Notes under the pieces: model-generated | What the model saw: the letters and a program-made list of their open reading frames with translations, nothing else | Databases searched by the model: none | Told to the model about the DNA's origin: nothing | Assembly (NCBI GenBank): GCA_005882215.1 | Contig: VBCK01000116.1 | Location: 1 to 64,000 of the forward strand | Length of the DNA stretch: 64,000 bases | Origin: Betaproteobacteria bacterium | GTDB taxonomy: Bacteria; Pseudomonadota; Gammaproteobacteria; Burkholderiales; Burkholderiaceae_F | Reading direction: 5' to 3' | Shown here: positions 1 to 64,000 of the stretch, one piece after another | How the letters are laid out: each line of letters begins with the position of its first letter | How positions within the stretch are numbered: position 1 is the first letter of the stretch | Translations under genes and position numbers: made by a program

Positions 1-57
1 TTTAACAATTCGAGCAGCAATTTCAATACCAAGGGCTCCGTGGTCGGCGAACACTGA
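1..57 (+). CDS. C-terminal tail of an unidentified protein (partial, 5' end outside the window)
   Basis: An open frame runs from the first base of the window to a TGA at 55-57. It encodes 18 residues rich in Asn and Ser, followed 30 bases later by the start of the GGDEF/EAL gene. The tail is too short to assign a family. It is called a gene end only because it is in frame from the window edge and lies just upstream of, and on the same strand as, the next gene. It could equally be non-coding. Confidence 0.3.
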   Translation, partial: FNNSSSNFNTKGSVVGEH

Positions 58-87
58 TGTGGGATCCGCCGGCCTTGGAAACAGTTG

Positions 88-2676
88 ATGAGCGCATCTG
101 ACGCGACTACGAGTCCCGCCTCGATAGCCTGGTGGCTGCGCCTGCACCGGGCGCTGATGCCGGACTACAACCGCAAGACGGCGGTTTACTGGTGGGCGGT
201 CGTCGCGCTCGGCGCGGCCAGCGTCGGGCTTTCGCTGATCCGGGTCGCGGCGCTGCCGGCTGGCGCGACGCTGCAGCTCGCGGTGGGCATCGCAGTGGCG
301 ATGATCGCGGGCGCCTTTCCGGTGAAAATTCCGCGCTCGAAGAGCTCGTTTGCTGCCGGCGAGATATTCATCTTCCTGCTGCTGCTGATGCACGGGCCGG
401 CGGCGGCGGCGCTGGCTTCCGCCGGGGAAGCCGGCGTCGGTGCGATGCGCACATCGACTCGCTGGACGAGCCGCATCGCCAGCCCGCTGATGGCTGCGCT
501 GTCGATGTTCGTTGCCGGCACGCTGTTCACCGCGCTGACGGCGACGCTCAAATCGCAGCACCTGTACAACGAAGGCGTGCTGCTCATCTCGTCGGTGCTG
601 TTCGCGGTTCTGTATTTTCTCTTGAACACCCTGCTGGTCACGCTGGTCGTGTTCCTGAAGCGCAGCCAGATGATCGTGTGGTCGGAGTGGGTTGGCAGCT
701 TCGGCTGGGTCGGCATCGCCTACGCGGGCACGGCGTCGGTGGCGACGCTGCTGTATCTGGTGTTCGCGCGCTTCGGCGTGGCAGTGCTGCTGGCGGCCAC
801 GCCGATCATCGCGATGCTGATGACCACGCTGCACTATTACTTCCGCCAGCAGGAAGTGGCCGAGCACAGCCGCAAGACCCGGCTCGAAGCGGCCGAGCGC
901 GAAGCGGCCCAGGCCGCCCGCCATGCCTGCGAGTTGCAGGAGAGCGAGCGCCGCTTTCACAGCGCCTTCACCCACGCGTCGATCGGGATGGCGCTGGTCA
1001 CGGTCGATGGCGAGGTGCTGCAGGCCAACGAGGCCTTGAGCAGGCTGCTCGGTTACGCCACCGGCGACATCATCGGTCGCCGGCTGCCCGAGTTCGCGAT
1101 CGCCGAGGAAACAGGGCTTCTGAACGAGCGGCTCGCGTGGGTGCTTGAGCGCGGCGCCGAAGACACCTCGGTCGAGCTTCGCTGGCGGCATCGCAACGGC
1201 GGCGAAGTATGGGTGTCGCTGCATTGTTCGCTCTTCTCGGATTTCAAGTCCAGCGCACCCTGCCTGATCGTTCAGGCCCAGGACGTCACGGCTCGGCGCA
1301 GCGCCGAAAATCGGCTGCAGCACATCGCCTATCACGACGGCTTGACCAACCTGCCCAATCGCACCCGCTTCAACGAACGCCTGCAGCAGGCCATCGAGCG
1401 CAGTCACATCGGAGCGCGCCATCAGTTCGCCGTGATGTTCCTCGATTTCGACCGCTTCAAGATCATCAATGACAGCCTCGGCCATCGTGCCGGCGACGAA
1501 TTCCTGGTGCAGGTGTCCCGCTGCATCCTCGATCAGGTGCGCGAGCAGGATCTGGTGGCGCGCCTGGGCGGCGACGAATTCGCGATCCTGATGAACGATA
1601 TCCAGGACCCGCAACAGGCCATGGCGCTGGCCGACCGCCTGTTGCGGGAGTTGCACACTCCGTTCCTGATCAGCGGATCCGAGATCTCGATCAGTGCAAG
1701 CATCGGGATCACGTTCAGCTGCTTCGGCTACCGCGCGCCGGGCGACGTGCTCAGGGACGCCGATCTGGCGATGTACCGGGCCAAAACGCAGGGCAAGGCC
1801 CGCTACGCCGTGTTCGATGCGAGTCTGCATGAGCAGGTGACTCGACAGCTCCATCTGGAAAACGATCTGCGCCGGGCCATCGAGACCGGGCAGCTGACGC
1901 TCGCCTACCAGCCCATCTTTCGGCTGTCCGACGGAAAGCTGGCCGGGTGCGAAGCGCTGACGCGCTGGAACCATCCGACCCATGGCGCGATTCAGCCCAA
2001 GACGTTCATTCCGATCGCCGAGGAATCTGGGCTGATCGGCCAGATCAGCATGTGGGCGGCCGAACGCAGCTGTCAGCAGCTGCGCGCGTGGCGCGACAGC
2101 AAGCCCGAGCTCGGCAGCCTGACGATGCACGTGAACATCTCGGGCAACGACCTGTGCCAGAAGACGTTTGCCGAGCAGGTGACCCGGACCTTGCGGGAGT
2201 CGGGCATCTCGCCGAGCCAGCTCACGCTGGAAGTCACCGAGAGCATTCTGATGGACCGCCTCGAAAGCGCTCGCGACACGATGAGTTACCTGCGCAACCA
2301 GGGGGTGGCCATCTCGATCGACGACTTCGGCACCGGCTATTCCTCGCTGAGCTATCTGTCGAGCCTGCCGATCAGCAGCCTGAAGATCGATGCGTCGTTC
2401 GTGCAGAAGCTGGAGGCGAGCGCAAACGAAACCGAGGTTGTGCGCGCGATCGTGATGCTCGGCCGCTCGCTGAAGAAGTCCGTGATCGCCGAGGGCATCG
2501 AAACGGCGGCGCAGCTGAGGGTGTTGCGCGACCTGGGCTGCGAGCTCGGCCAGGGCTTCCACCTGGCGATGCCGCTGACCGGTTCCCAGATGGAGAATCT
2601 GCCAAGCGCGAACGCCGCGGTGCGCGCCGCGCTCGACCGCGGCGGCGAGGCGCGGATCGTCCCGCTGTTTGCTTAG
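88..2676 (+). CDS. Membrane-bound PAS-GGDEF-EAL cyclic-di-GMP signalling protein
   Basis: This 862-residue protein makes and/or breaks the second messenger cyclic-di-GMP. Residues 1-240 hold several hydrophobic segments (a MASE-like membrane sensor), followed by an Ala/Glu-rich probable coiled coil near 250-285. A PAS domain lies at about 290-410. The GGDEF domain (about 420-580) has an intact GGDEF signature near residue 492. The EAL domain (about 600-850) keeps EALTRW near residue 621, EVTES and DDFGTGYSS. Both active sites look complete, so it could be bifunctional; which activity dominates cannot be read from sequence. A TTG codon sits immediately before the chosen ATG, and a GGAA element is about 7 bases upstream. 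Confidence 0.9.
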   Translation: MSASDATTSPASIAWWLRLHRALMPDYNRKTAVYWWAVVALGAASVGLSLIRVAALPAGATLQLAVGIAVAMIAGAFPVKIPRSKSSFAAGEIFIFLLLLMHGPAAAALASAGEAGVGAMRTSTRWTSRIASPLMAALSMFVAGTLFTALTATLKSQHLYNEGVLLISSVLFAVLYFLLNTLLVTLVVFLKRSQMIVWSEWVGSFGWVGIAYAGTASVATLLYLVFARFGVAVLLAATPIIAMLMTTLHYYFRQQEVAEHSRKTRLEAAEREAAQAARHACELQESERRFHSAFTHASIGMALVTVDGEVLQANEALSRLLGYATGDIIGRRLPEFAIAEETGLLNERLAWVLERGAEDTSVELRWRHRNGGEVWVSLHCSLFSDFKSSAPCLIVQAQDVTARRSAENRLQHIAYHDGLTNLPNRTRFNERLQQAIERSHIGARHQFAVMFLDFDRFKIINDSLGHRAGDEFLVQVSRCILDQVREQDLVARLGGDEFAILMNDIQDPQQAMALADRLLRELHTPFLISGSEISISASIGITFSCFGYRAPGDVLRDADLAMYRAKTQGKARYAVFDASLHEQVTRQLHLENDLRRAIETGQLTLAYQPIFRLSDGKLAGCEALTRWNHPTHGAIQPKTFIPIAEESGLIGQISMWAAERSCQQLRAWRDSKPELGSLTMHVNISGNDLCQKTFAEQVTRTLRESGISPSQLTLEVTESILMDRLESARDTMSYLRNQGVAISIDDFGTGYSSLSYLSSLPISSLKIDASFVQKLEASANETEVVRAIVMLGRSLKKSVIAEGIETAAQLRVLRDLGCELGQGFHLAMPLTGSQMENLPSANAAVRAALDRGGEARIVPLFA

Positions 2677-2752
2677 TCCGCGCGGCCGTTCCGGGTAAGA
2701 TTGCGGGACCAGACGCCGGTCCGCAGAGCCCGGAGAACGGACGCGAATCCAG

Positions 2753-3460
2753 GTGAGCCCGGGCACCGCCGCAGATGGCGCCCGATTCGAATACGCGAGC
2801 GACCAGAGCCTGCTCGTGTCATTCGGCGACGCGATCACGCTTGAGGCGCACCATCGGGTGCACACGCTGCTGGTCTCGCTGCAGAACACGCCCGTCGCCG
2901 CAACGCTCAACCTGCATCCGGCCTATTGCTCGCTGCTGATCAAGTTCGATCCGCGCCGGGCCGCCCACGAGGACATCGAGCGGGAAGTGCGCGCCCGGCT
3001 GGCCAGACTCGGCACCGAGCCGGCCGCGCCTGCCCGGCAAGTGGAAATTCCGGTCTGTTATGGGGGTGATTTCGGCCCCGACCTGGCCAGCCTCGCCGCG
3101 CTCCGGTGCCTGCCGATCGAAGAGGTCGTCCGCCTTCACTCGCAGAGGACGTATACGGTGTACTTCCTCGGCTTCGTTCCCGGCTTCGCCTATCTGGGCA
3201 CGGTGGCCGACGAGATCGCCGCGCCGCGACTTGCGTCACCTCGACGGCGTGTCGAGGCCGGCAGCGTCGGAATCGCGGGACACCAGACGGGGATATACCC
3301 GAGCCCGGTTCCGGGCGGCTGGCGGCTGATTGGACGGACGCCGCTTTCGATGTTTCGGGCCGAGCGCGACCCGATGTCGCTGCTGGCCCCCGGCGACGAG
3401 GTGCGCTTCCGCCCGATCTGTCGGGACGAATACGCTCGCATCGAGGCGGGTGGCGTGTGA
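2753..3460 (+). CDS. pxpB: 5-oxoprolinase subunit PxpB
   Basis: PxpB works with PxpC and PxpA in ATP-dependent opening of 5-oxoproline (pyroglutamate) to glutamate in the cytoplasm. The 235-residue protein carries the family hallmarks YFLGFVPGFAYLG in the middle and SVGIAGHQTGIYP further on. Its start is a GTG 76 bases after the GGDEF/EAL gene. It is the first gene of pxpB-pxpC-pxpA, with a four-base overlap (GTGA) into pxpC. Older annotations call this family allophanate hydrolase subunit 1 or KipI-like; the three-gene order argues for 5-oxoprolinase. Confidence 0.93.
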   Translation: MSPGTAADGARFEYASDQSLLVSFGDAITLEAHHRVHTLLVSLQNTPVAATLNLHPAYCSLLIKFDPRRAAHEDIEREVRARLARLGTEPAAPARQVEIPVCYGGDFGPDLASLAALRCLPIEEVVRLHSQRTYTVYFLGFVPGFAYLGTVADEIAAPRLASPRRRVEAGSVGIAGHQTGIYPSPVPGGWRLIGRTPLSMFRAERDPMSLLAPGDEVRFRPICRDEYARIEAGGV

Positions 3461-4389
3461 TTCGGGTCGAAGTGCCCGGATTGATGACGACCGTTCAGGA
3501 TCTCGGCCGCGAGGGCTTCGGTCCGATCGGCGTATCGGCGTCGGGCGCTGCCGACCCGATCGCGTTGCGGATCGGCAACCGTCTGCTTGGAAACGCCGAA
3601 GGAGCTGCGGCTCTCGAGATGACGCTGGTCGGAGGCGTTTTCAGGTTTGAGATCGATACCTGGGTGGTGATCACCGGATCGGACTTCGGCGCAACGCTTG
3701 AGAAGACACCGGTCGCGCCGTGGATCGTCCAGCCGGTCCGCAAGGGCCAGGTGCTGCGAATGCGATCGACCCGTTCGGGGGCGCGCTGCTACCTGTGCGT
3801 CAGTGGAGGATTCGACGTGCCGCTCGTTCTTGGAAGCGCCTCGACGCACGTGTTGAGCGCGCTGGGTGGATTCAACGGGCGCCCGCTTCGCAAGGGCGAT
3901 CTGCTGCAAGTCGGCCCCTGCCGGCCGCCCGCCGCGCGGTGCCTGAATCCGCAGATCGGGCAGCGCCTTGCGCCGCGCCTGCGGCTGCGCGTAACCGAGG
4001 GGCCGCAGTTCGACTGGTTCACCGCAGCGTCGCAACGCGCCTTCCTCGAAACGACCTATCGGGTGACCGAGGCCTCCGATCGAATGGGTCTGAGGCTGGA
4101 AGGCGCGGCGGCCCAGGCGCGGTCGCAACGCGAGATGGTCACGGCCGGGGTCGCTTTGGGTGCGATCCAGATTCCGGCCGGCGGCCAACCCGTGATCGTG
4201 TTCGTCGAGCAGCAGACGACCGGAGGCTACCCGGTGATCGGCAACGTGATTGCAGCCGACCTTGCGTCGGTTGGACAATTGCGTCCGCGCGACGTCGTCG
4301 AATTCGAGCGGGTCTCGCACCAGGGGGCCCGCGCACTGCTGCTGGAGCGGGAATCCTGCCTCGAGTCGGACCGGCTGCTGCTGACCTGA
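3457..4389 (+). CDS. pxpC: 5-oxoprolinase subunit PxpC (biotin-dependent carboxyltransferase-like family)
   Basis: This is the 310-residue partner of PxpB in the 5-oxoprolinase complex. The N-terminus has the family motif MTTVQDLGREGFGPIGVSASG, including the S/G-A-D loop typical of KipA/PxpC proteins. The chosen GTG start at 3457 overlaps the pxpB stop by four bases, which suggests translational coupling. An upstream in-frame ATG at 3106 lies deep inside pxpB and would add an implausible Arg-rich leader, so it was rejected. The gene stops 28 bases before pxpA. Confidence 0.92.
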   Translation: MIRVEVPGLMTTVQDLGREGFGPIGVSASGAADPIALRIGNRLLGNAEGAAALEMTLVGGVFRFEIDTWVVITGSDFGATLEKTPVAPWIVQPVRKGQVLRMRSTRSGARCYLCVSGGFDVPLVLGSASTHVLSALGGFNGRPLRKGDLLQVGPCRPPAARCLNPQIGQRLAPRLRLRVTEGPQFDWFTAASQRAFLETTYRVTEASDRMGLRLEGAAAQARSQREMVTAGVALGAIQIPAGGQPVIVFVEQQTTGGYPVIGNVIAADLASVGQLRPRDVVEFERVSHQGARALLLERESCLESDRLLLT

Positions 4390-4417
4390 ACGATGGCATC
4401 GACACGATGAGGACTGG

Positions 4418-5176
4418 ATGGATCTGAACTGCGACCTGGGCGAATTGGAGCAGGCCGTCTTCGATGGCACGCAGGAGGCGCTGATGGCGTCGATCACTTC
4501 GGCCAACGTTGCGTGCGGTGCTCATGCCGGCGACGAGCGCATCATGGAGACGACCATCCGGCAGGCGTTGAGGCACGGGGTGTGCATCGGCGCGCACCCG
4601 GGATTTCCCGATCGCGCGAACTTCGGCCGTCTGGAAATTTCGATGACCCCTGCACAGATCGCCGAAACCGTCTGCCGGCAGGTCGACGCCTTATCCCAGG
4701 TCGCGCGGCGATGCGGGGCGACGGTCGGACATGTCAAGCCTCACGGGGCGCTGTACAACCTGGCGGCGCGGGACGCCGGTGTATCGCGCGCCATCGCCGA
4801 GGGCGTGGCGCGGTGGCGGCGCGACGTGATCCTGGTCGGGCTGGCCGGCTCGCCAATGCTGGAAGCGTTTCGGCAGGCGGGCTTTGAAGTGGCCGCAGAG
4901 GCGTTCGCGGACCGCTCGTACGAACCCGACGGCAGCCTGCGTTCGCGCCGGCTGCCGGACGCGCTGATCCGCGATCCGCAAGTCGCCGCTGCGCAGGCGC
5001 TGCGGATCGCGCAGGCCCATCGCGTGGTCGCAGCCGACGGCAGCGAACTTGTTCTGCAGGCGCTCACGCTGTGCATACACGGCGACACGCCCGGCTGCGT
5101 GCAGATCGCCGCGGCCGTTGCATCCGCGCTGCGCCAGGCCGGGATCGAATTGAAGGGGTTGCCGCCCATGACGTGA
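4418..5176 (+). CDS. pxpA: 5-oxoprolinase subunit PxpA (LamB/YcsF family)
   Basis: PxpA is the third 5-oxoprolinase subunit. The 252-residue length is normal for the family, and it starts with the characteristic MDLNCDLGE, followed by NVACGAHAGDE and HVKPHGALYN, all diagnostic LamB/YcsF motifs. It closes the pxpBCA operon. The next gene, rtcB, is convergent only 12 bases downstream, so the two transcripts probably meet here. No separate terminator hairpin was obvious. Confidence 0.94.
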   Translation: MDLNCDLGELEQAVFDGTQEALMASITSANVACGAHAGDERIMETTIRQALRHGVCIGAHPGFPDRANFGRLEISMTPAQIAETVCRQVDALSQVARRCGATVGHVKPHGALYNLAARDAGVSRAIAEGVARWRRDVILVGLAGSPMLEAFRQAGFEVAAEAFADRSYEPDGSLRSRRLPDALIRDPQVAAAQALRIAQAHRVVAADGSELVLQALTLCIHGDTPGCVQIAAAVASALRQAGIELKGLPPMT

Positions 5177-5188
5177 TGGGCGGTCGCC

Positions 5189-6406
5189 TCACCCCTTCAC
5201 GCACACCACCTGCTTCAGGGTGTGCACCACCTCCACCAGGTCGGATTGCGCGGCCATCACGGCGTCGATGTCCTTGTAGGCCGCCGGCGTTTCATCGATC
5301 ACGCCCCGGTCCTGCCGGCATTCGACCCCTTCGGTCGCCGCGCGGTGGTCGGCGAGCGTGAAGCGGCGCCTGGCCTCCCCGCGACTCATCGCGCGGCCCG
5401 CGCCATGCGAGCAGCTCTCGAAGCTCTCCGGGCTGCCCTTGCCGCGCACGATGTAGCTGCGCGTGCCCATGCTGCCGGGAATGATGCCCAGCTGCCCGGC
5501 CCGGGCGCTGACCGCGCCCTTGCGCGTGACGTACACGTTCTGGCCGAAATGGCGTTCCTGCTGCACGTAGTTGTGATGGCAATTGACCGCTTCGACGTGG
5601 CTGCGGAAGCTCTTGGCGATCGCCGTCTTCGCCGCCTCGATCACGCGACGCATCATCACCTCGCGGTTCAGCGCCGCGTAGCTCTGCGCCCACCCGACGG
5701 CGCGCACGTAGTCCGCGAAGTGGCGCGAGCCTTCCTCGAAGTAGGCCAGATCGCGGTCGGGCAGCTGGGTCTCGTGGCGTATCGCGTCCTGCCGGGCCAG
5801 CTCGATGAACATCGTGCCGATCGCATTGCCGACACCTCGCGAGCCCGAGTGCAGCATGAACCAGACGAAACCGTCCTCGTCGAGGCACACCTCGATGAAA
5901 TGGTTGCCGCTGCCGAGCGTTCCCAGGTGGCTGCGGTGGTTGGTCTTTTCGAGCTTCGGGGTGTGGCGGCACAGCTCGGCGAACTCCGGCTCGAGCTGCG
6001 CCCAGGCGGTGTCCACCGAATCAGGCACGTTTTGCCACGAACCCGGGTCGCGTTTGCCGGGCGCGCGGCCGTGCGGCACGCTGCGCTCGATCGCGGAGCG
6101 CAGCCGAGCCAAGCGGTCCGGAAGGGCTTCGGCCCGCAGCGTCGTCTTCGCCGCCATCATCCCGCAACCGATGTCGACCCCGACCGCGGCCGGGATGATT
6201 GCCTTGAAGGTCGGGATCACCGAGCCGACAGTCGCGCCGATCCCGAAGTGCACGTCGGGCATGGCGGCGATGTGCTTGAAGACGATCGGCAGGCGCGCCG
6301 CATTGGCCAGCTGGCGCCTGGCTTCGTCCTCGACCGGCACGCCGCGCGTCCACATCTTGATCGGCACGCCGCCCGGCACGTCCTCCCGGATGTAGTTGGC
6401 TTCCAT
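5189..6406 (-). CDS. rtcB: RNA-splicing ligase RtcB
   Basis: RtcB joins RNA 2',3'-cyclic phosphate or 3'-phosphate ends to 5'-OH ends using GTP and Mn2+. The 405-residue product matches the bacterial family length. Visible motifs are DVHFGIGATVGSVIP, VGVDIGCGM (metal-binding Cys), HSGSRG, NCHHNYV, GSMGTRSYIV and HGAGR near residue 334, where the family's guanylylated His lies. The start was placed at the ATG of MEANYIRED; upstream in-frame sequence is Arg/Gly-rich and not family-like. No rtcA or rtcR is adjacent. It lies 70 bases downstream of a DNA ligase on the same strand. Confidence 0.93.
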   Translation of the reverse strand: MEANYIREDVPGGVPIKMWTRGVPVEDEARRQLANAARLPIVFKHIAAMPDVHFGIGATVGSVIPTFKAIIPAAVGVDIGCGMMAAKTTLRAEALPDRLARLRSAIERSVPHGRAPGKRDPGSWQNVPDSVDTAWAQLEPEFAELCRHTPKLEKTNHRSHLGTLGSGNHFIEVCLDEDGFVWFMLHSGSRGVGNAIGTMFIELARQDAIRHETQLPDRDLAYFEEGSRHFADYVRAVGWAQSYAALNREVMMRRVIEAAKTAIAKSFRSHVEAVNCHHNYVQQERHFGQNVYVTRKGAVSARAGQLGIIPGSMGTRSYIVRGKGSPESFESCSHGAGRAMSRGEARRRFTLADHRAATEGVECRQDRGVIDETPAAYKDIDAVMAAQSDLVEVVHTLKQVVCVKG

Positions 6407-6476
6407 ATCGCAGGATCCCCCGACGGCACGATACCCCGGCCCATCCGCAGCAGGGCCCGGGTCCTGCGGAATCCAT

Positions 6477-8033
6477 TTAGAGGGCCGTCGCCCGCGCGAG
6501 CCGACCCCGATAGATCGCGCGGACGGTTTCCAGCGTGTCCGCATCCTCACCCGATTTGTCCGTACGGTAGCGCTTCACGCGAGCGAAGCGCAACGCCAGT
6601 CCCCCTGGATAGTGCGGACTGGCCTGCAGGTCGTTGAACGCGATTTCGACGACGAGTTCCGGCCGCACGCGGACAATCCATTCGTCGCGATAGATCTCTC
6701 GCGCCAGCATCGCTTCGGTCTGCCAGGCGAGCATTTCGTCGGTCATGCCCTTGAATGTCTTGCCGAGCATCACGAACCCGCCCGCGGCTTCGTCGCGGGC
6801 GGCCAGATGCAGGTTCGACAGCCATCCTTTGCGCCGGCCATGACCCCACTCCGCGGCGAGCACGACCAGGTCCAGGGTGTGCACACGCTTGATCTTGAGC
6901 CACGACGCCGCGCGCCGACCCGCCTCGTAGGGCGCGCTCGGCGACTTCGCCATCACGCCTTCGTGTCCGCGCTGCAGCGCATCGTCGTAGAAAGCCTGCG
7001 CGGCAGCCGTTTCGCCCGTCACGATGCGTGGCATCAAGAGGCGGGCAGGTAGCGCGCGCGACAGGATGTCGAAGCGCTCCGACAGCGGGGCTTCGGTCAG
7101 CACGTCTGCGCCGTGCCGCAGGCAGTCGAAGAAAAATACCGACAGCGGCAGCGACGCCTGCATGGCCGACACATCGAGCGTGCGCCCGAACCGGCGCATC
7201 GTGACTTGAAACGGGTGCGGAGCGCCGTCGGCCTGCAAAGCGATCGCTTCGCCGTCGAGGATCAGCTGCGGCGCCTCGACCGAACGCAACGCGTCGACGA
7301 TCTCGGGCGCCGAGGCCGTCACGTCGTTGCGATTGCGCGTGAAGATGCGCACCTGGTCGGCCGCCTTGTGTACCTGCACCCGCGCTCCGTCGAGCTTCCA
7401 CTCGAACGCTGCGCTGCCGAGCATGCCGAGAGCCTCGGCGACGTCGTTCGCGGGTTGCGCGAGCATCGGCGCGATCGGCTGCATCAGCTCGAGGGCGAAT
7501 CGCCGCAGTGCGCCCGCGCCCTCCGTCAAAGCGGCATGCGCGACGGCGGCGATGCCGCCGGCGACCATGGCGGCCTGTCGCACCGAGGAAGCAGGTAAGG
7601 ACGAAGCCGCCGCGACCGCATCGATCATCAAGGACTCGAGCGCACCCTGCCGCAACTCGCCCAGCATCAGCCGGCCGAGGAAGTCGCGCTCCTCGGTGGT
7701 CGCGCGCCCCAGTAATGCCGACAGGATGCGCGTGCGCTCGCTCCTCGAGCCTGCTCCGGTGGTTCCGGAAAGGCGCTCCAGCGCTGCATCGACCTCGGCA
7801 ATCGTGAGCGATGGCGCCCCGACCACCACGTCCGGACGCGCGTCGCGCAGCAGCCCGTAACCGATGCCGCTTCGCCCCTGGCGAGGCTCGCCGGAAAGAT
7901 ACGCGACGCCGATCCCGATTTCCGCCGGCGCCAGCGTGCGCAGCAACGCCGCAAGCTCGGCGATCTTGGCGTTGCGACTTGGCGTGTCGGCAACACGGCG
8001 CGACGTTGCGACCACGTCGGCCAGTAGCGTCAT
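6477..8033 (-). CDS. ATP-dependent DNA ligase
   Basis: This 518-residue protein seals DNA nicks by an adenylated-lysine mechanism. An N-terminal DNA-binding region (about 1-200) precedes the adenylation domain. The nucleotidyl-transferase motif reads EWKLDGARVQVHK (KxDG, catalytic Lys), followed by LDGEAIAL and a later motif V region with WLKIKR. A C-terminal OB-fold region includes the ELVVEIAFND stretch. Size and architecture resemble actinobacterial LigB-type enzymes rather than LigD; no Ku or polymerase/nuclease domain is present. It probably supplements a housekeeping NAD-dependent ligase located elsewhere. Confidence 0.9.
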   Translation of the reverse strand: MTLLADVVATSRRVADTPSRNAKIAELAALLRTLAPAEIGIGVAYLSGEPRQGRSGIGYGLLRDARPDVVVGAPSLTIAEVDAALERLSGTTGAGSRSERTRILSALLGRATTEERDFLGRLMLGELRQGALESLMIDAVAAASSLPASSVRQAAMVAGGIAAVAHAALTEGAGALRRFALELMQPIAPMLAQPANDVAEALGMLGSAAFEWKLDGARVQVHKAADQVRIFTRNRNDVTASAPEIVDALRSVEAPQLILDGEAIALQADGAPHPFQVTMRRFGRTLDVSAMQASLPLSVFFFDCLRHGADVLTEAPLSERFDILSRALPARLLMPRIVTGETAAAQAFYDDALQRGHEGVMAKSPSAPYEAGRRAASWLKIKRVHTLDLVVLAAEWGHGRRKGWLSNLHLAARDEAAGGFVMLGKTFKGMTDEMLAWQTEAMLAREIYRDEWIVRVRPELVVEIAFNDLQASPHYPGGLALRFARVKRYRTDKSGEDADTLETVRAIYRGRLARATAL

Positions 8034-8056
8034 CCGGCCATTTTACGGCTCCTCCC

Positions 8057-8090
8057 GGAGCGGAGCGCGTCCGGCGACGCGCTCCGCTCC
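8057..8090 (-). terminator. Strong GC-rich hairpin after the SGNH hydrolase gene
   Basis: A perfect 15-base-pair inverted repeat (arms 8057-8071 and 8076-8090) with a four-base loop lies four bases after the SGNH hydrolase stop codon and before the ligase start. There is no clear U-tract on the minus strand, so it may act as a Rho-assisted terminator or as an mRNA-stabilising hairpin between the two genes. Confidence 0.6.
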
Positions 8091-8094
8091 GAGC

Positions 8095-9444
8095 TCAGGG
8101 TGCGAACGGCGCTATGTCGACCGCCATGCCCATCGCGTTATAGCCGGCGTGGTTGGGGTGCAGGTAGTCCCACGGCAGCTGGGTGAATTGGCTGTTGGGC
8201 AGGAACTCCGCGCGCATGTTGCCCGTATTCGGGTCCAGCGTGGCCGCGTCAAAGTCTTCCACGCCGTCGAACAGCCCGGACGTACGAATGAAGTTGTTAA
8301 GGACCTTCCGGCTGGCGTCGTGCCCCGGCCCGTTGTCGCCCCGGTCGACGCCGCTGATACCGAGCGCGGAGGTCATTGTGCCGGCGAAGACTTTGATACC
8401 CCGCGCGTGCAAGCGGCTGACAATATTCTGATAGCCGGCGATGATCGCGTCGGTCGTGTGGCCGGCTCCGAGGTCGTTGATACCCTCGAGCCAGATCACA
8501 TGGGTCAGTCCTGACAGCCCGAGCACGTCCCGGTCGAGCCGGTCGACCGCAGCGGGACCAGAGGTTGCATTCGGGTTCACAGGATTGACAACGCGGTTGC
8601 CCCCGATCGCCTCATTGACGATGCTGACCTTCCTTCCGTAGGCGTTGTGCAACCGGCGCGACAACGTGTTCATCCACCGATCGTTGATGTTCAGAGTCGT
8701 GTGGGTGCCATCGGTGATCGAGTCGCCGAAGGCGCAGATCACCACCGTGTCTTCCGGAGCCATGACATCCACGGCGTCCAGGAAAAACCAGGATGTCGTG
8801 GTGAACTCGAAAGCGAACACGTCCAGGTCTTCGGTGTGGTTGCCGCTGCCGGGCGCCGTGATGTAGGAAGTCGTGTTCGCCCCGCTGTGAAAGCTCATCG
8901 GCCCGCTGTTGCCTTGAACGGAGTAGCTCACCGCAAGGTTGCGACCTTGCACACCTGCCGAATCGTCGTCCCGGGCCCAACGGAGCTCGATTCCGTCGCT
9001 GAAGACTTCCTGGCCGGCCGGGATGGTCACCGACGCCTCGCCGTTGAACGTCACCCGCGTGAGGGTGCCCGGAACGACGTTTGCCGAGTATTCCTGGAGG
9101 GCGACGGTGACCTCGTCGAAGGTCACGGACTGGCTCCCGAAGACGTTGGAAAAGCGAAATCGCATCCGCTTGCCCCAGAGATCGGGTTTGACGATGGAGC
9201 GGAATGTCTGCTCGGTCGCCCCCAATGTGTTGGCGGTCGGAAAGGGAAAGGCCAGGTCCGGTTGAATGTTGGCCGGAGCGAATGTAGTGGGCGGCCCAGG
9301 CGGCGCCGGCGCGACGGGGGGAACGTATACGAAGCTGGTTGCCGGAGCCGTGGCCCAGGTCGCAACCCAGTGTTGCTCGGCGAGAGCGGCCGGGCCGCCG
9401 GCAAAGACGGCCAAAGCGAACAGGAACGGTTTGATGACGTTCAT
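8095..9444 (-). CDS. Secreted SGNH/GDSL-family hydrolase
   Basis: This is a predicted exported esterase/lipase-type hydrolase of 449 residues. A signal peptide (MNVIKPFLFALAVFAGG, cleavage near ALAEQ) is followed by a beta-rich region at about 30-220. The SGNH catalytic domain shows block I GDSITDG, a block II Gly (GGNRV), block III GINDLG and block V DYLHPNHAGY (Asp-His of the triad). The start was set at the second in-frame ATG because GAGGAGA lies 8-9 bases upstream. The substrate cannot be inferred; relatives act on acylated or acetylated carbohydrates and lipids. Confidence 0.88.
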   Translation of the reverse strand: MNVIKPFLFALAVFAGGPAALAEQHWVATWATAPATSFVYVPPVAPAPPGPPTTFAPANIQPDLAFPFPTANTLGATEQTFRSIVKPDLWGKRMRFRFSNVFGSQSVTFDEVTVALQEYSANVVPGTLTRVTFNGEASVTIPAGQEVFSDGIELRWARDDDSAGVQGRNLAVSYSVQGNSGPMSFHSGANTTSYITAPGSGNHTEDLDVFAFEFTTTSWFFLDAVDVMAPEDTVVICAFGDSITDGTHTTLNINDRWMNTLSRRLHNAYGRKVSIVNEAIGGNRVVNPVNPNATSGPAAVDRLDRDVLGLSGLTHVIWLEGINDLGAGHTTDAIIAGYQNIVSRLHARGIKVFAGTMTSALGISGVDRGDNGPGHDASRKVLNNFIRTSGLFDGVEDFDAATLDPNTGNMRAEFLPNSQFTQLPWDYLHPNHAGYNAMGMAVDIAPFAP

Positions 9445-9730
9445 CGTGTATTTCTCCTCGAATTTCGCGAACACTCGACTCTGCTGGTGCGCGAGCCGAC
9501 GCGCAGCATCCGACGAGCGTCATGCGCCGTCTATCAAATTCGTCCGACTTTTATCGAATCTTTCCGCCGCGCGCCGGGCGGCGGGGTCTGCGACCGAGTC
9601 AATAGATCTCGGGAACGAACATCGATGCCGGCAACGGATGGCGAATGTAGTCCGGATGGCGCTCGCGCTTCAAACGACCGAATGACCGTCCCGTGACGAA
9701 TCCCAAGGAAGGATTCGGGCTTCTCGCCCC

Positions 9731-12700
9731 TCAGGCGAGGAACTGCAGCGTCGCGGGCACCTGGCGCCGCAGCAGCGCGGCGCGGGCGGACCATTGCGTT
9801 TCAGCGTCCAGCGCCTCGAGAAACCGCACCTCGTTGGCCGCGAGCAACGCGATCGGCACGCCATCGCGGTAAAGAATGCGATTGCCGGTCAGTGCGGGCA
9901 AGCGCGGTCCGGGGGTCAGGACGCCGACCAGGTTCAGCGGATCGGCGCCGCTCAGGCTGACCAGAGCGCCGGCGCGTTCGCGCCGGCGCACGTCGCGCAT
10001 CAGGCCGATCGCTTCCGGTACGGCAAACTGTTCCCCGGTGACGCCGGACACGAAGCGCCCGCCGCGAATCTCGCCGCGCGCTTCCAGCCTCCGGTAGCTC
10101 CTGAGCAGGTTTCTCCACGGTGGCAGCCAATCGGCTTCGCGCGCGACCAGGCGCCAGAACACGACGCCGTAGCGCCGCAGCAGCGTGCGTGCCACATGCT
10201 CGACGACCTCGGGATCCTCGACGGCGTCGCGCAGGCCGGCTGCGCTTGCCGGCCGCATGCGTCGCGCCAGCGCCCAGCGGCCGGCGTCCTCGATCCCGAA
10301 CAACGCCGTGCGGCGCAATCGACGGCCGCGGTCGATGCCGCGGCCGTCCAGGCTGCGGCGGCGCTCCGAGGGCACCAGCAGCGCGCGCAGGCCGCCGAAG
10401 CTGTCGGCATTGACCAGGCCCTGCGCCACCAGCTCGCCAAGCGCGTCCTCGACCTGCGTGCGCAGCAGCCCGGTGCCCTCGACGATCTCGTCGAAGAACG
10501 ACGCGCCGTGCGCCGTGATGAACTCGACGACCCGCTGCGCGCGCGACGTCGGCGGCGTGCCGGTGCCGTCGCGCGCGAGCGCGGCCCAGATCGCGAGGTT
10601 GCGTCGCGACGCCAGCACGATCGGCGTCGTGCGGACAGGGCTCGGAGTGCGTTCGCCGCTCGCGTGAAGCGGCGCGATGCGCGTCCACACCACGCGGCCG
10701 GCGCGGCTCAGCTCGTCGAGCCACACCGGGTCGTACTCGTTGACCCGCGCCGGCAGGATCTCGGTCTCCCAGGCGGCGGCGGGCGCCTCGAACCCCTCGA
10801 GCTGCGCCACGATGTTGGCCACCGCGTCGGCGCCCTCGACGCGCGCTTCGGGCGCCACGCGCTGCCATTCGAACAGGAAACGCAGGAAGTCGCGCGCTTC
10901 GACGGGTTCGATCTCCCGGCGCAGCCGGTTCACCGTGTAGCGGTGGATGCGCGCCAGCAGCCGGCGTTCGCACCATTCGGTCGCGCCGGGTGCCGACCCG
11001 ATGCCCGCACCGTTGTGCGCGCTGTTGCTCAATTCGAGCGGCGTGAAGCTTCCGCGCATCACCGAGCCCTCGGATTCGAGCGCCAGCAGCGCGGCATCGA
11101 TCTGCGACTCGGGCAACGCGAGCGAGGCGGCCAGCTCGCGCGCGCTGACGGGCCCCAGGCCCTGCAGGCGGTCGCGCAGGATCTCGACCAGGGCCTCCGG
11201 CCATACCTCCTCGCGCACGCGCCGGATCGCGTCAAGATCAAGCTTGCCCAGGTCGGCCGCCGTTTCGGCGTCGATCCAGCGGCGGGCCAGTACCGCCTGG
11301 GTGCGCCGCTCCTCCAGGGGCGCATCGTCCAGATAGGCGTACGGCCGCGCGGCCAGGATCTCGAGCGCGAGCGGCGAAGGCTCCGTCAGGTCGCGTGCGA
11401 CAACGCGGATTTTGCCGTGCTCGATCGCGTCCAGCACGCGCTCGAGCCCGTCGATGTCCATCGCTTCGTGCAGGCAATCGTCGATCGTCTGCCGCACCAG
11501 CGGATGGTCGGGAATCTCGCGGTCGCCCACGATGTTCTCGCCGCAGGCGACCTGGTCGGGGAAAATCGTCGCCATCAGGTCTTCGGCCGCCATCCGCTGC
11601 AGCTGGGCAGGGACCTTGCGACCGCCCTGGAAACGCAGCAGCGCCAGCGCCACCGACGCGTTCCAGCGCCAGCGGGTGCCGAACATCGGCGCATCGAGCA
11701 GCGCCTGCACCAGCAGCGGCCGAACCGTGCCGGCCGACAGGTAGCGCGCAACGTCCGCCAACGGAAAACTGTGGGCGGTGGCGAGCGACAGCACGATCGC
11801 ATCCTCGGTCGCCGCCGCCTGCAGCTCGAAGTCGAACTTGCGGCAGAACCTCTTGCGCAGCGCCAAGCCCCACGCACGATTGATCCGGCTGCCGAGCGGC
11901 GAATGCACGATGAGCTGCATGCCGCCCGATTCGTCGAAGAAGCGCTCGAGCACGATCGTGTCGACGGTGGGCAGCACGCCGAGCGCCGCATTCGCGGCCG
12001 CCAGGTAGTCGACGACCTGTTCCGCGGCCGCTGCCGCCAGGCCAACCGCGCCGCTCAGCCAGGCGAGGGCCTGTGCGCGCCCGCCGGCGGCGAGGCGCTC
12101 TGCGATCGCCTGACGCAGGTCCGAGACCGCCTGCGACAGCTCGGCCGTGCGGCCGGGCGCCTCGCCGAGCCAGAACGGCATCGTCGGCGCTTGGCCGTGG
12201 GCATCCTCGACGCGTACGGTGCCGCGCTCGATCCGCATGATCCGGTAGGAATGATTGCCGAGCTGGAACACGTCGCCGGCCAGGCTCTCGACCGCGAAGT
12301 CCTCGTTGACGGTGCCGATCACCTGCGCCTGCGGCTCGAGCATGACCGTGTAATCGGCCGTGTCGGGAATCGTTCCACCCGAGGTGACAGCCGCCAGCGC
12401 GGCGCCGCGCCGCCCGCGCAGCACGCCGTTGACGGCATCGCGATGCAGATGGGCGCTGCGGCGCCCGCGCCGGGTGTGAAAGCCGTCGGACAGCATTCGA
12501 ACCACCTCGGCGAACTCCTCGTGCGTGAGCTCGCGGAATGGGGTAGCGCGCCGCACGCGCTCGAACAGCGCCTCCTCGCTCCACTCCTGCGATGCGACCT
12601 CGGCAACGATCTGCTGCGCCAGCACGTCCAGTGGCTTGGCCGGCAGCGAGAGCCGGTCGAGCTCGCCGCGCCGAACGGCGTCCAGCAGCGCGGCGCACTC

Positions 12701-13882
12701 GCACAGCTCGTCGCGCGAAAGCGGAAACAGTCGCCCCTTCGGCACTCCCGCGACGGCATGACCCGAACGGCCGACCCGCTGCAGCAGCGCGGCGATCGAC
12801 CGGGTCGAGCCGATTTGGCACACCAGATCGACCTCGCCGATGTCGATTCCGAGCTCGAGCGAGGCGGTCGCCACCAGCGCGCGCAACTCGCCGCGCTTCA
12901 GGCGCCTTTCCGCATCGAGCCGCTGCTCGCGCGCGAGGCTGCCATGGTGGGCGGTCACGTATTGATCGCCGATGCGTTCTGACAGGTGGCGTGCCGCGCG
13001 TTCGGCAAGGCGGCGCGTGTTGACGAAGATCAGCGTCGTGCGGTGCTCGCGCACCAGCTCGGCGAGCCGGTCGTAGACCTGCTGCCACACTTCGCCCGAC
13101 ATCACCGCTTCGAGTGGGGAAGACGGGAGCTCGATCGCGAGGTCGCGCGCGCGGACGTGACCCGTATCCACGATCGCGCAGGCCGGCACGCCGCCCGCAT
13201 CGGTTCGGTCGCCGACCAGGAAGCGTGCGATTTCTTCGATCGGCTTCTGCGTGGCCGACAGCCCGATCCGTATGGGTTCGCGCCCGGTGAGAGCCTCCAG
13301 CCGCTCCAGCGACAGCGCCAGGTGCGCTCCGCGCTTGTTCGGCGCCAGCGCGTGGATCTCGTCGACGATCACCGTGCGGGTCGTCGCGAGCATGCGGCGG
13401 CCGGACCGGCTGGTCAGCAGGATGTACAGCGATTCCGGGGTCGTGACGACGATGTGGGGCGGGCGACGGCGCATGCTCGCGCGTTCGCTCTGCGGCGTAT
13501 CGCCGGTACGCACCTGCGTGCGGATCTCGACATCGGGCAGGCCCAGCCGCTCCAGTTCGGCACGGACTCCGGCCACGGGCGCTTCGAGGTTGCGCTGGAT
13601 GTCGTTCGAAAGCGCTTTCAACGGCGAGACGTACAGCACGTGCGTCTCGTCGGTCAGCCCATGCTCGATGCCCTCGCGCACCAGCGCGTCGATCGCGGCC
13701 AGAAACGCGGCCAGCGTCTTGCCCGAACCGGTCGGCGCGGCGACCAGCGCGTGCCGCCCGGCCTTGATCGCGGGCCACGCTTCGAGCTGTGCGGCCGTCG
13801 GCGCAGCGAAGGCCGACGCGAACCAGGCCCGGGTCGCCGGATGAAAAAGCTCGAGCACGTCGTTGCCCTCACTGCTTCCCAT
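9731..13882 (-). CDS. lhr: Lhr-type large ATP-dependent helicase (DEAD/DEAH superfamily 2)
   Basis: This is a 1383-residue superfamily 2 helicase of the 'large helicase-related' type, expected to unwind DNA/RNA hybrids or DNA with 3'-5' polarity. Near the N-terminus are Walker [16 protein letters not shown], motif Ia [22 protein letters not shown], motif II VDEIHAL and motif III LSATQK. RecA2 follows, with [27 protein letters not shown] and QRVGRSGH. The long C-terminal part matches the Lhr extension, ending with a DUF1998-less core. It is close in length to E. coli Lhr (about 1500). Its function may relate to repair, given the downstream DNA ligase and rtcB on the same strand. Confidence 0.92.
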
Positions 13883-13948
13883 CCGCGAACGATACCGCCG
13901 AATCCCGATCCCGTTTCAGGGCCGGGCCGGCACGACGTTCGTCGCTCG

Positions 13949-15376
13949 CTAATGGTTGCCAACCTGCTGCACGTTGGCATTGCCATCTTCGTAGACAGCG
14001 ACACAACCGTTATTGCTGCCGCAAATTCCCGCACCCACGGTTGTGGTATCCCCGCCGGCGCGGATCACCGCAAACGGCGCCACTTGCGGAACGTAGATGC
14101 GGTTGAGCTTGGAATCAGCCGCCACCGAGTGCGAGTTCTGAGATTGCGGGATGGTCTCGATCAGCAGATTCGTTTTCGCGTCGATCACCCCGAGCACGGC
14201 CCCGCCAAGCGGCGCCGGACAGCCACCCGGCAGTCCACACGCCCGGCTGGAGGCCGTGTAATAGCGCTCGTCGCCGTCGCAGTACCAGACCTCATCCGAG
14301 CCCGTAACCCCGCCGATGGCGGCAGAATGCCCGTTCTTCGCCTTGATGACCAGCGTGGTGGTGTTGCTGGGGTTGTTCTGCGGGGTACAGCCCAGGAGCA
14401 GATTGCCATTCGGCCCGACCGTGGCACCGTTCGGTCCACACCCGCTGAGGTTTACCACCCCCGTGTTCGTTTTCTTCTCGAAGGCCCCGATCTGCACGGA
14501 CGCCGTCGTCAGGGCGGTCGGATCGACCACCAACAGCCCGCCGTCGCAGGTAATGGCGCCGGGCAACTGTCCGTAATTGCAGCCCGCCGGGTTGTTCGCG
14601 ATGACCGGAATCGACACATAGAAGCGCGCGGTCTTGGGCTCCCACGCCGGCTGCTCAAGCGACAAGCCCAAGCCCGGTGGAACGATGGCAGGGTCGACCG
14701 TGATCCGGCTGATCACATGCGTATTGCTGGCACTCATATCGCCATTGGCCGCCAACAGTGTCGCAAATGGCGGGTCGTCTGCGTTGTTTGCCGCGAGCAG
14801 CAAGGTGCCGTCCGCCGTCAATGCCATTTCATCCACTCTCATGGTGCCGCCGGTGCTGACGACCTGTTGGGTGGCGGACTGGGCGGGGGCATCCAGATCG
14901 ATCACATGCAGCGTGCTGTCGCCGTCACCGGCGTAGAGCCACCTGCCATGCGACGTGACGCCGTCGGGGCCGGAGATATTGTTGTTCACGCCGCCGGCGG
15001 CGTTGAGCTTGACGCCGACGAAACCGCCGATGGTCCGCTTGAAGGTGTTGCTCTTCGTGTCGATGACGTCGATGCCCGAATTCGAGCGGTCGCTCAGGTA
15101 GTACTCAGAGCGATCCGCGTCGACCCAGCTGATATCGAACGACCGGAGCGGATTGCCCGGGATCTGAATCGCGGTAAGGCACCTCGTTTCGGTCGTGATA
15201 GGTGCCCCCAGGCCGCTGCACGGACCTGCGAACGCGATACCGGGTACCGCCAGCGACGCGGCCCCGATCAGCGCTGGAGCAGCGAAAAGCGCGGCCACGC
15301 GAGTGCAACATGGCGCGGATACCTTACGGCAGTCAAATCTTCCTTGGGCAAACCTCCTGCGCACGAAGATGCTCAT
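13949..15376 (-). CDS. Secreted beta-propeller (YVTN/NHL-like) protein of unknown function
   Basis: This 475-residue protein has a long positively charged N-terminus and then a hydrophobic export segment ending in IAFAGPC. The rest is made of short repeated beta units that mix DISWVDADRSEYYLSDRSN, IDVIDTKSNTF and LHVIDLDAPA, typical of six- or seven-bladed YVTN/lactonase-like propellers. Several Cys pairs suggest disulphides in the periplasm or outside the cell. The start is preceded by a strong GGAGGAG. No catalytic motif was recognised. It could be a sugar-lactone-type hydrolase relative or a binding protein. Confidence 0.8.
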   Translation of the reverse strand: MSIFVRRRFAQGRFDCRKVSAPCCTRVAALFAAPALIGAASLAVPGIAFAGPCSGLGAPITTETRCLTAIQIPGNPLRSFDISWVDADRSEYYLSDRSNSGIDVIDTKSNTFKRTIGGFVGVKLNAAGGVNNNISGPDGVTSHGRWLYAGDGDSTLHVIDLDAPAQSATQQVVSTGGTMRVDEMALTADGTLLLAANNADDPPFATLLAANGDMSASNTHVISRITVDPAIVPPGLGLSLEQPAWEPKTARFYVSIPVIANNPAGCNYGQLPGAITCDGGLLVVDPTALTTASVQIGAFEKKTNTGVVNLSGCGPNGATVGPNGNLLLGCTPQNNPSNTTTLVIKAKNGHSAAIGGVTGSDEVWYCDGDERYYTASSRACGLPGGCPAPLGGAVLGVIDAKTNLLIETIPQSQNSHSVAADSKLNRIYVPQVAPFAVIRAGGDTTTVGAGICGSNNGCVAVYEDGNANVQQVGNH

Positions 15377-15797
15377 CAGAGTCTCCTCCGCCTGAGTGCC
15401 CTGTGCGAGCCCAACGCTCGCTCCAAACCCGGGGCTCAAGGCCGGCGGATGTTGCCAGACTCCTTGTTCAAAGCCGATGCACTCAACACCTGAATAGAGG
15501 TCTGGAGAGATTCGGGGTGGGTTATTCCCCATAGGAAGGCCCGGGCGGTCTCATTGCGGAGAAGGCCAGGAACCCAGATCCTTGGTCGAAAAATTACCCA
15601 AGTCGCGTGCGCGATCGTTCGACGGGGTAACCACCCTATCCGCCGCGGCGCTTCGAGCGCACGGAACAATGCTTGGCCACTTCGGCGTTGATGGAATGAC
15701 GCCGTAATTCCATACGGCGACCGCGTCCAGCGTTGAGTGGATTGCTCCTCCCGGATGGCGTCCTGAGCAAGGCACTGGCAAGCGAAAGTCCCTACGC
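15377..15797. other. Intergenic stretch without a recognisable gene
   Basis: About 420 bases separate the propeller gene and an alpha/beta hydrolase gene, both on the minus strand. Open frames cross it on both strands, but none has family-like sequence or a good ribosome-binding site, and they overlap the neighbouring gene end. Composition is less GC-biased than the flanking genes. It probably contains the propeller gene's promoter; the GGAGGAG ribosome-binding site is at 15383-15389. Confidence 0.5.
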
Positions 15798-16481
15798 TCA
15801 GCTTCCGACCGCCCGGCCAACCCATGCTCTGCAGGCCTCACCCACCTCGGCCAACACATCCTCGTCGGTGCGCCCCGATGACTTCAGAACATGGAAGCTG
15901 TGATCGGCCCCCTCCAGCCAATGCATGGTCCATCGGTCGGACAGGCGGCCGATCGCCTGGTCCATCAGGTCGCGCTGGCAAAGCGCGTCCCGCGTGCCAT
16001 TGAAGCACAGGACTGGAACCTGGATCTGTTCGAGGTGTGCGTCGCGCAGCTTCTCCGGCCGGCCGGCCGGGTGCAGCGGATACGCGAGCAGCAGCAGGCC
16101 ATCGCAGGGATACGAGTCGGCAGCGAGCATGGACGCGACCCGCCCGCCCATCGACCGTCCACCGAGGATCAGCATCTGCGGCTTCACGATCCGGCGAACG
16201 TGCTCGGCAACGGCGACGTAACACTGCTTCAGGCGGGGCATCGGATCGGGGGCACTCGATTTTTTCTCGCGATAGAGGAAGTTGAACCGGACTACCTGCA
16301 GGCCGCGCCTGCGCAACTGCTCACTGGCGGCGAGCGCGCGCTGGTCATTGATGTGACCGCCGGCGCCGTGTGCGCAAATGAACAGTGCGCCGGTAGGATG
16401 GGCGAGGGCGGGCTCGAAAACCGCAGAGGTCTCTTCGTCGGCGCCGACTTTGACCCGCCACGATCCTGCCAGATCATTCAC
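15798..16481 (-). CDS. Alpha/beta hydrolase (KANL3/Tex30 or dienelactone-hydrolase-like)
   Basis: This 227-residue cytoplasmic hydrolase shows an oxyanion-side motif AHGAGG and FNFLYRE. The nucleophile elbow is GGRSMGGR (Ser), an acid is likely in FNGTRDAL, and the catalytic His is in LEGADHSFHV. These features match the KANL3/Tex30-like alpha/beta hydrolase group commonly annotated as dienelactone hydrolase. The substrate is unknown. It lies 35 bases downstream of another alpha/beta hydrolase on the same strand, so the two are probably co-transcribed. Confidence 0.85.
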   Translation of the reverse strand: MNDLAGSWRVKVGADEETSAVFEPALAHPTGALFICAHGAGGHINDQRALAASEQLRRRGLQVVRFNFLYREKKSSAPDPMPRLKQCYVAVAEHVRRIVKPQMLILGGRSMGGRVASMLAADSYPCDGLLLLAYPLHPAGRPEKLRDAHLEQIQVPVLCFNGTRDALCQRDLMDQAIGRLSDRWTMHWLEGADHSFHVLKSSGRTDEDVLAEVGEACRAWVGRAVGS

Positions 16482-16516
16482 GCGGGTACCCCCTCCGAAG
16501 CGTCTTTCCTGCTCCG

Positions 16517-17410
16517 CTAAGAGGCAAGGCTACAGAACCGTGCAATCGCATCGGCGACGTCCTGCGGCGCTTCCCGTTGAGGGAAATGCCCAACGCCGCC
16601 CAACAAGATACGACGGTATGGACCGCTGAAGAAACCTTCCTTGCCCTCGGAACTGTCGGGATGGTTACAGGCATCCGCATTCCCGTGGAGTACAAGGGTC
16701 GGCACCGACAATACCGGCGCCGGGTTCAGTCGGGCGTCATCCGCAGCGTAGAAAGGATCGCCGGGCGCGTAAGCCCACCGGTGACGGTACGAATGCAGGA
16801 CGATGGCGGCCCAATCCGGGTTGTCGAAAGCCTCGGCGGCCTGGTCGTAGTCCTGCTGCGTGTACCAGCCGGCGGGTGACCACGTGTCCCACATCATGCG
16901 GGTGAAGGCGCGCCGATCCTGCTCGACGGCCCGCTGCCCTCTCGATGTGGCCATGAACCAGTGATACCAGTAGTTTCGCGCTTGCGCGTACGTGAGCGTT
17001 TGATTCGGATCGTTTGTCCCGTAGCCGACCGATAACAGAACCAGATAGGACGCCGCACCGGAGCGCAGTCCGCAAGCGTTGGCTGCTGCACGGGCTCCCC
17101 AGTCATGGCCGACGAGGATTGGCCCGACCAGACCCAGCGCATCGACAAACTCCAGCAGGTCCCGCCCCAGCGCCGAGAGCTGGCCGCTGCGCGGCGTATT
17201 GGAATCGCGAAACCGCGTTGGCCCGAAGCCACGCAGGGCGGGACAGAGAATGCGATAGCCGACGCCGGCCAGTCGCTCGGCGACCTTTGTCCAGCCTTCC
17301 GGGCAGTCAGGCCAGCCGTGCACCAGCACGACAGTACGCCGCCCGGCGGGGTTCCATTCCAGATAGCCAACGTCCAGTACGAGCGTGCTGACAATCGAAT
17401 AGTCCGGCAT
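16517..17410 (-). CDS. Alpha/beta hydrolase, epoxide hydrolase/haloalkane dehalogenase-like
   Basis: This 297-residue protein carries HGWPDCPEGW (the HGxP oxyanion motif of epoxide hydrolases) and GHDWGARAA, where the nucleophile is Asp rather than Ser. A C-terminal GGVGHFPQREAP supplies the catalytic His. Asp nucleophiles are typical of soluble epoxide hydrolases and dehalogenases, so hydrolysis of an epoxide or halogenated compound is the best guess. It diverges from the methyltransferase gene at 17507, with about 96 bases between them holding both promoters. Confidence 0.86.
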   Translation of the reverse strand: MPDYSIVSTLVLDVGYLEWNPAGRRTVVLVHGWPDCPEGWTKVAERLAGVGYRILCPALRGFGPTRFRDSNTPRSGQLSALGRDLLEFVDALGLVGPILVGHDWGARAAANACGLRSGAASYLVLLSVGYGTNDPNQTLTYAQARNYWYHWFMATSRGQRAVEQDRRAFTRMMWDTWSPAGWYTQQDYDQAAEAFDNPDWAAIVLHSYRHRWAYAPGDPFYAADDARLNPAPVLSVPTLVLHGNADACNHPDSSEGKEGFFSGPYRRILLGGVGHFPQREAPQDVADAIARFCSLAS

Positions 17411-17506
17411 CGTCCCCCCGCCACGGCCGAGCCAAAGCCGCCGTAGGATATCGTAGGGCTGAATTGAGTCTTCGATAACGAACGGCGTCCAGCGACGACC
17501 TGGTTT

Positions 17507-18358
17507 ATGAGCGCTTCGCCAGTCTCCAACGTTTCAGATACCGCGCGGTGGGTTGCCGTCTACCGCGCTTGGGAGTCTGCGAGGGCGGACGCTCTGTTCC
17601 ACGATCCGTACGCGGATTTGCTGGCGGGTGAGCGAGGGCGGGCCATCGCGGCCTTGATGCCGGCACAGGCGCGCAGCGGCTGGCCCCTGATCACGCGCAC
17701 CAAGCTCATCGACGATCTGCTGATGGACGCGATCGCACAGGGCTGCGACTGCGTTTTGAATCTGGCGGCCGGCCTGGACACCCGTCCATATCGGCTCGAC
17801 CTGCCCGCGCATCTGCAATGGGTCGAGGCGGATCTGCCGAACCTGATCGAGGAGAAGGAGCGACTGCTCGCTGATGCCCAACCGCGCTGCCAGCTTCGCC
17901 GGATGAAGGTCGATCTGGCCGACGCGGGCGCACGCGCCGCGGCGCTGAAGGAAGCGGTTGGACCATCAACCCGGCCCCTCGTCGTCACCGAGGGTCTGCT
18001 GGTCTATTTCGACGAAGTGCAGGTGCGTGCGCTGTCGGCGGACCTGTGCGCTCAAGCGGGCATTCGCTGGTGGATCCTCGATCTGGCGTCCCCGGCACTT
18101 GTTCAGTTGATGCGCAAGAGCATGGGTGCGCATCTGGCGAACGCACCGATGAGATTCGCGCCGCCGAGCGGCATCGCCTATTTCGAGGCACTCGGCTGGA
18201 GGGTCGCCAAAGTGCGCTCTATTTTCCACGCGGCCGCGCAATTGCGGCGCTTGCCATGGTTCCTGAGGATATTCCTGCTCTTCCCCGAGCCCGACCCCAG
18301 GAAACTGGGCGACGCGCGCTGGTCCGGTGTCGTGCAACTTGGACGCCCCGATCGATAG
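17507..18358 (+). CDS. Class I SAM-dependent methyltransferase, leucine carboxyl methyltransferase (PPM) family
   Basis: This 283-residue putative methyltransferase has the PPM/TIGR00027 signature VLNLAAGLDTRPYRL for SAM binding, preceded by DPYADLLAGERG and TRTKLIDDLL, and followed by VTEGLLVYF. Family members are usually O-methyltransferases acting on carboxylates, but few have known substrates. It stands alone on the plus strand and nearly touches the convergent VOC gene (six bases between stop codons). Confidence 0.86.
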   Translation: MSASPVSNVSDTARWVAVYRAWESARADALFHDPYADLLAGERGRAIAALMPAQARSGWPLITRTKLIDDLLMDAIAQGCDCVLNLAAGLDTRPYRLDLPAHLQWVEADLPNLIEEKERLLADAQPRCQLRRMKVDLADAGARAAALKEAVGPSTRPLVVTEGLLVYFDEVQVRALSADLCAQAGIRWWILDLASPALVQLMRKSMGAHLANAPMRFAPPSGIAYFEALGWRVAKVRSIFHAAAQLRRLPWFLRIFLLFPEPDPRKLGDARWSGVVQLGRPDR

Positions 18359-18363
18359 GAGGA

Positions 18364-18849
18364 TCAGGCTCCGCGCGTTCCCGCAAATGCGGCCTGCAGG
18401 GCAGCGATGTCGATCTTGACCATCTTCATCATCGCGTCCGACGCCCGCTTGGCCCTGGCTCGATCGGGCGCGGCCATCAACTCACCGAGAACGGTCGGGA
18501 CGATCTGCCACGAGAGACCGAAGCGATCTTTCAGCCAGCCGCACTGCTCGGCCGAGCCGCCCTCGAGAAGCGCGTTCCAGTAGCGGTCGAGTTCGGCCTG
18601 ATTGTCACAGTTGACGACGAAGGACACCGCGTGGTTGAACGGGTCGAGCGGCCCGGCGCTCATGGCGATGAAGGGCTGACCGAAGAGAACGAATTCGACG
18701 ACCTTCACCGACCCGGGCGGGCCGCTGGGCGATTCGCTCGGCAAAGAGGTGACATGGGTGACGCGTGAGTCGGGAAAGATGGAGGTGTAGAACGCCGCAG
18801 CCTCCTCGGCCTCTTTGGAATACCAGAGAAAAGGGGTGATCTTCTGCAT
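18364..18849 (-). CDS. VOC-superfamily protein, PhnB/3-demethylubiquinone methyltransferase-like
   Basis: This 161-residue vicinal-oxygen-chelate protein begins MQKITPFLWYSKEAEEAA and contains YTSIFPDSRVT, FIAMSAGP and GWLKDRFGLSWQIVP, all typical of the PhnB-like family often mis-annotated as 3-demethylubiquinone methyltransferase. No SAM-binding motif is present, so it is unlikely to be a methyltransferase itself. A clear AGGAGAG lies seven bases before the ATG. The role is unknown; relatives bind small metabolites or give resistance. Confidence 0.85.
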   Translation of the reverse strand: MQKITPFLWYSKEAEEAAAFYTSIFPDSRVTHVTSLPSESPSGPPGSVKVVEFVLFGQPFIAMSAGPLDPFNHAVSFVVNCDNQAELDRYWNALLEGGSAEQCGWLKDRFGLSWQIVPTVLGELMAAPDRARAKRASDAMMKMVKIDIAALQAAFAGTRGA

Positions 18850-19068
18850 GGATCTCTCCTGTTAGGGTAGGCGAGCAACACCGCTGCCAGTCGGCTTCAA
18901 AGCCACGGAAGCCTATCCCAGCGCGAAAGTGGTTCCCACTCCCTAGTCGATGGGCGGGGTACCGAATCGACATCACCCGTCAATTTTTTCCCAGCCAGGC
19001 CCGGAGCGAATTCGCCGCGGGCTTTCTGAAGGCTCACCATGTGGACGGCAGGGTTGAAGGCACCGGAA

Positions 19069-19671
19069 CTAAGGACCCTTGGCCGGTCCAATTTTCGGAA
19101 GCGCGCCCTCATCGTGACCGGCCTCGTTCGCGTCGTGATGCTGCGCATGCTGGTGCGGGTGCGCATCTGCGCTCTGCGCACCTACGATCGCGCGATAGGC
19201 TTCCGGCGAGAGTTCCGGAAGTTTGTGCAGAAACGCAACGATCGCCCAGATGCTGTCATCGTCGTGGGTCGCACCCCAGGCGGGCATGCCGGTCATTTTC
19301 AACCCATGCTTGATGATCCAGAACGTCTCTTGGGGACTGAGATCTGAGGCATCGACAAGATTCGGCGGCTGGGGATAGAGCCCGCGACGCAGCTCCGAGC
19401 TCTCAGTGCCCGGCGCGAGGTGGCACTTCGCGCACATCTGCGAGTAGTGTTCGGCGCCGATGGCGATCTGGGTCGGGTCACCGAGCGGCGGTATGGTAAT
19501 TCCACCCGCGCGCGCCGCAATCGATCGGTCGCGAGCGGCCTCCAGCAGCCATCTTGTAGCTGCCCAATGAGGATCATCGGCCGCGACATTGAAGACCCCG
19601 GAGAGCAGGATTCCAAGGCCCACAGCTACTGAGGTTATGAGGGCCAGTGCGGCGATCTTCAGCACGTTCAT
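19069..19671 (-). CDS. Class I cytochrome c with His-rich tail, in the copper cluster
   Basis: This 200-residue exported cytochrome c has an N-terminal hydrophobic signal/anchor, a heme motif CAKCH near residue 84, and a downstream Met ligand candidate in KMTGMPAWG. The last 35 residues are rich in His, Asp and Glu (for example HPHQHAQHHD) and probably bind metal. It lies 45 bases downstream of copB on the same strand, which suggests a role in copper handling or in electron transfer linked to the CopA oxidase. Cytochromes of this type recur in copper-resistance loci. Confidence 0.86.
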   Translation of the reverse strand: MNVLKIAALALITSVAVGLGILLSGVFNVAADDPHWAATRWLLEAARDRSIAARAGGITIPPLGDPTQIAIGAEHYSQMCAKCHLAPGTESSELRRGLYPQPPNLVDASDLSPQETFWIIKHGLKMTGMPAWGATHDDDSIWAIVAFLHKLPELSPEAYRAIVGAQSADAHPHQHAQHHDANEAGHDEGALPKIGPAKGP

Positions 19672-19716
19672 GAGTCACCCATTGCCAGGATGTTGTTGGT
19701 AGCGCGTGTCTGGTTG

Positions 19717-20508
19717 TCAGAACCAGGCGCGCACGCCCGCGACCACGCGTGCATCGCCGATACCCTCGCCGTCCGTACGTCTGAAGTCTGCAGTCGCGCC
19801 GAATGCGCGATTCCAGGTCACGCCGATGTAAGGAGCGAACTCGCGCCGAATCTCGTAGCGCAGGCGCAGAGCGAGCTCCATATCGGATAGACCTGAACCG
19901 AGGCCTCGCTGCGGATCGCGCTTGCCGTACAGATTCATCTCAAGCTCCGGTTGGAGAACGAGGCGCTGCGTGAACAACAGCTCGTATTGCGCCTGCAATC
20001 GCGCGGCCGTGCGCCCGCCATCACCGGCGTAGATCGTGGCCTCGATGTCGAACCACTGCGGCGCCAGGCCTTGCACTCCAATCGCGGCCCACCGGCGTGG
20101 CGGACCCGCGCCGAAGTCCTGTCGCGCCCCCAATTGCAGGCTCCACCAGCGCGTGACGATCCGATCCCAGAGCAGCTCCGCGCGCGCATCTTCGGTCCGC
20201 CCGCGCGTGCGTTCGCCCTCCGTCTTGCACCAGAGTTTGTTGTAATCGCCGCCGTACCAGGCGTAACCATCCCACGCGCCCGCATCTGCGCCGGCCCTAC
20301 CCCGCCACTCCAGGCGATCTAGCAGCACCATGGCAATCGGCGCGGTGTCGTCCATGCCCATCATCTTGACCATCTCGCGATACGGCATATCGGGCATGGC
20401 TTTCGTCGGTGGCCCAGGTGGCACATGCTGCGATTCGCTCTCAGGCCGTGCCGATACCGCCGCGAGTAGCGCTATCGCGATGGCCGTGACGCGTGGGACT
20501 GCATGCAT
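19717..20508 (-). CDS. copB: Copper resistance protein CopB (outer-membrane)
   Basis: This 263-residue CopB-family outer-membrane protein has an N-terminal signal and a short Met-rich stretch (PDMPYREMVKMMGMDD). The beta-barrel domain includes WRGRAGADAGAWDGYAWYGGDYNKLWCKTEGER, shown here as family landmarks W..G..YAWYGGD and KLWCKTEGE, and ends in a terminal Phe as expected for outer-membrane barrels. The Met-rich region is much shorter than in classical Pseudomonas CopB. It lies four bases downstream of copA, so the two are translationally coupled. Confidence 0.92.
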   Translation of the reverse strand: MHAVPRVTAIAIALLAAVSARPESESQHVPPGPPTKAMPDMPYREMVKMMGMDDTAPIAMVLLDRLEWRGRAGADAGAWDGYAWYGGDYNKLWCKTEGERTRGRTEDARAELLWDRIVTRWWSLQLGARQDFGAGPPRRWAAIGVQGLAPQWFDIEATIYAGDGGRTAARLQAQYELLFTQRLVLQPELEMNLYGKRDPQRGLGSGLSDMELALRLRYEIRREFAPYIGVTWNRAFGATADFRRTDGEGIGDARVVAGVRAWF

Positions 20509-20512
20509 GCCG

Positions 20513-22297
20513 TCAACCCTGCTGCGCCGGACCAGATCCAGGTGCGACGATCACCTCCCGAAACATGCCGGCCTCCATGTGAAAGAGCAGGTGGCAGTGG
20601 TACGCCCAACGGCCGAGCGCATCGGCCGTGATCAGATAGCTCAAGCGCTGGGCCGGCTGCACGAGGACGGTGTGCTTGCGGACCTGAAAGGCGCCATCCG
20701 GCGACTCGACCTCACTCCACATGCCGTGAAGGTGAATGGGGTGCGTCATCATGCTGTCATTGACCAGGACGATGCGCACTCGCTCACCGTGAGTGAAGCG
20801 CAGCGGCTCGGCCTCGGAGAACTTCCTGCCGTCGAAGGACCACATGAAGCGCGTCATGTGACCGGTGAGATGCAGTTCGATCTCGCGTTGCGGCGGGCGC
20901 GGATCGATCGGTCCACCCAGTGTGTGCAAGTCGGCATAGGTCAACACGCGCCTGCCGTTGTCGCGCAACCCGACGCCCGGGTCTGACAAGGTGTTCTTCG
21001 GTTGCATGACTCGCGCATCGACGCCTGGCGTGGGCTCGGACGGTGCCTGCGTGACGGTCCCAGGAGTCATCTCGCTCTTGGCGTCGTGGCGCATCCCCGG
21101 CATGTCCTGCATCCCTTCCATGCCCTCCATTGCCGACACTGCACTCATGTCGTGGCCCATGCCCATGTCGGTCATCGTGAGCAGCGGTCGCGCATCAAGC
21201 GCCGGAATCTGTCCCTGCAGCCCGGGACGCGGCGCGAGCGTGCCGCGGGCGTACCCCGATCGGTCGATCGACTGCGCGAAGATCGTGTACGGCCGTTCTT
21301 CTGCAGGCTCCACGATCACGTCGTAGACCTCGGCCGTTCCGATCCGAAACTCGTCGACGATGACCGGCTCGACGTCCTGTCCGTCCGTTGCGACCACGGT
21401 CATCTTGAGCCCGGGAATTCGAACGTCGAAGATGCTCATCGAGGAGCCGTTGATGAAGCGCAGCCGCACCTTCTCTCCGCGGCGAAACAGGCCAGTCCAA
21501 TTGGCCGCCGGCGCCGCGCCATTCATCAGGTACGTGTAGGCGTAGCCCGAGACGTCGGCCAGATCGGTGGGGGTCATCCGCATCCCGCCCCACATGCGTC
21601 GCTCTGCGACCGTTGACTGCCAACCCTTCTCCCGAACGTCCTTGAAGAAATCGCCGACGGTGCGCTTACCGAAGTTGAAGTAGTCGCTTTGACGCTTCAG
21701 CGTGGCGAACAGGTGTTCGGGATCCCAGTCGCTCCAGTCCGACAGCAGCACGGTGTAGTCCCGATCCGCACGGTGCCGCTCACCGGCGCGCGGCTCTATC
21801 ACGATCGGTCCGTACAGTCCCGTCTGTTCCTGAAAGCGCGAGTGGCTGTGATACCAGTAGGTACCGGACTGATGGACCGGGAAGCGGTAGGTGAAGGTCT
21901 CGCCCGGCGCGATGCCCTCGAAGCTCAGGCCCGGCACACCATCCATGTCGGCCGGAAGAACGATCCCGTGCCAGTGAATGGAGCTCGGGGCCGGCAGGCG
22001 ATTGGTGACGCGCAAGGTGATCGTGTCGCCTTCGCGCCAGCGCAGAAGCGGCCCGGGGAGCTGACCATTGACCACGGTTGCAACGCGTCGCTGTCCGGTG
22101 AAGTTCACCGCCTGTGCGCCGATCTCCAGGTCGAACTGCGTGCCGGACAGTGCCTGGCGCTCGGCAGTGTCCGACGCCTGCGAGAGTGTCTTGGTTGCGC
22201 CCAGAGCAAGCACGCCGAAGCTCGCGCCCTGCACGAACCGCCGCCGTGAAGAGTTGAACGGGTTGACACGTCTCGGTCGGTTCTTGGTCATCGTCAT
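20513..22297 (-). CDS. copA: Copper-resistance multicopper oxidase CopA (Tat-exported)
   Basis: This 594-residue periplasmic multicopper oxidase oxidises Cu(I) and probably sequesters copper. A twin-arginine signal (SRRRFVQGASFG) is near the N-terminus. Copper ligands are visible in SIHWHG, WYHSHSRFQEQ, HPIHLHGMW and the type-1 site WAYHCHLLFHMEAGM. A Met-rich copper-binding loop (MTDMGMGHDM, MEGMEGMQDMPGM) lies between domains 2 and 3. The start at the ATG of MTMTKN was chosen over an upstream GTG. It is followed by copB and cytochrome c. No copRS two-component regulator is in the window. Confidence 0.94.
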   Translation of the reverse strand: MTMTKNRPRRVNPFNSSRRRFVQGASFGVLALGATKTLSQASDTAERQALSGTQFDLEIGAQAVNFTGQRRVATVVNGQLPGPLLRWREGDTITLRVTNRLPAPSSIHWHGIVLPADMDGVPGLSFEGIAPGETFTYRFPVHQSGTYWYHSHSRFQEQTGLYGPIVIEPRAGERHRADRDYTVLLSDWSDWDPEHLFATLKRQSDYFNFGKRTVGDFFKDVREKGWQSTVAERRMWGGMRMTPTDLADVSGYAYTYLMNGAAPAANWTGLFRRGEKVRLRFINGSSMSIFDVRIPGLKMTVVATDGQDVEPVIVDEFRIGTAEVYDVIVEPAEERPYTIFAQSIDRSGYARGTLAPRPGLQGQIPALDARPLLTMTDMGMGHDMSAVSAMEGMEGMQDMPGMRHDAKSEMTPGTVTQAPSEPTPGVDARVMQPKNTLSDPGVGLRDNGRRVLTYADLHTLGGPIDPRPPQREIELHLTGHMTRFMWSFDGRKFSEAEPLRFTHGERVRIVLVNDSMMTHPIHLHGMWSEVESPDGAFQVRKHTVLVQPAQRLSYLITADALGRWAYHCHLLFHMEAGMFREVIVAPGSGPAQQG

Positions 22298-22411
22298 TCT
22301 CGATCTCAAGAACACTGTTGCAAATGCCGAGCAGCCGCCGAGCCGCCCGGATGGGGCCGTGCGCTGGGCGGGCTATATGAGCCAAACGGGCGCTAAGGCC
22401 CGAAGCGCTCG

Positions 22412-22855
22412 TCAGGAGAGATCAGCAGGAGGAGCGTGAGACCAGAACGAGGCGAAACGCTGGGAGAGGTTTCTCGGCGGGCCGTTGGATAGAGGAATCG
22501 GTGGCCGGGCCGGATCAGTCTCGGGAACAAGACTTGGGACAGCCACGCCTGCCACCGCAAACAGCAGCGCGGGCGCTCTTTCGGGTTTTAGCGTAGCCAC
22601 GGGCTGCGCGATCGCGTGGGCGTTGCAGAGTAGTTCACAGCACAGGTCAGACTCCGGGTGACTTGGCGGCTTTCCATGTTGATGGATATGGCCGCCAGGC
22701 GTCGGTGCGTGGTCGTGGGCCTGAACTGCGCCCATGCCGTGATCCGGCATCGGACAAGCGAAGCCCCCAAGCGTCCAGGCCGTGAGCGCGAGCAAAACGA
22801 CGGCGCGACGGAAGCGGCCGCCGGTCTTGACTCGCTGTGTGCTCGGGTGGGTCAC
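22412..22855 (-). CDS. Small secreted Cys/His-rich protein upstream of copA
   Basis: This predicted 147-residue exported protein starts at a GTG. An Arg-rich N-terminus and hydrophobic segment (VVLLALTAWTLGGFA) precede a metal-binding-looking region: CPMPDHGMG, HDHAPTPGGHIHQHG and DLCCELLCNAH. The Cys/His density and position directly upstream of copA suggest a periplasmic copper-binding or copper-sensing accessory, resembling the small proteins often found at the head of cop operons. A longer frame to an upstream ATG exists (to 23017) but would overlap the SPFH remnant on the other strand. The family was not recognised with certainty. Confidence 0.6.
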   Translation of the reverse strand: MTHPSTQRVKTGGRFRRAVVLLALTAWTLGGFACPMPDHGMGAVQAHDHAPTPGGHIHQHGKPPSHPESDLCCELLCNAHAIAQPVATLKPERAPALLFAVAGVAVPSLVPETDPARPPIPLSNGPPRNLSQRFASFWSHAPPADLS

Positions 22856-22940
22856 GGCAGCATTATTCGCGTGCCTCACTGCAGAGTCAAAGTTGGCGGG
22901 CCGCGCGCATTGCCTCGATACGTTCCCTGGATGTCCGAGG

Positions 22941-23141
22941 GCGAAGGCGCTTGCGCTGACCAGCCAGGCGGCCAAAGGGGAAGCCCAGGCGATCGAACTC
23001 CAGGCGCGCACGATCAACGCGCAGGGCGGGGAGAGCTACCTGCGGCTGGAGGCCATTCGCAAGTGGAACGGCACGATGCCCGTCCACTTGGGTTCGCACA
23101 CGCCGCTGCCGTTTGTCGACGTGGGCGTGGGGGGCAAGTGA
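22941..23141 (+). pseudogene. 3' remnant of an SPFH/prohibitin (HflC-like) gene
   Basis: Reading the plus strand, the last about 66 codons before the TGA encode a stretch like the C-terminal helical part of prohibitin/SPFH proteins: AKGEAQAIELQARTINAQGG, LRLEAIRKWNGTMPVHLG and PLPFVDVG. The whole N-terminal SPFH domain (about 200 residues) is missing. Upstream the same frame merges into sequence antisense to the copper-associated gene. This looks like a gene truncated by insertion or recombination at the edge of the copper island. An ATG at 22782 opens the frame but gives no family-like N-terminus. Confidence 0.65.
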
Positions 23142-23145
23142 TTTG

Positions 23146-24561
23146 TCACGGGGTCAGGAAGGTCGTCACGCGACCGATCTCGGCCAGGCTCCAGATGCGC
23201 GCGATGATCGCGCGCATTTCGTCTTCGCTTGCGCCGTCGCGGTAGCGCGCCAGCCGTAGCGCCTTGTCTTCGAGCTCGGGCCGGCTCAGCGTGTTGCCGG
23301 GATCGCCCTTGGGTGTGTTGACGCGGCCTTCGAGCCGCCGGCCGTCTGCGACCTCAACCAAGACCTTGCCGATCCAGCGCGCCGGGTACGCGGTGTCGAC
23401 CTCCGCATCGAGGCGCATCGCGACCTTGTGGCGGAAGGCGACCACCGCCGGGTCGCTGTAGTGGCGATCGAATTCGTCGAGGCCGGCGCGCCCGTGCACG
23501 GCGATCAGGCCGAGCACGGTGCCGATCGAGAACTTGGCCTGGTGCACGGTCTGCGGATCGACCACCGGTCCGAGCACGTCGATCGCGCCCTGGTGCACGA
23601 GCGCGGTGATGCGTTTCACGTCCTGCGCTGCCAGAGCGTGCTGCTGCAAGAGCTGCTGCAGCGCATCGGCCGCCGGATGCGCGTGGCGGCAGGCTGCGTG
23701 GAACTTGAACGACGTCTCGGCCAATGCCCAGCGCGTGCCGAGGCGATCGGTCAGGCGCGCAGGGTCCGCGTCGCGCGACATGCCGGCCGCCAGGCCCTGG
23801 GCGCCGTCGAGGATGCGGCTGGCGCCCGTGAGGCCGTCCCGGGCGAGATAGGCGGCCGCCAAGCCCGCGCCGGCCGCGTGCGCAGTGTGTAGCTGCTTGG
23901 AGTCGGCCGCCTCGCGCAGGAACTCCCACAGGCCGGCCGATTGCGTGCCTGCGGAGCCAAAGGCGTTCATCATCTGTTCCGGCGTCAGGCGCAGCAGGCG
24001 GCCGGCCGCGGCGGCGGCAGCGAGCGTGCCGGCCGTGCCGGTAGTGTGGAACACTTTGTAATGCGAGCGCCCGAGGAATTCGCCCACGCGGATCCCGACC
24101 TCGTAGCCGGCAACGGCACCGGCCAGCAGCTCGGCGCCGCTGCGCCCCAGTGCCTGCGCCACCGCGAGCGCCACCGGGAAGACGACCGTGCCGGGATGGA
24201 ACACGGAGCCGTTGTGCAGGTCGTCCTGTTCGGCGAAATGCGACGACGCCGCGTTGGCCACCGCGGCCGTCAACGGGCTGGTGAGCCTGCGATGGATAAG
24301 GACCTCGCTTGGCCCGTCGGCCGGTCCCATGCTCTCGGCGAAGCGCGCGATCGCCTCGACCGGCCGTGCCTGCTTGCCGGCGAGGGCCGAGGCGAACCAG
24401 TCGAGCATCAGGTCCTCGGCCCGGCGCAGCACCGCGGCCGGCAGCGCGCGCGCGTCGAGCGTCGCGGCGAAATGCGCCAGGGCCTGGCCGGGATGCCATG
24501 GCGAGACGCCCCCCTCTCCCGCTTGCGGGAGAGGGGTTGGGGGTGAGGGTCGGCCGCTCAC
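23146..24561 (-). CDS. MmgE/PrpD-family protein (2-methylcitrate dehydratase-like)
   Basis: This 471-residue MmgE/PrpD family member belongs to a group that includes 2-methylcitrate dehydratase and cis-aconitate decarboxylase. Landmarks are DWFASALAGKQ, ANAASSHFAEQDDLHNGSVFHPG, YKVFHTTGTAGT, FGSAGTQSAGLWEF and the C-terminal KFSIGTVLGLIAVHG. It starts at a GTG overlapping the stop codon of the TRAP gene by four bases. Residues 5-18 (PSPPTPLPQAGEGG) are encoded by a palindromic intergenic-type repeat, so the protein appears to have gained a repeat-derived N-terminal extension. Its partners suggest degradation of a carboxylic acid; the substrate is unknown. Confidence 0.86.
   Translation of the reverse strand: MSGRPSPPTPLPQAGEGGVSPWHPGQALAHFAATLDARALPAAVLRRAEDLMLDWFASALAGKQARPVEAIARFAESMGPADGPSEVLIHRRLTSPLTAAVANAASSHFAEQDDLHNGSVFHPGTVVFPVALAVAQALGRSGAELLAGAVAGYEVGIRVGEFLGRSHYKVFHTTGTAGTLAAAAAAGRLLRLTPEQMMNAFGSAGTQSAGLWEFLREAADSKQLHTAHAAGAGLAAAYLARDGLTGASRILDGAQGLAAGMSRDADPARLTDRLGTRWALAETSFKFHAACRHAHPAADALQQLLQQHALAAQDVKRITALVHQGAIDVLGPVVDPQTVHQAKFSIGTVLGLIAVHGRAGLDEFDRHYSDPAVVAFRHKVAMRLDAEVDTAYPARWIGKVLVEVADGRRLEGRVNTPKGDPGNTLSRPELEDKALRLARYRDGASEDEMRAIIARIWSLAEIGRVTTFLTP
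24511..24550. repeat. Palindromic dispersed repeat inside the start of the MmgE/PrpD gene
   Basis: Bases 24511-24536 form a near-perfect palindrome of the pattern CCCCTCTCCC-GCTTGC-GGGAGAGGGG, followed by a G/T-rich tail to 24550. This is the widespread proteobacterial repeat that, when translated, gives peptides such as SPPTPLPQAGEG. Here it falls inside the coding region, within the first 18 codons of the MmgE/PrpD gene. It can form a stable hairpin that might affect translation at the operon junction. Confidence 0.75.
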
Positions 24562-25580
24562 AGGCTCGCCGGATCGAAGCCGGTGGCCTTATAGATCGAT
24601 TGAACCGCGTCGCGGCCGACGCGGTCCTCCATCTGGCGGTGCACTGGCAGCATCGCCTTCTTCAGCGCTCGTTTCTGGTCGGCGGTGAGCTCGATGATCT
24701 GGGTCTTGCCGCTCTTGCGTATCGCCTCGACCGCGTCGTCGTTCTCCTTCTTGGCGATGTCGTCCGCGTAGTCGGTGGCCTCCTTCATCGTCTGTTCGAG
24801 GATCGCGCGCAGATCGGGCGGTAGCGAGTCCCAGAACTTGGTGTTGGCGACCACCACGTAGCCGATGTAGCCGTGATCGGTGATCGTCATGTACTTCTGC
24901 ACCTCGTGCATCTTTTGCGTGTAGATGTTCGACGGCGTGTTCTCGTTGCCGTCGACCACGCCGGTCTGCAGCCCCTGGTAGACGTCGGAGAACGCCATCA
25001 CCTGCGGGATCGCTCCCACCGCGCGCATCTGCGCGTCGAGGACCTTGGACGACTGGATCCGCATCTTCTGACCCTTGTAGTCCTCGGGCCAGTGCAGCGG
25101 CTTGTTGGCGGTGAACTCCTTGAATCCGTTGTCCCAGAAGGCCAGGCCCGTCATGCCGTGCGCCTGCAGCAGCTTGAGCATCGATGCGCCGACCGGGCCG
25201 CGCGTGACCTTGTGCAGGTTGTCGTAGCTGTCGAACAGGTAGGGCAGGTCGAAGGCCTCGAATTCCTTGATGCCCATCGGCCCGAACTTCGATGCCGACG
25301 GCGCCAGCAGCTGCACCGAGCCGAGCTGCAGCGCCTCGAGCTCTTCCTTGTCCTTGTACAGCGAGCTGTTCGGGTAGACCTCGACCTTGACCCGACCCTT
25401 GGTGCGCTCCTCGACCAGCTTCTTGAAGTAGTCGGCGGCCTTGCCCTTGGGGGCGTCGGATGTCACCACGTGGCTGAACTTGATGACGATCGGCGCTGGC
25501 TGGGCGTGCGCCCCGCAGAGCAGGCCCAGAGCCAGGCCGAGAGCGGATAGAACGATGCGCGTGTTGCCGCTGACCTTCAT
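24558..25580 (-). CDS. TRAP transporter periplasmic solute-binding protein (DctP family)
   Basis: This 340-residue periplasmic binding protein of a tripartite ATP-independent transporter delivers organic acids to a DctQM permease. It has a signal peptide ending CGAHAQP, then IKFSHVVTSDAPKG, and the family region SSKVLDAQMRAVGAIPQVMAFSDVYQGLQTGVVDGNENTP, summarised here as the R-x-Q..P..EVY..LQTGVVDG signature. The ATG at 25580 has GGGAGGG just upstream; a longer in-frame stretch upstream is the antisense shadow of the CoA-transferase gene. No DctQ or DctM genes are adjacent, so the permease must be elsewhere. Confidence 0.92.
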   Translation of the reverse strand: MKVSGNTRIVLSALGLALGLLCGAHAQPAPIVIKFSHVVTSDAPKGKAADYFKKLVEERTKGRVKVEVYPNSSLYKDKEELEALQLGSVQLLAPSASKFGPMGIKEFEAFDLPYLFDSYDNLHKVTRGPVGASMLKLLQAHGMTGLAFWDNGFKEFTANKPLHWPEDYKGQKMRIQSSKVLDAQMRAVGAIPQVMAFSDVYQGLQTGVVDGNENTPSNIYTQKMHEVQKYMTITDHGYIGYVVVANTKFWDSLPPDLRAILEQTMKEATDYADDIAKKENDDAVEAIRKSGKTQIIELTADQKRALKKAMLPVHRQMEDRVGRDAVQSIYKATGFDPASL

Positions 25581-25663
25581 GATCCCTCCCTGTTTTTCTT
25601 TCCCTTGTCTCGCAGTCTTCTGCCGCGTTGCCATCTCCGCGCCGATCCGGCTTTCGTAAAGTA

Positions 25664-26842
25664 CTAGATCGCCTGCAGCCGGCGCAGGCGGTCGATATCG
25701 GCTGCGCCGTAGCCCAGGCCGGCGAGGATGGCTTCGGTGTGCTGGCCGAGTGCCGGCACGGCGTCCATGCGCACCGCGTCGACATCGGCCGCCCCCGGCG
25801 GCAGCAGCGCCGGCACTGGGCCGGCCGGCGTGTCGACCTGCACCCAGCGCCGGCGCGCCTTCAGCTGCGGATGCTCCCAGACCTCGCGCATGTCGTTGAT
25901 GCGCGCGTTGGCGATCTGCGCTTCGTCGAGCCGCGCCACCACCTGGTCGGCGGTCAGCAAGGCAAACGCCTGCACGATGATCTCGCGCAACTGCGGGCGG
26001 GCCTCGGTGCGCCGGCTGTTGGTGCTGAAACGCTCGTCGGCGGCCAGCTCGGGTCGGCGCAGCACCTGGTCGCAGAACGCCCGCCACTCGCGTTCGTTCT
26101 GCAGGCCAAGCATCACGGTCCTGCCGTCGCCGGTGGGGAAGGGGCCGTAGGGGTAGATGGTCGCGTGCGCGGCACCGGCGCGCGGCGGTGGCGGCGCGCC
26201 GTCGAACGCGTAGTACAGCGGATAGCTCATCCACTCGACCATGGCCTCGAGCATCGAGACCTCGATGCGCTTGCCCTGGCCGGTGCGGCCGCGCTCGATC
26301 AGCGCCGCCAGGATGTTGCTGAGCGCGTACATGCCGGCGGCGATGTCCGCGATCGAGCAGCCGGCCTTGACCGGCTCCTCCGCGCTGCCCGTGACCGACA
26401 GGAAGCCGGACTCGCTCTGGATCAGCAGGTCGTAGGCCTTCTTGTCGCGATAGGGTCCATCCGCGCCGTAGCCCGAAATGTCGCACACGATCAGACGCGG
26501 ATGGGCGGCGCGCAGCGCCTCGTACGACAGGCCCAGCCGCGCCGCGGCGCCCGGCATCAGGTTCTGCACCAGCACGTCGGCGCCGGCCAGCAGCCGGGCC
26601 AGGATCAGCGGGGCCTCGGCGTGCTTGAGGTCGAGCGTCAGGCTTTCCTTGGAGCGGTTGGTCCACACGAAATGGGAAGCCTGCCCGCGCACCCGGCTGT
26701 CGTAGGCGCGTGCGAAATCGCCCACGCCAGGGCGCTCGATCTTGATCACGCGCGCCCCGAGGTCGGCGAGCTGGCGCGTGCAAAACGGCGCCGCGATCGC
26801 GTGCTCCAGAGCTACGACCGTGATCCCGTCCAGAGGCCGCAT
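25664..26842 (-). CDS. CaiB/BaiF-family (class III) CoA transferase
   Basis: This 392-residue class III CoA-transferase moves CoA between carboxylic acids. N-terminal landmarks are MRPLDGITVVALEHAIAAPFC, QLADLGARVIKIERPG and NRSKESLTLDLK. The catalytic Asp lies in KAYDLLIQSESG, followed by CSIADIAAGMYA. It starts eight bases after the acyl-CoA dehydrogenase stop codon and is 83 bases upstream of the TRAP gene, so it is part of an operon that probably activates and oxidises an imported acid. The acid itself cannot be named from sequence. Confidence 0.92.
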   Translation of the reverse strand: MRPLDGITVVALEHAIAAPFCTRQLADLGARVIKIERPGVGDFARAYDSRVRGQASHFVWTNRSKESLTLDLKHAEAPLILARLLAGADVLVQNLMPGAAARLGLSYEALRAAHPRLIVCDISGYGADGPYRDKKAYDLLIQSESGFLSVTGSAEEPVKAGCSIADIAAGMYALSNILAALIERGRTGQGKRIEVSMLEAMVEWMSYPLYYAFDGAPPPPRAGAAHATIYPYGPFPTGDGRTVMLGLQNEREWRAFCDQVLRRPELAADERFSTNSRRTEARPQLREIIVQAFALLTADQVVARLDEAQIANARINDMREVWEHPQLKARRRWVQVDTPAGPVPALLPPGAADVDAVRMDAVPALGQHTEAILAGLGYGAADIDRLRRLQAI

Positions 26843-26850
26843 AGGAGCGC

Positions 26851-28014
26851 TCAAAAGGAGCGGGGTAGCCCGAGCACGTGCTCGGCCACGTAGGACAGGA
26901 TCAGGTTGGTCGAGACCGGCGCCACCTGGTACAGCCGGGTTTCGCGAAACTTGCGCTCGATGTCGTATTCGTGGGCGAAGCCGTAGCCACCGTGGAACTG
27001 GATGCAGGCATTGGCGGCCTCCCACGACGCCTTGGCCGCGAGGTACTTCGCCATGTTGGCTTGGGCGCCGCAGGGCTCGCCCGCGTCGAACAGCTCGCAA
27101 GCCCGCCAGCGCATCAGGTTCGCGGCTTCGACCTCGATGTAGCACTCGGCGATCGGAAACTGCACGCCCTGGTTCTGGCCGATCGGGCGGTCGAACACGA
27201 CACGCTCGGTCGCGTACCGGGTCACCCGGTCGATGAACCAGTAGCCGTCGCCGACGCATTCGGCAGCAATCAAGGTGCGCTCGGCGTTCAGGCCGTCGAG
27301 GATGTAGCGGAAGCCCCGGCCTTCCTGGCCGATCAGGTTTTCGGCCGGGATCTCCAGGTTGTCGAAGAAGAGCTCGTTGGTCTCGTGGTTGACCATGTTG
27401 GCGATCGGCCGCACGGTCAGGCCCGCCTTCACTGCCTGGCCCAGGTCGACCATGAAGATCGACATCCCTTCGGATTTCTTCGAGACCTCGGCGATCGGCG
27501 TAGTGCGGGCGAGCAGGATCATCCAGTCGGAGTGCTGCACGCGCGAAATCCACACCTTCTGGCCGTTGACGACGTAGCGGTCGCCCTTTCTGACCGCGGT
27601 CGTCCGGATCTTCGTCGTGTCAGTGCCCGTGGCGGGCTCCGTGACGCCCATCGACTGCAGGCGCCATTCGCCGCTGGCTATTTTCGGCAGGAAATGCCGC
27701 TTCTGCTCGGGTGATCCGTGGCGCAGCAGCGTGCCAATGTTGTACATCTGTCCGTGGCAGGCGCCGGAATTGCCGCCGCTGCGGTTGATCTCTTCCATGA
27801 TCACCGAGGCTTCGGCGAGGCCCAGGCCCGAGCCGCCGTACTCGGACGGAATCATCGCAGCGAGCCAGCCGGCCCTGGTCAGCGCATCGACGAACGACTC
27901 GGGGTAGGCACGCTGCTCATCGAGCTTGCGGTGGTACTCGTCAGGGAACTGCGAGCACAGCGCGCGCACCGCATCGCGCAGATCTGGGTAGCGGTCGCTG
28001 GCGGCTTTCAACAT
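26851..28014 (-). CDS. Acyl-CoA dehydrogenase family protein
   Basis: This 387-residue flavoprotein has the acyl-CoA dehydrogenase fold: MIPSEYGGSGLGL, QSMGVTEPATGTDTTKIRT (FAD/acyl binding), FFDNLEIPAENLIGQEGRGF and CIQFHGGYGFAHEYDIER. In place of the usual YEGTSEIQ, which carries the catalytic Glu of short/medium-chain enzymes, it has LYQVAPVSTN. It must therefore use a different base, as some relatives do, or perform another reaction. It belongs to the methyltransferase-ACAD-CaiB-TRAP-PrpD operon. Confidence 0.9.
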   Translation of the reverse strand: MLKAASDRYPDLRDAVRALCSQFPDEYHRKLDEQRAYPESFVDALTRAGWLAAMIPSEYGGSGLGLAEASVIMEEINRSGGNSGACHGQMYNIGTLLRHGSPEQKRHFLPKIASGEWRLQSMGVTEPATGTDTTKIRTTAVRKGDRYVVNGQKVWISRVQHSDWMILLARTTPIAEVSKKSEGMSIFMVDLGQAVKAGLTVRPIANMVNHETNELFFDNLEIPAENLIGQEGRGFRYILDGLNAERTLIAAECVGDGYWFIDRVTRYATERVVFDRPIGQNQGVQFPIAECYIEVEAANLMRWRACELFDAGEPCGAQANMAKYLAAKASWEAANACIQFHGGYGFAHEYDIERKFRETRLYQVAPVSTNLILSYVAEHVLGLPRSF

Positions 28015-28032
28015 CGAGCGGTGCTCGGTCGC

Positions 28033-28854
28033 TCACTTCGTAACGCCAACCACGTGCGCCTGAATCTTGCCGTCGACGGCGCCGTGCCCGAACCGGCGGA
28101 CGATCGCTTCGGCAGCGATGTCGGTTGCTTCACCCAGCCGCGCCGGATCGCGCGCCTCGAGTTCATTGCGTAGCGGCGTTCCCTGGCAGTACGCAATGGC
28201 AGGTATGCGTGCCGACGCAGCCCGGCTGCGAGCCGCGATCGTGGTGATGTCGATTTTCGTTGAATCGAAGCCGGCTTGAACCAGCTCACGCGCGATCAGT
28301 GGGTGGTCATGGTAGCCGTGCGGCGTGCGCGCGAGGAAGCGCGGCGGATCCGCAGGAAACACCTGTTCGAGCGCCCGGGTCACGGTGTCGGCAAACTCGT
28401 TTTCTTCGATCCGATCCCATACGTTGAAGATGAAGAGCCCGCCTGAACGCAGCACGCGGTGCGCTTGCGCATACGCCTGGCGTCGGTCGGGAAAGAACAT
28501 GACGCCAAACTGGCAGACGACGGCGTCGAACGTGCCGTCGTGGAACGGCAACTGCATCGCATCGGCCTGCTGCCATTGCACGGTGCGTTTCGTTCCTACG
28601 GTCGCCGCCTGATCGAGCATCGGTTGGTTCAGATCCGTCGCCGTGATGGCGACGTGATCAGGCAAGGTCGCATCGAGCGCGCGGGTGACCACACCCGTAC
28701 CGGCCGCGACCTCCAGCACGTTGCTGAGCGCACGCGCAGCCAACGTCCTGGCCAGATCGCGCGCGTACGGCTCGAAGATCAGCGGAACCAGGTGCGTTTC
28801 GTACAGCAACGGGATCGAACCACCAAATAACTGGTCCGTGCCGTGCTTGGCCAT
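28033..28854 (-). CDS. Class I SAM-dependent methyltransferase (UbiE/Methyltransf_11-like)
   Basis: This 273-residue protein has the SAM-binding motif VLEVAAGTGVVTRAL near residue 46, then ATDLNQPMLDQA, FDAVVCQFGVMFFPD and RVLRSGGLFIFNVWD, all standard for small-molecule methyltransferases of the UbiE-like group. It lies 18 bases upstream of the acyl-CoA dehydrogenase gene on the same strand, so it may head that operon. The substrate is unknown. Confidence 0.85.
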   Translation of the reverse strand: MAKHGTDQLFGGSIPLLYETHLVPLIFEPYARDLARTLAARALSNVLEVAAGTGVVTRALDATLPDHVAITATDLNQPMLDQAATVGTKRTVQWQQADAMQLPFHDGTFDAVVCQFGVMFFPDRRQAYAQAHRVLRSGGLFIFNVWDRIEENEFADTVTRALEQVFPADPPRFLARTPHGYHDHPLIARELVQAGFDSTKIDITTIAARSRAASARIPAIAYCQGTPLRNELEARDPARLGEATDIAAEAIVRRFGHGAVDGKIQAHVVGVTK

Positions 28855-28949
28855 TGGTCGCCGCCTCCCGAGTCAGGCCTTTGCTACGGATCGTAGCCCG
28901 GGTAGGGCGCTATGTGAAAGTTCCTCTCGCCAAGGATTGAGTCGGCGGC

Positions 28950-29699
28950 TCAGAGCTTGGAGCCACCGTCCACTCGAACGGTGTCGCCAGTGATCCACCG
29001 AGCCTGGTCGGAGGCGAGGAAAGCGACGACGGGAGCGATGTCCTCCGGTTGCGCAATGCGCTTCAGCGCTTGCATCGCCACCGTGGAATTACGACCCGAA
29101 TCGGTCTTGGCAAAGCTGGACATGTCGGTTTCGACGACGCCGGGCGCGACAGCGTTGACGCGCACGCCGCGCTCGCCAAGGGCGGAGGCGAAGTGCTTCA
29201 CCAGCGTGTCGATCGCGCCCTTCGTAGCCGCATACGCGGGGAGCGTGCCGACCGAGGCGTGCGCACCGAGCGAAGACAGCAGGACGATGCTGCTGCCCTT
29301 GCCCAGGATCGGGAGCAACTGCTGGACGAGGAAAAAAGGCGCCCGGACGTTGACGGCGAACAGGTGGTCGAAGTCTTCCACCGACGTGTCCTCGATCGTT
29401 GCAGCTTTGGACACTCCTGCATTGGCGACCAGGATGTCCAGGCGATCGCCGACGATTTTGCGGACCTGCTTGGCAAGCTTGTGCGCGCCGTCCGGGGCGG
29501 CCAAGTCGGCGCCGACCGCATCGGCGCGGCCACCGGCCTTGCGGATTTCAGCGACGACGGCCTCGGCTTCAGAAGCGCCGCGGCTATAGTGAACGAGAAC
29601 CTGCGCCCCGGCCGTCGCGAGGGCGAGCGCGCTGGCGCGGCCGATGCCGCGGGAGGCACCCGTAACGAGGGCGGTCTTGCCTGAGAGGTTGGTCATCAT
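28950..29699 (-). CDS. SDR-family oxidoreductase (3-oxoacyl-ACP-reductase-like)
   Basis: This 249-residue classical short-chain dehydrogenase/reductase carries TGASRGIGRA (cofactor-binding Gly motif), NAG in LVANAGVSK, a catalytic Ser in LLSSLGAHAS, YAATKGA (YxxxK) and the C-terminal VDGG. The basic residue after the Gly motif suggests NADP(H). The start has GGGAG six bases upstream of tandem ATGs. It diverges from a LysR regulator, a classic arrangement in which the regulator controls the oxidoreductase. Confidence 0.9.
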   Translation of the reverse strand: MMTNLSGKTALVTGASRGIGRASALALATAGAQVLVHYSRGASEAEAVVAEIRKAGGRADAVGADLAAPDGAHKLAKQVRKIVGDRLDILVANAGVSKAATIEDTSVEDFDHLFAVNVRAPFFLVQQLLPILGKGSSIVLLSSLGAHASVGTLPAYAATKGAIDTLVKHFASALGERGVRVNAVAPGVVETDMSSFAKTDSGRNSTVAMQALKRIAQPEDIAPVVAFLASDQARWITGDTVRVDGGSKL

Positions 29700-29810
29700 T
29701 GGCTCCCTTGCTTGGAAGTGTCGCGTATGTGGCGGAATCTAAGCGCTTCTTGTCGAGCTGACCAAGACTTTGTAAGCTGGTCGCCATACCTGGCAGGCAT
29801 GAGATCGCAC

Positions 29811-30713
29811 ATGGAGCTGCGGCATCTTCGATACTTCGTGGCGGTTGCCGAGGAGGGCAGCCTGACCGTCGCGGCCGAGCAAAGGCTGCACACGGCGCAG
29901 CCGTCCTTGAGCCGGCAGATGCGGGATCTCGAGTATGAGGTCGGCGCGCAACTGATGACCCGCAGTGCTCGCGGCGTCGAGCTGACGGCCGCAGGCCGGG
30001 CCTTTCTCGATCACGCGCGGCTGGCGCTGGCCCAGGTCGAAGCCGCCGGCGAAGCCGCGCGCCGGGCAGCTCAGCCTGCCAAACTGTCATTCGCCCTTGG
30101 CTTCCTGACGGGACAGGAGATGGACTGGCTCCCGGAAGCCATGCGCATCCTGCGGGACGAGCTGCCCAACATCGAGGTCACGGTGTCCAGTCGGTATTCC
30201 CCCGACCTTGCAGAAGCGCTCGTGAGGGGAAAGCTGGACGTGGCGTTTCTCCGACCCGAATTGCACGCGCCCGATCTGGTTTTCAGGCCAGTGGCCAAGG
30301 AACCACTGGTCGTCGTGTTGCCGAGCGATCACCCGCTGACTTCGAATGACGCCATCCGTGTGCACGACATCGCGGATGAGACGTTCATCGGCGTGTCGAA
30401 TACAGCGCCCGTGCTGCGCGCTGTGATCGACGAGTACCTCAAGCGCTCCGGAATCGACATCACTCCGGATCACGAGGCCGACAACCTGTCGATGGCGATA
30501 TCCTTGGTGGCGTCAACGCGTGGCGTCGCTCTGCTGCCGATTTACGCGAAGAACTTTCTTCCCTGGTCCGTCGTCAGTCGACCCCTTGAGGGAGAAGTGC
30601 CAACCATCGACCTGGTCGTCGGCCACCATAGAGCCAACACTTCTGCGCTACTCAAGCTTTTTCTGTCAAGAATCGACGATCTGATCGCCCGTGTGTCGGA
30701 GAAGACCCATTGA
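29811..30713 (+). CDS. LysR-family transcriptional regulator
   Basis: This 300-residue LysR regulator has a winged helix-turn-helix at its start (MELRHLRYFVAVAEEGSLTV, AQPSLSRQMRDLE) and a periplasmic-binding-type effector domain at about 90-290 (FALGFLTGQEMDWLP, GKLDVAFLR, VVLPSDHPL). The start is the ATG of MELRHLRYF; earlier in-frame ATGs at 29712 and 29799 give non-family leaders. It probably regulates itself and the divergent SDR gene from the 111-base intergenic region. The effector is unknown. Confidence 0.92.
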   Translation: MELRHLRYFVAVAEEGSLTVAAEQRLHTAQPSLSRQMRDLEYEVGAQLMTRSARGVELTAAGRAFLDHARLALAQVEAAGEAARRAAQPAKLSFALGFLTGQEMDWLPEAMRILRDELPNIEVTVSSRYSPDLAEALVRGKLDVAFLRPELHAPDLVFRPVAKEPLVVVLPSDHPLTSNDAIRVHDIADETFIGVSNTAPVLRAVIDEYLKRSGIDITPDHEADNLSMAISLVASTRGVALLPIYAKNFLPWSVVSRPLEGEVPTIDLVVGHHRANTSALLKLFLSRIDDLIARVSEKTH

Positions 30714-30862
30714 GCGAGGCGCGTCGGCCGCTAGCCTAGCAAGGCCCGAGCCGCTTGTTTCAGCTCATCTTGGCGGCATTGCGGACCCGCTGACAACGAA
30801 CGCCACGAGGAAGCTATTAGTAGGTGCCCAGCCTGCGCACGGGGGCGCCGCAATCTGCTCGA

Positions 30863-31042
30863 CTACGCGAATTTGAAGCTGTAATCGTTACGGCGTGTTG
30901 GGTCGATGCTCTTGACAGCAACGGCTACTTTCCAGGCCCGGCCAAAGCACTCCTGCTTCGATACCAAACAGTTCCGACCTACAACTATCGCGATCTTTGC
31001 AGCCAGCCTGCCTGTCTTGGTTTCAAGGATCAGAACTTCCAT
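30863..31042 (-). CDS. Small protein of unknown function (59 residues)
   Basis: A short frame between the LysR gene and glmS begins MEVLILETKTGRLAAKIAIV and continues with FGRAWKVAVAVKSIDP and DPTRRNDYSFKF. The alternation of charged and hydrophobic residues looks like a compact beta/alpha domain rather than random translation. A GAGAG element lies about 10 bases upstream. A longer in-frame ATG (31189) gives a less protein-like leader that crosses the hairpin after glmS. No family was recognised; it may be spurious. Confidence 0.4.
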   Translation of the reverse strand: MEVLILETKTGRLAAKIAIVVGRNCLVSKQECFGRAWKVAVAVKSIDPTRRNDYSFKFA

Positions 31043-31146
31043 TGCTCGCTCTCTGCACCCATGCCGGGCGTCCATCTGCTCCCCACGATACGCCGCTGGT
31101 GGGCGGATGTACGCGTAATCACCGGGTGGGTGCCCACCCATTGATC

Positions 31147-31177
31147 GTCCCCAGTCGGCGTCACTCGCGCTGGGGAC
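31147..31177. terminator. Hairpin downstream of glmS
   Basis: Arms GTCCCCAG (31147-31154) and CTGGGGAC (31170-31177) pair perfectly around a 15-base loop. It lies about 75 bases beyond the glmS stop codon, past a second, A/T-ended hairpin. No long U-tract follows on either strand, so its role as a terminator is uncertain. Confidence 0.35.
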
Positions 31178-31201
31178 ATCGAATGACACGGGCGAGGAGT
31201 G

Positions 31202-31223
31202 AAAATCGCCCTGAGGCGATTTT
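31202..31223 (-). terminator. Probable rho-independent terminator after glmS
   Basis: A nine-base perfect stem AAAATCGCC / GGCGATTTT with loop CTGA lies 30 bases after the glmS stop codon. On the minus-strand transcript the stem ends in UUUU, as expected for an intrinsic terminator. The symmetric A/T ends mean it could also work on the plus strand. Confidence 0.65.
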
Positions 31224-31252
31224 GACGCCCCCCAGCCCCATTCGGCGCGCGC

Positions 31253-33100
31253 CTACTCCACCGTCACGCTCTTCGCCAGGTTCCTCGGCTTGTCGATGTC
31301 GGTCCCGCGCGCGACGGCGGTGTGATAGGCGAGCAGCTGCAGCGGCACCACGTGCAGCAGCGGCGACAGGTCGCCGTAGTGCTCGGGCAGCCGGATCACG
31401 TGTACGCCTTCGCTGGGCTCGATGTGCGTGCCGGCGTCGGCGCACACGAACAATTGCCCGCCGCGGGCGCGCACCTCCATCATGTTGTTCTTCAGCTTCT
31501 CCAGCAGCAGGTCGTTCGGGGCCACCGTGACCACCGGCATTTCGTCGGTCACCAGCGCGAGCGGGCCGTGCTTCAACTCGCCGGCCGGGTAGGCTTCGGC
31601 GTGGATGTAGCTGATCTCCTTCAGCTTCAAGGCGCCCTCCATCGCGATCGGAAAGTGCATTCCTCGTCCGAGGAAAAGGGCGTTTTCCTTGCGGGCGAAC
31701 ACGTCGCTCCAGGCGATCACGTTGGGCTCCAAGGCCAGCACGCTCTGGACCGCCGCGGGAAGGTGGCGCAGGCTGCGCACCACGTCGCGCTCGTGAGCTG
31801 CGTTCAGTCGCCCCTTGATCTTCGCGAGCGTCGTGGCCAGCAGGTAAAGCGCAACCAGCTGGGTGGTGAAGGCTTTGGTCGAGGCGACGCCGACCTCCAC
31901 GCCGGCGCGCGTCAGAAACTGCAACCGGGTCTCGCGCATGATCGCGCTGGTGGCCACGTTGCACACCGCGAGCGTGTACGTCATTCCGAGCGACCGGGCG
32001 TGCCTCAGGGCCGCCAGCGTGTCGGCGGTCTCGCCCGACTGCGACACCACGACCACCAGCGTGGCCCGATCCGGAACCGAGATCCGGGAGCGGTATTCGC
32101 TGGCGATTTCGACTTCTGTCGGCACCTGGGCGATCGACTCGATCCAGCTGCGCGCTACGCAACCGGCGTAATAGCTCGTTCCGCAGGCCAGGATCAGGAC
32201 GCGGTCGATGCCCTGAAGGACATCGTCGGCCTTTTCGCCGAACAGCAGCGGATCCAGCGCGATCGCCTGGTCCAGCGTGTCGGCGATCGCCTTGGGCTGT
32301 TCGAAAATCTCCTTCTGCATGAAGTGCCGGTACGGGCCCAGCTCGACCGCGTTGGAGAACGCGCTCAGGGTCCGCGCCGTCCGCTGCACCGGCTGGCCGT
32401 GGCGGTCCACCAGCCACACGCGTCCCAGCTGCAGGTCCGCGACATCGCCTTCTTCCAGGTAGATGTAGCGATCGGTGACCCCCGCCAGCGCCAGCGCATC
32501 CGATGCGAGGAAGTTCTCGTTCATGCCGACACCGATCACCAGCGGGCTGCCCGAACGCGCGCCGATCACCCGGTGCGGCTCCTCGCGGCAGAACACCGCG
32601 ATCGCGTACGCGCCCTCCAGCTCGCGCACCGCCGCCTGCACCGCCTCGAACAGATCGCCCTGGTAGTGATGGTCGATCAGATGCGCGATCACCTCGGTGT
32701 CGGTCTGGCTCTCGAACGTGTACCCGCTCGACTTCAGCTCGTCCCGCAGGCCCTCGTAGTTCTCGATGATGCCGTTATGGACTACGGCGACGCGGGCGCG
32801 TCGAGTCACGCCCCCCTTCGGAACACCGGGCCCGGCCGATACGTGCGGGTGCGCGTTGGCGGTCGTCGGCGCGCCGTGCGTCGCCCAGCGCGTGTGGGCG
32901 ATTCCGAGAAAGGACGACAGCGACTCGACCTGGTGGTTCAGCTCGGCCACACGCGCGACACTGCGCAGCCGCTTCAGTTCGCCATCGGCGTGGACGGCGA
33001 CTCCGCACGAGTCGTAGCCACGGTATTCGAGTCGCCGCAGACCCTCTACCAAGGTCGGAACGATATTTCTCTGCGCAACGGCGCCGACGATCCCACACAT
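31253..33100 (-). CDS. glmS: Glutamine--fructose-6-phosphate aminotransferase (isomerising)
   Basis: GlmS makes glucosamine-6-phosphate from fructose-6-phosphate and glutamine, the first step towards UDP-GlcNAc for peptidoglycan and LPS. The 615-residue enzyme starts MCGIVGAV with the Cys nucleophile exposed after Met removal. It has the glutaminase domain to about residue 240 ([29 protein letters not shown]) and two SIS domains ([35 protein letters not shown]), ending in the canonical LAKSVTVE. It faces the Lrp-type regulator across an A/T-rich gap. No glmS ribozyme is expected in this lineage. Confidence 0.97.
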
Positions 33101-33252
33101 GGCAAGCCTTTCCTGCTGGATAAGCTTACGGATCGTAAATGGGCGGCTGAGAAATTAAGTTGCATTTTATCAGTGCCCCCAACATCTTCTTTCTAGTGGA
33201 TGATTCTGTGAAATATAATGAAAGAATGTTGCCTATTGATGCAATATCCTGA
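33101..33252. promoter_or_regulatory. A/T-rich divergent promoter region between glmS and the Lrp-type regulator
   Basis: This 152-base gap is clearly richer in A and T than the surrounding sequence. Near the regulator start there is a short dyad around 33235-33247 (TATTGATGCAATA), a plausible autoregulatory site. Exact promoters were not fixed. The region must hold starts for both genes. Confidence 0.5.
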
Positions 33253-33714
33253 ATGACACAGCTCGACGAAACGGACCGCCGCATCCTGAACGTGTTGCAG
33301 CAGGACTGCGCGCTGACGAACCAGGAGTTGGCCGAACGGGTCCATGTGTCGGCCCCGACCTGCCTGCGCCGGGTGCGCCGCCTGGTGGAGGAGGGGGTGA
33401 TCGAGCGACAGATCGCGATCGTGTCGGCCGCGGCGCTGGCCGCCGGCCTGACCGCGATCGTCGAAGTTACGCTGGAGCGGCAATCGGCCGAATTGCTGGC
33501 GCAGTTCGAACAGCAGTTGAACCCGGAATCCGCCGTCCAACAGTGCTACCGGGTGTCGGCAGGACCCGACTTCGTGCTGGTCGTCTACGTGGCGGACATG
33601 GCGGCGTATCACGCGTTCGCCCACCGCGCGCTGAGCGCGCAGGCCAACGTGCGTAACGTCAGGAGCTTTTTCTCGGTGCACCGGAGCAAGTTCGCTCCGG
33701 CCATTCCGGCGTGA
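33253..33714 (+). CDS. Lrp/AsnC-family transcriptional regulator
   Basis: This 153-residue regulator has an N-terminal helix-turn-helix (DETDRRILNVLQQD, LTNQELAERVHVSAPTCLRR) and a C-terminal RAM ligand-binding domain (AGLTAIVEVTLE, CYRVSAGPDFVLVVYV). Members sense amino acids or related effectors and usually form octamers. It sits alone on the plus strand, divergent from glmS and 96 bases upstream of the ferredoxin-NADP-reductase-like gene. The target genes are unknown. Confidence 0.92.
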   Translation: MTQLDETDRRILNVLQQDCALTNQELAERVHVSAPTCLRRVRRLVEEGVIERQIAIVSAAALAAGLTAIVEVTLERQSAELLAQFEQQLNPESAVQQCYRVSAGPDFVLVVYVADMAAYHAFAHRALSAQANVRNVRSFFSVHRSKFAPAIPA

Positions 33715-33810
33715 CGGAAAAGCGGCCCACGCACAGCCTTTACACTCGAACGTCCACCGCGGCGCATTGAAGCCGCACATCGAATTGCCCATCCAATCCA
33801 AATCGCGCCG

Positions 33811-34941
33811 ATGTCCACGCACTCACGCCCGCCACTGAACCGCACCGAAACTCCGGACGCAGACCAGGTCGGCGCCGAGCCGATCCAGACCGACGCGGTG
33901 ATCATCGGTGCGGGACCCGTGGGCCTGTTCCAGGTGTTCGAGCTCGGCCTGCTCGAGATCAAGGCGCACGTGGTCGATTCACTGCCGCACATCGGCGGCC
34001 AGTGCATGGAGCTGTATCCGGACAAGCCGATCTACGACATTCCGGCGGTTCCCGTGGTCTCCGGACGCGAATTGACCGAGTCGCTGCTGAAGCAGATCGA
34101 GCCGTTTCACTCGACCTTCCACCTTGGCCAGACGGTCAGCGCGCTGCAGCGCCAGGACGACGGCCGTTTCCTGCTCGAGACCTCGCGCGGCACCCGCTTT
34201 CTGACGCGCACCGTGATCATCGCGGCCGGCGTCGGCGCCTTCGAGCCGCGCCGGATGAGGGTCGAGGGCCTGTCCGATTTCGAGAACACGCAGCTGTTCT
34301 ACCGGGTGCGCGATCCGGGCGCGTTCGCCGGGAAGCGGCTGGTGATCGCGGGAGGTGGCGATTCCGCGCTCGACTGGGCGCTGAATTTCGCGCGCGACGG
34401 CACCCATTCGGCCGACAGCCTGGTGCTGGTTCATCGACGCCACGAGTTTCGCGCCGCGCCGGCCAACGCGGCCAGGATGCACGAGCTGGTCGCCGAGGGC
34501 CGGATCCGTCTGATCACCGGTCAAGTCACCGGTTTCGAGCAGGCCGGCGGTCGCCTGGTCGCGGCGCAGTTGACCGGCGCCGACGATCAGGTGGTCACGC
34601 GCGTGCCGCTGGATGCGCTGCTGGTTTTCTTCGGGCTGACGCCGCGGCTGGGCCCGATCGCCGACTGGGGTCTGGAACTGGAGAAGCGCGCGATCGCAGT
34701 CGACACCGAGCGATTCGAGACGAACGTGGCGGGTGTTTTCGCGGTCGGCGACATCAGTATCTATCCGGGCAAGAAGAAGCTGATCCTGTCGGGCTTCCAC
34801 GAGGCCGCGCTGGCCGCATTCGGCGCCGCCCGCTACGTATTCCCGAACAAGCCGATCCACCTGCAATACACGACTACGTCGACCCGGGTGCACAAGATTC
34901 TCGGAGTCGATACGCCGGCCCAGGCGGGGACCGCGCCGTGA
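33811..34941 (+). CDS. NAD(P)/FAD-dependent oxidoreductase, ferredoxin--NADP reductase (TrxB-like) type
   Basis: This 376-residue flavoprotein resembles the thioredoxin-reductase-like ferredoxin/flavodoxin--NADP+ reductases. An FAD site [12 protein letters not shown] lies near residue 31, then [19 protein letters not shown], an NADP Rossmann motif [11 protein letters not shown], and FAVGDI near the C-terminus. The redox CxxC of true thioredoxin reductases is missing, which supports the FNR assignment. It overlaps the RNase T2 gene by four bases. A role in supplying reduced ferredoxin is possible but not shown. Confidence 0.88.
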
Positions 34942-35582
34942 GCGCGGTGCGCACGCTCATCAGCTGCTGCGCAGCCGGCCTGATGCTGGCTGCGGCTTTG
35001 CCGGCTCGTGCGAACTACGAGTCGGCCGATGCCCCGTTCGACTACTACGTGCTGGCGCTGTCGTGGGCGCCGACGTTCTGCGCGTCGCATCCGGCCGATC
35101 GTCCCGAGTGCGGACTGCGGCGGGGCTTTACGGTGCATGGTCTGTGGCCGCAGTACGCGGGCGGCGGCGGTCCGGAGCACTGCGGTGGCGCCGATTCGCT
35201 GGATCCGGCAACGATCGAACGCGTCAAATCGGCGATGCCCGACGAGCGCCTGATCCGCCACGAGTGGGTCGTGCACGGCACCTGCAGCGGCTTGTCTCCT
35301 CACGACTATTTCGTGACGCTGATCCAGGCGATCGGCCGACTGTCGATTCCGTCCGAGTTCGACGGCGAGAAGCCTCGCAGCCTGACTGCCGCTCAGATCG
35401 TTTCCGCGTTCGTGAAGGCCAACCCGTCGCTGACCGGCCGCTCGATCGCGTTGCGCTGCCGGGGTCCGAAGCTCGAGGAGGCCCGGATCTGCCTGTCGCG
35501 CGATCTGCATCCGGAGCCGTGCGGCCGCGACGTGCACACGACGTGCCGTCCGGGCAAGCTCACGATCGGGGTCGTGCATTAA
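34938..35582 (+). CDS. Secreted ribonuclease T2
   Basis: This 214-residue secreted endoribonuclease cleaves RNA through a 2',3'-cyclic intermediate. A signal peptide ([20 protein letters not shown]) precedes the two conserved active-site segments: [10 protein letters not shown] (CAS I His) and [10 protein letters not shown] (CAS II His/Glu/His). Several Cys residues fit disulphides. The GTG start overlaps the preceding reductase gene's stop by four bases. It likely scavenges RNA in the periplasm or outside. Confidence 0.93.
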
Positions 35583-35604
35583 AGGGTGGACCGAAGCACC
35601 TCGG

Positions 35605-35681
35605 GCCGCTTTCCGAAGCTGGGGTTCGTGAGCCGAGAACTACGGCAAACGCGGCCGCTTTTCGAAGCGGGTGTTCGTGAA
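35605..35681. repeat. Tandem imperfect about 28-base repeat at the end of the beta-lactamase-fold gene
   Basis: Two similar copies, 35605-35632 and 35654-35681, share the pattern GCCGCTTT(T/C)CGAAGC(T/G)GG(G/T)GTTCGTGA and are 49 bases apart. The second copy encodes the C-terminal residues of the gene ending at 35640; the first lies just beyond its stop. A third related copy is at 62175-62202 just before ispH. They look like a small dispersed element or a local duplication of a gene end. Confidence 0.45.
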
Positions 35682-36632
35682 TAGGTCATGCTCCTCGATC
35701 TGCAGGTAGGCGAAGTGCACGTTGCGCCGGTGATGCGCTTCGTACAGGGCCCAGCTGCGGAAACGCGCAAGCTCCAGATGCTCGACCGTCTCCAGCAAGC
35801 CGTCGCCGCGCAGGTAGGCGGCGCGCGTTTCGTCCTGCAGCGACCGCAGGTACTCGCGCATTTGCTCAAGCCGGCGGGCGGGGCCCGGCGCACCGTGACC
35901 CGGCACCACGATCGCGGGCGCCAGCGCTTGCAGCTGGCCGAGCGCGTCGATCCATTGGGACGGCCGACCGAGCTGCGTCTGCGGAACGACCCCGAAACTT
36001 GCGATGTCGCCGGTGAAAAGCACGCGGGACTCGCTGTCCAGCACGGCCACGGATCCGGGTTGCTCGGTCCAGCCGAAATGCAGAATTTGAATCGTGCGGC
36101 CGCCCGCGCTGATCGTCTGGCTGCCTTCGATCAGCCGGGTCGGCCAGACCACGCGGGTTGCGGCCAGTGCGTCGGTATCGGCCGTGGCTTTCACATCGGC
36201 GACGCAGGCATCGCAGTGCTTGTGCATGAAAGCGTCGGTTTCGCGATGCGCCAGCACCGGGATGCCGCGCGCGGTGAAGGCCGAGTTACCCAGCACCTGG
36301 TCCGGGCTGGCTTGCGTGTCGATCGCCAGCACGACGGGCCGATCCGTCAGCCGCGCCACCGCGGCCAGCAGCGCGGCGCCGTGCTCGGCGCTGCTGCCGG
36401 TGTTCACGACGATCACGCCGCTCGAGCCGACCAGCACGCCCAGGTTGGCCACTGCGCCCCGGTTTGCCATGGAGGCGGCCTCGTCGGCCCCGCGCTGTAC
36501 GTACACGCCGGGCGCCATCCGCTGCAGCGGTCCGTAATCGGCCGCGGCCCACGCCGGCGCGGCTGCGGCCAGCCACGCGGCCGCCAGGGCGCGGAGCGGG
36601 CGGCATCGCAAGTGCGCAATAATCGCACCCAC
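35640..36632 (-). CDS. Quinoprotein-relay metallo-beta-lactamase-fold protein with degenerate metal site
   Basis: This exported protein has a beta-lactamase fold and is related to the SoxH-like 'quinoprotein relay system zinc metallohydrolase' families found with XoxF/PQQ dehydrogenases. The usual HxHxDH is replaced by TQASPDQ, in a context (LGNSAF) identical to the intact paralogue at 37897, and the third metal His region reads FGWTEQPG. FTGDI and PGHGAPG remain. It is therefore probably not a zinc enzyme of the normal kind. The start is uncertain: the GTG at 36632 gives a clean signal peptide (to APAWA), while an ATG at 36692 would overlap the start of the divergent gene. Confidence 0.8.
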   Translation of the reverse strand: MGAIIAHLRCRPLRALAAAWLAAAAPAWAAADYGPLQRMAPGVYVQRGADEAASMANRGAVANLGVLVGSSGVIVVNTGSSAEHGAALLAAVARLTDRPVVLAIDTQASPDQVLGNSAFTARGIPVLAHRETDAFMHKHCDACVADVKATADTDALAATRVVWPTRLIEGSQTISAGGRTIQILHFGWTEQPGSVAVLDSESRVLFTGDIASFGVVPQTQLGRPSQWIDALGQLQALAPAIVVPGHGAPGPARRLEQMREYLRSLQDETRAAYLRGDGLLETVEHLELARFRSWALYEAHHRRNVHFAYLQIEEHDLFTNTRFEKRPRLP

Positions 36633-36690
36633 AACACACCACGGTCCGCCCCGGCGCGCGAGCGCACGGAGCGTCAGGGAGAATCCTTTC

Positions 36691-37044
36691 ATGTCGATGC
36701 GCGTTTCGATCGCCGCTATCGCGCTTGCCTTCACGGCATTCGCCGCCCCCGCGGCGTTCGCCTACGACTATCCCACTGCCGACCGCGTGCAGTACGTGCT
36801 CGAATGCATGTACCGCAACGGCGGTTCAAGCGTGTACGTCTACAAGTGCTCTTGCGTGATCGACTCGATCGCGCAGAAATACAAGTACGACGAGTTCATC
36901 GATTCCTCGACGATCGCGCGCTACCAGACGATGCCGGGGGAAGGCATGGGAATGTTCCGCGATTCCCCGGACGAGCGCGCGGCCGCCAAGCGGTTTCGTG
37001 AGGTCGAAGCCGACGCGAAGAAACTGTGTAGCGTGCCGAAGTGA
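36691..37044 (+). CDS. Small secreted four-cysteine protein in the XoxF region (unknown family)
   Basis: This 117-residue protein has a clear signal peptide (MSMRVSIAAIALAFTAFAAPAAFA). The mature part has Cys at 39, 53, 55 and 113, with the pattern C-x13-C-x-C, and conserved-looking stretches YPTADRVQYVLECMYRNGG, SCVIDSIAQKYKYDEFID and DSPDERAAAKRF. It is transcribed opposite to its neighbours, between two quinoprotein-relay genes. The family was not recognised. The setting suggests a periplasmic role in methanol dehydrogenase function, electron transfer or maturation. A GGGAG lies about 10 bases upstream. Confidence 0.8.
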   Translation: MSMRVSIAAIALAFTAFAAPAAFAYDYPTADRVQYVLECMYRNGGSSVYVYKCSCVIDSIAQKYKYDEFIDSSTIARYQTMPGEGMGMFRDSPDERAAAKRFREVEADAKKLCSVPK

Positions 37045-37072
37045 TCCCGGCGGCGCGTCCCGCCGCATCCGG

Positions 37073-37900
37073 TCAGGACCCGGCGGCCACCGCACTGCGG
37101 ATCGCAAACGAGGTTTCGAAGGTCGCGTTGCTCGAATCCACCACTTCGGCCTTCAGATCGCCATCGGCGTGCGGGACGAAGTAGAAGCGGAAGTTCGGGT
37201 TTTCGCTGATCGTGAAGTCGATGTCGGCGCTCATCACGGGCTTGCCCGCATAGCTGACCTGCACCGTCCGGACGAAGCGGGGCGGGGCGTACAGGCGCGT
37301 GACCTGATCCATCGCCAGTCCGGACACGTTCGGGTGGCTGATCATCAGCTCGACCAGGTTCGGTTGATCCAGCTGGACACCGCCCTCGGTGCGGATTTTC
37401 ATCCGGCCCAGGCGCGCCATCGCGGCTTCCAGGTCCTTGCCGGCGGGCGCTGAACATCCGCCCGCTGCCTTCACGTACTTCATCGTCATGTACAGCTTGC
37501 CGTCCTGCATCTCGGCGATCGCGCGCACCCAGGTGTAATCCTCGATGCGTATCCGGGTCTCGATGTCGGCCCGGCCGCTGTCCGGTGTCAGGGTGAACAC
37601 CGCCCCCAGCGGCGACGGGTTCTTGTCGATCACCAGGTAGATTCTGCGAATCCAGCGCTGCGGCTGCTGCGGCTGCGCCGCGTGAATGAGGATCGGCACC
37701 ACGGCCGCGTCCTCGGCGCGATTCGGAGCCTCGAGCGACACGACCTGATCGGCATCGGCCTCGAAGGCGCGGCCGGCGAACTGCGCCTCGCGCACCTTGC
37801 GCCAGGTCTCGGTCTGCGTTTCCTGCGCGCGCGCCGGCGCACTGAGCACGCCGGCCAGCAGCAGCGCCCCCACCAGCCAGATCGGATCGTTCCGGTTCAT
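37073..37900 (-). CDS. Quinoprotein-dehydrogenase-associated SoxYZ-like carrier protein
   Basis: This 275-residue exported protein (signal to APARAQ) fuses a SoxY-like N-terminal domain and a SoxZ-like C-terminal domain. The SoxY swinging-arm motif appears as AAGGCSAP with Cys149, here in the middle of the fused protein. The SoxZ part includes LMISHPNVSG and YAGKPVMSADIDFTISENP. In PQQ-dehydrogenase loci such fusions are believed to carry an unknown substrate covalently. The ATG at 37900 overlaps the upstream metallohydrolase gene's stop by four bases, so the two are coupled. Its real cargo is unknown. Confidence 0.88.
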   Translation of the reverse strand: MNRNDPIWLVGALLLAGVLSAPARAQETQTETWRKVREAQFAGRAFEADADQVVSLEAPNRAEDAAVVPILIHAAQPQQPQRWIRRIYLVIDKNPSPLGAVFTLTPDSGRADIETRIRIEDYTWVRAIAEMQDGKLYMTMKYVKAAGGCSAPAGKDLEAAMARLGRMKIRTEGGVQLDQPNLVELMISHPNVSGLAMDQVTRLYAPPRFVRTVQVSYAGKPVMSADIDFTISENPNFRFYFVPHADGDLKAEVVDSSNATFETSFAIRSAVAAGS

Positions 37901-38865
37901 TCTTCCCATTCGAGCTCGGCGTACGCGGCCGTGATGTTGCGTCGATGATACCCGTCAAACAGCAGCCAGCGGTCGCGCTCCTCGCGCGCAACTTCCTGCA
38001 GCGCCCGGCCGATCGGATGGTGCGCGCGGATCGCCGCGCGGGTGCCCTCGGCCAGCGCCCGCAGGTAGCGCCGCTGCGCCGCGACAGCGTCGCGCCAGTT
38101 GCCGGAAGGTCCGTGGCCCGGGATGATGCGCTGCGGGCCCATCTGCTCGATCTCGTCCATCGCGGCCAGCCACCCGGTCACGCTGCCGTCCAGAGACGGA
38201 ATCCTGCCCGCGAACAGCAGATCGCCGGCCCACAAGGTTCCGGTGCGTTCGTCGTAGACGGTCAGGTCGTTGTCCGTGTGTGCGGTGCGCCATGCCTTCA
38301 GGATCAGGGTCCGCCCGCCCAGGTCCAGCGAAAAGGGCTGGCCCGGCGCCACCAGGCGGGTCGGCATCACCAGATGTGAATCGCCCGCCTGCTCGCCGAG
38401 CGCCCGCCGCAGCGCACTGGCGTAGGCGGTGCTGCGCGCCGCCAGCGCCGGCCCCAGATGCACATGGCCGATGAACTGCGGATCATCGGCCGCAAACGCG
38501 CTGTTGCCATACACATGGTCGGGGTGCATGTGGGTGTTGATCACCGCGCACACCGGCCGGTCGGTCGCCGCCCGCACCGCCGCGCGCAACTGCGCGCCCT
38601 CGATCGGCGAGCCGCCGGTGTCGATCACCGCAACACAGCGGTCACCGACCACGAAACCGACGTTGGCGATCGCGCCCAGGTTGGCGGCCGATGTTTCCTC
38701 CTGCGTTCCGTAGAAGACGTACGCGCCCGCGCCGACCGGCGTGACCGCAAGCGGGGTGATCGACTCGGCGACGGCGCAGCGGCCGGCGAGCGCCAGCGCG
38801 ATCAGCCACGCGTTCGTCGCGAGCCACGCCAGGCGGCGCGCCGCCGGCATCGGAAAATCGTCCAT
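37897..38865 (-). CDS. Quinoprotein-relay zinc metallohydrolase (metallo-beta-lactamase fold)
   Basis: This 322-residue exported metallo-beta-lactamase-fold protein carries an intact zinc-site set: THMHPDH, a downstream His in HVHLG or WRTAHTDND, WAGDLLF (bridging Asp) and PGHGPSG. An N-terminal hydrophobic signal ends near GRCAVAE. It resembles SoxH-related proteins of the quinoprotein relay system and is co-transcribed with the SoxYZ-like carrier, whose cargo it may hydrolyse. The start could also be the ATG at 38850. Upstream in-frame Arg/Ser-rich sequence is shadow of the moxR gene. Confidence 0.88.
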   Translation of the reverse strand: MDDFPMPAARRLAWLATNAWLIALALAGRCAVAESITPLAVTPVGAGAYVFYGTQEETSAANLGAIANVGFVVGDRCVAVIDTGGSPIEGAQLRAAVRAATDRPVCAVINTHMHPDHVYGNSAFAADDPQFIGHVHLGPALAARSTAYASALRRALGEQAGDSHLVMPTRLVAPGQPFSLDLGGRTLILKAWRTAHTDNDLTVYDERTGTLWAGDLLFAGRIPSLDGSVTGWLAAMDEIEQMGPQRIIPGHGPSGNWRDAVAAQRRYLRALAEGTRAAIRAHHPIGRALQEVAREERDRWLLFDGYHRRNITAAYAELEWEE

Positions 38866-38954
38866 CGGGTATCGGAAGCCGGTTGTTATCCTAGCAACCA
38901 CGACCAGGTCCGAGGCCGAGCTGGTCTGCATTCGATCCGGGCCCGAGCCGCCGC

Positions 38955-39974
38955 ATGACCGATCTGACGCAATTCGACCGCTGGCGCCAACACGCGCTCG
39001 CACTGGAAGCCGGTGTCGCGCAGGCGGTCGTGGGGCAGCCGCGCGCGATCCGCCTGACCACGATGGCCCTGCTGGCTGGCGGCCACGTGCTGCTCGAGGG
39101 CAACGTCGGCGTCGGCAAGACCACGCTGCTGCGCGCGTTCGCGCGCTCGATCGGGGGCGGATTCGAGCGCATCGAGGGTACCGTGGACCTGATGCCCAGC
39201 GATCTGATCTACCACGCCTACATCGACGCGGAGGGCCGCCCACGGGTCGAGCCGGGACCGTTGCTGCATCATGGCCCTGATCTGGCGGTGTTCTTCTTCA
39301 ACGAGATCAACCGCGCGCGGCCCCAGGTGCAGTCGCTGCTGCTGCGCGTGATGGCCGAAGGCAGCGTGCGCGCTTTCAACCGCGACAGCTCGCTGCCGTT
39401 CGTCACCGTGTTCGCCGATCGCAACCGGGTCGAACGCGAGGAGACCTTCGAGCTCGCCGCGGCCGCGCGCGACCGCTTCATGATCGAAGTGTCGGTCGAT
39501 GCGCCGCTCGAGGAGGACCTGCGCTGGCTGCTGATCAGCGAGCCGCAGTTCCATGACGCGGACCAGTTGCTCGAGCGGGTGCCGCGCGGGGTGCTCGACT
39601 TCCACTCGCTGCGCCAGTGCGCCCAGGCGATCCAGCGCTCGGTGCGCGCCAGCGACGCGCTGCGGCGCTACGCGCTGGCGCTGTGGGACGTGCTGAATCG
39701 GCCGGCGGCGCACGGCCTGGTGCTGGACGGCGCCGATGTCGGACGACTGCTGCTCGCGGGGGCCAGCCCGCGCGGCGTTTCGATGCTGCTGCGGATGGCG
39801 CGCGTGCGGGCCTGGCTCGACGGTCGCGACTACCTGGCTCCCGAGGACCTGCGCGATCCGTGGCACGAAGTGATGACGCACCGGCTCGTGCTGGATCCGG
39901 TGTTCGAACTGCGGCGCGCCGAACTGGTGCCGCGCCTGCTGGCGCGGGTTCTGGATCGCGTTCCGGCTCCGTGA
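38955..39974 (+). CDS. mxaR: MoxR-family AAA ATPase (MxaR-like)
   Basis: This 339-residue AAA+ ATPase of the MoxR class is thought to act as a chaperone in activating methanol dehydrogenase. Walker A is EGNVGVGKTTLLRAF, Walker B is VFFFNEINRARPQVQ, and a sensor region follows (FADRNRVEREETFEL). It is the first gene of a tightly packed six-gene operon (mxaRSACKL order). It diverges from the metallohydrolase gene, with about 90 bases between them for both promoters. Confidence 0.92.
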   Translation: MTDLTQFDRWRQHALALEAGVAQAVVGQPRAIRLTTMALLAGGHVLLEGNVGVGKTTLLRAFARSIGGGFERIEGTVDLMPSDLIYHAYIDAEGRPRVEPGPLLHHGPDLAVFFFNEINRARPQVQSLLLRVMAEGSVRAFNRDSSLPFVTVFADRNRVEREETFELAAAARDRFMIEVSVDAPLEEDLRWLLISEPQFHDADQLLERVPRGVLDFHSLRQCAQAIQRSVRASDALRRYALALWDVLNRPAAHGLVLDGADVGRLLLAGASPRGVSMLLRMARVRAWLDGRDYLAPEDLRDPWHEVMTHRLVLDPVFELRRAELVPRLLARVLDRVPAP

Positions 39975-40852
39975 TGGTCGACCGCCGCGCCGGCGACACC
40001 GGTCAGGAGATCCTGTACCGGCTGGCGCGCCGCCCCATGCACGGCCGGCCCGGTCGGCACCACTCGCGGGCGCCCGGCCCGGGGCTGGATGTGCACGGGT
40101 TCGCGCCGCTGGCCATCTTTCCGGACGTACGGCGCCTCGATCTGCACGTGTCGGCGCGCGATCCGTTCGGCCATTGGATCGTGCGGCTGCCCCGCCAGCG
40201 ATCCAGCGCGACCCTGATCGTGCTGGCCGACCTGTCGGCCTCGATGACGTTCGGCCGGGCGCCGCGCAAGCAGGACGCGCTCGCCGACTTTGTCGACGCG
40301 CTGGGGCATTCGGCCTGGCGTGTGGGCGACGCGATCGGCTTCGTCGGTGCCGACGAGGCCGTGCGGGAGCAATGGACGCTGGCGCCGACCCGCAGTCGCG
40401 GCGCGACGGTGGAGCTGGCACGGCGGCTGCGCGGCGCCCATTTAAACGGCGCCGGCGCGGGCGCGATCAGTTTGGCCGCGCTGCGACTGGGCCGGCGGCG
40501 TGACGCGCTCGTTTTCCTGGCTTCGGACTTTCATTGGCCCGAGCCCGTGCTGCGGGCCGCGTGCGCCGCACTGGCCTCGCGCGATGTCGTGCCCGTGGTG
40601 CTGTGGGCCCCTGACGAGTTCGACCGCTGGCCGCGGCGTGGTCTGGCGGAAGTGCAGGACCTGGAAAGCGGCGAGCGCCGCGCCGTCTGGTTCCGCCCGT
40701 CCCTGGCGGCCGCGATGGCGCGCGCCGGGGCGCAGCGCCGCGCCGAGCTGCGGGCGCGATTTGCCGACTACGGCTGGCGTCCGTTTTTCTGCGATGGCGC
40801 GTTTCACGCGGCAGCGCTCAATGCGTACTTTCATGGCGAGGATCGCGCCTAG
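39974..40852 (+). CDS. mxaS: MxaS-like DUF58 protein with vWA-type MIDAS
   Basis: This 292-residue cytoplasmic protein of the DUF58 family always accompanies MoxR ATPases. The vWA-like part starts at LIVLADLSASMTFG (MIDAS DxSxS pattern), followed by WRVGDAIGFVGAD and ALVFLASDF. It begins one base inside the mxaR stop codon (TGATG) and overlaps mxaA at its 3' end by about 20 bases. MxaS is required for methanol dehydrogenase activity in other methylotrophs, but its exact action is unknown. Confidence 0.88.
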   Translation: MVDRRAGDTGQEILYRLARRPMHGRPGRHHSRAPGPGLDVHGFAPLAIFPDVRRLDLHVSARDPFGHWIVRLPRQRSSATLIVLADLSASMTFGRAPRKQDALADFVDALGHSAWRVGDAIGFVGADEAVREQWTLAPTRSRGATVELARRLRGAHLNGAGAGAISLAALRLGRRRDALVFLASDFHWPEPVLRAACAALASRDVVPVVLWAPDEFDRWPRRGLAEVQDLESGERRAVWFRPSLAAAMARAGAQRRAELRARFADYGWRPFFCDGAFHAAALNAYFHGEDRA

Positions 40853-41708
40853 GGCGCTGCTGGCCGCGGCGCTGGCGCCGCTGGCCGGCGCGGCGTGGGC
40901 GCTGTCGGTGGAAACCGCGGAGCCGCGCCCGTTCGGCTACACGGTGGGCGATGTGCTGGAGCGCCGGCTGCTGGTCGATCGGGCCCGCGACGGCACCGTG
41001 GATCCTGCCAGCCTGCCGCGGCCGGGCCGCTACGGCCGCTGGTTTCAGTTGCGCGAGGCCGCCTTCGTGCCGGATGGCGTGCGGCTGGCCTACCAGATCG
41101 TCAACGTGCCGCTCCAACCGCAACAGGAGAACCTGCCGTCGCTGCGCGTGCGCGTGATCGCTCCGGACGGACACACGCAGGAAGCTGACGTCGGCCCGTT
41201 TACCGTGGCAATGACGCCGGTCGCGCACTTCGGCCCCGATGACGTGATCCAGGCCGACAACGTTCGGCCTGACCTCGACCCGCGGCCGATCGACACCGCG
41301 AGCCGGCGCGAACGGGTGCTCGCGTACGCGGCCGCACTGATCGCGCTGGCGGCGGTGCAGCTGGCGCCGGCGCTGGCACCTCGCTTCGGGTGGCGCCCAG
41401 CCGGACCTTTCGGTCGCGCCCGGCGCGCGTTGCACCGATCGTTTCTGCGCGGCGATGATGTCGCCGCGCGGCGTCGCGCGCTTCGCTGCTTGCACCAGGC
41501 ACTCGACGAAGCGGCCGGCCGGACCCTGGCGCTGGATAACGTGGAGCTGCTGTTCGGGACTCACCCGTGGCTGGCGCCGGCCCGGGCATCGGTGCAGTCC
41601 CTGCTGGCCGACTCGCGCGCCGCGTTTTTCGGCGAGGCGCCTCCGCCGCCTCGCGAGCGCCTGTTGGCGGTGGCGGGCCAGCTGGCCGACCTGGAACGCC
41701 GAAGGTGA
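40833..41708 (+). CDS. mxaA: MxaA-like methanol dehydrogenase maturation protein
   Basis: This 291-residue protein has an N-terminal export signal (MARIAPRALLAAALAPLAGAAWA), a beta-rich periplasmic region (FGYTVGDVLERRLLVDR, VNVPLQPQQENLPSLRVR), a membrane segment near residues 165-185, and an alpha-helical cytoplasmic tail (ALRCLHQALDEAAGRTL, NVELLFGTHPWL). This matches MxaA, implicated in metal insertion (calcium, and presumably lanthanide here) into methanol dehydrogenase. It overlaps both mxaS and mxaC. The name rests on layout and position rather than on a strong motif. Confidence 0.85.
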   Translation: MARIAPRALLAAALAPLAGAAWALSVETAEPRPFGYTVGDVLERRLLVDRARDGTVDPASLPRPGRYGRWFQLREAAFVPDGVRLAYQIVNVPLQPQQENLPSLRVRVIAPDGHTQEADVGPFTVAMTPVAHFGPDDVIQADNVRPDLDPRPIDTASRRERVLAYAAALIALAAVQLAPALAPRFGWRPAGPFGRARRALHRSFLRGDDVAARRRALRCLHQALDEAAGRTLALDNVELLFGTHPWLAPARASVQSLLADSRAAFFGEAPPPPRERLLAVAGQLADLERRR

Positions 41709-42709
41709 TCGTGTTCGAGCATCGCACGCTGCTGTGCTTGCTGCCGCTGGCGCTGCTGCCGTGGCTGCCGAGCGCGCGTGCCGCGCAGGCCCATTACCCC
41801 GCGCTGTTGATGATCGCGCCCGACGCGCTGTCGCGCTGGGCCGGCCGGCTGTTGCGCGGGTGCGCGAGCGTTGCGATCGCGTCGCTGGTGATCGCGCTGG
41901 CCGCGCCGCGCTCGCCCGAAACGACGGTGGAGACGGTCGGTCGTGGCGCGGAGATCGTGGTGCTGCTGGACCGCAGCCTGAGCATGGACCAGCCGTTCGG
42001 CAAGCCGTCCAACGCGGTGCTGGACCTGAGCGGACAGACCAAGGCGCAGGTCGCGCAGCGCTTGATCGGCGAGTTCGCGCGCCAGCGCGCCGACGACCTG
42101 TTCGGGCTCGTGCTGTTCAGCACCTTTCCGCTGCCGGTGCTGCCGTTCACGCAGGACCAGGACGTGATCCAGGGCGCGATCGGCGCCACCGGCACCAGCC
42201 GCGCGCTCGCAGACACCGATGTCGGTCTCGGGTTGCTGGCGGCGGCCAGCTACTTTGACCGTCGCGTCTACTCCGGCTCGCGTGTGGTGGTGCTGGTGTC
42301 GGACGGCGGGGCGCAGCTCGATCCGGTCACCCGCGAACGCATCGCCGATGCCTATCTGCGGGGGCGGATCGCACTGTACTGGCTGTACATCCGCTCCCGC
42401 TTCGGCCCCGGGCTGTCGGTTGCGGGCCGCAGCGACTCGCCGGCCGACGACGTGATCCCGGAGCGCGCGCTGAATCGGTACTTCCGCAGCCTGAAGAGCC
42501 CGTATCGCGTGTACGAGGCCGAGGATGCCGACGCTCTGCAGCGGGCGATCGTCGATCTGGGGCGGTTGGAGCGCGCGCCGCTGCAGCTGCGCACGCTGCG
42601 GGCGGGCGCTGACCTGCGGCGCTGGCCGCTCGCGCTCGCGCTGGTCGCGGCGGCTGTGATGGTTTTCGCCAACCTGCGGATGGTGAGGCCATGGCAGGTG
42701 GTCCCGTGA
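41705..42709 (+). CDS. mxaC: MxaC-like membrane protein with von Willebrand A domain
   Basis: This 334-residue membrane-anchored vWA protein has two N-terminal hydrophobic segments, a MIDAS site VVLLDRSLSMDQPFGKP, TGTSRALADTDVG and VVLVSDGGAQLD, and a C-terminal hydrophobic helix (ALALVAAAVMVFANL). It is the fourth gene of the maturation operon, starting from a GTG that overlaps the mxaA stop by four bases. It probably presents its vWA domain in the periplasm and pairs with MxaL during dehydrogenase maturation. Confidence 0.87.
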   Translation: MIVFEHRTLLCLLPLALLPWLPSARAAQAHYPALLMIAPDALSRWAGRLLRGCASVAIASLVIALAAPRSPETTVETVGRGAEIVVLLDRSLSMDQPFGKPSNAVLDLSGQTKAQVAQRLIGEFARQRADDLFGLVLFSTFPLPVLPFTQDQDVIQGAIGATGTSRALADTDVGLGLLAAASYFDRRVYSGSRVVVLVSDGGAQLDPVTRERIADAYLRGRIALYWLYIRSRFGPGLSVAGRSDSPADDVIPERALNRYFRSLKSPYRVYEAEDADALQRAIVDLGRLERAPLQLRTLRAGADLRRWPLALALVAAAVMVFANLRMVRPWQVVP

Positions 42710-43278
42710 AGCGCTCTGCTCGGGGCGCGCTCCGGATCGCGCTGCTCCTTGCCAGCGCCGCGATGGCCGGCGCTTTGGCGCTCGAATGCTGGCAGCTTGC
42801 GCGCGCGCAGGAAGTGAATCGGCAACTGGCGCAGCGGCTGGCCCGTCGCCCGGAACAGCCGGCGCAGCTCGCATCGACCGCAAGCGATCCCCGGCTGTGG
42901 GTCGCGGCGGCTCGACCGTCGTTCAGCGCCGGTGGTGTCGCGCAGGCGGCCGCGCTGCTGCGACGCGCCGCCGATGCCTCGCGCGGCGAGTTGCGCCAGG
43001 TTGCGCTGTACGACCTGGGCAATCTGTACCTGAAGGAGGCGCTCAGGGTGCGCGAAAGCGGCGCCGACGCGTCGGCACTGCCGCTGCTCGAACTGGCCAA
43101 GGAGAGTTATCGCAGCGCGCTGCTGGAGCGTCCCGACCTGTGGGACGCCAAATTCAACCTGGAACTGGCGTTGCGCCTGGCGCCGGATCCGGATCCGGAC
43201 GACACCGGCGCTCCGCAGATCCTGACCGGCGAGCGCGCGGTCACGACGATGCGGGCGTTCACGCTCGGGCTGCCATGA
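42691..43278 (+). CDS. mxaK: MxaK-like protein
   Basis: This protein of up to 195 residues has one N-terminal membrane helix (IALLLASAAMAGALALECW) and a helical periplasmic part with TPR-like character (AALLRRAADASRG, ALYDLGNLYLKEALRVRE, SYRSALLERPDLWDAKFNLELAL). This fits MxaK of methanol-oxidation operons. Two starts compete: the ATG at 42691, with GGTGAGG just before it, and a GTG at 42706 that overlaps the mxaC stop by four bases as in the rest of the operon. The helix repeats suggest a protein-protein scaffold. Confidence 0.83.
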   Translation: MAGGPVKRSARGALRIALLLASAAMAGALALECWQLARAQEVNRQLAQRLARRPEQPAQLASTASDPRLWVAAARPSFSAGGVAQAAALLRRAADASRGELRQVALYDLGNLYLKEALRVRESGADASALPLLELAKESYRSALLERPDLWDAKFNLELALRLAPDPDPDDTGAPQILTGERAVTTMRAFTLGLP

Positions 43279-44267
43279 GCCTCGCGGCGCTTAGCCGCCT
43301 GCTCGCTCGCGCAAGCGGCGCGTTGCCGGTTCGGGCGGCGTTGCTGGCCGCCAGTGCGCTGACCGCGCTGGCGCTCGCGGCGCCGCATCCGGTGCTGCCG
43401 CAGCGCGTGTTGGACGGCATTGCGGTGCTGGACATCACGCAAAGCATGAACACGCTAGATGCGCTGCTCGACGGACAACCGGCGAGCCGCCTCGCGTTTG
43501 CGAAAGCCCGGCTGCGCCGCGCGCTGGCACGGTTGCCGTGCGGCGCACGGCTGGGTTGGGCCGTGTTTACCGAGTACCGCACTTACGTATTGCTGCTGCC
43601 GGTGGAGGTGTGTGCGAATTACGCGGAGCTGGCGGCGACTTTGGACCGGATCGACGGCACGATGGCGTGGGCCGGCGGCAGCCAGATCAGCAAGGGCCTG
43701 ATGTCGGCTCTGCGAATCAGCGCGCGGATACCGGAGCATCCGGCCATCGTGTTTTTCACGGACGGTCACGAGGCGCCGCCGCTGCGCAGCGACTTCGTCC
43801 CGATCGTGCCGGACGACGCGACCGACCCGCACGGGATCATCGTGGGCGTGGGCGGCGACGCGCTGCGCCCGATTCCCAAGTTCGACCCCACGGGGCACCC
43901 GATCGGACTCTGGGGTCCGGAGGACGTGATGCAGGCGCCCCCGCGCGAATCGTTCGACCCGGTTCAGCAGGGCTCGGCCGGGTCGGCAGCCGGGGCACCC
44001 GCGGGCAGCGAACACCTCAGTTCGCTGAAGCAGTCGCACCTGCGCGAGCTCGCCGCGCTCACCGGTCTTGGCTACGTGCGCCTGCAGCCGACGACCGACG
44101 TCGCCGACCTGCTGCAGGACCAACGATGCACGCGAAGCCTCGCGGTGCCGGTCGATGCGCGCGCACCGCTGGCGGCGATTGCGCTCGCGCTTCTCGTTTT
44201 TGCGATCGGGCCGATCCGTCGTTTGCCGATCGGGATCGCGCGCCGGCTGCGGGCTAGTCGTACTTGA
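43275..44267 (+). CDS. mxaL: MxaL-like membrane protein with von Willebrand A domain
   Basis: This 330-residue vWA protein has N- and C-terminal membrane segments. The MIDAS region reads AVLDITQSMNT, a DxTxS variant, followed by GGSQISKGLMSAL and IVFFTDGHEAP. It is the last gene of the mxaRSACKL-like operon and overlaps mxaK by four bases. Its 3' end overlaps the convergent pterin dehydratase gene by 14 bases, so mRNA from both may anneal there. It probably acts with MxaC and MxaR. Confidence 0.87.
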   Translation: MSLAALSRLLARASGALPVRAALLAASALTALALAAPHPVLPQRVLDGIAVLDITQSMNTLDALLDGQPASRLAFAKARLRRALARLPCGARLGWAVFTEYRTYVLLLPVEVCANYAELAATLDRIDGTMAWAGGSQISKGLMSALRISARIPEHPAIVFFTDGHEAPPLRSDFVPIVPDDATDPHGIIVGVGGDALRPIPKFDPTGHPIGLWGPEDVMQAPPRESFDPVQQGSAGSAAGAPAGSEHLSSLKQSHLRELAALTGLGYVRLQPTTDVADLLQDQRCTRSLAVPVDARAPLAAIALALLVFAIGPIRRLPIGIARRLRASRT

Positions 44268-44640
44268 TGTAGCGGAAGCGTTGATCGTCGCGCGGCGTGC
44301 CTTCCAGCGGCCCGCCCTCCAGGCCCGGCTGCCACTGGATCACCTCCTCGATCTTCTTCGCGAGGGCGAAGTCCTTGTCGGTGACTCCTTTGGCCGTATG
44401 CGTGCACAACTTCACGATCACGAATGCGTACGACACCGCCAGGTCCGGATGGTGCCAGGCCGCCTCGGCCAGATGGCCGACGGCATTGATGACCATCAGC
44501 GTGCCTTTCCAGCCCTCGGTGCGGTACTTGCGGCGAATCCAGCCGTTCTCGTAGGTCCAGTGCGGTAGCTCGGCTGCGAGCCGCTCGGCGACCTGCTCCT
44601 CGGAGTAGGCGACTTCAGACCGCTTCGTCGACGTGCTCAT
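44254..44640 (-). CDS. Pterin-4a-carbinolamine dehydratase family protein
   Basis: This 128-residue protein contains the PCD active-site segment EAAWHHPDLAVSYAFVIVKL and CTHTAKGVTDKDFALAKKIE, with the conserved His-His and downstream His. In other bacteria PCD recycles 4a-hydroxytetrahydrobiopterin. Next to xoxF, and with a FolB-like gene just beyond it, a part in pterin (perhaps H4MPT) biosynthesis or maintenance is more likely; no phenylalanine hydroxylase gene is here. AAGGAG lies nine bases before the ATG. Confidence 0.88.
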   Translation of the reverse strand: MSTSTKRSEVAYSEEQVAERLAAELPHWTYENGWIRRKYRTEGWKGTLMVINAVGHLAEAAWHHPDLAVSYAFVIVKLCTHTAKGVTDKDFALAKKIEEVIQWQPGLEGGPLEGTPRDDQRFRYIKYD

Positions 44641-45063
44641 CGCAAGTGCTCCTTCAAGGTGCATTCTCAAGGCGCATTCGACGCCTAGGGTATACCGTCG
44701 CTGGCATATCAGGTTTGGCTTCGCGCGCGGCGCGGTCGAGAGCGCGGGCTTTGAGATTAACGACGAACCATGATGATGCAGGCGGGGTCTTGTTTGCTGC
44801 ACCACAGCATGCGTGAATGAAAAACGGATGGCAGCGGGATTGCCAGAGCGCCGAATTTTGCTGTAACTTCAATGGCAGATCGCGGATTGTCAAATAACGC
44901 AAACCGAAACGCACGGACAATTCATCCCGGTGAGACAGCACCAGAGGTCTTGCCGGCGGTGATTCAAGGGCGTGAGGTGGATACTGCAATCAGCGTTCAG
45001 CGGCGGCCGTGCGGCTCGCGAGAGGCGCGCGACAGCTTTGAGGGCAAACGTAAGGAGACGCTC
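44641..45063. promoter_or_regulatory. xoxF: xoxF upstream region with possible promoter
   Basis: This 423-base divergent gap has a more A/T-rich middle (about 44750-44920). A sigma-70-like pair on the plus strand is TTGCCA (44840-44845), 16 bases, then TGTAAC (44862-44867), which would give a leader of roughly 190 bases before xoxF. An open frame from 44872 runs into xoxF, but its Arg-rich leader is not protein-like. Lanthanide-dependent control is known for xoxF in other species, but no regulator gene is nearby. Confidence 0.35.
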
Positions 45064-46884
45064 ATGCATGGGGGAATACGCTTTCTATTAGTCGGAGCGG
45101 CAGCCGCAGCGATGGCGGGTACCGCGATGGCGAATTCTGATCTGGCCAAGTTAGAAGCCGATTCGAACAACTGGGCTGCGCAGTCGGGCGATTTCGCCCT
45201 CACGCGCCATAGCAAGCTGAATCAAATCAACAAGAGCAACGTTCACAAGCTGCAAGTGGCCTGGACCTTCTCGACCGGCGTTCTGCGCGGACACGAGGGC
45301 GGTCCTCTGGTCATCGGCGACACGCTGTATGTCCATTCGGCATTTCCGAACAAGGTCTGGGCATTGAACCTGGAAGACCAGACGATCAAATGGAAGTACG
45401 AGCCGAAGCAGGATCCGTCGGTGATTCCGGTGATGTGTTGCGACACCGTCAACCGCGGTCTGGCTTATGCGGAAGGCAAGATCTTCCTGCAGCAGGCTGA
45501 CACCACGCTGGTCGCGCTCGATGCCAAGACCGGCAAGGTGATCTGGTCGGTGAAGAACGGCGATCCGAAAGTCGGTGCCACCAATACCAACGCCCCGTTC
45601 ATCATGAAGGACAAGGTATTGACCGGCATTTCGGGCGGCGAGTTCGGCGTTCGCGGCTACGTCGCGGCGTACGACATCAACACCGGAAAACAGGTCTGGA
45701 AGGGCTACAGCATGGGTCCGGACACGGACATGCTGATCAACCCGAGCACGACAACGACGTACGCCGACGGCAAGACGGTTCCGGTTGGCGCGGATTCGTC
45801 GCTGAAGACCTGGCAAGGCGACCAGTGGAAGATCGGCGGCGGCACGACGTGGGGTTGGTACGGCTATGACCCGCAGCTGAACCAGATGTTCTACGGCTCT
45901 GGCAACCCGTCGACCTGGAACCCGACGCAGCGTCCCGGCGACAACAAGTGGTCCATGTCGATCTGGTCGCGCGATGTCGATACCGGCTCGGTCAAGTGGG
46001 TCTATCAGATGACGCCGCACGACGAGTGGGACTTCGACGGCATCAACGAGATGATCCTGGCCGACATCCCGGTGCACGGCAAGCCGACCAAGACCGTGGT
46101 GCACTTCGACCGCAACGGCTTCGGCTACACGCTGGATCGCACCAACGGCATGCTGCTCGTGGCCGAGAAGTATGACCCGTCGGTGAACTGGGCCACGGGC
46201 GTCGATATGAAGACTGGCCGACCGGTAGGCGTTCCGAAGTACTCGACCGAGCACAACGGTCAGGACGTGACGACCAAGGACGTGTGCCCGGCCGCTCTGG
46301 GTACCAAGGACCAGCAACCGGCGTCGTTCGATCCGCAGACCGGCCACTTCTACGTTCCGACCAATCATGTCTGCATGACCTATGAGCCGTTCAAGGTCGA
46401 GTACACCGCCGGCCAGCCCTATGTCGGGGCCACGCTGACGATGTTCCCGGGCCCGACGACCCCGGTCAACGGGATGCAGGGCAGCATGGGCTCGCTGATC
46501 GAGTGGGATGCGGGCACCGGCAAGATCGTGAAGTCGCATCCCGAGAAGTTCTCGGTATGGAGCGGCGTGCTGACGACCGACGGCGGCATCGCCTGCTACG
46601 GAACGCTGGAGGGCTACCTGAAGTGCGTCGATGCGAACGACGTCAACAAGGAACTGTACAAGTTCAAGACGCCGTCCGGCATCATCGGTAACGTGAACAC
46701 CTGGACCTACAAGGGCAAGCAGTACATCGGTGTGCTGTCCGGGATCGGTGGCTGGGCCGGCATCGGCATGGCCGCGGGTCTGGAGAAGGACACCGACGGC
46801 CTGGGTGCGGTCGGTGGCTACAAGGAGCTGTCCAAGTACACGGAGTTGGGCGGTCAGCTGACGGTCTTCACGCTGTCGCAATAA
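45064..46884 (+). CDS. xoxF: Lanthanide-type PQQ-dependent methanol dehydrogenase XoxF
   Basis: XoxF oxidises methanol to formaldehyde (or further) in the periplasm using PQQ and a lanthanide ion. The 606-residue precursor has a signal ending AMANSD, then [19 protein letters not shown]. The vicinal cysteines that contact PQQ are Cys125-Cys126 (VMCCDT). The catalytic region is [13 protein letters not shown], with Asp323 as catalytic base and Asp325 two residues on; this extra Asp marks lanthanide enzymes, whereas calcium-type MxaF has Ala there. AAGGAG precedes the ATG by six bases. No mxaI small-subunit gene is present. Confidence 0.97.
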
Positions 46885-46906
46885 CTTCGAGTCGTTGTCG
46901 ATAGGG

Positions 46907-46935
46907 GCGCGCGAGCCTGGCTCGCGCGCTTTTTT
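46907..46935 (+). terminator. Rho-independent terminator after xoxF
   Basis: A perfect ten-base-pair stem (46907-46916 with 46920-46929) and a CTG loop are followed by six T residues, starting 22 bases after the xoxF stop. It separates xoxF from the folB-cytochrome-xoxJ transcript, so xoxF is probably expressed as a single-gene unit. Confidence 0.9.
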
Positions 46936-46993
46936 ATGCGGTGGCAGCAGGCGCAGTTTCCGCCAGCTGCGTCACGAGCGAATCGGAACCGAC

Positions 46994-47485
46994 ATGGACA
47001 AGATCTTTCTAAGCGGCCTGCGCGTCGAGGCGATGGTCGGCATCTACCCGGACGAGCGGACCTCTTCGCGCCCGGTCGAAATCGACCTGGAGATCGCAGT
47101 GCCGGGCGACCGGGTGTTCCGATCGGGCGACGTCGCCGACACGGTCGACTACGCGGCGGTTTCGGAGCGGATCCGGGCCGAGCTGGCCCGTGTCCGGTTC
47201 GGCTTGCTGGAACAGATGTCTCAGGCCATCGCCGGCATCCTGCTCGACGAATTCGGATCGCCGTGGGTGCGTGTGACGGTCGTCAAACTCGGCGTGTTGG
47301 GCGATGGCGTCAAGGTCGGCATTTCCATCGAGAGGCGAGCCGCAAAGTCCCGCAGTTCCCGCGTCGCGCCGCGTCGCAACGGGGTTCCGGTCGGGCCGGA
47401 CTACCGGATGTTGATGTCCGGTGGGATCGACGGAGGTGATGGCGCGGCGCAGCATGTCCAGGCGAACTCTGGTACACCAAGGTAG
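46994..47485 (+). CDS. Dihydroneopterin aldolase-family protein (FolB-like)
   Basis: This 163-residue FolB-family protein shows IFLSGLRVEAMVGIYPDER (active-site region), RPVEIDLEIA, DTVDYAAVSERIRAEL and VTVVKLGVLGDGVKVGISIER. FolB converts dihydroneopterin to 6-hydroxymethyl-dihydropterin, a step shared by folate and H4MPT biosynthesis. Its location between xoxF and cytochrome genes, with a pterin dehydratase on the other side, suggests service to H4MPT production. The C-terminus has about 35 extra low-complexity residues (Arg/Gly-rich) beyond the FolB core. Confidence 0.88.
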   Translation: MDKIFLSGLRVEAMVGIYPDERTSSRPVEIDLEIAVPGDRVFRSGDVADTVDYAAVSERIRAELARVRFGLLEQMSQAIAGILLDEFGSPWVRVTVVKLGVLGDGVKVGISIERRAAKSRSSRVAPRRNGVPVGPDYRMLMSGGIDGGDGAAQHVQANSGTPR

Positions 47486-47580
47486 GATCTGGCGCGTTGT
47501 TGTTGCCTAGCGTGTGCCGCTAGGACGGAGCGACCCATCGAGAGCAGAACCCCAAACGATGGGGCGGCGGGAGGCAGACA

Positions 47581-48063
47581 ATGGGAGCGGCTTCGTTCAG
47601 TGCGCTTGCGCTTTTTTCGACGATTGCAGTAGTTCAACCCGTTTACGCGGATGATCCGCCGACAAACGTTCCAGGAGCTGACGTGCCGGCGGCGACCGGC
47701 TCGGATCGGGCTGCGGTCCCGGCGCCCGCCGGCAGCGCCGATGCCGTTCCGTACCGCGTCGTCGACGGCGATCACGTTGACGCCAATACGTTGAAGGGCT
47801 GGCAAACTTGGCGAGCGATGGCGTGCGACCGTTGCCATGGGCCGGACCAGGAAGGGCTGGTGGGTCCATCGCTTGTGCAGTCATTGAAGGTTATGACGAA
47901 GGACGAGTTCAAGGCGGCCGTGTTGGACGGGCGAGTTGAAAAGGGGATGCCCGGTTTCAGCGCTGTGCAGACCGTGGTCGACAACATCGACAACCTGTAT
48001 GCATACCTGAAAGGGCGCTCGGATGGCGCCATCAAGCCAGGAAAGTTGAAAGGGATCGAATGA
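47581..48063 (+). CDS. Periplasmic c-type cytochrome (first of a tandem pair)
   Basis: This 160-residue exported mono-heme cytochrome has a short signal (to VYADDP), a Pro/Ala-rich linker of about 30 residues, and then YRVVDGDHVDANTLKGWQTWRA. The heme motif is CDRCH at 82-86. KGMPGFSAV offers the Met ligand, and NLYAYLKGRSDGAIKPG closes the domain. It resembles c-553i/XoxG-type cytochromes that take electrons from XoxF. GGGAGG lies just before the ATG. It overlaps its paralogue by four bases. Confidence 0.9.
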   Translation: MGAASFSALALFSTIAVVQPVYADDPPTNVPGADVPAATGSDRAAVPAPAGSADAVPYRVVDGDHVDANTLKGWQTWRAMACDRCHGPDQEGLVGPSLVQSLKVMTKDEFKAAVLDGRVEKGMPGFSAVQTVVDNIDNLYAYLKGRSDGAIKPGKLKGIE

Positions 48064-48587
48064 GTGTTTTGTTTCGCGGCTGGGTGTGGACCCTCGTCGT
48101 CGCCGCGCTGACCGGGGCGGCCGGACTCGCCGCGGCGGACGACGCTCCGCCCGTGACCGGGCCTCAGCCGGCCGCAGGCGCCGCCAAGCAGGAACCGGCT
48201 GGCGTGCCGCAACCGGCCGCCGCGCCGCAACCGGCCGCGAGCCCTGCAGCGGGCGGGGGCGGGGACAAGCCGCTGTACCGCGTGGTTGACGGCAACCACG
48301 TCGATGCCAACACGATGAAGGGGTGGCGTACCTGGCGCGCGCTGGCGTGCGAGCGCTGCCATGGCGCGAACCAGGAGGGTCTGGTCGGCCCCTCGCTGGT
48401 GGACGACCTGAAAACGCTGTCCCGGGAGGACTTCAACAAGTGCGTTCTCGAGGGCCGCATCGACAAAGGCATGCCGAACTTCGGTGGGATCAAGTCGTTG
48501 GCCGACAACCTCGACGACCTGTACGCGTTCCTGAAGGGGCGCTCGGACGGAGCCATCCCGACCGGTCATTTGAAGGAAATCGAGTGA
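48060..48587 (+). CDS. Periplasmic c-type cytochrome (second of a tandem pair)
   Basis: This 175-residue paralogue of the preceding cytochrome shares YRVVDGNHVDANTMKGWRTW, the heme motif CERCH at 97-101, KGMPNFGGIKS (Met ligand) and LYAFLKGRSDGAIPTG. Its Pro/Ala/Gln-rich linker after the signal is longer and repetitive (QPAA units), and it has an extra Cys in FNKCVLEG. It arose by tandem duplication and probably forms part of the electron path from XoxF. It overlaps both neighbours by four bases. Confidence 0.9.
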   Translation: MSVLFRGWVWTLVVAALTGAAGLAAADDAPPVTGPQPAAGAAKQEPAGVPQPAAAPQPAASPAAGGGGDKPLYRVVDGNHVDANTMKGWRTWRALACERCHGANQEGLVGPSLVDDLKTLSREDFNKCVLEGRIDKGMPNFGGIKSLADNLDDLYAFLKGRSDGAIPTGHLKEIE

Positions 48588-49465
48588 CCGGGCCGATCCG
48601 TCCGCGCAACTGGATCGCGGCCGCTGCGGCGGCGCTCGCGTTTGCGGCCGGCGCGCGCGCCGCCGACACTCCCCCGCCGGCCGGTGACGGCGTGCTGCGC
48701 GTTTGCGCCGATCCGAACAACATGCCGCTGTCGAACCGCAACGGCGAGGGCTACGAGAACCGGATCGCCGAATTGCTGGCGCGGGAACTCGGCTGGAAGC
48801 TGGAGTACACCTGGTTTCCTCAGCGCATGGGGTTCATCCGGAACACGCTGAGAGCGCGCGACGCAGACCAGGACCGCTTCAAGTGCGATCTGGTGATCGG
48901 AGTTCCGGTCGGATACGAACTGACGCTGACCACGCCCGCCTATTACCACTCGACCTGGGCGATGGTGATTCCGAAGGGCAAAGGGCTGGACGATATCCAT
49001 GCGCCCGATGACCTGTTGAAGATAGACCCGGCGAAGTTGAAAAAGCTGCGTTTCGGGCTGGTGGGGCGCTCGCCGCCGACCGACTGGCTTCTGAAGAACA
49101 ACCTGATCGAGCAGGCGGTGCCGTTCGCCACGCAGTCCGGAGACCCGGAGGCGTACCCCGGCGAGCTGATCGACAAGGAACTGGCGGCCGGCCATGTCGA
49201 TGTCGCGTTCGCCTGGGGACCGATTGCCGGCTACTTCGTCAGGCACGCCAAGCCGCCGGGAATGCAGGTCCTGCCGTTTCCGCCCAGCCCGGACATCAAG
49301 TTCGACTACGAGATCTCGATGGGCGTACGCTTCGGCGAAAAGGAGTGGCGTGATCGGATCGCTGGCCTTATCGCCCGCAACAAGAAGGAAATCGACTCGA
49401 TCCTTCTGTCCTATGGAGTCCCGCTGCTGGACGATCGGGGCAACCTGATTCAGGTGGGCAACTGA
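48584..49465 (+). CDS. xoxJ: XoxJ-like periplasmic substrate-binding-fold protein
   Basis: This 293-residue exported protein has the bacterial solute-binding fold (family 3-like) typical of quinoprotein-dehydrogenase-associated proteins: VLRVCADPNNMPLSNRNGEGYENRIAELLAR, TWFPQRMGFIRNTLRA, CDLVIGVPVGYE and LTTPAYYHSTWAMVIPKGKG serve as landmarks. Members called MxaJ/XoxJ interact with the dehydrogenase and may help PQQ or lanthanide loading, rather than serve an ABC transporter. The GTG start overlaps the second cytochrome gene by four bases, in a cytochrome-cytochrome-xoxJ operon. Confidence 0.93.
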   Translation: MTGPIRPRNWIAAAAAALAFAAGARAADTPPPAGDGVLRVCADPNNMPLSNRNGEGYENRIAELLARELGWKLEYTWFPQRMGFIRNTLRARDADQDRFKCDLVIGVPVGYELTLTTPAYYHSTWAMVIPKGKGLDDIHAPDDLLKIDPAKLKKLRFGLVGRSPPTDWLLKNNLIEQAVPFATQSGDPEAYPGELIDKELAAGHVDVAFAWGPIAGYFVRHAKPPGMQVLPFPPSPDIKFDYEISMGVRFGEKEWRDRIAGLIARNKKEIDSILLSYGVPLLDDRGNLIQVGN

Positions 49466-49479
49466 AGAAGCGGTTCGGG

Positions 49480-50229
49480 ATGCCGTTTTATCGCCATCCA
49501 AGCGCCCGCGCGGTCCGGCGCGAGGACCGTCAACGCGCGGCGCGCCGCGTCGCGCCGGTTGCGGCCGCCGCGCTGAGCTTCGCGCTGCTTTTCGGGCCTG
49601 GCACTGCGCGCGCGGAATCGAGCGAGATCTCGCGGGCCGAGACGCTGCTGTTCATGTCGCCGCACCTGAAGGAGCTGCAGCCGCCGAGCCGGCTGCACTA
49701 TGCATTCCACAAAAGCGGAACGCTGGAAACGGGCTTTTCGGATACGGTCGACATCGACATCACCACCGGGCCGGACGGCAGCAGGAAGGGCGTGGTCAGA
49801 TTTTTCTCCGGAAAGCGCCAGATCAAGTACCCGGAGGTCGAGCGTGCCGAGGGCAATCCGGTGCTGCTGTTCTATCTGGAGCGGGAAATCCGCGAAATGT
49901 CGCGCTTGACCGGCGGGCAACCGAATCACTTCCGGCAAAGGATCCGCACGGCGCTGGCCCAGTCGGCGCAGATCAAGGACGTCGACATCCGTTTTGGCGG
50001 CCGCACGATGCGGGCGCAGCAGATCACCATCTCGCCGTACGATTCCGATCCGAACCGCGAACGCTTCGACCGCTTGGCCACCAAGCAGTACGTCTTCACG
50101 ATCTGCGAAACGATCCCCGGTGTCGTGTACGAGATGCGAGGCGTCGTCGGGGCGCCCAGCGGATCGTCCGCGGACGAGGCCGTGATCGACGAGACGCTGA
50201 CGTTCGCCTCCGCCGGGGTGCCCAAGTAG
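49480..50229 (+). CDS. Secreted protein of unknown function downstream of xoxJ
   Basis: This 249-residue protein begins with an Arg-rich start and an export signal (VAAAALSFALLFGPGTARA). The mature domain is beta-rich: LQPPSRLHYAFHKSGTLETGF, VDIDITTGPDGSRKGVVRFFSG and RFGGRTMRAQQITISPY. It has one mature Cys (FTICETIPG). It starts 14 bases after xoxJ, so it is almost certainly in that operon. No family was recognised. Given the partners, a periplasmic accessory of methanol oxidation is likely, but this is inference from position only. Confidence 0.82.
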   Translation: MPFYRHPSARAVRREDRQRAARRVAPVAAAALSFALLFGPGTARAESSEISRAETLLFMSPHLKELQPPSRLHYAFHKSGTLETGFSDTVDIDITTGPDGSRKGVVRFFSGKRQIKYPEVERAEGNPVLLFYLEREIREMSRLTGGQPNHFRQRIRTALAQSAQIKDVDIRFGGRTMRAQQITISPYDSDPNRERFDRLATKQYVFTICETIPGVVYEMRGVVGAPSGSSADEAVIDETLTFASAGVPK

Positions 50230-50265
50230 GATCGGCTCGCCGATCCGCTCACGGAGCATTACGGT

Positions 50266-50745
50266 ATGTTGCGGTCATCCGGCCTCCTGCTCGCCTGCGC
50301 AGTCGCAGCGGCAGGGTCCTCGATCGCGCAGTCCCCGCAGATCAAGCTGCCCGGCAGCGGCCTTTTCATATTGCCGGTCGATGCCGGCCAATCGCTGCTG
50401 AGGCAATGCTCCCGCGCTGCGCCGGCGAATGTTTCCCAGTTTTGGAATCCGTCACCCGAACAAATCCAAAAACTCGAATTGCTGCTGCCCAAATACGTTC
50501 GCTATGGCGCCGGTCGGAAGCCCGGCATCCCGGACGACGTGGAATATCACCGCCAATATGTCGGCATTGTTGTCAACGGGAAACGGCTGATATATGGAAA
50601 CTTCTATCCGGTGAGCGTTTCTGGTTACTTCGACGAGAAATCGACGCCGGTGATCATCTGCGATGGCGGCGCGGCCTTCTGGGGAATCGTGTTCGAGCCG
50701 GAATCGAATGTATTCCTCGATCTGCAGGTCAACGGGTCGATTTGA
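50266..50745 (+). CDS. Small secreted protein of unknown function at the end of the xox operon
   Basis: This 159-residue protein has a signal peptide (MLRSSGLLLACAVAAAGSSIAQ) and a mature domain with two Cys: LRQCSRAAPANVSQFWNPSPEQ, VGIVVNGKRLIYGNFYPVS and PVIICDGGAAFWGIVFEPES. The two Cys could form a disulphide. Composition is slightly richer in A/T than the neighbouring genes. It lies 36 bases after the previous unknown gene. No family was recognised; domains of this look often occur next to hydrolases or binding proteins. Confidence 0.78.
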   Translation: MLRSSGLLLACAVAAAGSSIAQSPQIKLPGSGLFILPVDAGQSLLRQCSRAAPANVSQFWNPSPEQIQKLELLLPKYVRYGAGRKPGIPDDVEYHRQYVGIVVNGKRLIYGNFYPVSVSGYFDEKSTPVIICDGGAAFWGIVFEPESNVFLDLQVNGSI

Positions 50746-50828
50746 ATTCGAAGCGGGTCCGGCTGGCCGGCCCGGAAATCACTTGATGCCGGCAGGACCT
50801 TTGAGCTGCTGGGTCAGTTCGTAGCCGG

Positions 50829-51647
50829 CTAACCCGGCCAGTGGATCAATTCACCCTGTCCCGCGAACGCCAGATCCCCGACCCAGCGTCGGACACGGAT
50901 CGACGGCCGGCTCAACGACGCGAACCGCGATGGCAGCTCCTTCCACGAGCGCGCCAGCAGCACCAGGAACCCGAGCGGGAGCTCCCCGGCGTCGTTGAAG
51001 GTCGGCCCCGGCGAGGGCGGGGGCCCGGCGAACACGAGCGAGCCACGCCGCATCGCGAAGCCCGGCCGCGCGCCGCACGCGCCCAGCGCGGCGATCGTGC
51101 CGCCCTGCATCCGCGATCCGCAGTAATCGCCGCACGCGCCCTCGGCCAGGATCAAACCGCGCCGCATGTGATCGCCGGCGCGGTCGCCCACCCGGCCGCC
51201 GACGATCACGACTCCGCCGCGCATTCCGCGGTGCTCGCCGGGCAGCGCCGCGCCCAGGTAATCGCCGGCATCTCCGCCGATCCGCATTAAGCCCCCCACC
51301 AGCCCGCTCGCGGCGTACGCATCGACGCTTCCGCTCACGTCGATGCGGCCGCCGCGCATCCCGATGCCGAGGTAGGCGCCGGCGCCACCCTCGACGCGTA
51401 TCTGACCGTCCTGCATGCCGGCGCCGATCCGGTCCAGGCGCACGCCGTCGCCCTCGATCAGGATCCGGGGACCGGCCGTGCCGCGCACGTCGAACCACTC
51501 GCCCACCGGCACGCTGCGGCGCCCGTAGGCGAGCGGCAGCCGCGCGACCGCGTCGGCGGTCTGCCCCGCCAGCCGCTCCGGCGTCAGCAGCGACAGATCC
51601 AGCCGGAACGCTGGCGCCGCGCGCAGCCGCAACACCAGTTCTGTCAC
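50829..51647 (-). CDS. fhcC: Formyltransferase/hydrolase complex subunit C
   Basis: This 272-residue FhcC subunit belongs to the complex that converts formyl-H4MPT to formate. It is built of parallel beta-helix repeats with G-x-x-G-x-x-x-G spacing (GGRIDVSGSVDAYA, GGLMRIGGDAGDYLGAA, GDRAGDHMRRGLILAEG, GDYCGSRMQGGTI), like the FwdC/glutamate-synthase alpha C-terminal domain. The GTG start overlaps the fhcD stop by four bases. It is the last gene of fhcBADC. Name and role follow the Methylobacterium fhc operon. Confidence 0.93.
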   Translation of the reverse strand: MTELVLRLRAAPAFRLDLSLLTPERLAGQTADAVARLPLAYGRRSVPVGEWFDVRGTAGPRILIEGDGVRLDRIGAGMQDGQIRVEGGAGAYLGIGMRGGRIDVSGSVDAYAASGLVGGLMRIGGDAGDYLGAALPGEHRGMRGGVVIVGGRVGDRAGDHMRRGLILAEGACGDYCGSRMQGGTIAALGACGARPGFAMRRGSLVFAGPPPSPGPTFNDAGELPLGFLVLLARSWKELPSRFASLSRPSIRVRRWVGDLAFAGQGELIHWPG

Positions 51648-52558
51648 GGCAGCAGCGCCCGCAGCGGGAAGTGGAACTTGCCGAGCTTGCCGCCGTAATT
51701 GCCTGCGCTCAGCCGCAGGATTCCGCCGGCAGCGCCCACAGCGCACACCGCCCGCAGTCCGGCCTGCATCGAATGGCGCACCGCCTCCTCGGTCAGGCCG
51801 TCGATCACGATTTCCAGAACGCATTCGACATCCGGCCCCAGCTCGGAGTCGACGCTGGCGCGCAGCGTTGGGCAGAACGCGTGATTGGTCGATGCGATCA
51901 GCGCTTTGTACTTGGAGCCGACCTTGGAGCCGGAACGGGCGATGCCGCCCGGAAACGGCATGATCGCGCCGCTCACCCGTCGCATCGCCTCGATCGCGGC
52001 TTCCGCGGCCGCCAGTGCCTGCGAGGCGCCGGACGCGAGGATCAGGAAGTTGCCGCCCCCGATCGCGTCGCTCATCGCCGCCGTGTCCTCGGCGATGAAC
52101 TCGCCGTCCATCACCGGAACGCGCCAGTAGTGGCGCCCCCCGATCACTTTCGATATCTGGTGACCGTCGCCGAAGTAGCGCAAGGTCTTGCCCAGCGGCA
52201 GCGGCCGGCCGCTGGCGATCCCGGAGAACACCGCGCTGGTCGGCGAGGTCAGGACGCATTGACCGACGCGCCGCTCCAGCTGCTTGGCGAGCTCGCTGCT
52301 GGAGGTTGCGAACAGCAGCACCGCAATGCCCGGCCGTCCGTCGGGCGTCCGCGCCCCGTCGAGCTCGCACTCGATGCCGGCCTCGAGGCCGCATCCGATC
52401 ACCGAGGTCGCGAACCCCGTCATCGAGACGGCGGCCGTCCGGGCCCACCCCAGCGTTTGAGCCGTGATGATCAGGCGCGTGCCGCGCATCGCGAAGGCCT
52501 CCGCGAAGGTGTCGTCCACCGAGACGCCGTTCACGATCACCTGCGGGCCTCGCGACAT
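51644..52558 (-). CDS. fhcD: Formylmethanofuran--H4MPT formyltransferase subunit FhcD
   Basis: This 304-residue Ftr-type formyltransferase transfers the formyl group from formyl-H4MPT to a methanofuran analogue within the Fhc complex. Landmarks are VNGVSVDDTFAEAFAMRGTR, GFATSVIGCGLEAGIE, YFGDGHQISKVIGGRHYWRVPVMDGEF (summarised by DGHQ and VMDGEF), AIMPFPGGIARSGSK and GGKLGKFHFPLR. It overlaps the 3' end of fhcA by 22 bases. The start was chosen at MSRGPQ; the upstream 11 residues are the fhcA frame shadow. Confidence 0.95.
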   Translation of the reverse strand: MSRGPQVIVNGVSVDDTFAEAFAMRGTRLIITAQTLGWARTAAVSMTGFATSVIGCGLEAGIECELDGARTPDGRPGIAVLLFATSSSELAKQLERRVGQCVLTSPTSAVFSGIASGRPLPLGKTLRYFGDGHQISKVIGGRHYWRVPVMDGEFIAEDTAAMSDAIGGGNFLILASGASQALAAAEAAIEAMRRVSGAIMPFPGGIARSGSKVGSKYKALIASTNHAFCPTLRASVDSELGPDVECVLEIVIDGLTEEAVRHSMQAGLRAVCAVGAAGGILRLSAGNYGGKLGKFHFPLRALLP

Positions 52559-54198
52559 GCGTGCACGATCAGCTCGGAACCGCACTCGCACAGTTCGTCG
52601 CGATCGATCCGGAAACCATCGGCCGAGGTGGTCTGGTAGCGCTCGAAGTATTCGGCCACCTCGGCCTCGATCGAGCGGTCGTATTCCGGCTTGACCGCGT
52701 GCACGCTGCCGCGGGTGACCGCTACCAGGCGCCCGTCGCGCACGATCATCTGGCCGTCCTTGAATACGTATTCGGGCGTCCTGAACATCCGCTCGCGGTC
52801 GGGATCATCGCGGTACACGACGATGTCGGCCGCGGCGCCGGCGCCCAGATGTCCGCGGTCGGCCAGGCCGAGAGTGCGCGCAGGCCCCGCGCGCGTCATG
52901 ATCGCGATCTCGTACAGCGAGTACTCGCGCGTCAGGCTGCCGAGGATCGAGGCGGCGCGCGCGTCCGGATTGATCTTCTCGAACATCTCGTTGCGAAACG
53001 CGCGGTCCGCAAGGAGCCGGATCAGGTGCGGGTAGGTGGTGAATGGGGCGCCGTTCGGATGGTCGGTCGTCAGGAAGATCCGCCAGGGATCGCGCACCGA
53101 CAGGAAGATTTCCAGCCCGATAGCCCACTGCAGCGCATTGACGAAGCTCTGGTCGCGGTAGCGGAACGGTACGACGCCGCAGCCGGCGTCGCACTCGATA
53201 TCCATGATCACCGATTTGCGCGGTGAGCCGACGTCCGCGTTGCGAAACTGCGCCATGCTGTCGCCGGAGGCGGTCACGGTCTGGCCGAACATGATCTGCC
53301 CGACGTCGGCGCTCACGTTCGGATTCGCGTTGATCGCCTCGGCGATGCGGCCCGCCGCCGAGGAGAACTTGCGATCGCCCTCGGTGCCATAGCTGTGAAA
53401 CTGGACATGCGTCAGGTGGATCGGCAAGCCTTCGGCCGCCCCGATCGTGGCCAGCGTCGTATCGACGTTGCCCGGCACGCCCAGATTGCAGCCGTGCACG
53501 TGCAGGCCGTGCGGCACGCCCAGTTCGTGAACGGCCCGTGTGAGCGCGTGCAGCACCCGGCGCGGAGTGACGCGGTAATAGGCGTGCTCCTCATCGACGT
53601 CAAGGCTGCGCTGGTTGAACTTGAACGCGCTGATTCCGCCCGGATTGACCACCTTGATCGCGATCGAATGCGTGCAGTCCAGCACCCAGGCCACGTAGTC
53701 GTTGATCCGTGACTGCGGCTGTCCCGCGGCCAGCATCCGCAGGAAGAAGTCGTCGTTGCCCAGCAGCGCATAGCACCCTTTGTCGACGATGGGAGTGTCG
53801 CCCAGCTCCAGGTGCGTCTGGCGCGCGTTGATCGGCAGCATGGCCGGCTCGAAGCAGGCGGTGTACCCCATTTCGGCGTAGCGATAGCCGGTTGCCAGCG
53901 TGCCGGGCGTCGCGTGGCCGCAGCTGGATCGGGTCAGCGCGGTTCGCGGATCGCAAGCCTGCCGGTGGTCCTCGGGCAGCAGCAGCCGCGCGAGGTTCAC
54001 CTTGCCGCCGCCGATGTGCGTATGCAGGTCGATCGCACCCGCCATCACGATGCGGCCAGACACGTCGAGCGTCTGTGCGGCCGCCGCATCGGCCGGCGGG
54101 TCGATGATGCGTCCGTCGCGCACGTAGACGTCGCGCGCTTGCCCGTCGATTCCATGCGCCGGATCCATCATCCGGCCGCCGGCCAGCCGCATCAGCAT
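52537..54198 (-). CDS. fhcA: Formylmethanofuran hydrolase/dehydrogenase subunit A
   Basis: This 553-residue amidohydrolase-fold subunit releases formate. Zinc ligands are visible as AIDLHTHIGGGK (His-x-His), HGLHVHGCN, PIHLTHVQFH and LTTDHPNGAPF (Asp). A Lys or equivalent in GGISAFKFNQRS is the region of the carbamylated Lys in FwdA. The N-terminus (GRMMDPAHGIDG, VMAGAIDLHTH) is typical. The active site therefore appears complete. It shares one base with the fhcB stop codon. Confidence 0.95.
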   Translation of the reverse strand: MLMRLAGGRMMDPAHGIDGQARDVYVRDGRIIDPPADAAAAQTLDVSGRIVMAGAIDLHTHIGGGKVNLARLLLPEDHRQACDPRTALTRSSCGHATPGTLATGYRYAEMGYTACFEPAMLPINARQTHLELGDTPIVDKGCYALLGNDDFFLRMLAAGQPQSRINDYVAWVLDCTHSIAIKVVNPGGISAFKFNQRSLDVDEEHAYYRVTPRRVLHALTRAVHELGVPHGLHVHGCNLGVPGNVDTTLATIGAAEGLPIHLTHVQFHSYGTEGDRKFSSAAGRIAEAINANPNVSADVGQIMFGQTVTASGDSMAQFRNADVGSPRKSVIMDIECDAGCGVVPFRYRDQSFVNALQWAIGLEIFLSVRDPWRIFLTTDHPNGAPFTTYPHLIRLLADRAFRNEMFEKINPDARAASILGSLTREYSLYEIAIMTRAGPARTLGLADRGHLGAGAAADIVVYRDDPDRERMFRTPEYVFKDGQMIVRDGRLVAVTRGSVHAVKPEYDRSIEAEVAEYFERYQTTSADGFRIDRDELCECGSELIVHACREARR

Positions 54199-55484
54199 CA
54201 GGGCAATTCCTGACAGATGGCGCGCAAGACGCGCGCGCAGGAGGCCCGCTCGCTCGGGCGCGTCGCCACCAGGCGCATCGTCAGCACCTTGTCGGTTCTT
54301 ACCAGGTGGCCGGCATGGTCGAGGCCGGGGGTCGCGACCGGAAAATACACGTCGGCGCGGTCGGCGGCGGCCGCATTCGGGCCCGCGAGAAGGATCAGCG
54401 GCGCTTCAAGATCCTCTGGCGGCGGCAGATCCGACAGCGTCGAGATCCACGTCAGCGCGTCCGCCTCGCGGCGGGCCAGCAGCCGGCGCGCGTCGAACAG
54501 GTAAGGATCGTATTCGGGCCGGCCGGTCGCGAAGCTGGTCCGAAACGGACAGCCGACCTGCCACAGCAGCACGGCGTCGGCCGTCAGGTCGGCTTCGCTG
54601 CCGCCCAGCGGAACTCCCGAAAAGCGCGTTGTGCGGCTCAGCGCCGCCAGCGTGCGCTGGATCGCTTGCACGCTCAGTTCGGCGTGCGGGAAGTTCAGGT
54701 CGGCTGCGGCCCAGACGAGCACGCCGTAGCGGGCCGCCTGCATCGCGTTCGACAGCTCGCGCAACCGCTCGAGCGGCACCGAACCGGCGTGCTGTGCATC
54801 CAGCCGGACGCCGGCCACCAAGGCGCCCAGCGCGCCGAGCACATCGGGCAGCTCCGGCTGCCCGCATGCGATCCAATCGGTGCGCCCCGGGGCGTCCGGC
54901 GGCGGCCGCGCACCGAGGAAGATCGAGCGGCGATCCTTGTCCTTCAGGCCGAACAGGGTTCCTCCCGGCGCGGCGATCCGCTCGAAAAAGCGGGGAAAGC
55001 GGCTGATCACGTCGGTTCCGACGACCACCAGCAGGTCGGCCCGATTGCGCACTTCCGCCAGCGTGGTCGTGATCGCGCCGCGATCCTGGAACGCCAGCAG
55101 ATTGCGGAACTTGGCCGTGGATCCTGCGTGATCGAGCACGGCGCCGCAACGGTCGGCCAGCTCGACAGCGGCGCGCATGCCGGCTACGTCGGTAGCGAGT
55201 CCTCCGATCAGCGGTTGCACGGCCTCGCGCAGGATCTTGGCCGCAGCCTCGACAGCCTGCTCGAACGTCGCGGCAGATCCGCCCACGCGCGCCGAATCCT
55301 GCCCCGCAGCCGACTGGCGCGCGAAGCCTGCCCGGCTCAATTCGCAGCCGCGCGCCGAGACACTGACGGTCCCACCGTCGGACGCGCTGACGCCCACGTC
55401 ATCGCATAGCAGACCGCAGAACGGGCAAGTGCAGACTATGGCCGCGGCAGAGCGCTGTTGACTTCCGGTTTGGCTCGCGAGCAT
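54198..55484 (-). CDS. fhcB: Formyltransferase/hydrolase complex subunit B
   Basis: This 428-residue FwdB-like subunit is the first gene of fhcBADC. The N-terminus retains an iron-sulphur-type motif CTCPFCGLLCDDV with a further Cys in ARGCEL. The Rossmann-like part (PLIGGLATDVAGMRAAVELAD, VVVGTDVISRFPRFFERI) is present, but the molybdopterin-coordinating Cys/Sec segment and much of the C-terminal domain of true FwdB are missing. This agrees with bacterial Fhc acting as a hydrolase/transferase without redox chemistry. The start at MLASQT follows a weak ribosome-binding site. Confidence 0.93.
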   Translation of the reverse strand: MLASQTGSQQRSAAAIVCTCPFCGLLCDDVGVSASDGGTVSVSARGCELSRAGFARQSAAGQDSARVGGSAATFEQAVEAAAKILREAVQPLIGGLATDVAGMRAAVELADRCGAVLDHAGSTAKFRNLLAFQDRGAITTTLAEVRNRADLLVVVGTDVISRFPRFFERIAAPGGTLFGLKDKDRRSIFLGARPPPDAPGRTDWIACGQPELPDVLGALGALVAGVRLDAQHAGSVPLERLRELSNAMQAARYGVLVWAAADLNFPHAELSVQAIQRTLAALSRTTRFSGVPLGGSEADLTADAVLLWQVGCPFRTSFATGRPEYDPYLFDARRLLARREADALTWISTLSDLPPPEDLEAPLILLAGPNAAAADRADVYFPVATPGLDHAGHLVRTDKVLTMRLVATRPSERASCARVLRAICQELP

Positions 55485-55647
55485 GCGGCGATTGTAGCCA
55501 CGAGGACGTTGAGCCTGGCAGGCACATCCAGGGTAGTATCCTTCGCGCGGGGAGGATCGGCTTCGAGTAGGCTGCGAGCCCCTGAAGCTTCCCCCGCGGC
55601 CTTCATGGGACCGCGCTTGCTGCCACGCGGCCGACACGGATAGAACC
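55485..55647. promoter_or_regulatory. Divergent promoter region of the two H4MPT-pathway operons
   Basis: This 163-base gap separates fhcB (minus) from the RFAP-synthase gene (plus). On the plus strand TTGAGC (55509-55514) and TAGTAT (55534-55539), spaced by 19 bases, are a tentative sigma-70-like promoter. Shared control of both arms of the pathway from here is likely. Confidence 0.35.
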
Positions 55648-56670
55648 ATGCAAAGCCCGGCTGGTGCATCCCGTCACGCAGTGCCGACCCCTGCTCATAT
55701 CCGGGTCACGGCGCCGGCACGGCTGCACTTCGGTTTCGTCGACCTGCATGGCGGACTCGGTCGTCGCTTTGGCAGCCTCGGACTGGCGATCGACCGCCCG
55801 GCCGTGCGGCTGCGTGCGTCGCACGCGGCCGAAACCGAGGTCGTCGGTCCGGGAGCCGAGCGGGTTTCGCATGTATTGAGTGCGCTGAACCAGCGATACG
55901 GCGTCGACCTTGCAGCACGGGTCGAGATCGAGGAGGCGATCCCGTCGCATGCCGGTCTGGGTTCGGGAACGCAGATCACGCTGGCCGCCGCGGTTGCGCT
56001 GTGCGCGCTGTCCGGACAGATCGTGTCGGTCCCGGAGCTGGCGCGAGGTTTGCAGCGCGGCGCGCGCTCCGGGATCGGTGCTGGCGTGTTCGAGCTGGGC
56101 GGCTTCGTCGTCGACGGCGGTCGCGGGGATGCCGATGCGGCCCCACCCGTTATCAGTCGGCTGCCGTTTCCGGAAGACTGGCGCGTGGTGCTGCTGTTCG
56201 ATCGGCAGCTGACCGGCCTGCACGGTGAAGGCGAAGTTGCGGCGTTCCGGGATCTGCCGCACTTCCCAGAGCGCGAGGCCGAGCGCCTGGCGCGCCTGGT
56301 GTTGATGAAGCTGCTGCCGGCCCTGGCCGAAGCGCGTCTCGAGGAATTCGGTGCCGCGCTGACCCAGTTGCAGCAAAGGATCGGTGATCACTTTGCCCCG
56401 GCGCAGGGCGGGCGCTATGCGAGCCGGCGCGTCGAGCGTGGCCTACAACGGCTGGCCGACTGGGGCGCCGCAGCCTACGGCCAGAGCTCCTGGGGTCCGA
56501 CTGGATTTGCGATCTTCGGCGGGCAGGCGGCGGCCGAAGCCGCGGTGCAGCGCCTGTCCGGTGCGCGCGATGGCATCGAAGCCGAATCGATCGAGATCGC
56601 GCGCGGGTGCAACCGCGGCGCTCAATTGCATCCGGTGTATGCGATCGCGGGCCGGGCGGTCGCGGCCTGA
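55648..56670 (+). CDS. Beta-ribofuranosylaminobenzene 5'-phosphate synthase (RFAP synthase, orf4)
   Basis: RFAP synthase joins p-hydroxybenzoate/p-aminobenzoate-type acid to PRPP, the first committed step of methanopterin biosynthesis. The 340-residue protein is of the GHMP-kinase-like family: VTAPARLHFGFVDLHGGLGR, the nucleotide-like motif IPSHAGLGSGTQITLA, RSGIGAGVFELGGFVVDGG and QSSWGPTGFAIFGG. It starts the plus-strand H4MPT operon. The start may be the ATG at 55648; MQSPAG lacks a strong ribosome-binding site. Confidence 0.92.
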   Translation: MQSPAGASRHAVPTPAHIRVTAPARLHFGFVDLHGGLGRRFGSLGLAIDRPAVRLRASHAAETEVVGPGAERVSHVLSALNQRYGVDLAARVEIEEAIPSHAGLGSGTQITLAAAVALCALSGQIVSVPELARGLQRGARSGIGAGVFELGGFVVDGGRGDADAAPPVISRLPFPEDWRVVLLFDRQLTGLHGEGEVAAFRDLPHFPEREAERLARLVLMKLLPALAEARLEEFGAALTQLQQRIGDHFAPAQGGRYASRRVERGLQRLADWGAAAYGQSSWGPTGFAIFGGQAAAEAAVQRLSGARDGIEAESIEIARGCNRGAQLHPVYAIAGRAVAA

Positions 56671-56718
56671 GCGGGCCGCTCGGGCCCATTCCCATTTGCG
56701 CAATCAAGGTCGATTTTG

Positions 56719-57630
56719 ATGGAACATCGGTACATCCTGCATTTCCTGACGCCCGCGCGCCACGCCAGTCCGTTCGACGTGAACATGGCGCTGGACGCGG
56801 GGTTCGATTCCGTGATGCCGTATACGCAGGTGACCATTGATGACGTGGCCCCGCTGACGCAGGACGCGATCTTCTCGCGCGGCCCGAACGGAGTCAGACG
56901 GACCGGCATCTTCATCGGGGGCCGCGAGGTCGAGCTGGCGCATGAGATGCTCGAGACGGCTCAGGCGGCCATGGTGCCGCCGTTCGAGGCGTCGGTGTTC
57001 GCCGATCCGAGCGGTGCCTACACGACGGCCGCCGCGATGGTGGCCGAGGTCGAGCGCCTGCTCAGGGCCTCCAACCGCGCGGGCTTGCAGGGACTGAATG
57101 TCGTCGTCTACGGCATCGGCCCGGTCGGGGTCTGCTCGGCGGTGCTGGCCGCCGGCGCCGGCGCCCAGGTGACGATCGTTTCGCACAACAGCGAGGTGCG
57201 GGCGCGCAGCGTGGCCGCGATGTGCCAGGCCCGCTTTGGCGCGATGATCCGGGGCCGCTCTGCGAGCGACTCGGAGCAGAAACGTTCGATGCTCGGCGAC
57301 TGCCACGTGTTGCTGTCGTGCGGCAAAGCGGGGGTGCGGCTGTTCAGTCGCGACGAGCTGGCCGCGGCGCGCGAGCTGCTGGTGGCGGCCGACGTGAACG
57401 CGGTGCCGCCGGAGGGGATTGAAGGCGTCGGCGCGATGGACCGCGGCAAGCCGCTGGTGGCCGGATCGGGCCGCGCGCTCGGCATCGGGGCCCTGGCCAT
57501 TGGCAACGTCAAATTCAAGGTGCAGCGGGCTCTGTTCGAGAAAATGCGTTCATCAGATCGCCCCGTGTTCCTGGATTTTCGCGACGCCTTCGAACTGGCT
57601 CGCGAACCGAGCCCCGACTCGGGACACTAG
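56719..57630 (+). CDS. mtdB: NAD(P)-dependent methylene-H4MPT dehydrogenase MtdB
   Basis: MtdB oxidises methylene-H4MPT to methenyl-H4MPT with NAD(P)+. The 303-residue enzyme has the family start MEHRYILHFLTPARHASPFDVNMA (recognised by HFLTP..SPFDVN), YTQVTIDDVAPLTQDAIFSRGP and a Rossmann motif VVYGIGPVGVCSAV. The ATG at 56719 was chosen over a TTG three bases earlier. AAGG precedes it. The order RFAP synthase-mtdB-orf5-mch-orf7-fae matches the conserved betaproteobacterial arrangement. Confidence 0.95.
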   Translation: MEHRYILHFLTPARHASPFDVNMALDAGFDSVMPYTQVTIDDVAPLTQDAIFSRGPNGVRRTGIFIGGREVELAHEMLETAQAAMVPPFEASVFADPSGAYTTAAAMVAEVERLLRASNRAGLQGLNVVVYGIGPVGVCSAVLAAGAGAQVTIVSHNSEVRARSVAAMCQARFGAMIRGRSASDSEQKRSMLGDCHVLLSCGKAGVRLFSRDELAAARELLVAADVNAVPPEGIEGVGAMDRGKPLVAGSGRALGIGALAIGNVKFKVQRALFEKMRSSDRPVFLDFRDAFELAREPSPDSGH

Positions 57631-57686
57631 CGCCTGCGGCCGATCGACTGGAAGCGGTCTGACCGGGCACTGCGCGAACCGATCCG

Positions 57687-58922
57687 ATGTCTGAAGCGGA
57701 CCGCTTTCTGGTGGTGGCGCACTCGGCGCGTTTGCTCGTGCAGTCTGCCGCGCGCGCGCGCCATCCGGTGTGCGCGTTGGATCTGTTCGACGACGCCGAC
57801 ACCGGCCGCTTTGCGCTGCACAGCGAGGCGGCGCAGCCGCGCGCCGGCGAGGGGGCGGGATTCGATCGGCAGGACCTGCTGCTACGGGCTGCCCGGCTGT
57901 GTCCACCATCACGATGCCTCGGACTGGTCTACGGGGCCGGCTTCGAGGACGACACCGAGACGCTGGCGCTGCTGGCCCGAGGCCGCGAGCTGCTCGGCAA
58001 TCCGCCCGAGCTGGTCGCGCGTCTGAAGGATCCGGCCGAATTCTTCGGCCTGCTGGACCGGCTGGGCATTGCGCATCCGCCGACCGTGTTGGCGCGGCCC
58101 GAGCGGCGTCGCGGCTGGCTGTTCAAGCGGCGCGGCGCGACCGGGGGCTCTCACGTGGTCGACGCCTCGTTGGTGGACTGCGATTCGGCCGCGCGGGACG
58201 GATATTTCCAGCGCCGCGCAGCGGGTCGGAACCTGTCGCTGCTGTTTCTGGCCAATGGCCGGCGCGCCGAGGTGATCGGCATTTCGCGCCAGCTGACGCG
58301 AGGCGTCGGCGATCGGCGATACACCTACGCAGGAGCCGTGGGTCCAATCGGCGTTCCGGCTGCGGTGTCCCGCACCCTTCGCGATGCGCTGCAGGCGCTC
58401 ATCGAGCACACCGGACTGGTCGGCTGCAACAGCGTCGACTTTCTGTTGGACGACGATCGTCCGGCCGTTCTCGAGATCAACCCGCGCCCGTCGGCAACGA
58501 TGGACTTGTACGACGCGGATTGGCCCGACGGGCTGTTCGATGCACACTTGAACGCCTGTCGCGGGCGCTTGCCCCGCGGCTCGCGCGCGAGCCCCGCAAG
58601 GCCGGTGCGGGCCCATGGGATCGTCTACGCCCGCGCCCGGCTGCGCATTGCGTCCAACATTGGATTCCCAGCCTGGTGCAGCGATATTCCGCGCCCCGGC
58701 AGCGACCTTGCGATCGATGTGCCGGTCTGTACCGTGCACGCCGGCGGCACTGATGCGCGGGCGGCACTGCGGCAGTTGAGCCGGCGCCGGCGCCAGACCG
58801 AGCTCAGGCTCACAGGACAACCGGATTCGGAGGAGACCGAGAATGAATGCAACCATCGCGCGCCCGAGCGTCAATCGCACCGCGGCTCCCTTGGTCGCGT
58901 CGCTGCTGGAACGCCGCAGTGA
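57687..58922 (+). CDS. ATP-grasp domain protein of the H4MPT cluster (orf5)
   Basis: This 411-residue ATP-grasp ligase-like protein (the conserved 'orf5') is needed for H4MPT-dependent oxidation and is suspected to act in cofactor biosynthesis. ATP-grasp landmarks are WLFKRRGATGGSHV, YFQRRAAGRNLSLLFLANG, VGCNSVDFLLDD and the metal-binding VLEINPRPSATMDLYD. The frame continues 80 bases into mch, adding an Arg/Glu/His-rich tail (LRLTGQPDSEETENECNHR) that is probably not part of the catalytic fold. Confidence 0.9.
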   Translation: MSEADRFLVVAHSARLLVQSAARARHPVCALDLFDDADTGRFALHSEAAQPRAGEGAGFDRQDLLLRAARLCPPSRCLGLVYGAGFEDDTETLALLARGRELLGNPPELVARLKDPAEFFGLLDRLGIAHPPTVLARPERRRGWLFKRRGATGGSHVVDASLVDCDSAARDGYFQRRAAGRNLSLLFLANGRRAEVIGISRQLTRGVGDRRYTYAGAVGPIGVPAAVSRTLRDALQALIEHTGLVGCNSVDFLLDDDRPAVLEINPRPSATMDLYDADWPDGLFDAHLNACRGRLPRGSRASPARPVRAHGIVYARARLRIASNIGFPAWCSDIPRPGSDLAIDVPVCTVHAGGTDARAALRQLSRRRRQTELRLTGQPDSEETENECNHRAPERQSHRGSLGRVAAGTPQ

Positions 58923-59814
58923 ACTGCGGCTGGACGTGCGCAGACACGACACTGGCGCAACGCTGGTCGACGCCGGAATCAGGGCGCCCGGCGGCTTGGA
59001 GGCCGGACGGCGCATCGCTGAAATCTGCATGGGCGGTCTGGGGCAGGTTCAGTTGACCGCCAGCAGGGGACAATGGCCCATCACGCTGTCGGTCACCGCC
59101 AACGATCCGGTACTCGCCTGCCTGGCCTCACAGTACGCGGGGTGGTCACTGTCCAGCGGCACCGGCAAGACCCGGTTTCATGCGCTCGGGTCGGGACCGG
59201 CGCGCGCGCTGGCCGTCAAGGAAGCGCTGTTCGAGGAGTTGGGATATCGCGATCAGGCATCGTCGACCTACCTGGTTCTTGAGGTCGACCGCGAGCCGCC
59301 GGCGGAAGTGGTCGAGAAGGTGGTGCGCGACTGTCAAGTCGGGCCGGAGCAGTTGACGATCGTCTTGACGCCCACCAATAGCCTGGCGGGTATGGTGCAG
59401 ATCATTGCGCGCGTACTGGAAGTGGGAATGCACAAAGCGCACACGCTGGGATTCCCCCTGGGTGCGGTGGTGGACGGCGCGGCCACCGCCCCGCTGGCCC
59501 CGCCTGGCTCGGATACATTGACTGCGATGGGGCGAAGTAACGATGCGATCCTGTTCGGCGGCATCGTTCAACTGTTCGTTCGATGCGAGGACGCGGCCGC
59601 CGAGGGTCTCGCGGGTCAGCTCCACAGCCAGGGGTCGCGCGATTACGGCAAGCCGTTTGGGGCGATCTTCAAGGATTACGGCTTCGACTTCTACAAGATC
59701 GATCCGATGCTGTTCGCGCCCGCGGTTGCGATCGTGACGAATCTCGCGTCGGGACGCACGTTCCGGGCTGGCGCTCTGAACGACGAACTGCTGATGCAGT
59801 CGTTCGCCTCGTAA
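58843..59814 (+). CDS. mch: Methenyl-H4MPT cyclohydrolase
   Basis: Mch converts methenyl-H4MPT to formyl-H4MPT. The 323-residue enzyme shows DTGATLVDAGIRAPGGLEAGRRIAEICMGGLG, represented by the conserved GGLEAG and CMGGLG motifs. Others are YAGWSLSSG, FHALGSGPARALA, SPLAPPGSDTLT-like (APLAPPGSDTLTAMG), GRSNDAILFGG and FDFYKIDPMLFAPA. Its ATG lies within the end of orf5. A GGAG element sits about 11 bases upstream, inside orf5. Confidence 0.96.
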   Translation: MNATIARPSVNRTAAPLVASLLERRSELRLDVRRHDTGATLVDAGIRAPGGLEAGRRIAEICMGGLGQVQLTASRGQWPITLSVTANDPVLACLASQYAGWSLSSGTGKTRFHALGSGPARALAVKEALFEELGYRDQASSTYLVLEVDREPPAEVVEKVVRDCQVGPEQLTIVLTPTNSLAGMVQIIARVLEVGMHKAHTLGFPLGAVVDGAATAPLAPPGSDTLTAMGRSNDAILFGGIVQLFVRCEDAAAEGLAGQLHSQGSRDYGKPFGAIFKDYGFDFYKIDPMLFAPAVAIVTNLASGRTFRAGALNDELLMQSFAS

Positions 59815-59824
59815 CGCTCGCTCG

Positions 59825-60673
59825 ATGAATTCGGGATGGCGGGACGGCGCGCTCCGGCAGCGGCATTTCCTGGCTGCCTGCGAGCTGGACGTGGCCGCGT
59901 TAAAGCCCGGCAACGTGCGGGTCGGCACCCCCGCGCACGGAATGCACGCGGACGATTTCGTTCGCAGCGCACACGCTTGTGCGGGTGCGCTGAGCCAGCG
60001 CGGCGCATCGGTCGGGCAGCGCGTGCTCGCCGCAATCCGCTGCACCCAGCGGGTTGTGCAATGCAATACCAACCTGGGCATCGTGTTGCTGGCGGCCCCG
60101 CTGTTCTGCGCCGCCGAGACGGGAGGAGACCTGCGCACCTCGCTGGCACGGCAACTGGCCGGGCTGGACCGGCGGGATGCAGCGCTGGTTTACGAGGCGA
60201 TCCGGCTGGCTCGTCCGGGCGGGATGGGCACCAGTGTGCGGCACGACCTGAGCGCGGAGCCGCAGGTGACGCTGCTGGAGGCGATGCGCGAGGCGCAGGA
60301 TCGCGACAGCATCGCGCGCCAGTATGCGCGGGGCTACGGCGACGTGTTCGACCTGGGGCTTTCGCAGTGGCACGACGCCTTGGCACGATTCGAAAACGAG
60401 TCGTGGGCGGCCACGTGGTTGTATCTTGTATATCTGTCGACCTGGCGTGATTCACTGATCGAGAGGAAGTTCGGAACCGCTACCGCGCAGACGGTATCCG
60501 AGCGGGCACGCGAGCTTCACTCGCAACTGGCTTCATATTCCGACTTGGACGACTTCAAGGCGCGCCTGCTGTCGTGGGATCACGAACTGCGCAGCGCGGG
60601 ATTGAATCCCGGCACCAGCGCCGACCTCACTGTAGCAACCGTGTTTGCTGCCAAACTGACGCGGGCGGTGTAA
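59825..60673 (+). CDS. CitG-like protein of the H4MPT cluster (orf7)
   Basis: This 282-residue protein is of the triphosphoribosyl-dephospho-CoA synthase (CitG/MdcB) family. It has [59 protein letters not shown] and [27 protein letters not shown]. In methylotrophs this 'orf7' is conserved with mtdB/mch and is thought to act in H4MPT (or methanofuran analogue) biosynthesis rather than in citrate lyase cofactor synthesis. It starts 10 bases after mch. Confidence 0.9.
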
Positions 60674-60783
60674 AGTCCTCCGGGCACGGGGCGGGGCCCG
60701 TCGCCGAAGCGCGCGGAGAAGGCGCCAAGAACACTCGGTATTTCCGGGACACTGCAATCACGGACGAAAAGGAGCACAGTCGA

Positions 60784-61293
60784 ATGGCAAAAATCACCAA
60801 CGTGCGCGTCGGCGAGTCGCTGGTCGGCGACGGCAATGAAGTCGCGCACATTGATTTGCTGATGGGACCGCGCGGCAGCGCGGCGGAAACGGCGTTCGCC
60901 AACACGCTGACCAACAACAAAGACGGGTTCACCGCGCTGTTGGCCCTGATCGCACCGAACCTTCAGTGCAAGCCCAACACGGTGCTGTTCAACAAGGTCA
61001 CGATCAAGGGCGCCAAGCAGGCCGTCCAGATGTTCGGACCGGCCCAGGCCGCGGTTGCACGCGCTGTGGCCGACAGCGTGCAGGCGGGCGTGATTCCCGC
61101 CGACGAGGCCGACAATCTGTTCGTGCTGGTAGGCGTGTTCATCCACTGGGATGCCGCCGACGACAACAAGATCTTCGACTACAACTATCGCGCCACCAAG
61201 GAGGCCATCGAGCGCGCGGTGGCGGGTACGCCGACTGCGGCCGAAGTTACCGCGAAGAAGGGATCGGTCAAGCATCCGTTCTCGCCTAAGTAA
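60784..61293 (+). CDS. fae: Formaldehyde-activating enzyme Fae
   Basis: Fae condenses formaldehyde with H4MPT to methylene-H4MPT, the entry step of the pathway and a main formaldehyde-detoxification step. The 169-residue protein has [23 protein letters not shown] (including the active-site His), [37 protein letters not shown] and [18 protein letters not shown] (all diagnostic). AAAGGAG lies nine bases before the ATG, consistent with high expression. It ends the operon at a strong terminator. Confidence 0.97.
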
Positions 61294-61316
61294 CGTCACC
61301 TTTGCGCTGACGATGT

Positions 61317-61346
61317 GCGGGGCGGCCAGGCCGCCCCGCTTTCTTT
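61317..61346 (+). terminator. Rho-independent terminator after fae
   Basis: A perfect ten-base-pair GC-rich stem (61317-61326 with 61330-61339) and a three-base loop are followed by TTTCTTTC, starting 24 bases after the fae stop. It marks the end of the plus-strand H4MPT operon. Confidence 0.85.
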
Positions 61347-61373
61347 CGGGTGGTCCGCGGTCCTCGGGTGCTG

Positions 61374-61964
61374 TTATTCGGTTGGCTCGGTGTAGGCCGA
61401 CCTCATCTGCCGCAGCAGGTCGGCCCACCGGCGCAAGTCTCCGCCGATGGAGCGGTTCGACCACGCCAAGTCGGCCCGCGCGGCGCCATCGACCGGCACC
61501 TCGGCTTTTGCCGTGCGCTCGGGCAGGCGGAACTGCTCGTCCTGGATCAATTCGATGCCTACCGCATCGCGCACGCCTGCAAGACCCCGCGAATCGGCGC
61601 CGCTGACGCGCGTGAGCACGACCGCGCGCACACGACTCCACGGCACGAAAAAAGGGCTGCGATACGGCCCTTGAAACCAGGTCGCGATCCCCAGCTCGGT
61701 TGCTTCGATGATCGGCAATCGCGTCAGCAGCCGCAGTCCGCAGCCGATCGCAGTGAGCGCGCAAACTGCCAGCACCGACCAGTACCACGGGCGGGACATC
61801 GAAATCGAATACGACCCCGGAGCAAACGATCCGAGCAGCGCCAGGATGGCAAGCGAGATCAGGCCGACACCCAGCCCGATCCAGGACGCGGTGCCGTTGG
61901 GCGGGATCCGGACCGCTAGTGGCAGTTCGGACGATGCGGTTGGCTGCTGGAGCTGGGCCATCAT
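61374..61964 (-). CDS. Inner-membrane protein of unknown function, two transmembrane helices
   Basis: This 196-residue protein (if started at the tandem ATG at 61964, which has GGGGAG ten bases upstream) has two membrane helices near residues 24-45 and 60-82 ([38 protein letters not shown]). A cytoplasmic C-terminal domain resembles PH-like domains of small membrane proteins ([32 protein letters not shown]). A longer start at 62000 is possible. It is convergent with fae. No function was recognised. Confidence 0.75.
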
Positions 61965-62202
61965 GTCGGCGGCGCTCCCCAGTCGGGTGCAGCGGGCCAT
62001 CGTTTCAAATGTACCGGAGTGTTGCGTTATTCCCAATTGCACCGGGCCAAGTAGGGAATTGACGGGGTGGCTCCCGGGGAGCCTCCCCTACAATACTACG
62101 AAACGGTCGCAGACCACCCTCGAGGCCGATCCTGCCGCTTTTCGGTTCCGAAGCCGACGAGGTCAGCAGGAGAAGCGGCTTTTCGAAGCTGAGGTTCATC
62201 AA

Positions 62203-63138
62203 ATGAAAGTGATCCTGGCTCAGCCACGCGGTTACTGCGCCGGTGTCGTGCGTGCGATCGAGATCGTCGAACGGGCGCTCGAAAAATACGGGGCGCCGGT
62301 TTACGTGCGGCACGAGATCGTTCACAACCGGCACGTCGTCGACAGTCTGAGAGAAAAAGGCGCGCGCTTCGTGGAGGACCTGTCGGAGGTTCCGACCGGT
62401 GCGGTCACGATCTTCAGCGCACATGGGGTTGCACGCCAGGTCGAGCAGGACGCCGAGCGTCGCGGCCTGTCGGTGCTCGATGCGACCTGCCCGCTGGTGT
62501 CGAAGGTTCATATGCAGGGACAGCGCTACGTCGATCAGGGACGCACCGTCATTCTGATCGGTCATGCGGGACACCCCGAAGTGGAAGGTACGATGGGGCA
62601 GCTGACCGCGCCGGTACGTCTGATCCAGAGCATCCAGGACGTGCAGGAGCTCGACATACCAGCCGATGCTCCGGTCGCCTACATCACACAGACCACGCTG
62701 AGCGTGGACGACACCAAGGCGGTGATCGGCGTGCTCCATCAGCGCTTCTCCAACCTGGTCGGGCCCGAGACGCGAGACATCTGTTACGCTACCCAGAACC
62801 GTCAGACGGCTGTTCGCGAGCTCGCCAAGTTGGTGGAGGTGATCATCGTGGTGGGAGCCCGCAACAGCTCCAACTCGAACCGGTTGCGCGAAATCGGCCA
62901 GGAGTCCGGCGTTCCAAGCTACCTGGTGGCCGACGGCAGCGAGGTGTGTCCGGAGTGGCTGGAGGGCAAGCGCGCGGTCGGACTGACCGCGGGCGCTTCG
63001 GCGCCGGACGTGCTGGTGGATGACGTGGTCGCGGCCTTGAAGCGCTTCGGACCGATCCAGATCTCCACCTTGCCCGGCATCGAGGAGCGTATCCAGTTCC
63101 GCCTGCCGGTTCAGCTGATCGAGGCGGCGGTCGAGTAG
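62203..63138 (+). CDS. ispH: 4-hydroxy-3-methylbut-2-enyl diphosphate reductase IspH
   Basis: IspH is the final step of the non-mevalonate (MEP) isoprenoid pathway, a [4Fe-4S] enzyme. The 311-residue protein has the three conserved cluster Cys: [18 protein letters not shown] and ICYATQNRQ, together with [25 protein letters not shown] and [10 protein letters not shown]. The ATG at 62203 lies in a short gap downstream of the divergent membrane-protein gene. Adjacent to hpnH, it likely feeds precursors into hopanoid synthesis. Confidence 0.96.
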
Positions 63139-63177
63139 TCCGCGCCTGCGGGCCGGCTTTTCGGAGGGAGTTCGAAC

Positions 63178-64000
63178 TTGTCCATTTCGATTTACGAGGC
63201 GCTGACCGTCGGGGCCTACGTGATGCGCCAGCACCTGGCGGGCCGCAAGCGCTATCCGCTGGTGTTGATGCTGGAGCCGCTGTTCCGCTGCAACCTCGCC
63301 TGCGCCGGCTGCGGCAAGATCGATTACCCGGAACCGATCCTGAACCAGCGCATGCCGGTCGCCGACGCGCTGGGCGCGATCGACGAGTGCGGAGCACCGG
63401 TGGTGGTGCTGGCCGGCGGTGAGCCCTTGCTGCACAAGGACCTGCCCGAGATCGTGCGGGGCGCGATCGCGCGCCGCAAGTTCGTCACCGTCTGCACCAA
63501 CGCGCTGCTGCTGGAAAAAACGATCGACCAGTACCGGCCGAGCCGCTATTTCAACTGGTCGATCCACCTGGACGGCGATCGCCAGATGCATGACAAGTCG
63601 GTCTGCCAGAAGGGCGTCTACGATCGCGCTGTGTCCGCGATTCGGGCGGCCAAGCAGCGCGGCTTCAGGGTCAACATCAACTGCACGCTGTTCAACGATG
63701 CCGACCCGGAGCGGGTCGCCCGGTTTTTCGACGATGTCAAAGTGCTGGGCGTGGACGGCATAACGGTCTCGCCGGGCTATGCCTACGAGCGTGCGCCCGA
63801 CCAGAAGCATTTCCTGAACCGCACGGCGACCAAGGAGCTGTTTCGCAGCATCTTCCGGCGCGCGCGCGACGGGCGCGGCGCGAAGTCCTGGCCGTTTTTC
63901 CAATCGAGCCTGTTCCTCGATTTCCTGGCCGGCAACCAGACGTATCGCTGCACGCCCTGGGGCAACCCCACCCGCACGATCTTCGGCTGGCAACGGCCCT
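63178..64000 (+). CDS. hpnH: Hopanoid biosynthesis radical SAM protein HpnH (3' end outside the window)
   Basis: HpnH is a B12-free radical SAM protein that adds adenosine to diploptene/diplopterol, opening C35 hopanoid synthesis. The visible part begins SISIYEALTVGAYVMRQHLAGRKRYPLV, recognised by YEALTVG and RKRYPLVLMLEPLFRCNLACAGCGKIDYP around the CxxxCxxC cluster motif. VLAGGEPLLHKDLPE and SIHLDGDRQMHDKSV follow. The start appears to be a TTG at 63178, with GGAGGGAG just upstream. The frame is open to the last base, so the gene is truncated by the window. Confidence 0.93.
   Translation, partial: MSISIYEALTVGAYVMRQHLAGRKRYPLVLMLEPLFRCNLACAGCGKIDYPEPILNQRMPVADALGAIDECGAPVVVLAGGEPLLHKDLPEIVRGAIARRKFVTVCTNALLLEKTIDQYRPSRYFNWSIHLDGDRQMHDKSVCQKGVYDRAVSAIRAAKQRGFRVNINCTLFNDADPERVARFFDDVKVLGVDGITVSPGYAYERAPDQKHFLNRTATKELFRSIFRRARDGRGAKSWPFFQSSLFLDFLAGNQTYRCTPWGNPTRTIFGWQRP

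Follow-up and report, generated by a model that had tools for sequence, protein, structure and literature searches.

A short gene in the XoxF locus of a Burkholderiales bacterium raises the question of what its product does there. Among the lanthanide-dependent methanol dehydrogenases, XoxF5 forms the largest clade reported, and the set of proteins needed for a working XoxF5 is so far incomplete. In the 64,000-nucleotide stretch of DNA analysed here (the window), the gene lies among quinoprotein relay genes and encodes an exported four-cysteine protein, called FOURCYS below (Table 1). The original prediction had described a conserved-looking 117-residue exported protein with Cys39, Cys53, Cys55 and Cys113, of no recognised family, on the strand opposite to the relay genes, and had proposed that it could act as redox partner, or as chaperone, of the neighbouring SoxYZ-like thiol carrier.

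Table 1. Coordinates of FOURCYS, its motifs and its neighbours in the window
Feature	Position	Strand	Basis
SoxH-like metallo-beta-lactamase-fold protein, divergent neighbour	35640..36734	-	below cut-off of both relay hydrolase models
Four-cysteine exported protein (FOURCYS)	36691..37044	+	ORF, translation; 117 aa plus stop
FOURCYS predicted signal peptide, residues 1-24	36691..36762	+	sequence; AXA-type cleavage between AFA and YDYPT
FOURCYS Cys39 codon	36805..36807	+	invariant, 95/95 homologues
FOURCYS Cys53-Ser54-Cys55 (CxC) codons	36847..36855	+	both Cys invariant, 95/95 homologues
FOURCYS Cys113 codon	37027..37029	+	invariant, 95/95 homologues
Quinoprotein dehydrogenase-associated SoxYZ-like carrier	37073..37909	-	TIGR04557, 272.6 bits (cut-off 140)
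Quinoprotein relay system zinc metallohydrolase 2	37897..39243	-	TIGR04559, 379 bits; HxHxDH intact; true start internal, because the match begins at residue 165
XoxF methanol dehydrogenase, XoxF5 clade	45064..46884	+	closest PDB sequences 6DAM, 6OC5/6OC6; tree
c-type cytochrome (XoxG-like) 1	47581..48063	+	PF13442
c-type cytochrome (XoxG-like) 2	48060..48587	+	PF13442
XoxJ-like periplasmic binding protein	48587..49465	+	ORF; start GTG from sequence
HYP250, 249-aa exported protein, second unnamed family	49480..50229	+	no Pfam/NCBIfam match

The four-cysteine gene and its family

The ORF was found exactly where the original prediction had placed it, with a predicted signal peptide, and the flanking relay genes are all on the minus strand. 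Read by eye, the predicted signal peptide is of the standard type (MSMRVSIAAIALAFTAFAAPAAFA followed by YDYPT), and a purine-rich Shine-Dalgarno-like GGGAGAA stands upstream of the start. Because long ORFs abound in GC-rich DNA (here, 87 ORFs of at least 80 aa overlap 18 kb), the length of the FOURCYS ORF proves nothing alone, and it is conservation between sequences that marks it as coding. FOURCYS shares 74% identity with its ortholog from a sister species in the genus; the differences fall mostly at third codon positions (19/17/49 by codon position), and the dN/dS of 0.16 (GC3 0.83) against this ortholog indicates purifying selection. If the divergent SoxH-like gene uses an inner ATG (MKGFSL...; possible ATG at 36692), the two start codons overlap head to head at 36690-36693 (CATG).

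Homologues were found by tblastn in 124 plasmid records, including those of Sinorhizobium, Azospirillum, Paraburkholderia, Azoarcus and Roseomonas, where they are mostly annotated as 'hypothetical protein', and a profile-guided scan located at least 584 places in GTDB genome contigs. Gammaproteobacteria (Halomonas and a Thiotrichales MAG) are represented among the 80 places that were kept. The four cysteines are invariant throughout the 95 extracted homologues, 81 of which have the spacing C-x13-C-x-C-x56/57-C (C-x13-C-x-C-x57-C in the window protein); P28, T29, D58 and G83 are also invariant, and R32, V36, I57, E84 and R90 nearly so. The conservation suspected from the single sequence is thus borne out.

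Neither FOURCYS nor 15 aligned relatives matched any model of Pfam-A (2025) or NCBIfam 20.0 over its curated cut-off, and PDB sequences gave no meaningful match to the protein or its relatives. These searches agree with the original prediction, which had recognised no family by eye, and they assign FOURCYS to no unrelated family. One weak PHROG match (E 3.4e-4, residues 4-56, function unknown) lies partly over the signal peptide, and low-scoring matches to PsbN, Pvs28 and the proteasome seem due to the signal peptide or to chance. As judged by sequence comparison, FOURCYS is an undescribed, widespread family.

An AlphaFold2 model built from a 42-row alignment (pLDDT 88.4, pTM 0.74) predicts five helices after the signal peptide (residues 29-42, 48-61, 66-80, 84-91 and 93-112), with confidence low over residues 1-20 and high from about residue 30. 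The model puts Cys39 in helix one and the CxC in helix two, and Cys113 closes the fifth. Foldseek found nothing similar among solved structures (best E 2.6), and the sequence has no CxxC, no CxxCH haem-binding motif and no EF-hand (DxDxDG) loop. Several known identities were ruled out on these grounds: a thioredoxin/DsbA-type redox protein (only a CxC, an all-helical model and no Foldseek match), a c-type cytochrome (CxxCH absent), lanmodulin (no EF-hand loop and no Pfam match), and the SoxYZ-like carrier itself, whose model TIGR04557 matches the neighbouring gene and not FOURCYS.

Co-distribution with XoxF5

FOURCYS, XoxF, the SoxYZ-like carrier and HYP250 were sought in 300 genomes of the window's order, all with a completeness of 90% or more. 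XoxF5 was present in 26 of them, 25 at the search threshold together with G245, in which FOURCYS lies beside an XoxF fragment at a contig end. FOURCYS was present in 28. Both occurred in 26 genomes, XoxF5 without FOURCYS in none, FOURCYS without XoxF5 in two (G102 and G129), and neither in 272 (Fisher p about 2e-35, with genomes treated as independent of phylogeny). In all 22 genomes having both genes on one contig, FOURCYS was no more than 10 kb from XoxF. FOURCYS and XoxF5 are also present or absent together within genus g45, where five genomes have both, and G172, G303 and G356 have the SoxYZ-like carrier and neither of the two.

Trees made with IQ-TREE and FastTree grouped the window XoxF with M. 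extorquens XoxF1 (6OC5/6OC6) and 6DAM, and placed XoxF from FOURCYS loci in the same clade, apart from SolV XoxF2, XoxF4-like proteins and MxaF. Nine distant XoxF matches in family f24 could not all be taken as XoxF4, since the trees split them into two groups. The matches at 52-53% (G124, G211, G273 and the first copy of G378) clustered with MxaF (1G72), and G170, which has the same score as these, was left out of the trees. The matches at 58-60% (G243, G301, G354 and the second copy of G378) formed a separate XoxF4-like group, to which G328 was assigned by score. FOURCYS was found in none of the five genomes with XoxF4-like proteins only (G243, G301, G328, G354 and G378).

Among 35 FOURCYS carriers chosen by homology alone, 34 had XoxF (55-80% identity) and 21 had a SoxYZ-like protein over the cut-off. 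A sample of 192 Alphaproteobacteria gave FOURCYS in 6 of 8 XoxF5 genomes and XoxF5 in 6 of 7 strong FOURCYS carriers. The streamlined 1.4-Mb alphaproteobacterial genomes G398 and G513 (L121/L122) have XoxF5 and the SoxYZ-like carrier with FOURCYS not detected, and in G502 (L120), another alphaproteobacterial genome of 1.4 Mb, the HYP250-FOURCYS pair is present and XoxF absent. Two plasmid records with an xoxF, from Methylobacterium bullatum and M. extorquens CM4, gave no FOURCYS match; these records may lack the main xox cluster, because their xoxF has no adjoining xoxG or xoxJ. The rule linking XoxF5 and FOURCYS is therefore strong, not absolute.

The gene neighbourhoods point the same way. 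Genes for XoxF, the SoxYZ-like carrier or H4MPT C1 metabolism are no farther than about 9 kb from FOURCYS in 77 of 80 fetched loci, and xoxF itself is that near in 60, so that the placement of this gene in xoxF loci, which the original prediction had drawn from one locus, holds for many xoxF clusters. On a plasmid of Azoarcus KH32C, one strand carries xoxF, a cytochrome c gene, xoxJ, HYP250, FOURCYS, relay hydrolase 2, the SoxYZ-like gene and an MBL-fold gene. The Massilia locus reads class III adh, gfa, FOURCYS, xoxF, cytochrome, xoxJ and HYP250, with the SoxYZ-like gene absent from the locus. Burkholderiaceae loci have H4MPT genes and fae, then FOURCYS, with xoxF nearby, and those of Rhodobacterales and Sinorhizobium have regulators, HYP250, FOURCYS, the SoxYZ-like gene, relay hydrolase, adhI and xoxF. 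The element common to FOURCYS loci across lineages is XoxF, not the SoxYZ-like carrier.

Proximity and co-distribution mark FOURCYS as a probable accessory of the XoxF5 system. Its presence in every XoxF5 genome of the order sample, and not in those with only XoxF4-like proteins or MxaF, makes it a strong candidate for the kind of clade-specific accessory that the XoxF5 set still lacks.

Candidate roles of the four-cysteine protein

FOURCYS is linked to XoxF5 and exported, lacks CxxC, CxxCH and EF-hand motifs, and has cysteines positioned to staple helices; for these reasons we think, with moderate confidence, that the lanthanide-dependent methanol dehydrogenase system of XoxF5 has in FOURCYS a periplasmic accessory or assembly factor of its own, with structural disulfides. 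After export, it would fold as a small all-helical protein in which the cysteines likely form two structural disulfides (the CxC to Cys39 and Cys113), stapling three helices. It would then bind XoxF5 or the partners XoxG/XoxJ and assist in the assembly, loading or stability of the holoenzyme without a part in catalysis, and in many species it would act together with the LolA/MucB-like HYP250, often encoded just upstream. The XoxJ/MxaJ periplasmic binding proteins are likewise exported accessories encoded with a methanol dehydrogenase, but XoxJ (about 290 aa) has a separate gene in the same clusters, and FOURCYS matches no family, that of XoxJ included. An accessory of this kind could aid functional expression of XoxF5 in foreign hosts.

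The CxC could be structural or redox-active. If it is redox-active, FOURCYS might be paired through thiol-disulfide chemistry with the SoxYZ-like carrier and the CxxC-bearing SoxH-like neighbour, in a relay of periplasmic thiols that passes on electrons or sulfane sulfur to serve the quinoprotein. The four invariant cysteines, CxC included, are consistent with this, and part of a 2026 review (PMC12997753) suggests that the SoxYZ-like, SoxH-like and rhodanese proteins help PQQ dehydrogenases to mature or to form disulfides; that part makes no mention of the FOURCYS family. CxC-bearing disulfide exchange proteins share with FOURCYS a CxC in an oxidising compartment, but FOURCYS has no CxxC and no thioredoxin fold, and its two further invariant cysteines suggest structural pairing.

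The distribution of the carrier also bears on this reading. The SoxYZ-like protein (TIGR04557) and the relay metallohydrolases (TIGR04558/TIGR04559) share loci with FOURCYS, are often adjacent to it and are all exported, whereas none of them matches it in sequence. In the order sample, FOURCYS is within 1.5 kb of the SoxYZ-like gene in 16 of its 28 carriers; a functional link is therefore likely, not obligatory. SoxYZ-like proteins occurred in 60 of the 300 genomes, 24 with FOURCYS (a significant association, 24/28) and 36 without it, and were absent over the cut-off from 4 of the 28 carriers. Because its distribution is wider than that of FOURCYS (60 against 28 of 300), the SoxYZ-like carrier is not specific to XoxF5. 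Among the 35 carriers chosen by homology, 14 have no SoxYZ-like protein over the cut-off (Halomonas, Pseudoduganella, Massilia, Burkholderia, Haematobacter and others). FOURCYS thus tracks XoxF5 rather than the SoxYZ-like carrier. Co-occurrence was complete for XoxF5 (26/26) and partial for the carrier (24/60). Of the original prediction, the adjacency to the SoxYZ-like gene stands, while the proposal of a redox partner or chaperone is not supported in the form given. As the main explanation of FOURCYS, partnership with the carrier is rejected on distribution, not on adjacency, and we regard the thiol-partner reading as rather unlikely.

On sequence features, the SoxYZ-like carrier is more likely to have its thiol partner in the SoxH-like neighbour than in FOURCYS. 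The window's SoxH-like protein has lost HxHxDH (DTQASPDQ) and has a conserved CxxC (HCDAC) instead of zinc ligands. About 12 distinct members of this subgroup in the fetched loci (besides the window, L002, L004, L016, L019, L036, L074, L087, L090, L091, L097 and L100) all lack a complete HxHxDH and share a CxxC at one position of the alignment; in the canonical relay metallohydrolases of those loci, HxHxDH is kept and CxxC is missing there. A possible role for the subgroup is that of a pseudo-hydrolase with thiol-redox function in the quinoprotein relay.

FOURCYS might instead be a delivery protein whose cysteines, together with D58, E84, R32 and R90, would bind a lanthanide, PQQ, copper or haem and pass this metal or cofactor on to XoxF5 or its cytochrome. 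The strong linkage to XoxF5 fits such a carrier, as do the invariant or nearly invariant Arg, Asp and Glu residues besides the cysteines and the weak match of HYP250 to the LolA/LprG-like fold, which is known for hydrophobic ligand cavities. Hard lanthanide ions, on the other hand, do not favour thiolates; FOURCYS has neither an EF-hand nor CxxCH and belongs to no known metal-chaperone family, and XoxF4-like lineages need the same cofactors yet have no FOURCYS. Delivery of a metal or cofactor is unlikely in view of these points.

A bolder proposal, which we hold to be distinctly improbable, makes FOURCYS a near-universal XoxF5 maturation factor whose CxC would exchange disulfides with XoxF5 (for example with its vicinal Cys-Cys ring), the zinc-less CxxC SoxH-like protein and the SoxYZ-like arm being further members of one periplasmic relay of thiols; if true, such a relay would explain the sulfur-oxidation-like genes in XoxF5 clusters. 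Least probable of all is a role apart from XoxF5 itself, in C1 regulation or the handling of formaldehyde in the periplasm: FOURCYS does come after fae and H4MPT genes in about 36 Burkholderiaceae loci, and after two-component regulators and before adhI/fghA in Rhodobacterales, but since it occurs with both the glutathione and the H4MPT pathway, neither C1 pathway is the common factor, and XoxF5 is.

HYP250 and the downstream genes

The preferred reading, an accessory or assembly factor of XoxF5, brings in HYP250 as a frequent companion. In 21 fetched loci (some places were fetched twice), HYP250 precedes FOURCYS on the same strand at a distance of 12-198 bp, and all 18 genomes of the order sample that have it also have FOURCYS. 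Sinorhizobium meliloti 1021 carries the two genes on pSymB. No Pfam or NCBIfam model matches HYP250. Its predicted structure (pLDDT 86) has a local likeness to the half-barrels of LprG/LppX, MucB and LolA, with a match probability of about 1.0 and a TM of only about 0.3, and we tentatively assign it a LolA/LprG/MucB-like fold on the strength of this model.

In Methylorubrum extorquens AM1, orf6 and orf7 (META1p1746-1747) are adjacent unknowns between xoxFGJ (META1p1740-1742) and pqqE, and both are required only when La is supplied (PMC7391723). Deletion of orf6 lowered La-dependent methanol growth from 0.16 to 0.03 per h, and deletion of orf7 gave a 9 h lag and growth at 0.08 per h (PMC7391723). 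HYP250 and FOURCYS are likewise an adjacent gene pair in many XoxF5 loci. By this likeness of gene arrangement, HYP250-FOURCYS may be orf6/orf7 of M. extorquens AM1, a lead rather than a result; it offers a concrete identity to test for two genes whose published La-dependent phenotype is unexplained.

Directly 3' of HYP250 in the window, a 159-aa predicted exported protein with no Pfam or NCBIfam match is encoded at 50266-50745 (+). The XoxJ-like protein of the window is homologous to the products of genes annotated 'quinoprotein dehydrogenase-associated putative ABC transporter substrate-binding protein', for example in Azoarcus. A small folB-like frame (46895-47485) follows xoxF, and behind it two c-type cytochrome genes stand in tandem at 47581-48587 (+), an arrangement that suggests a duplicated XoxG.
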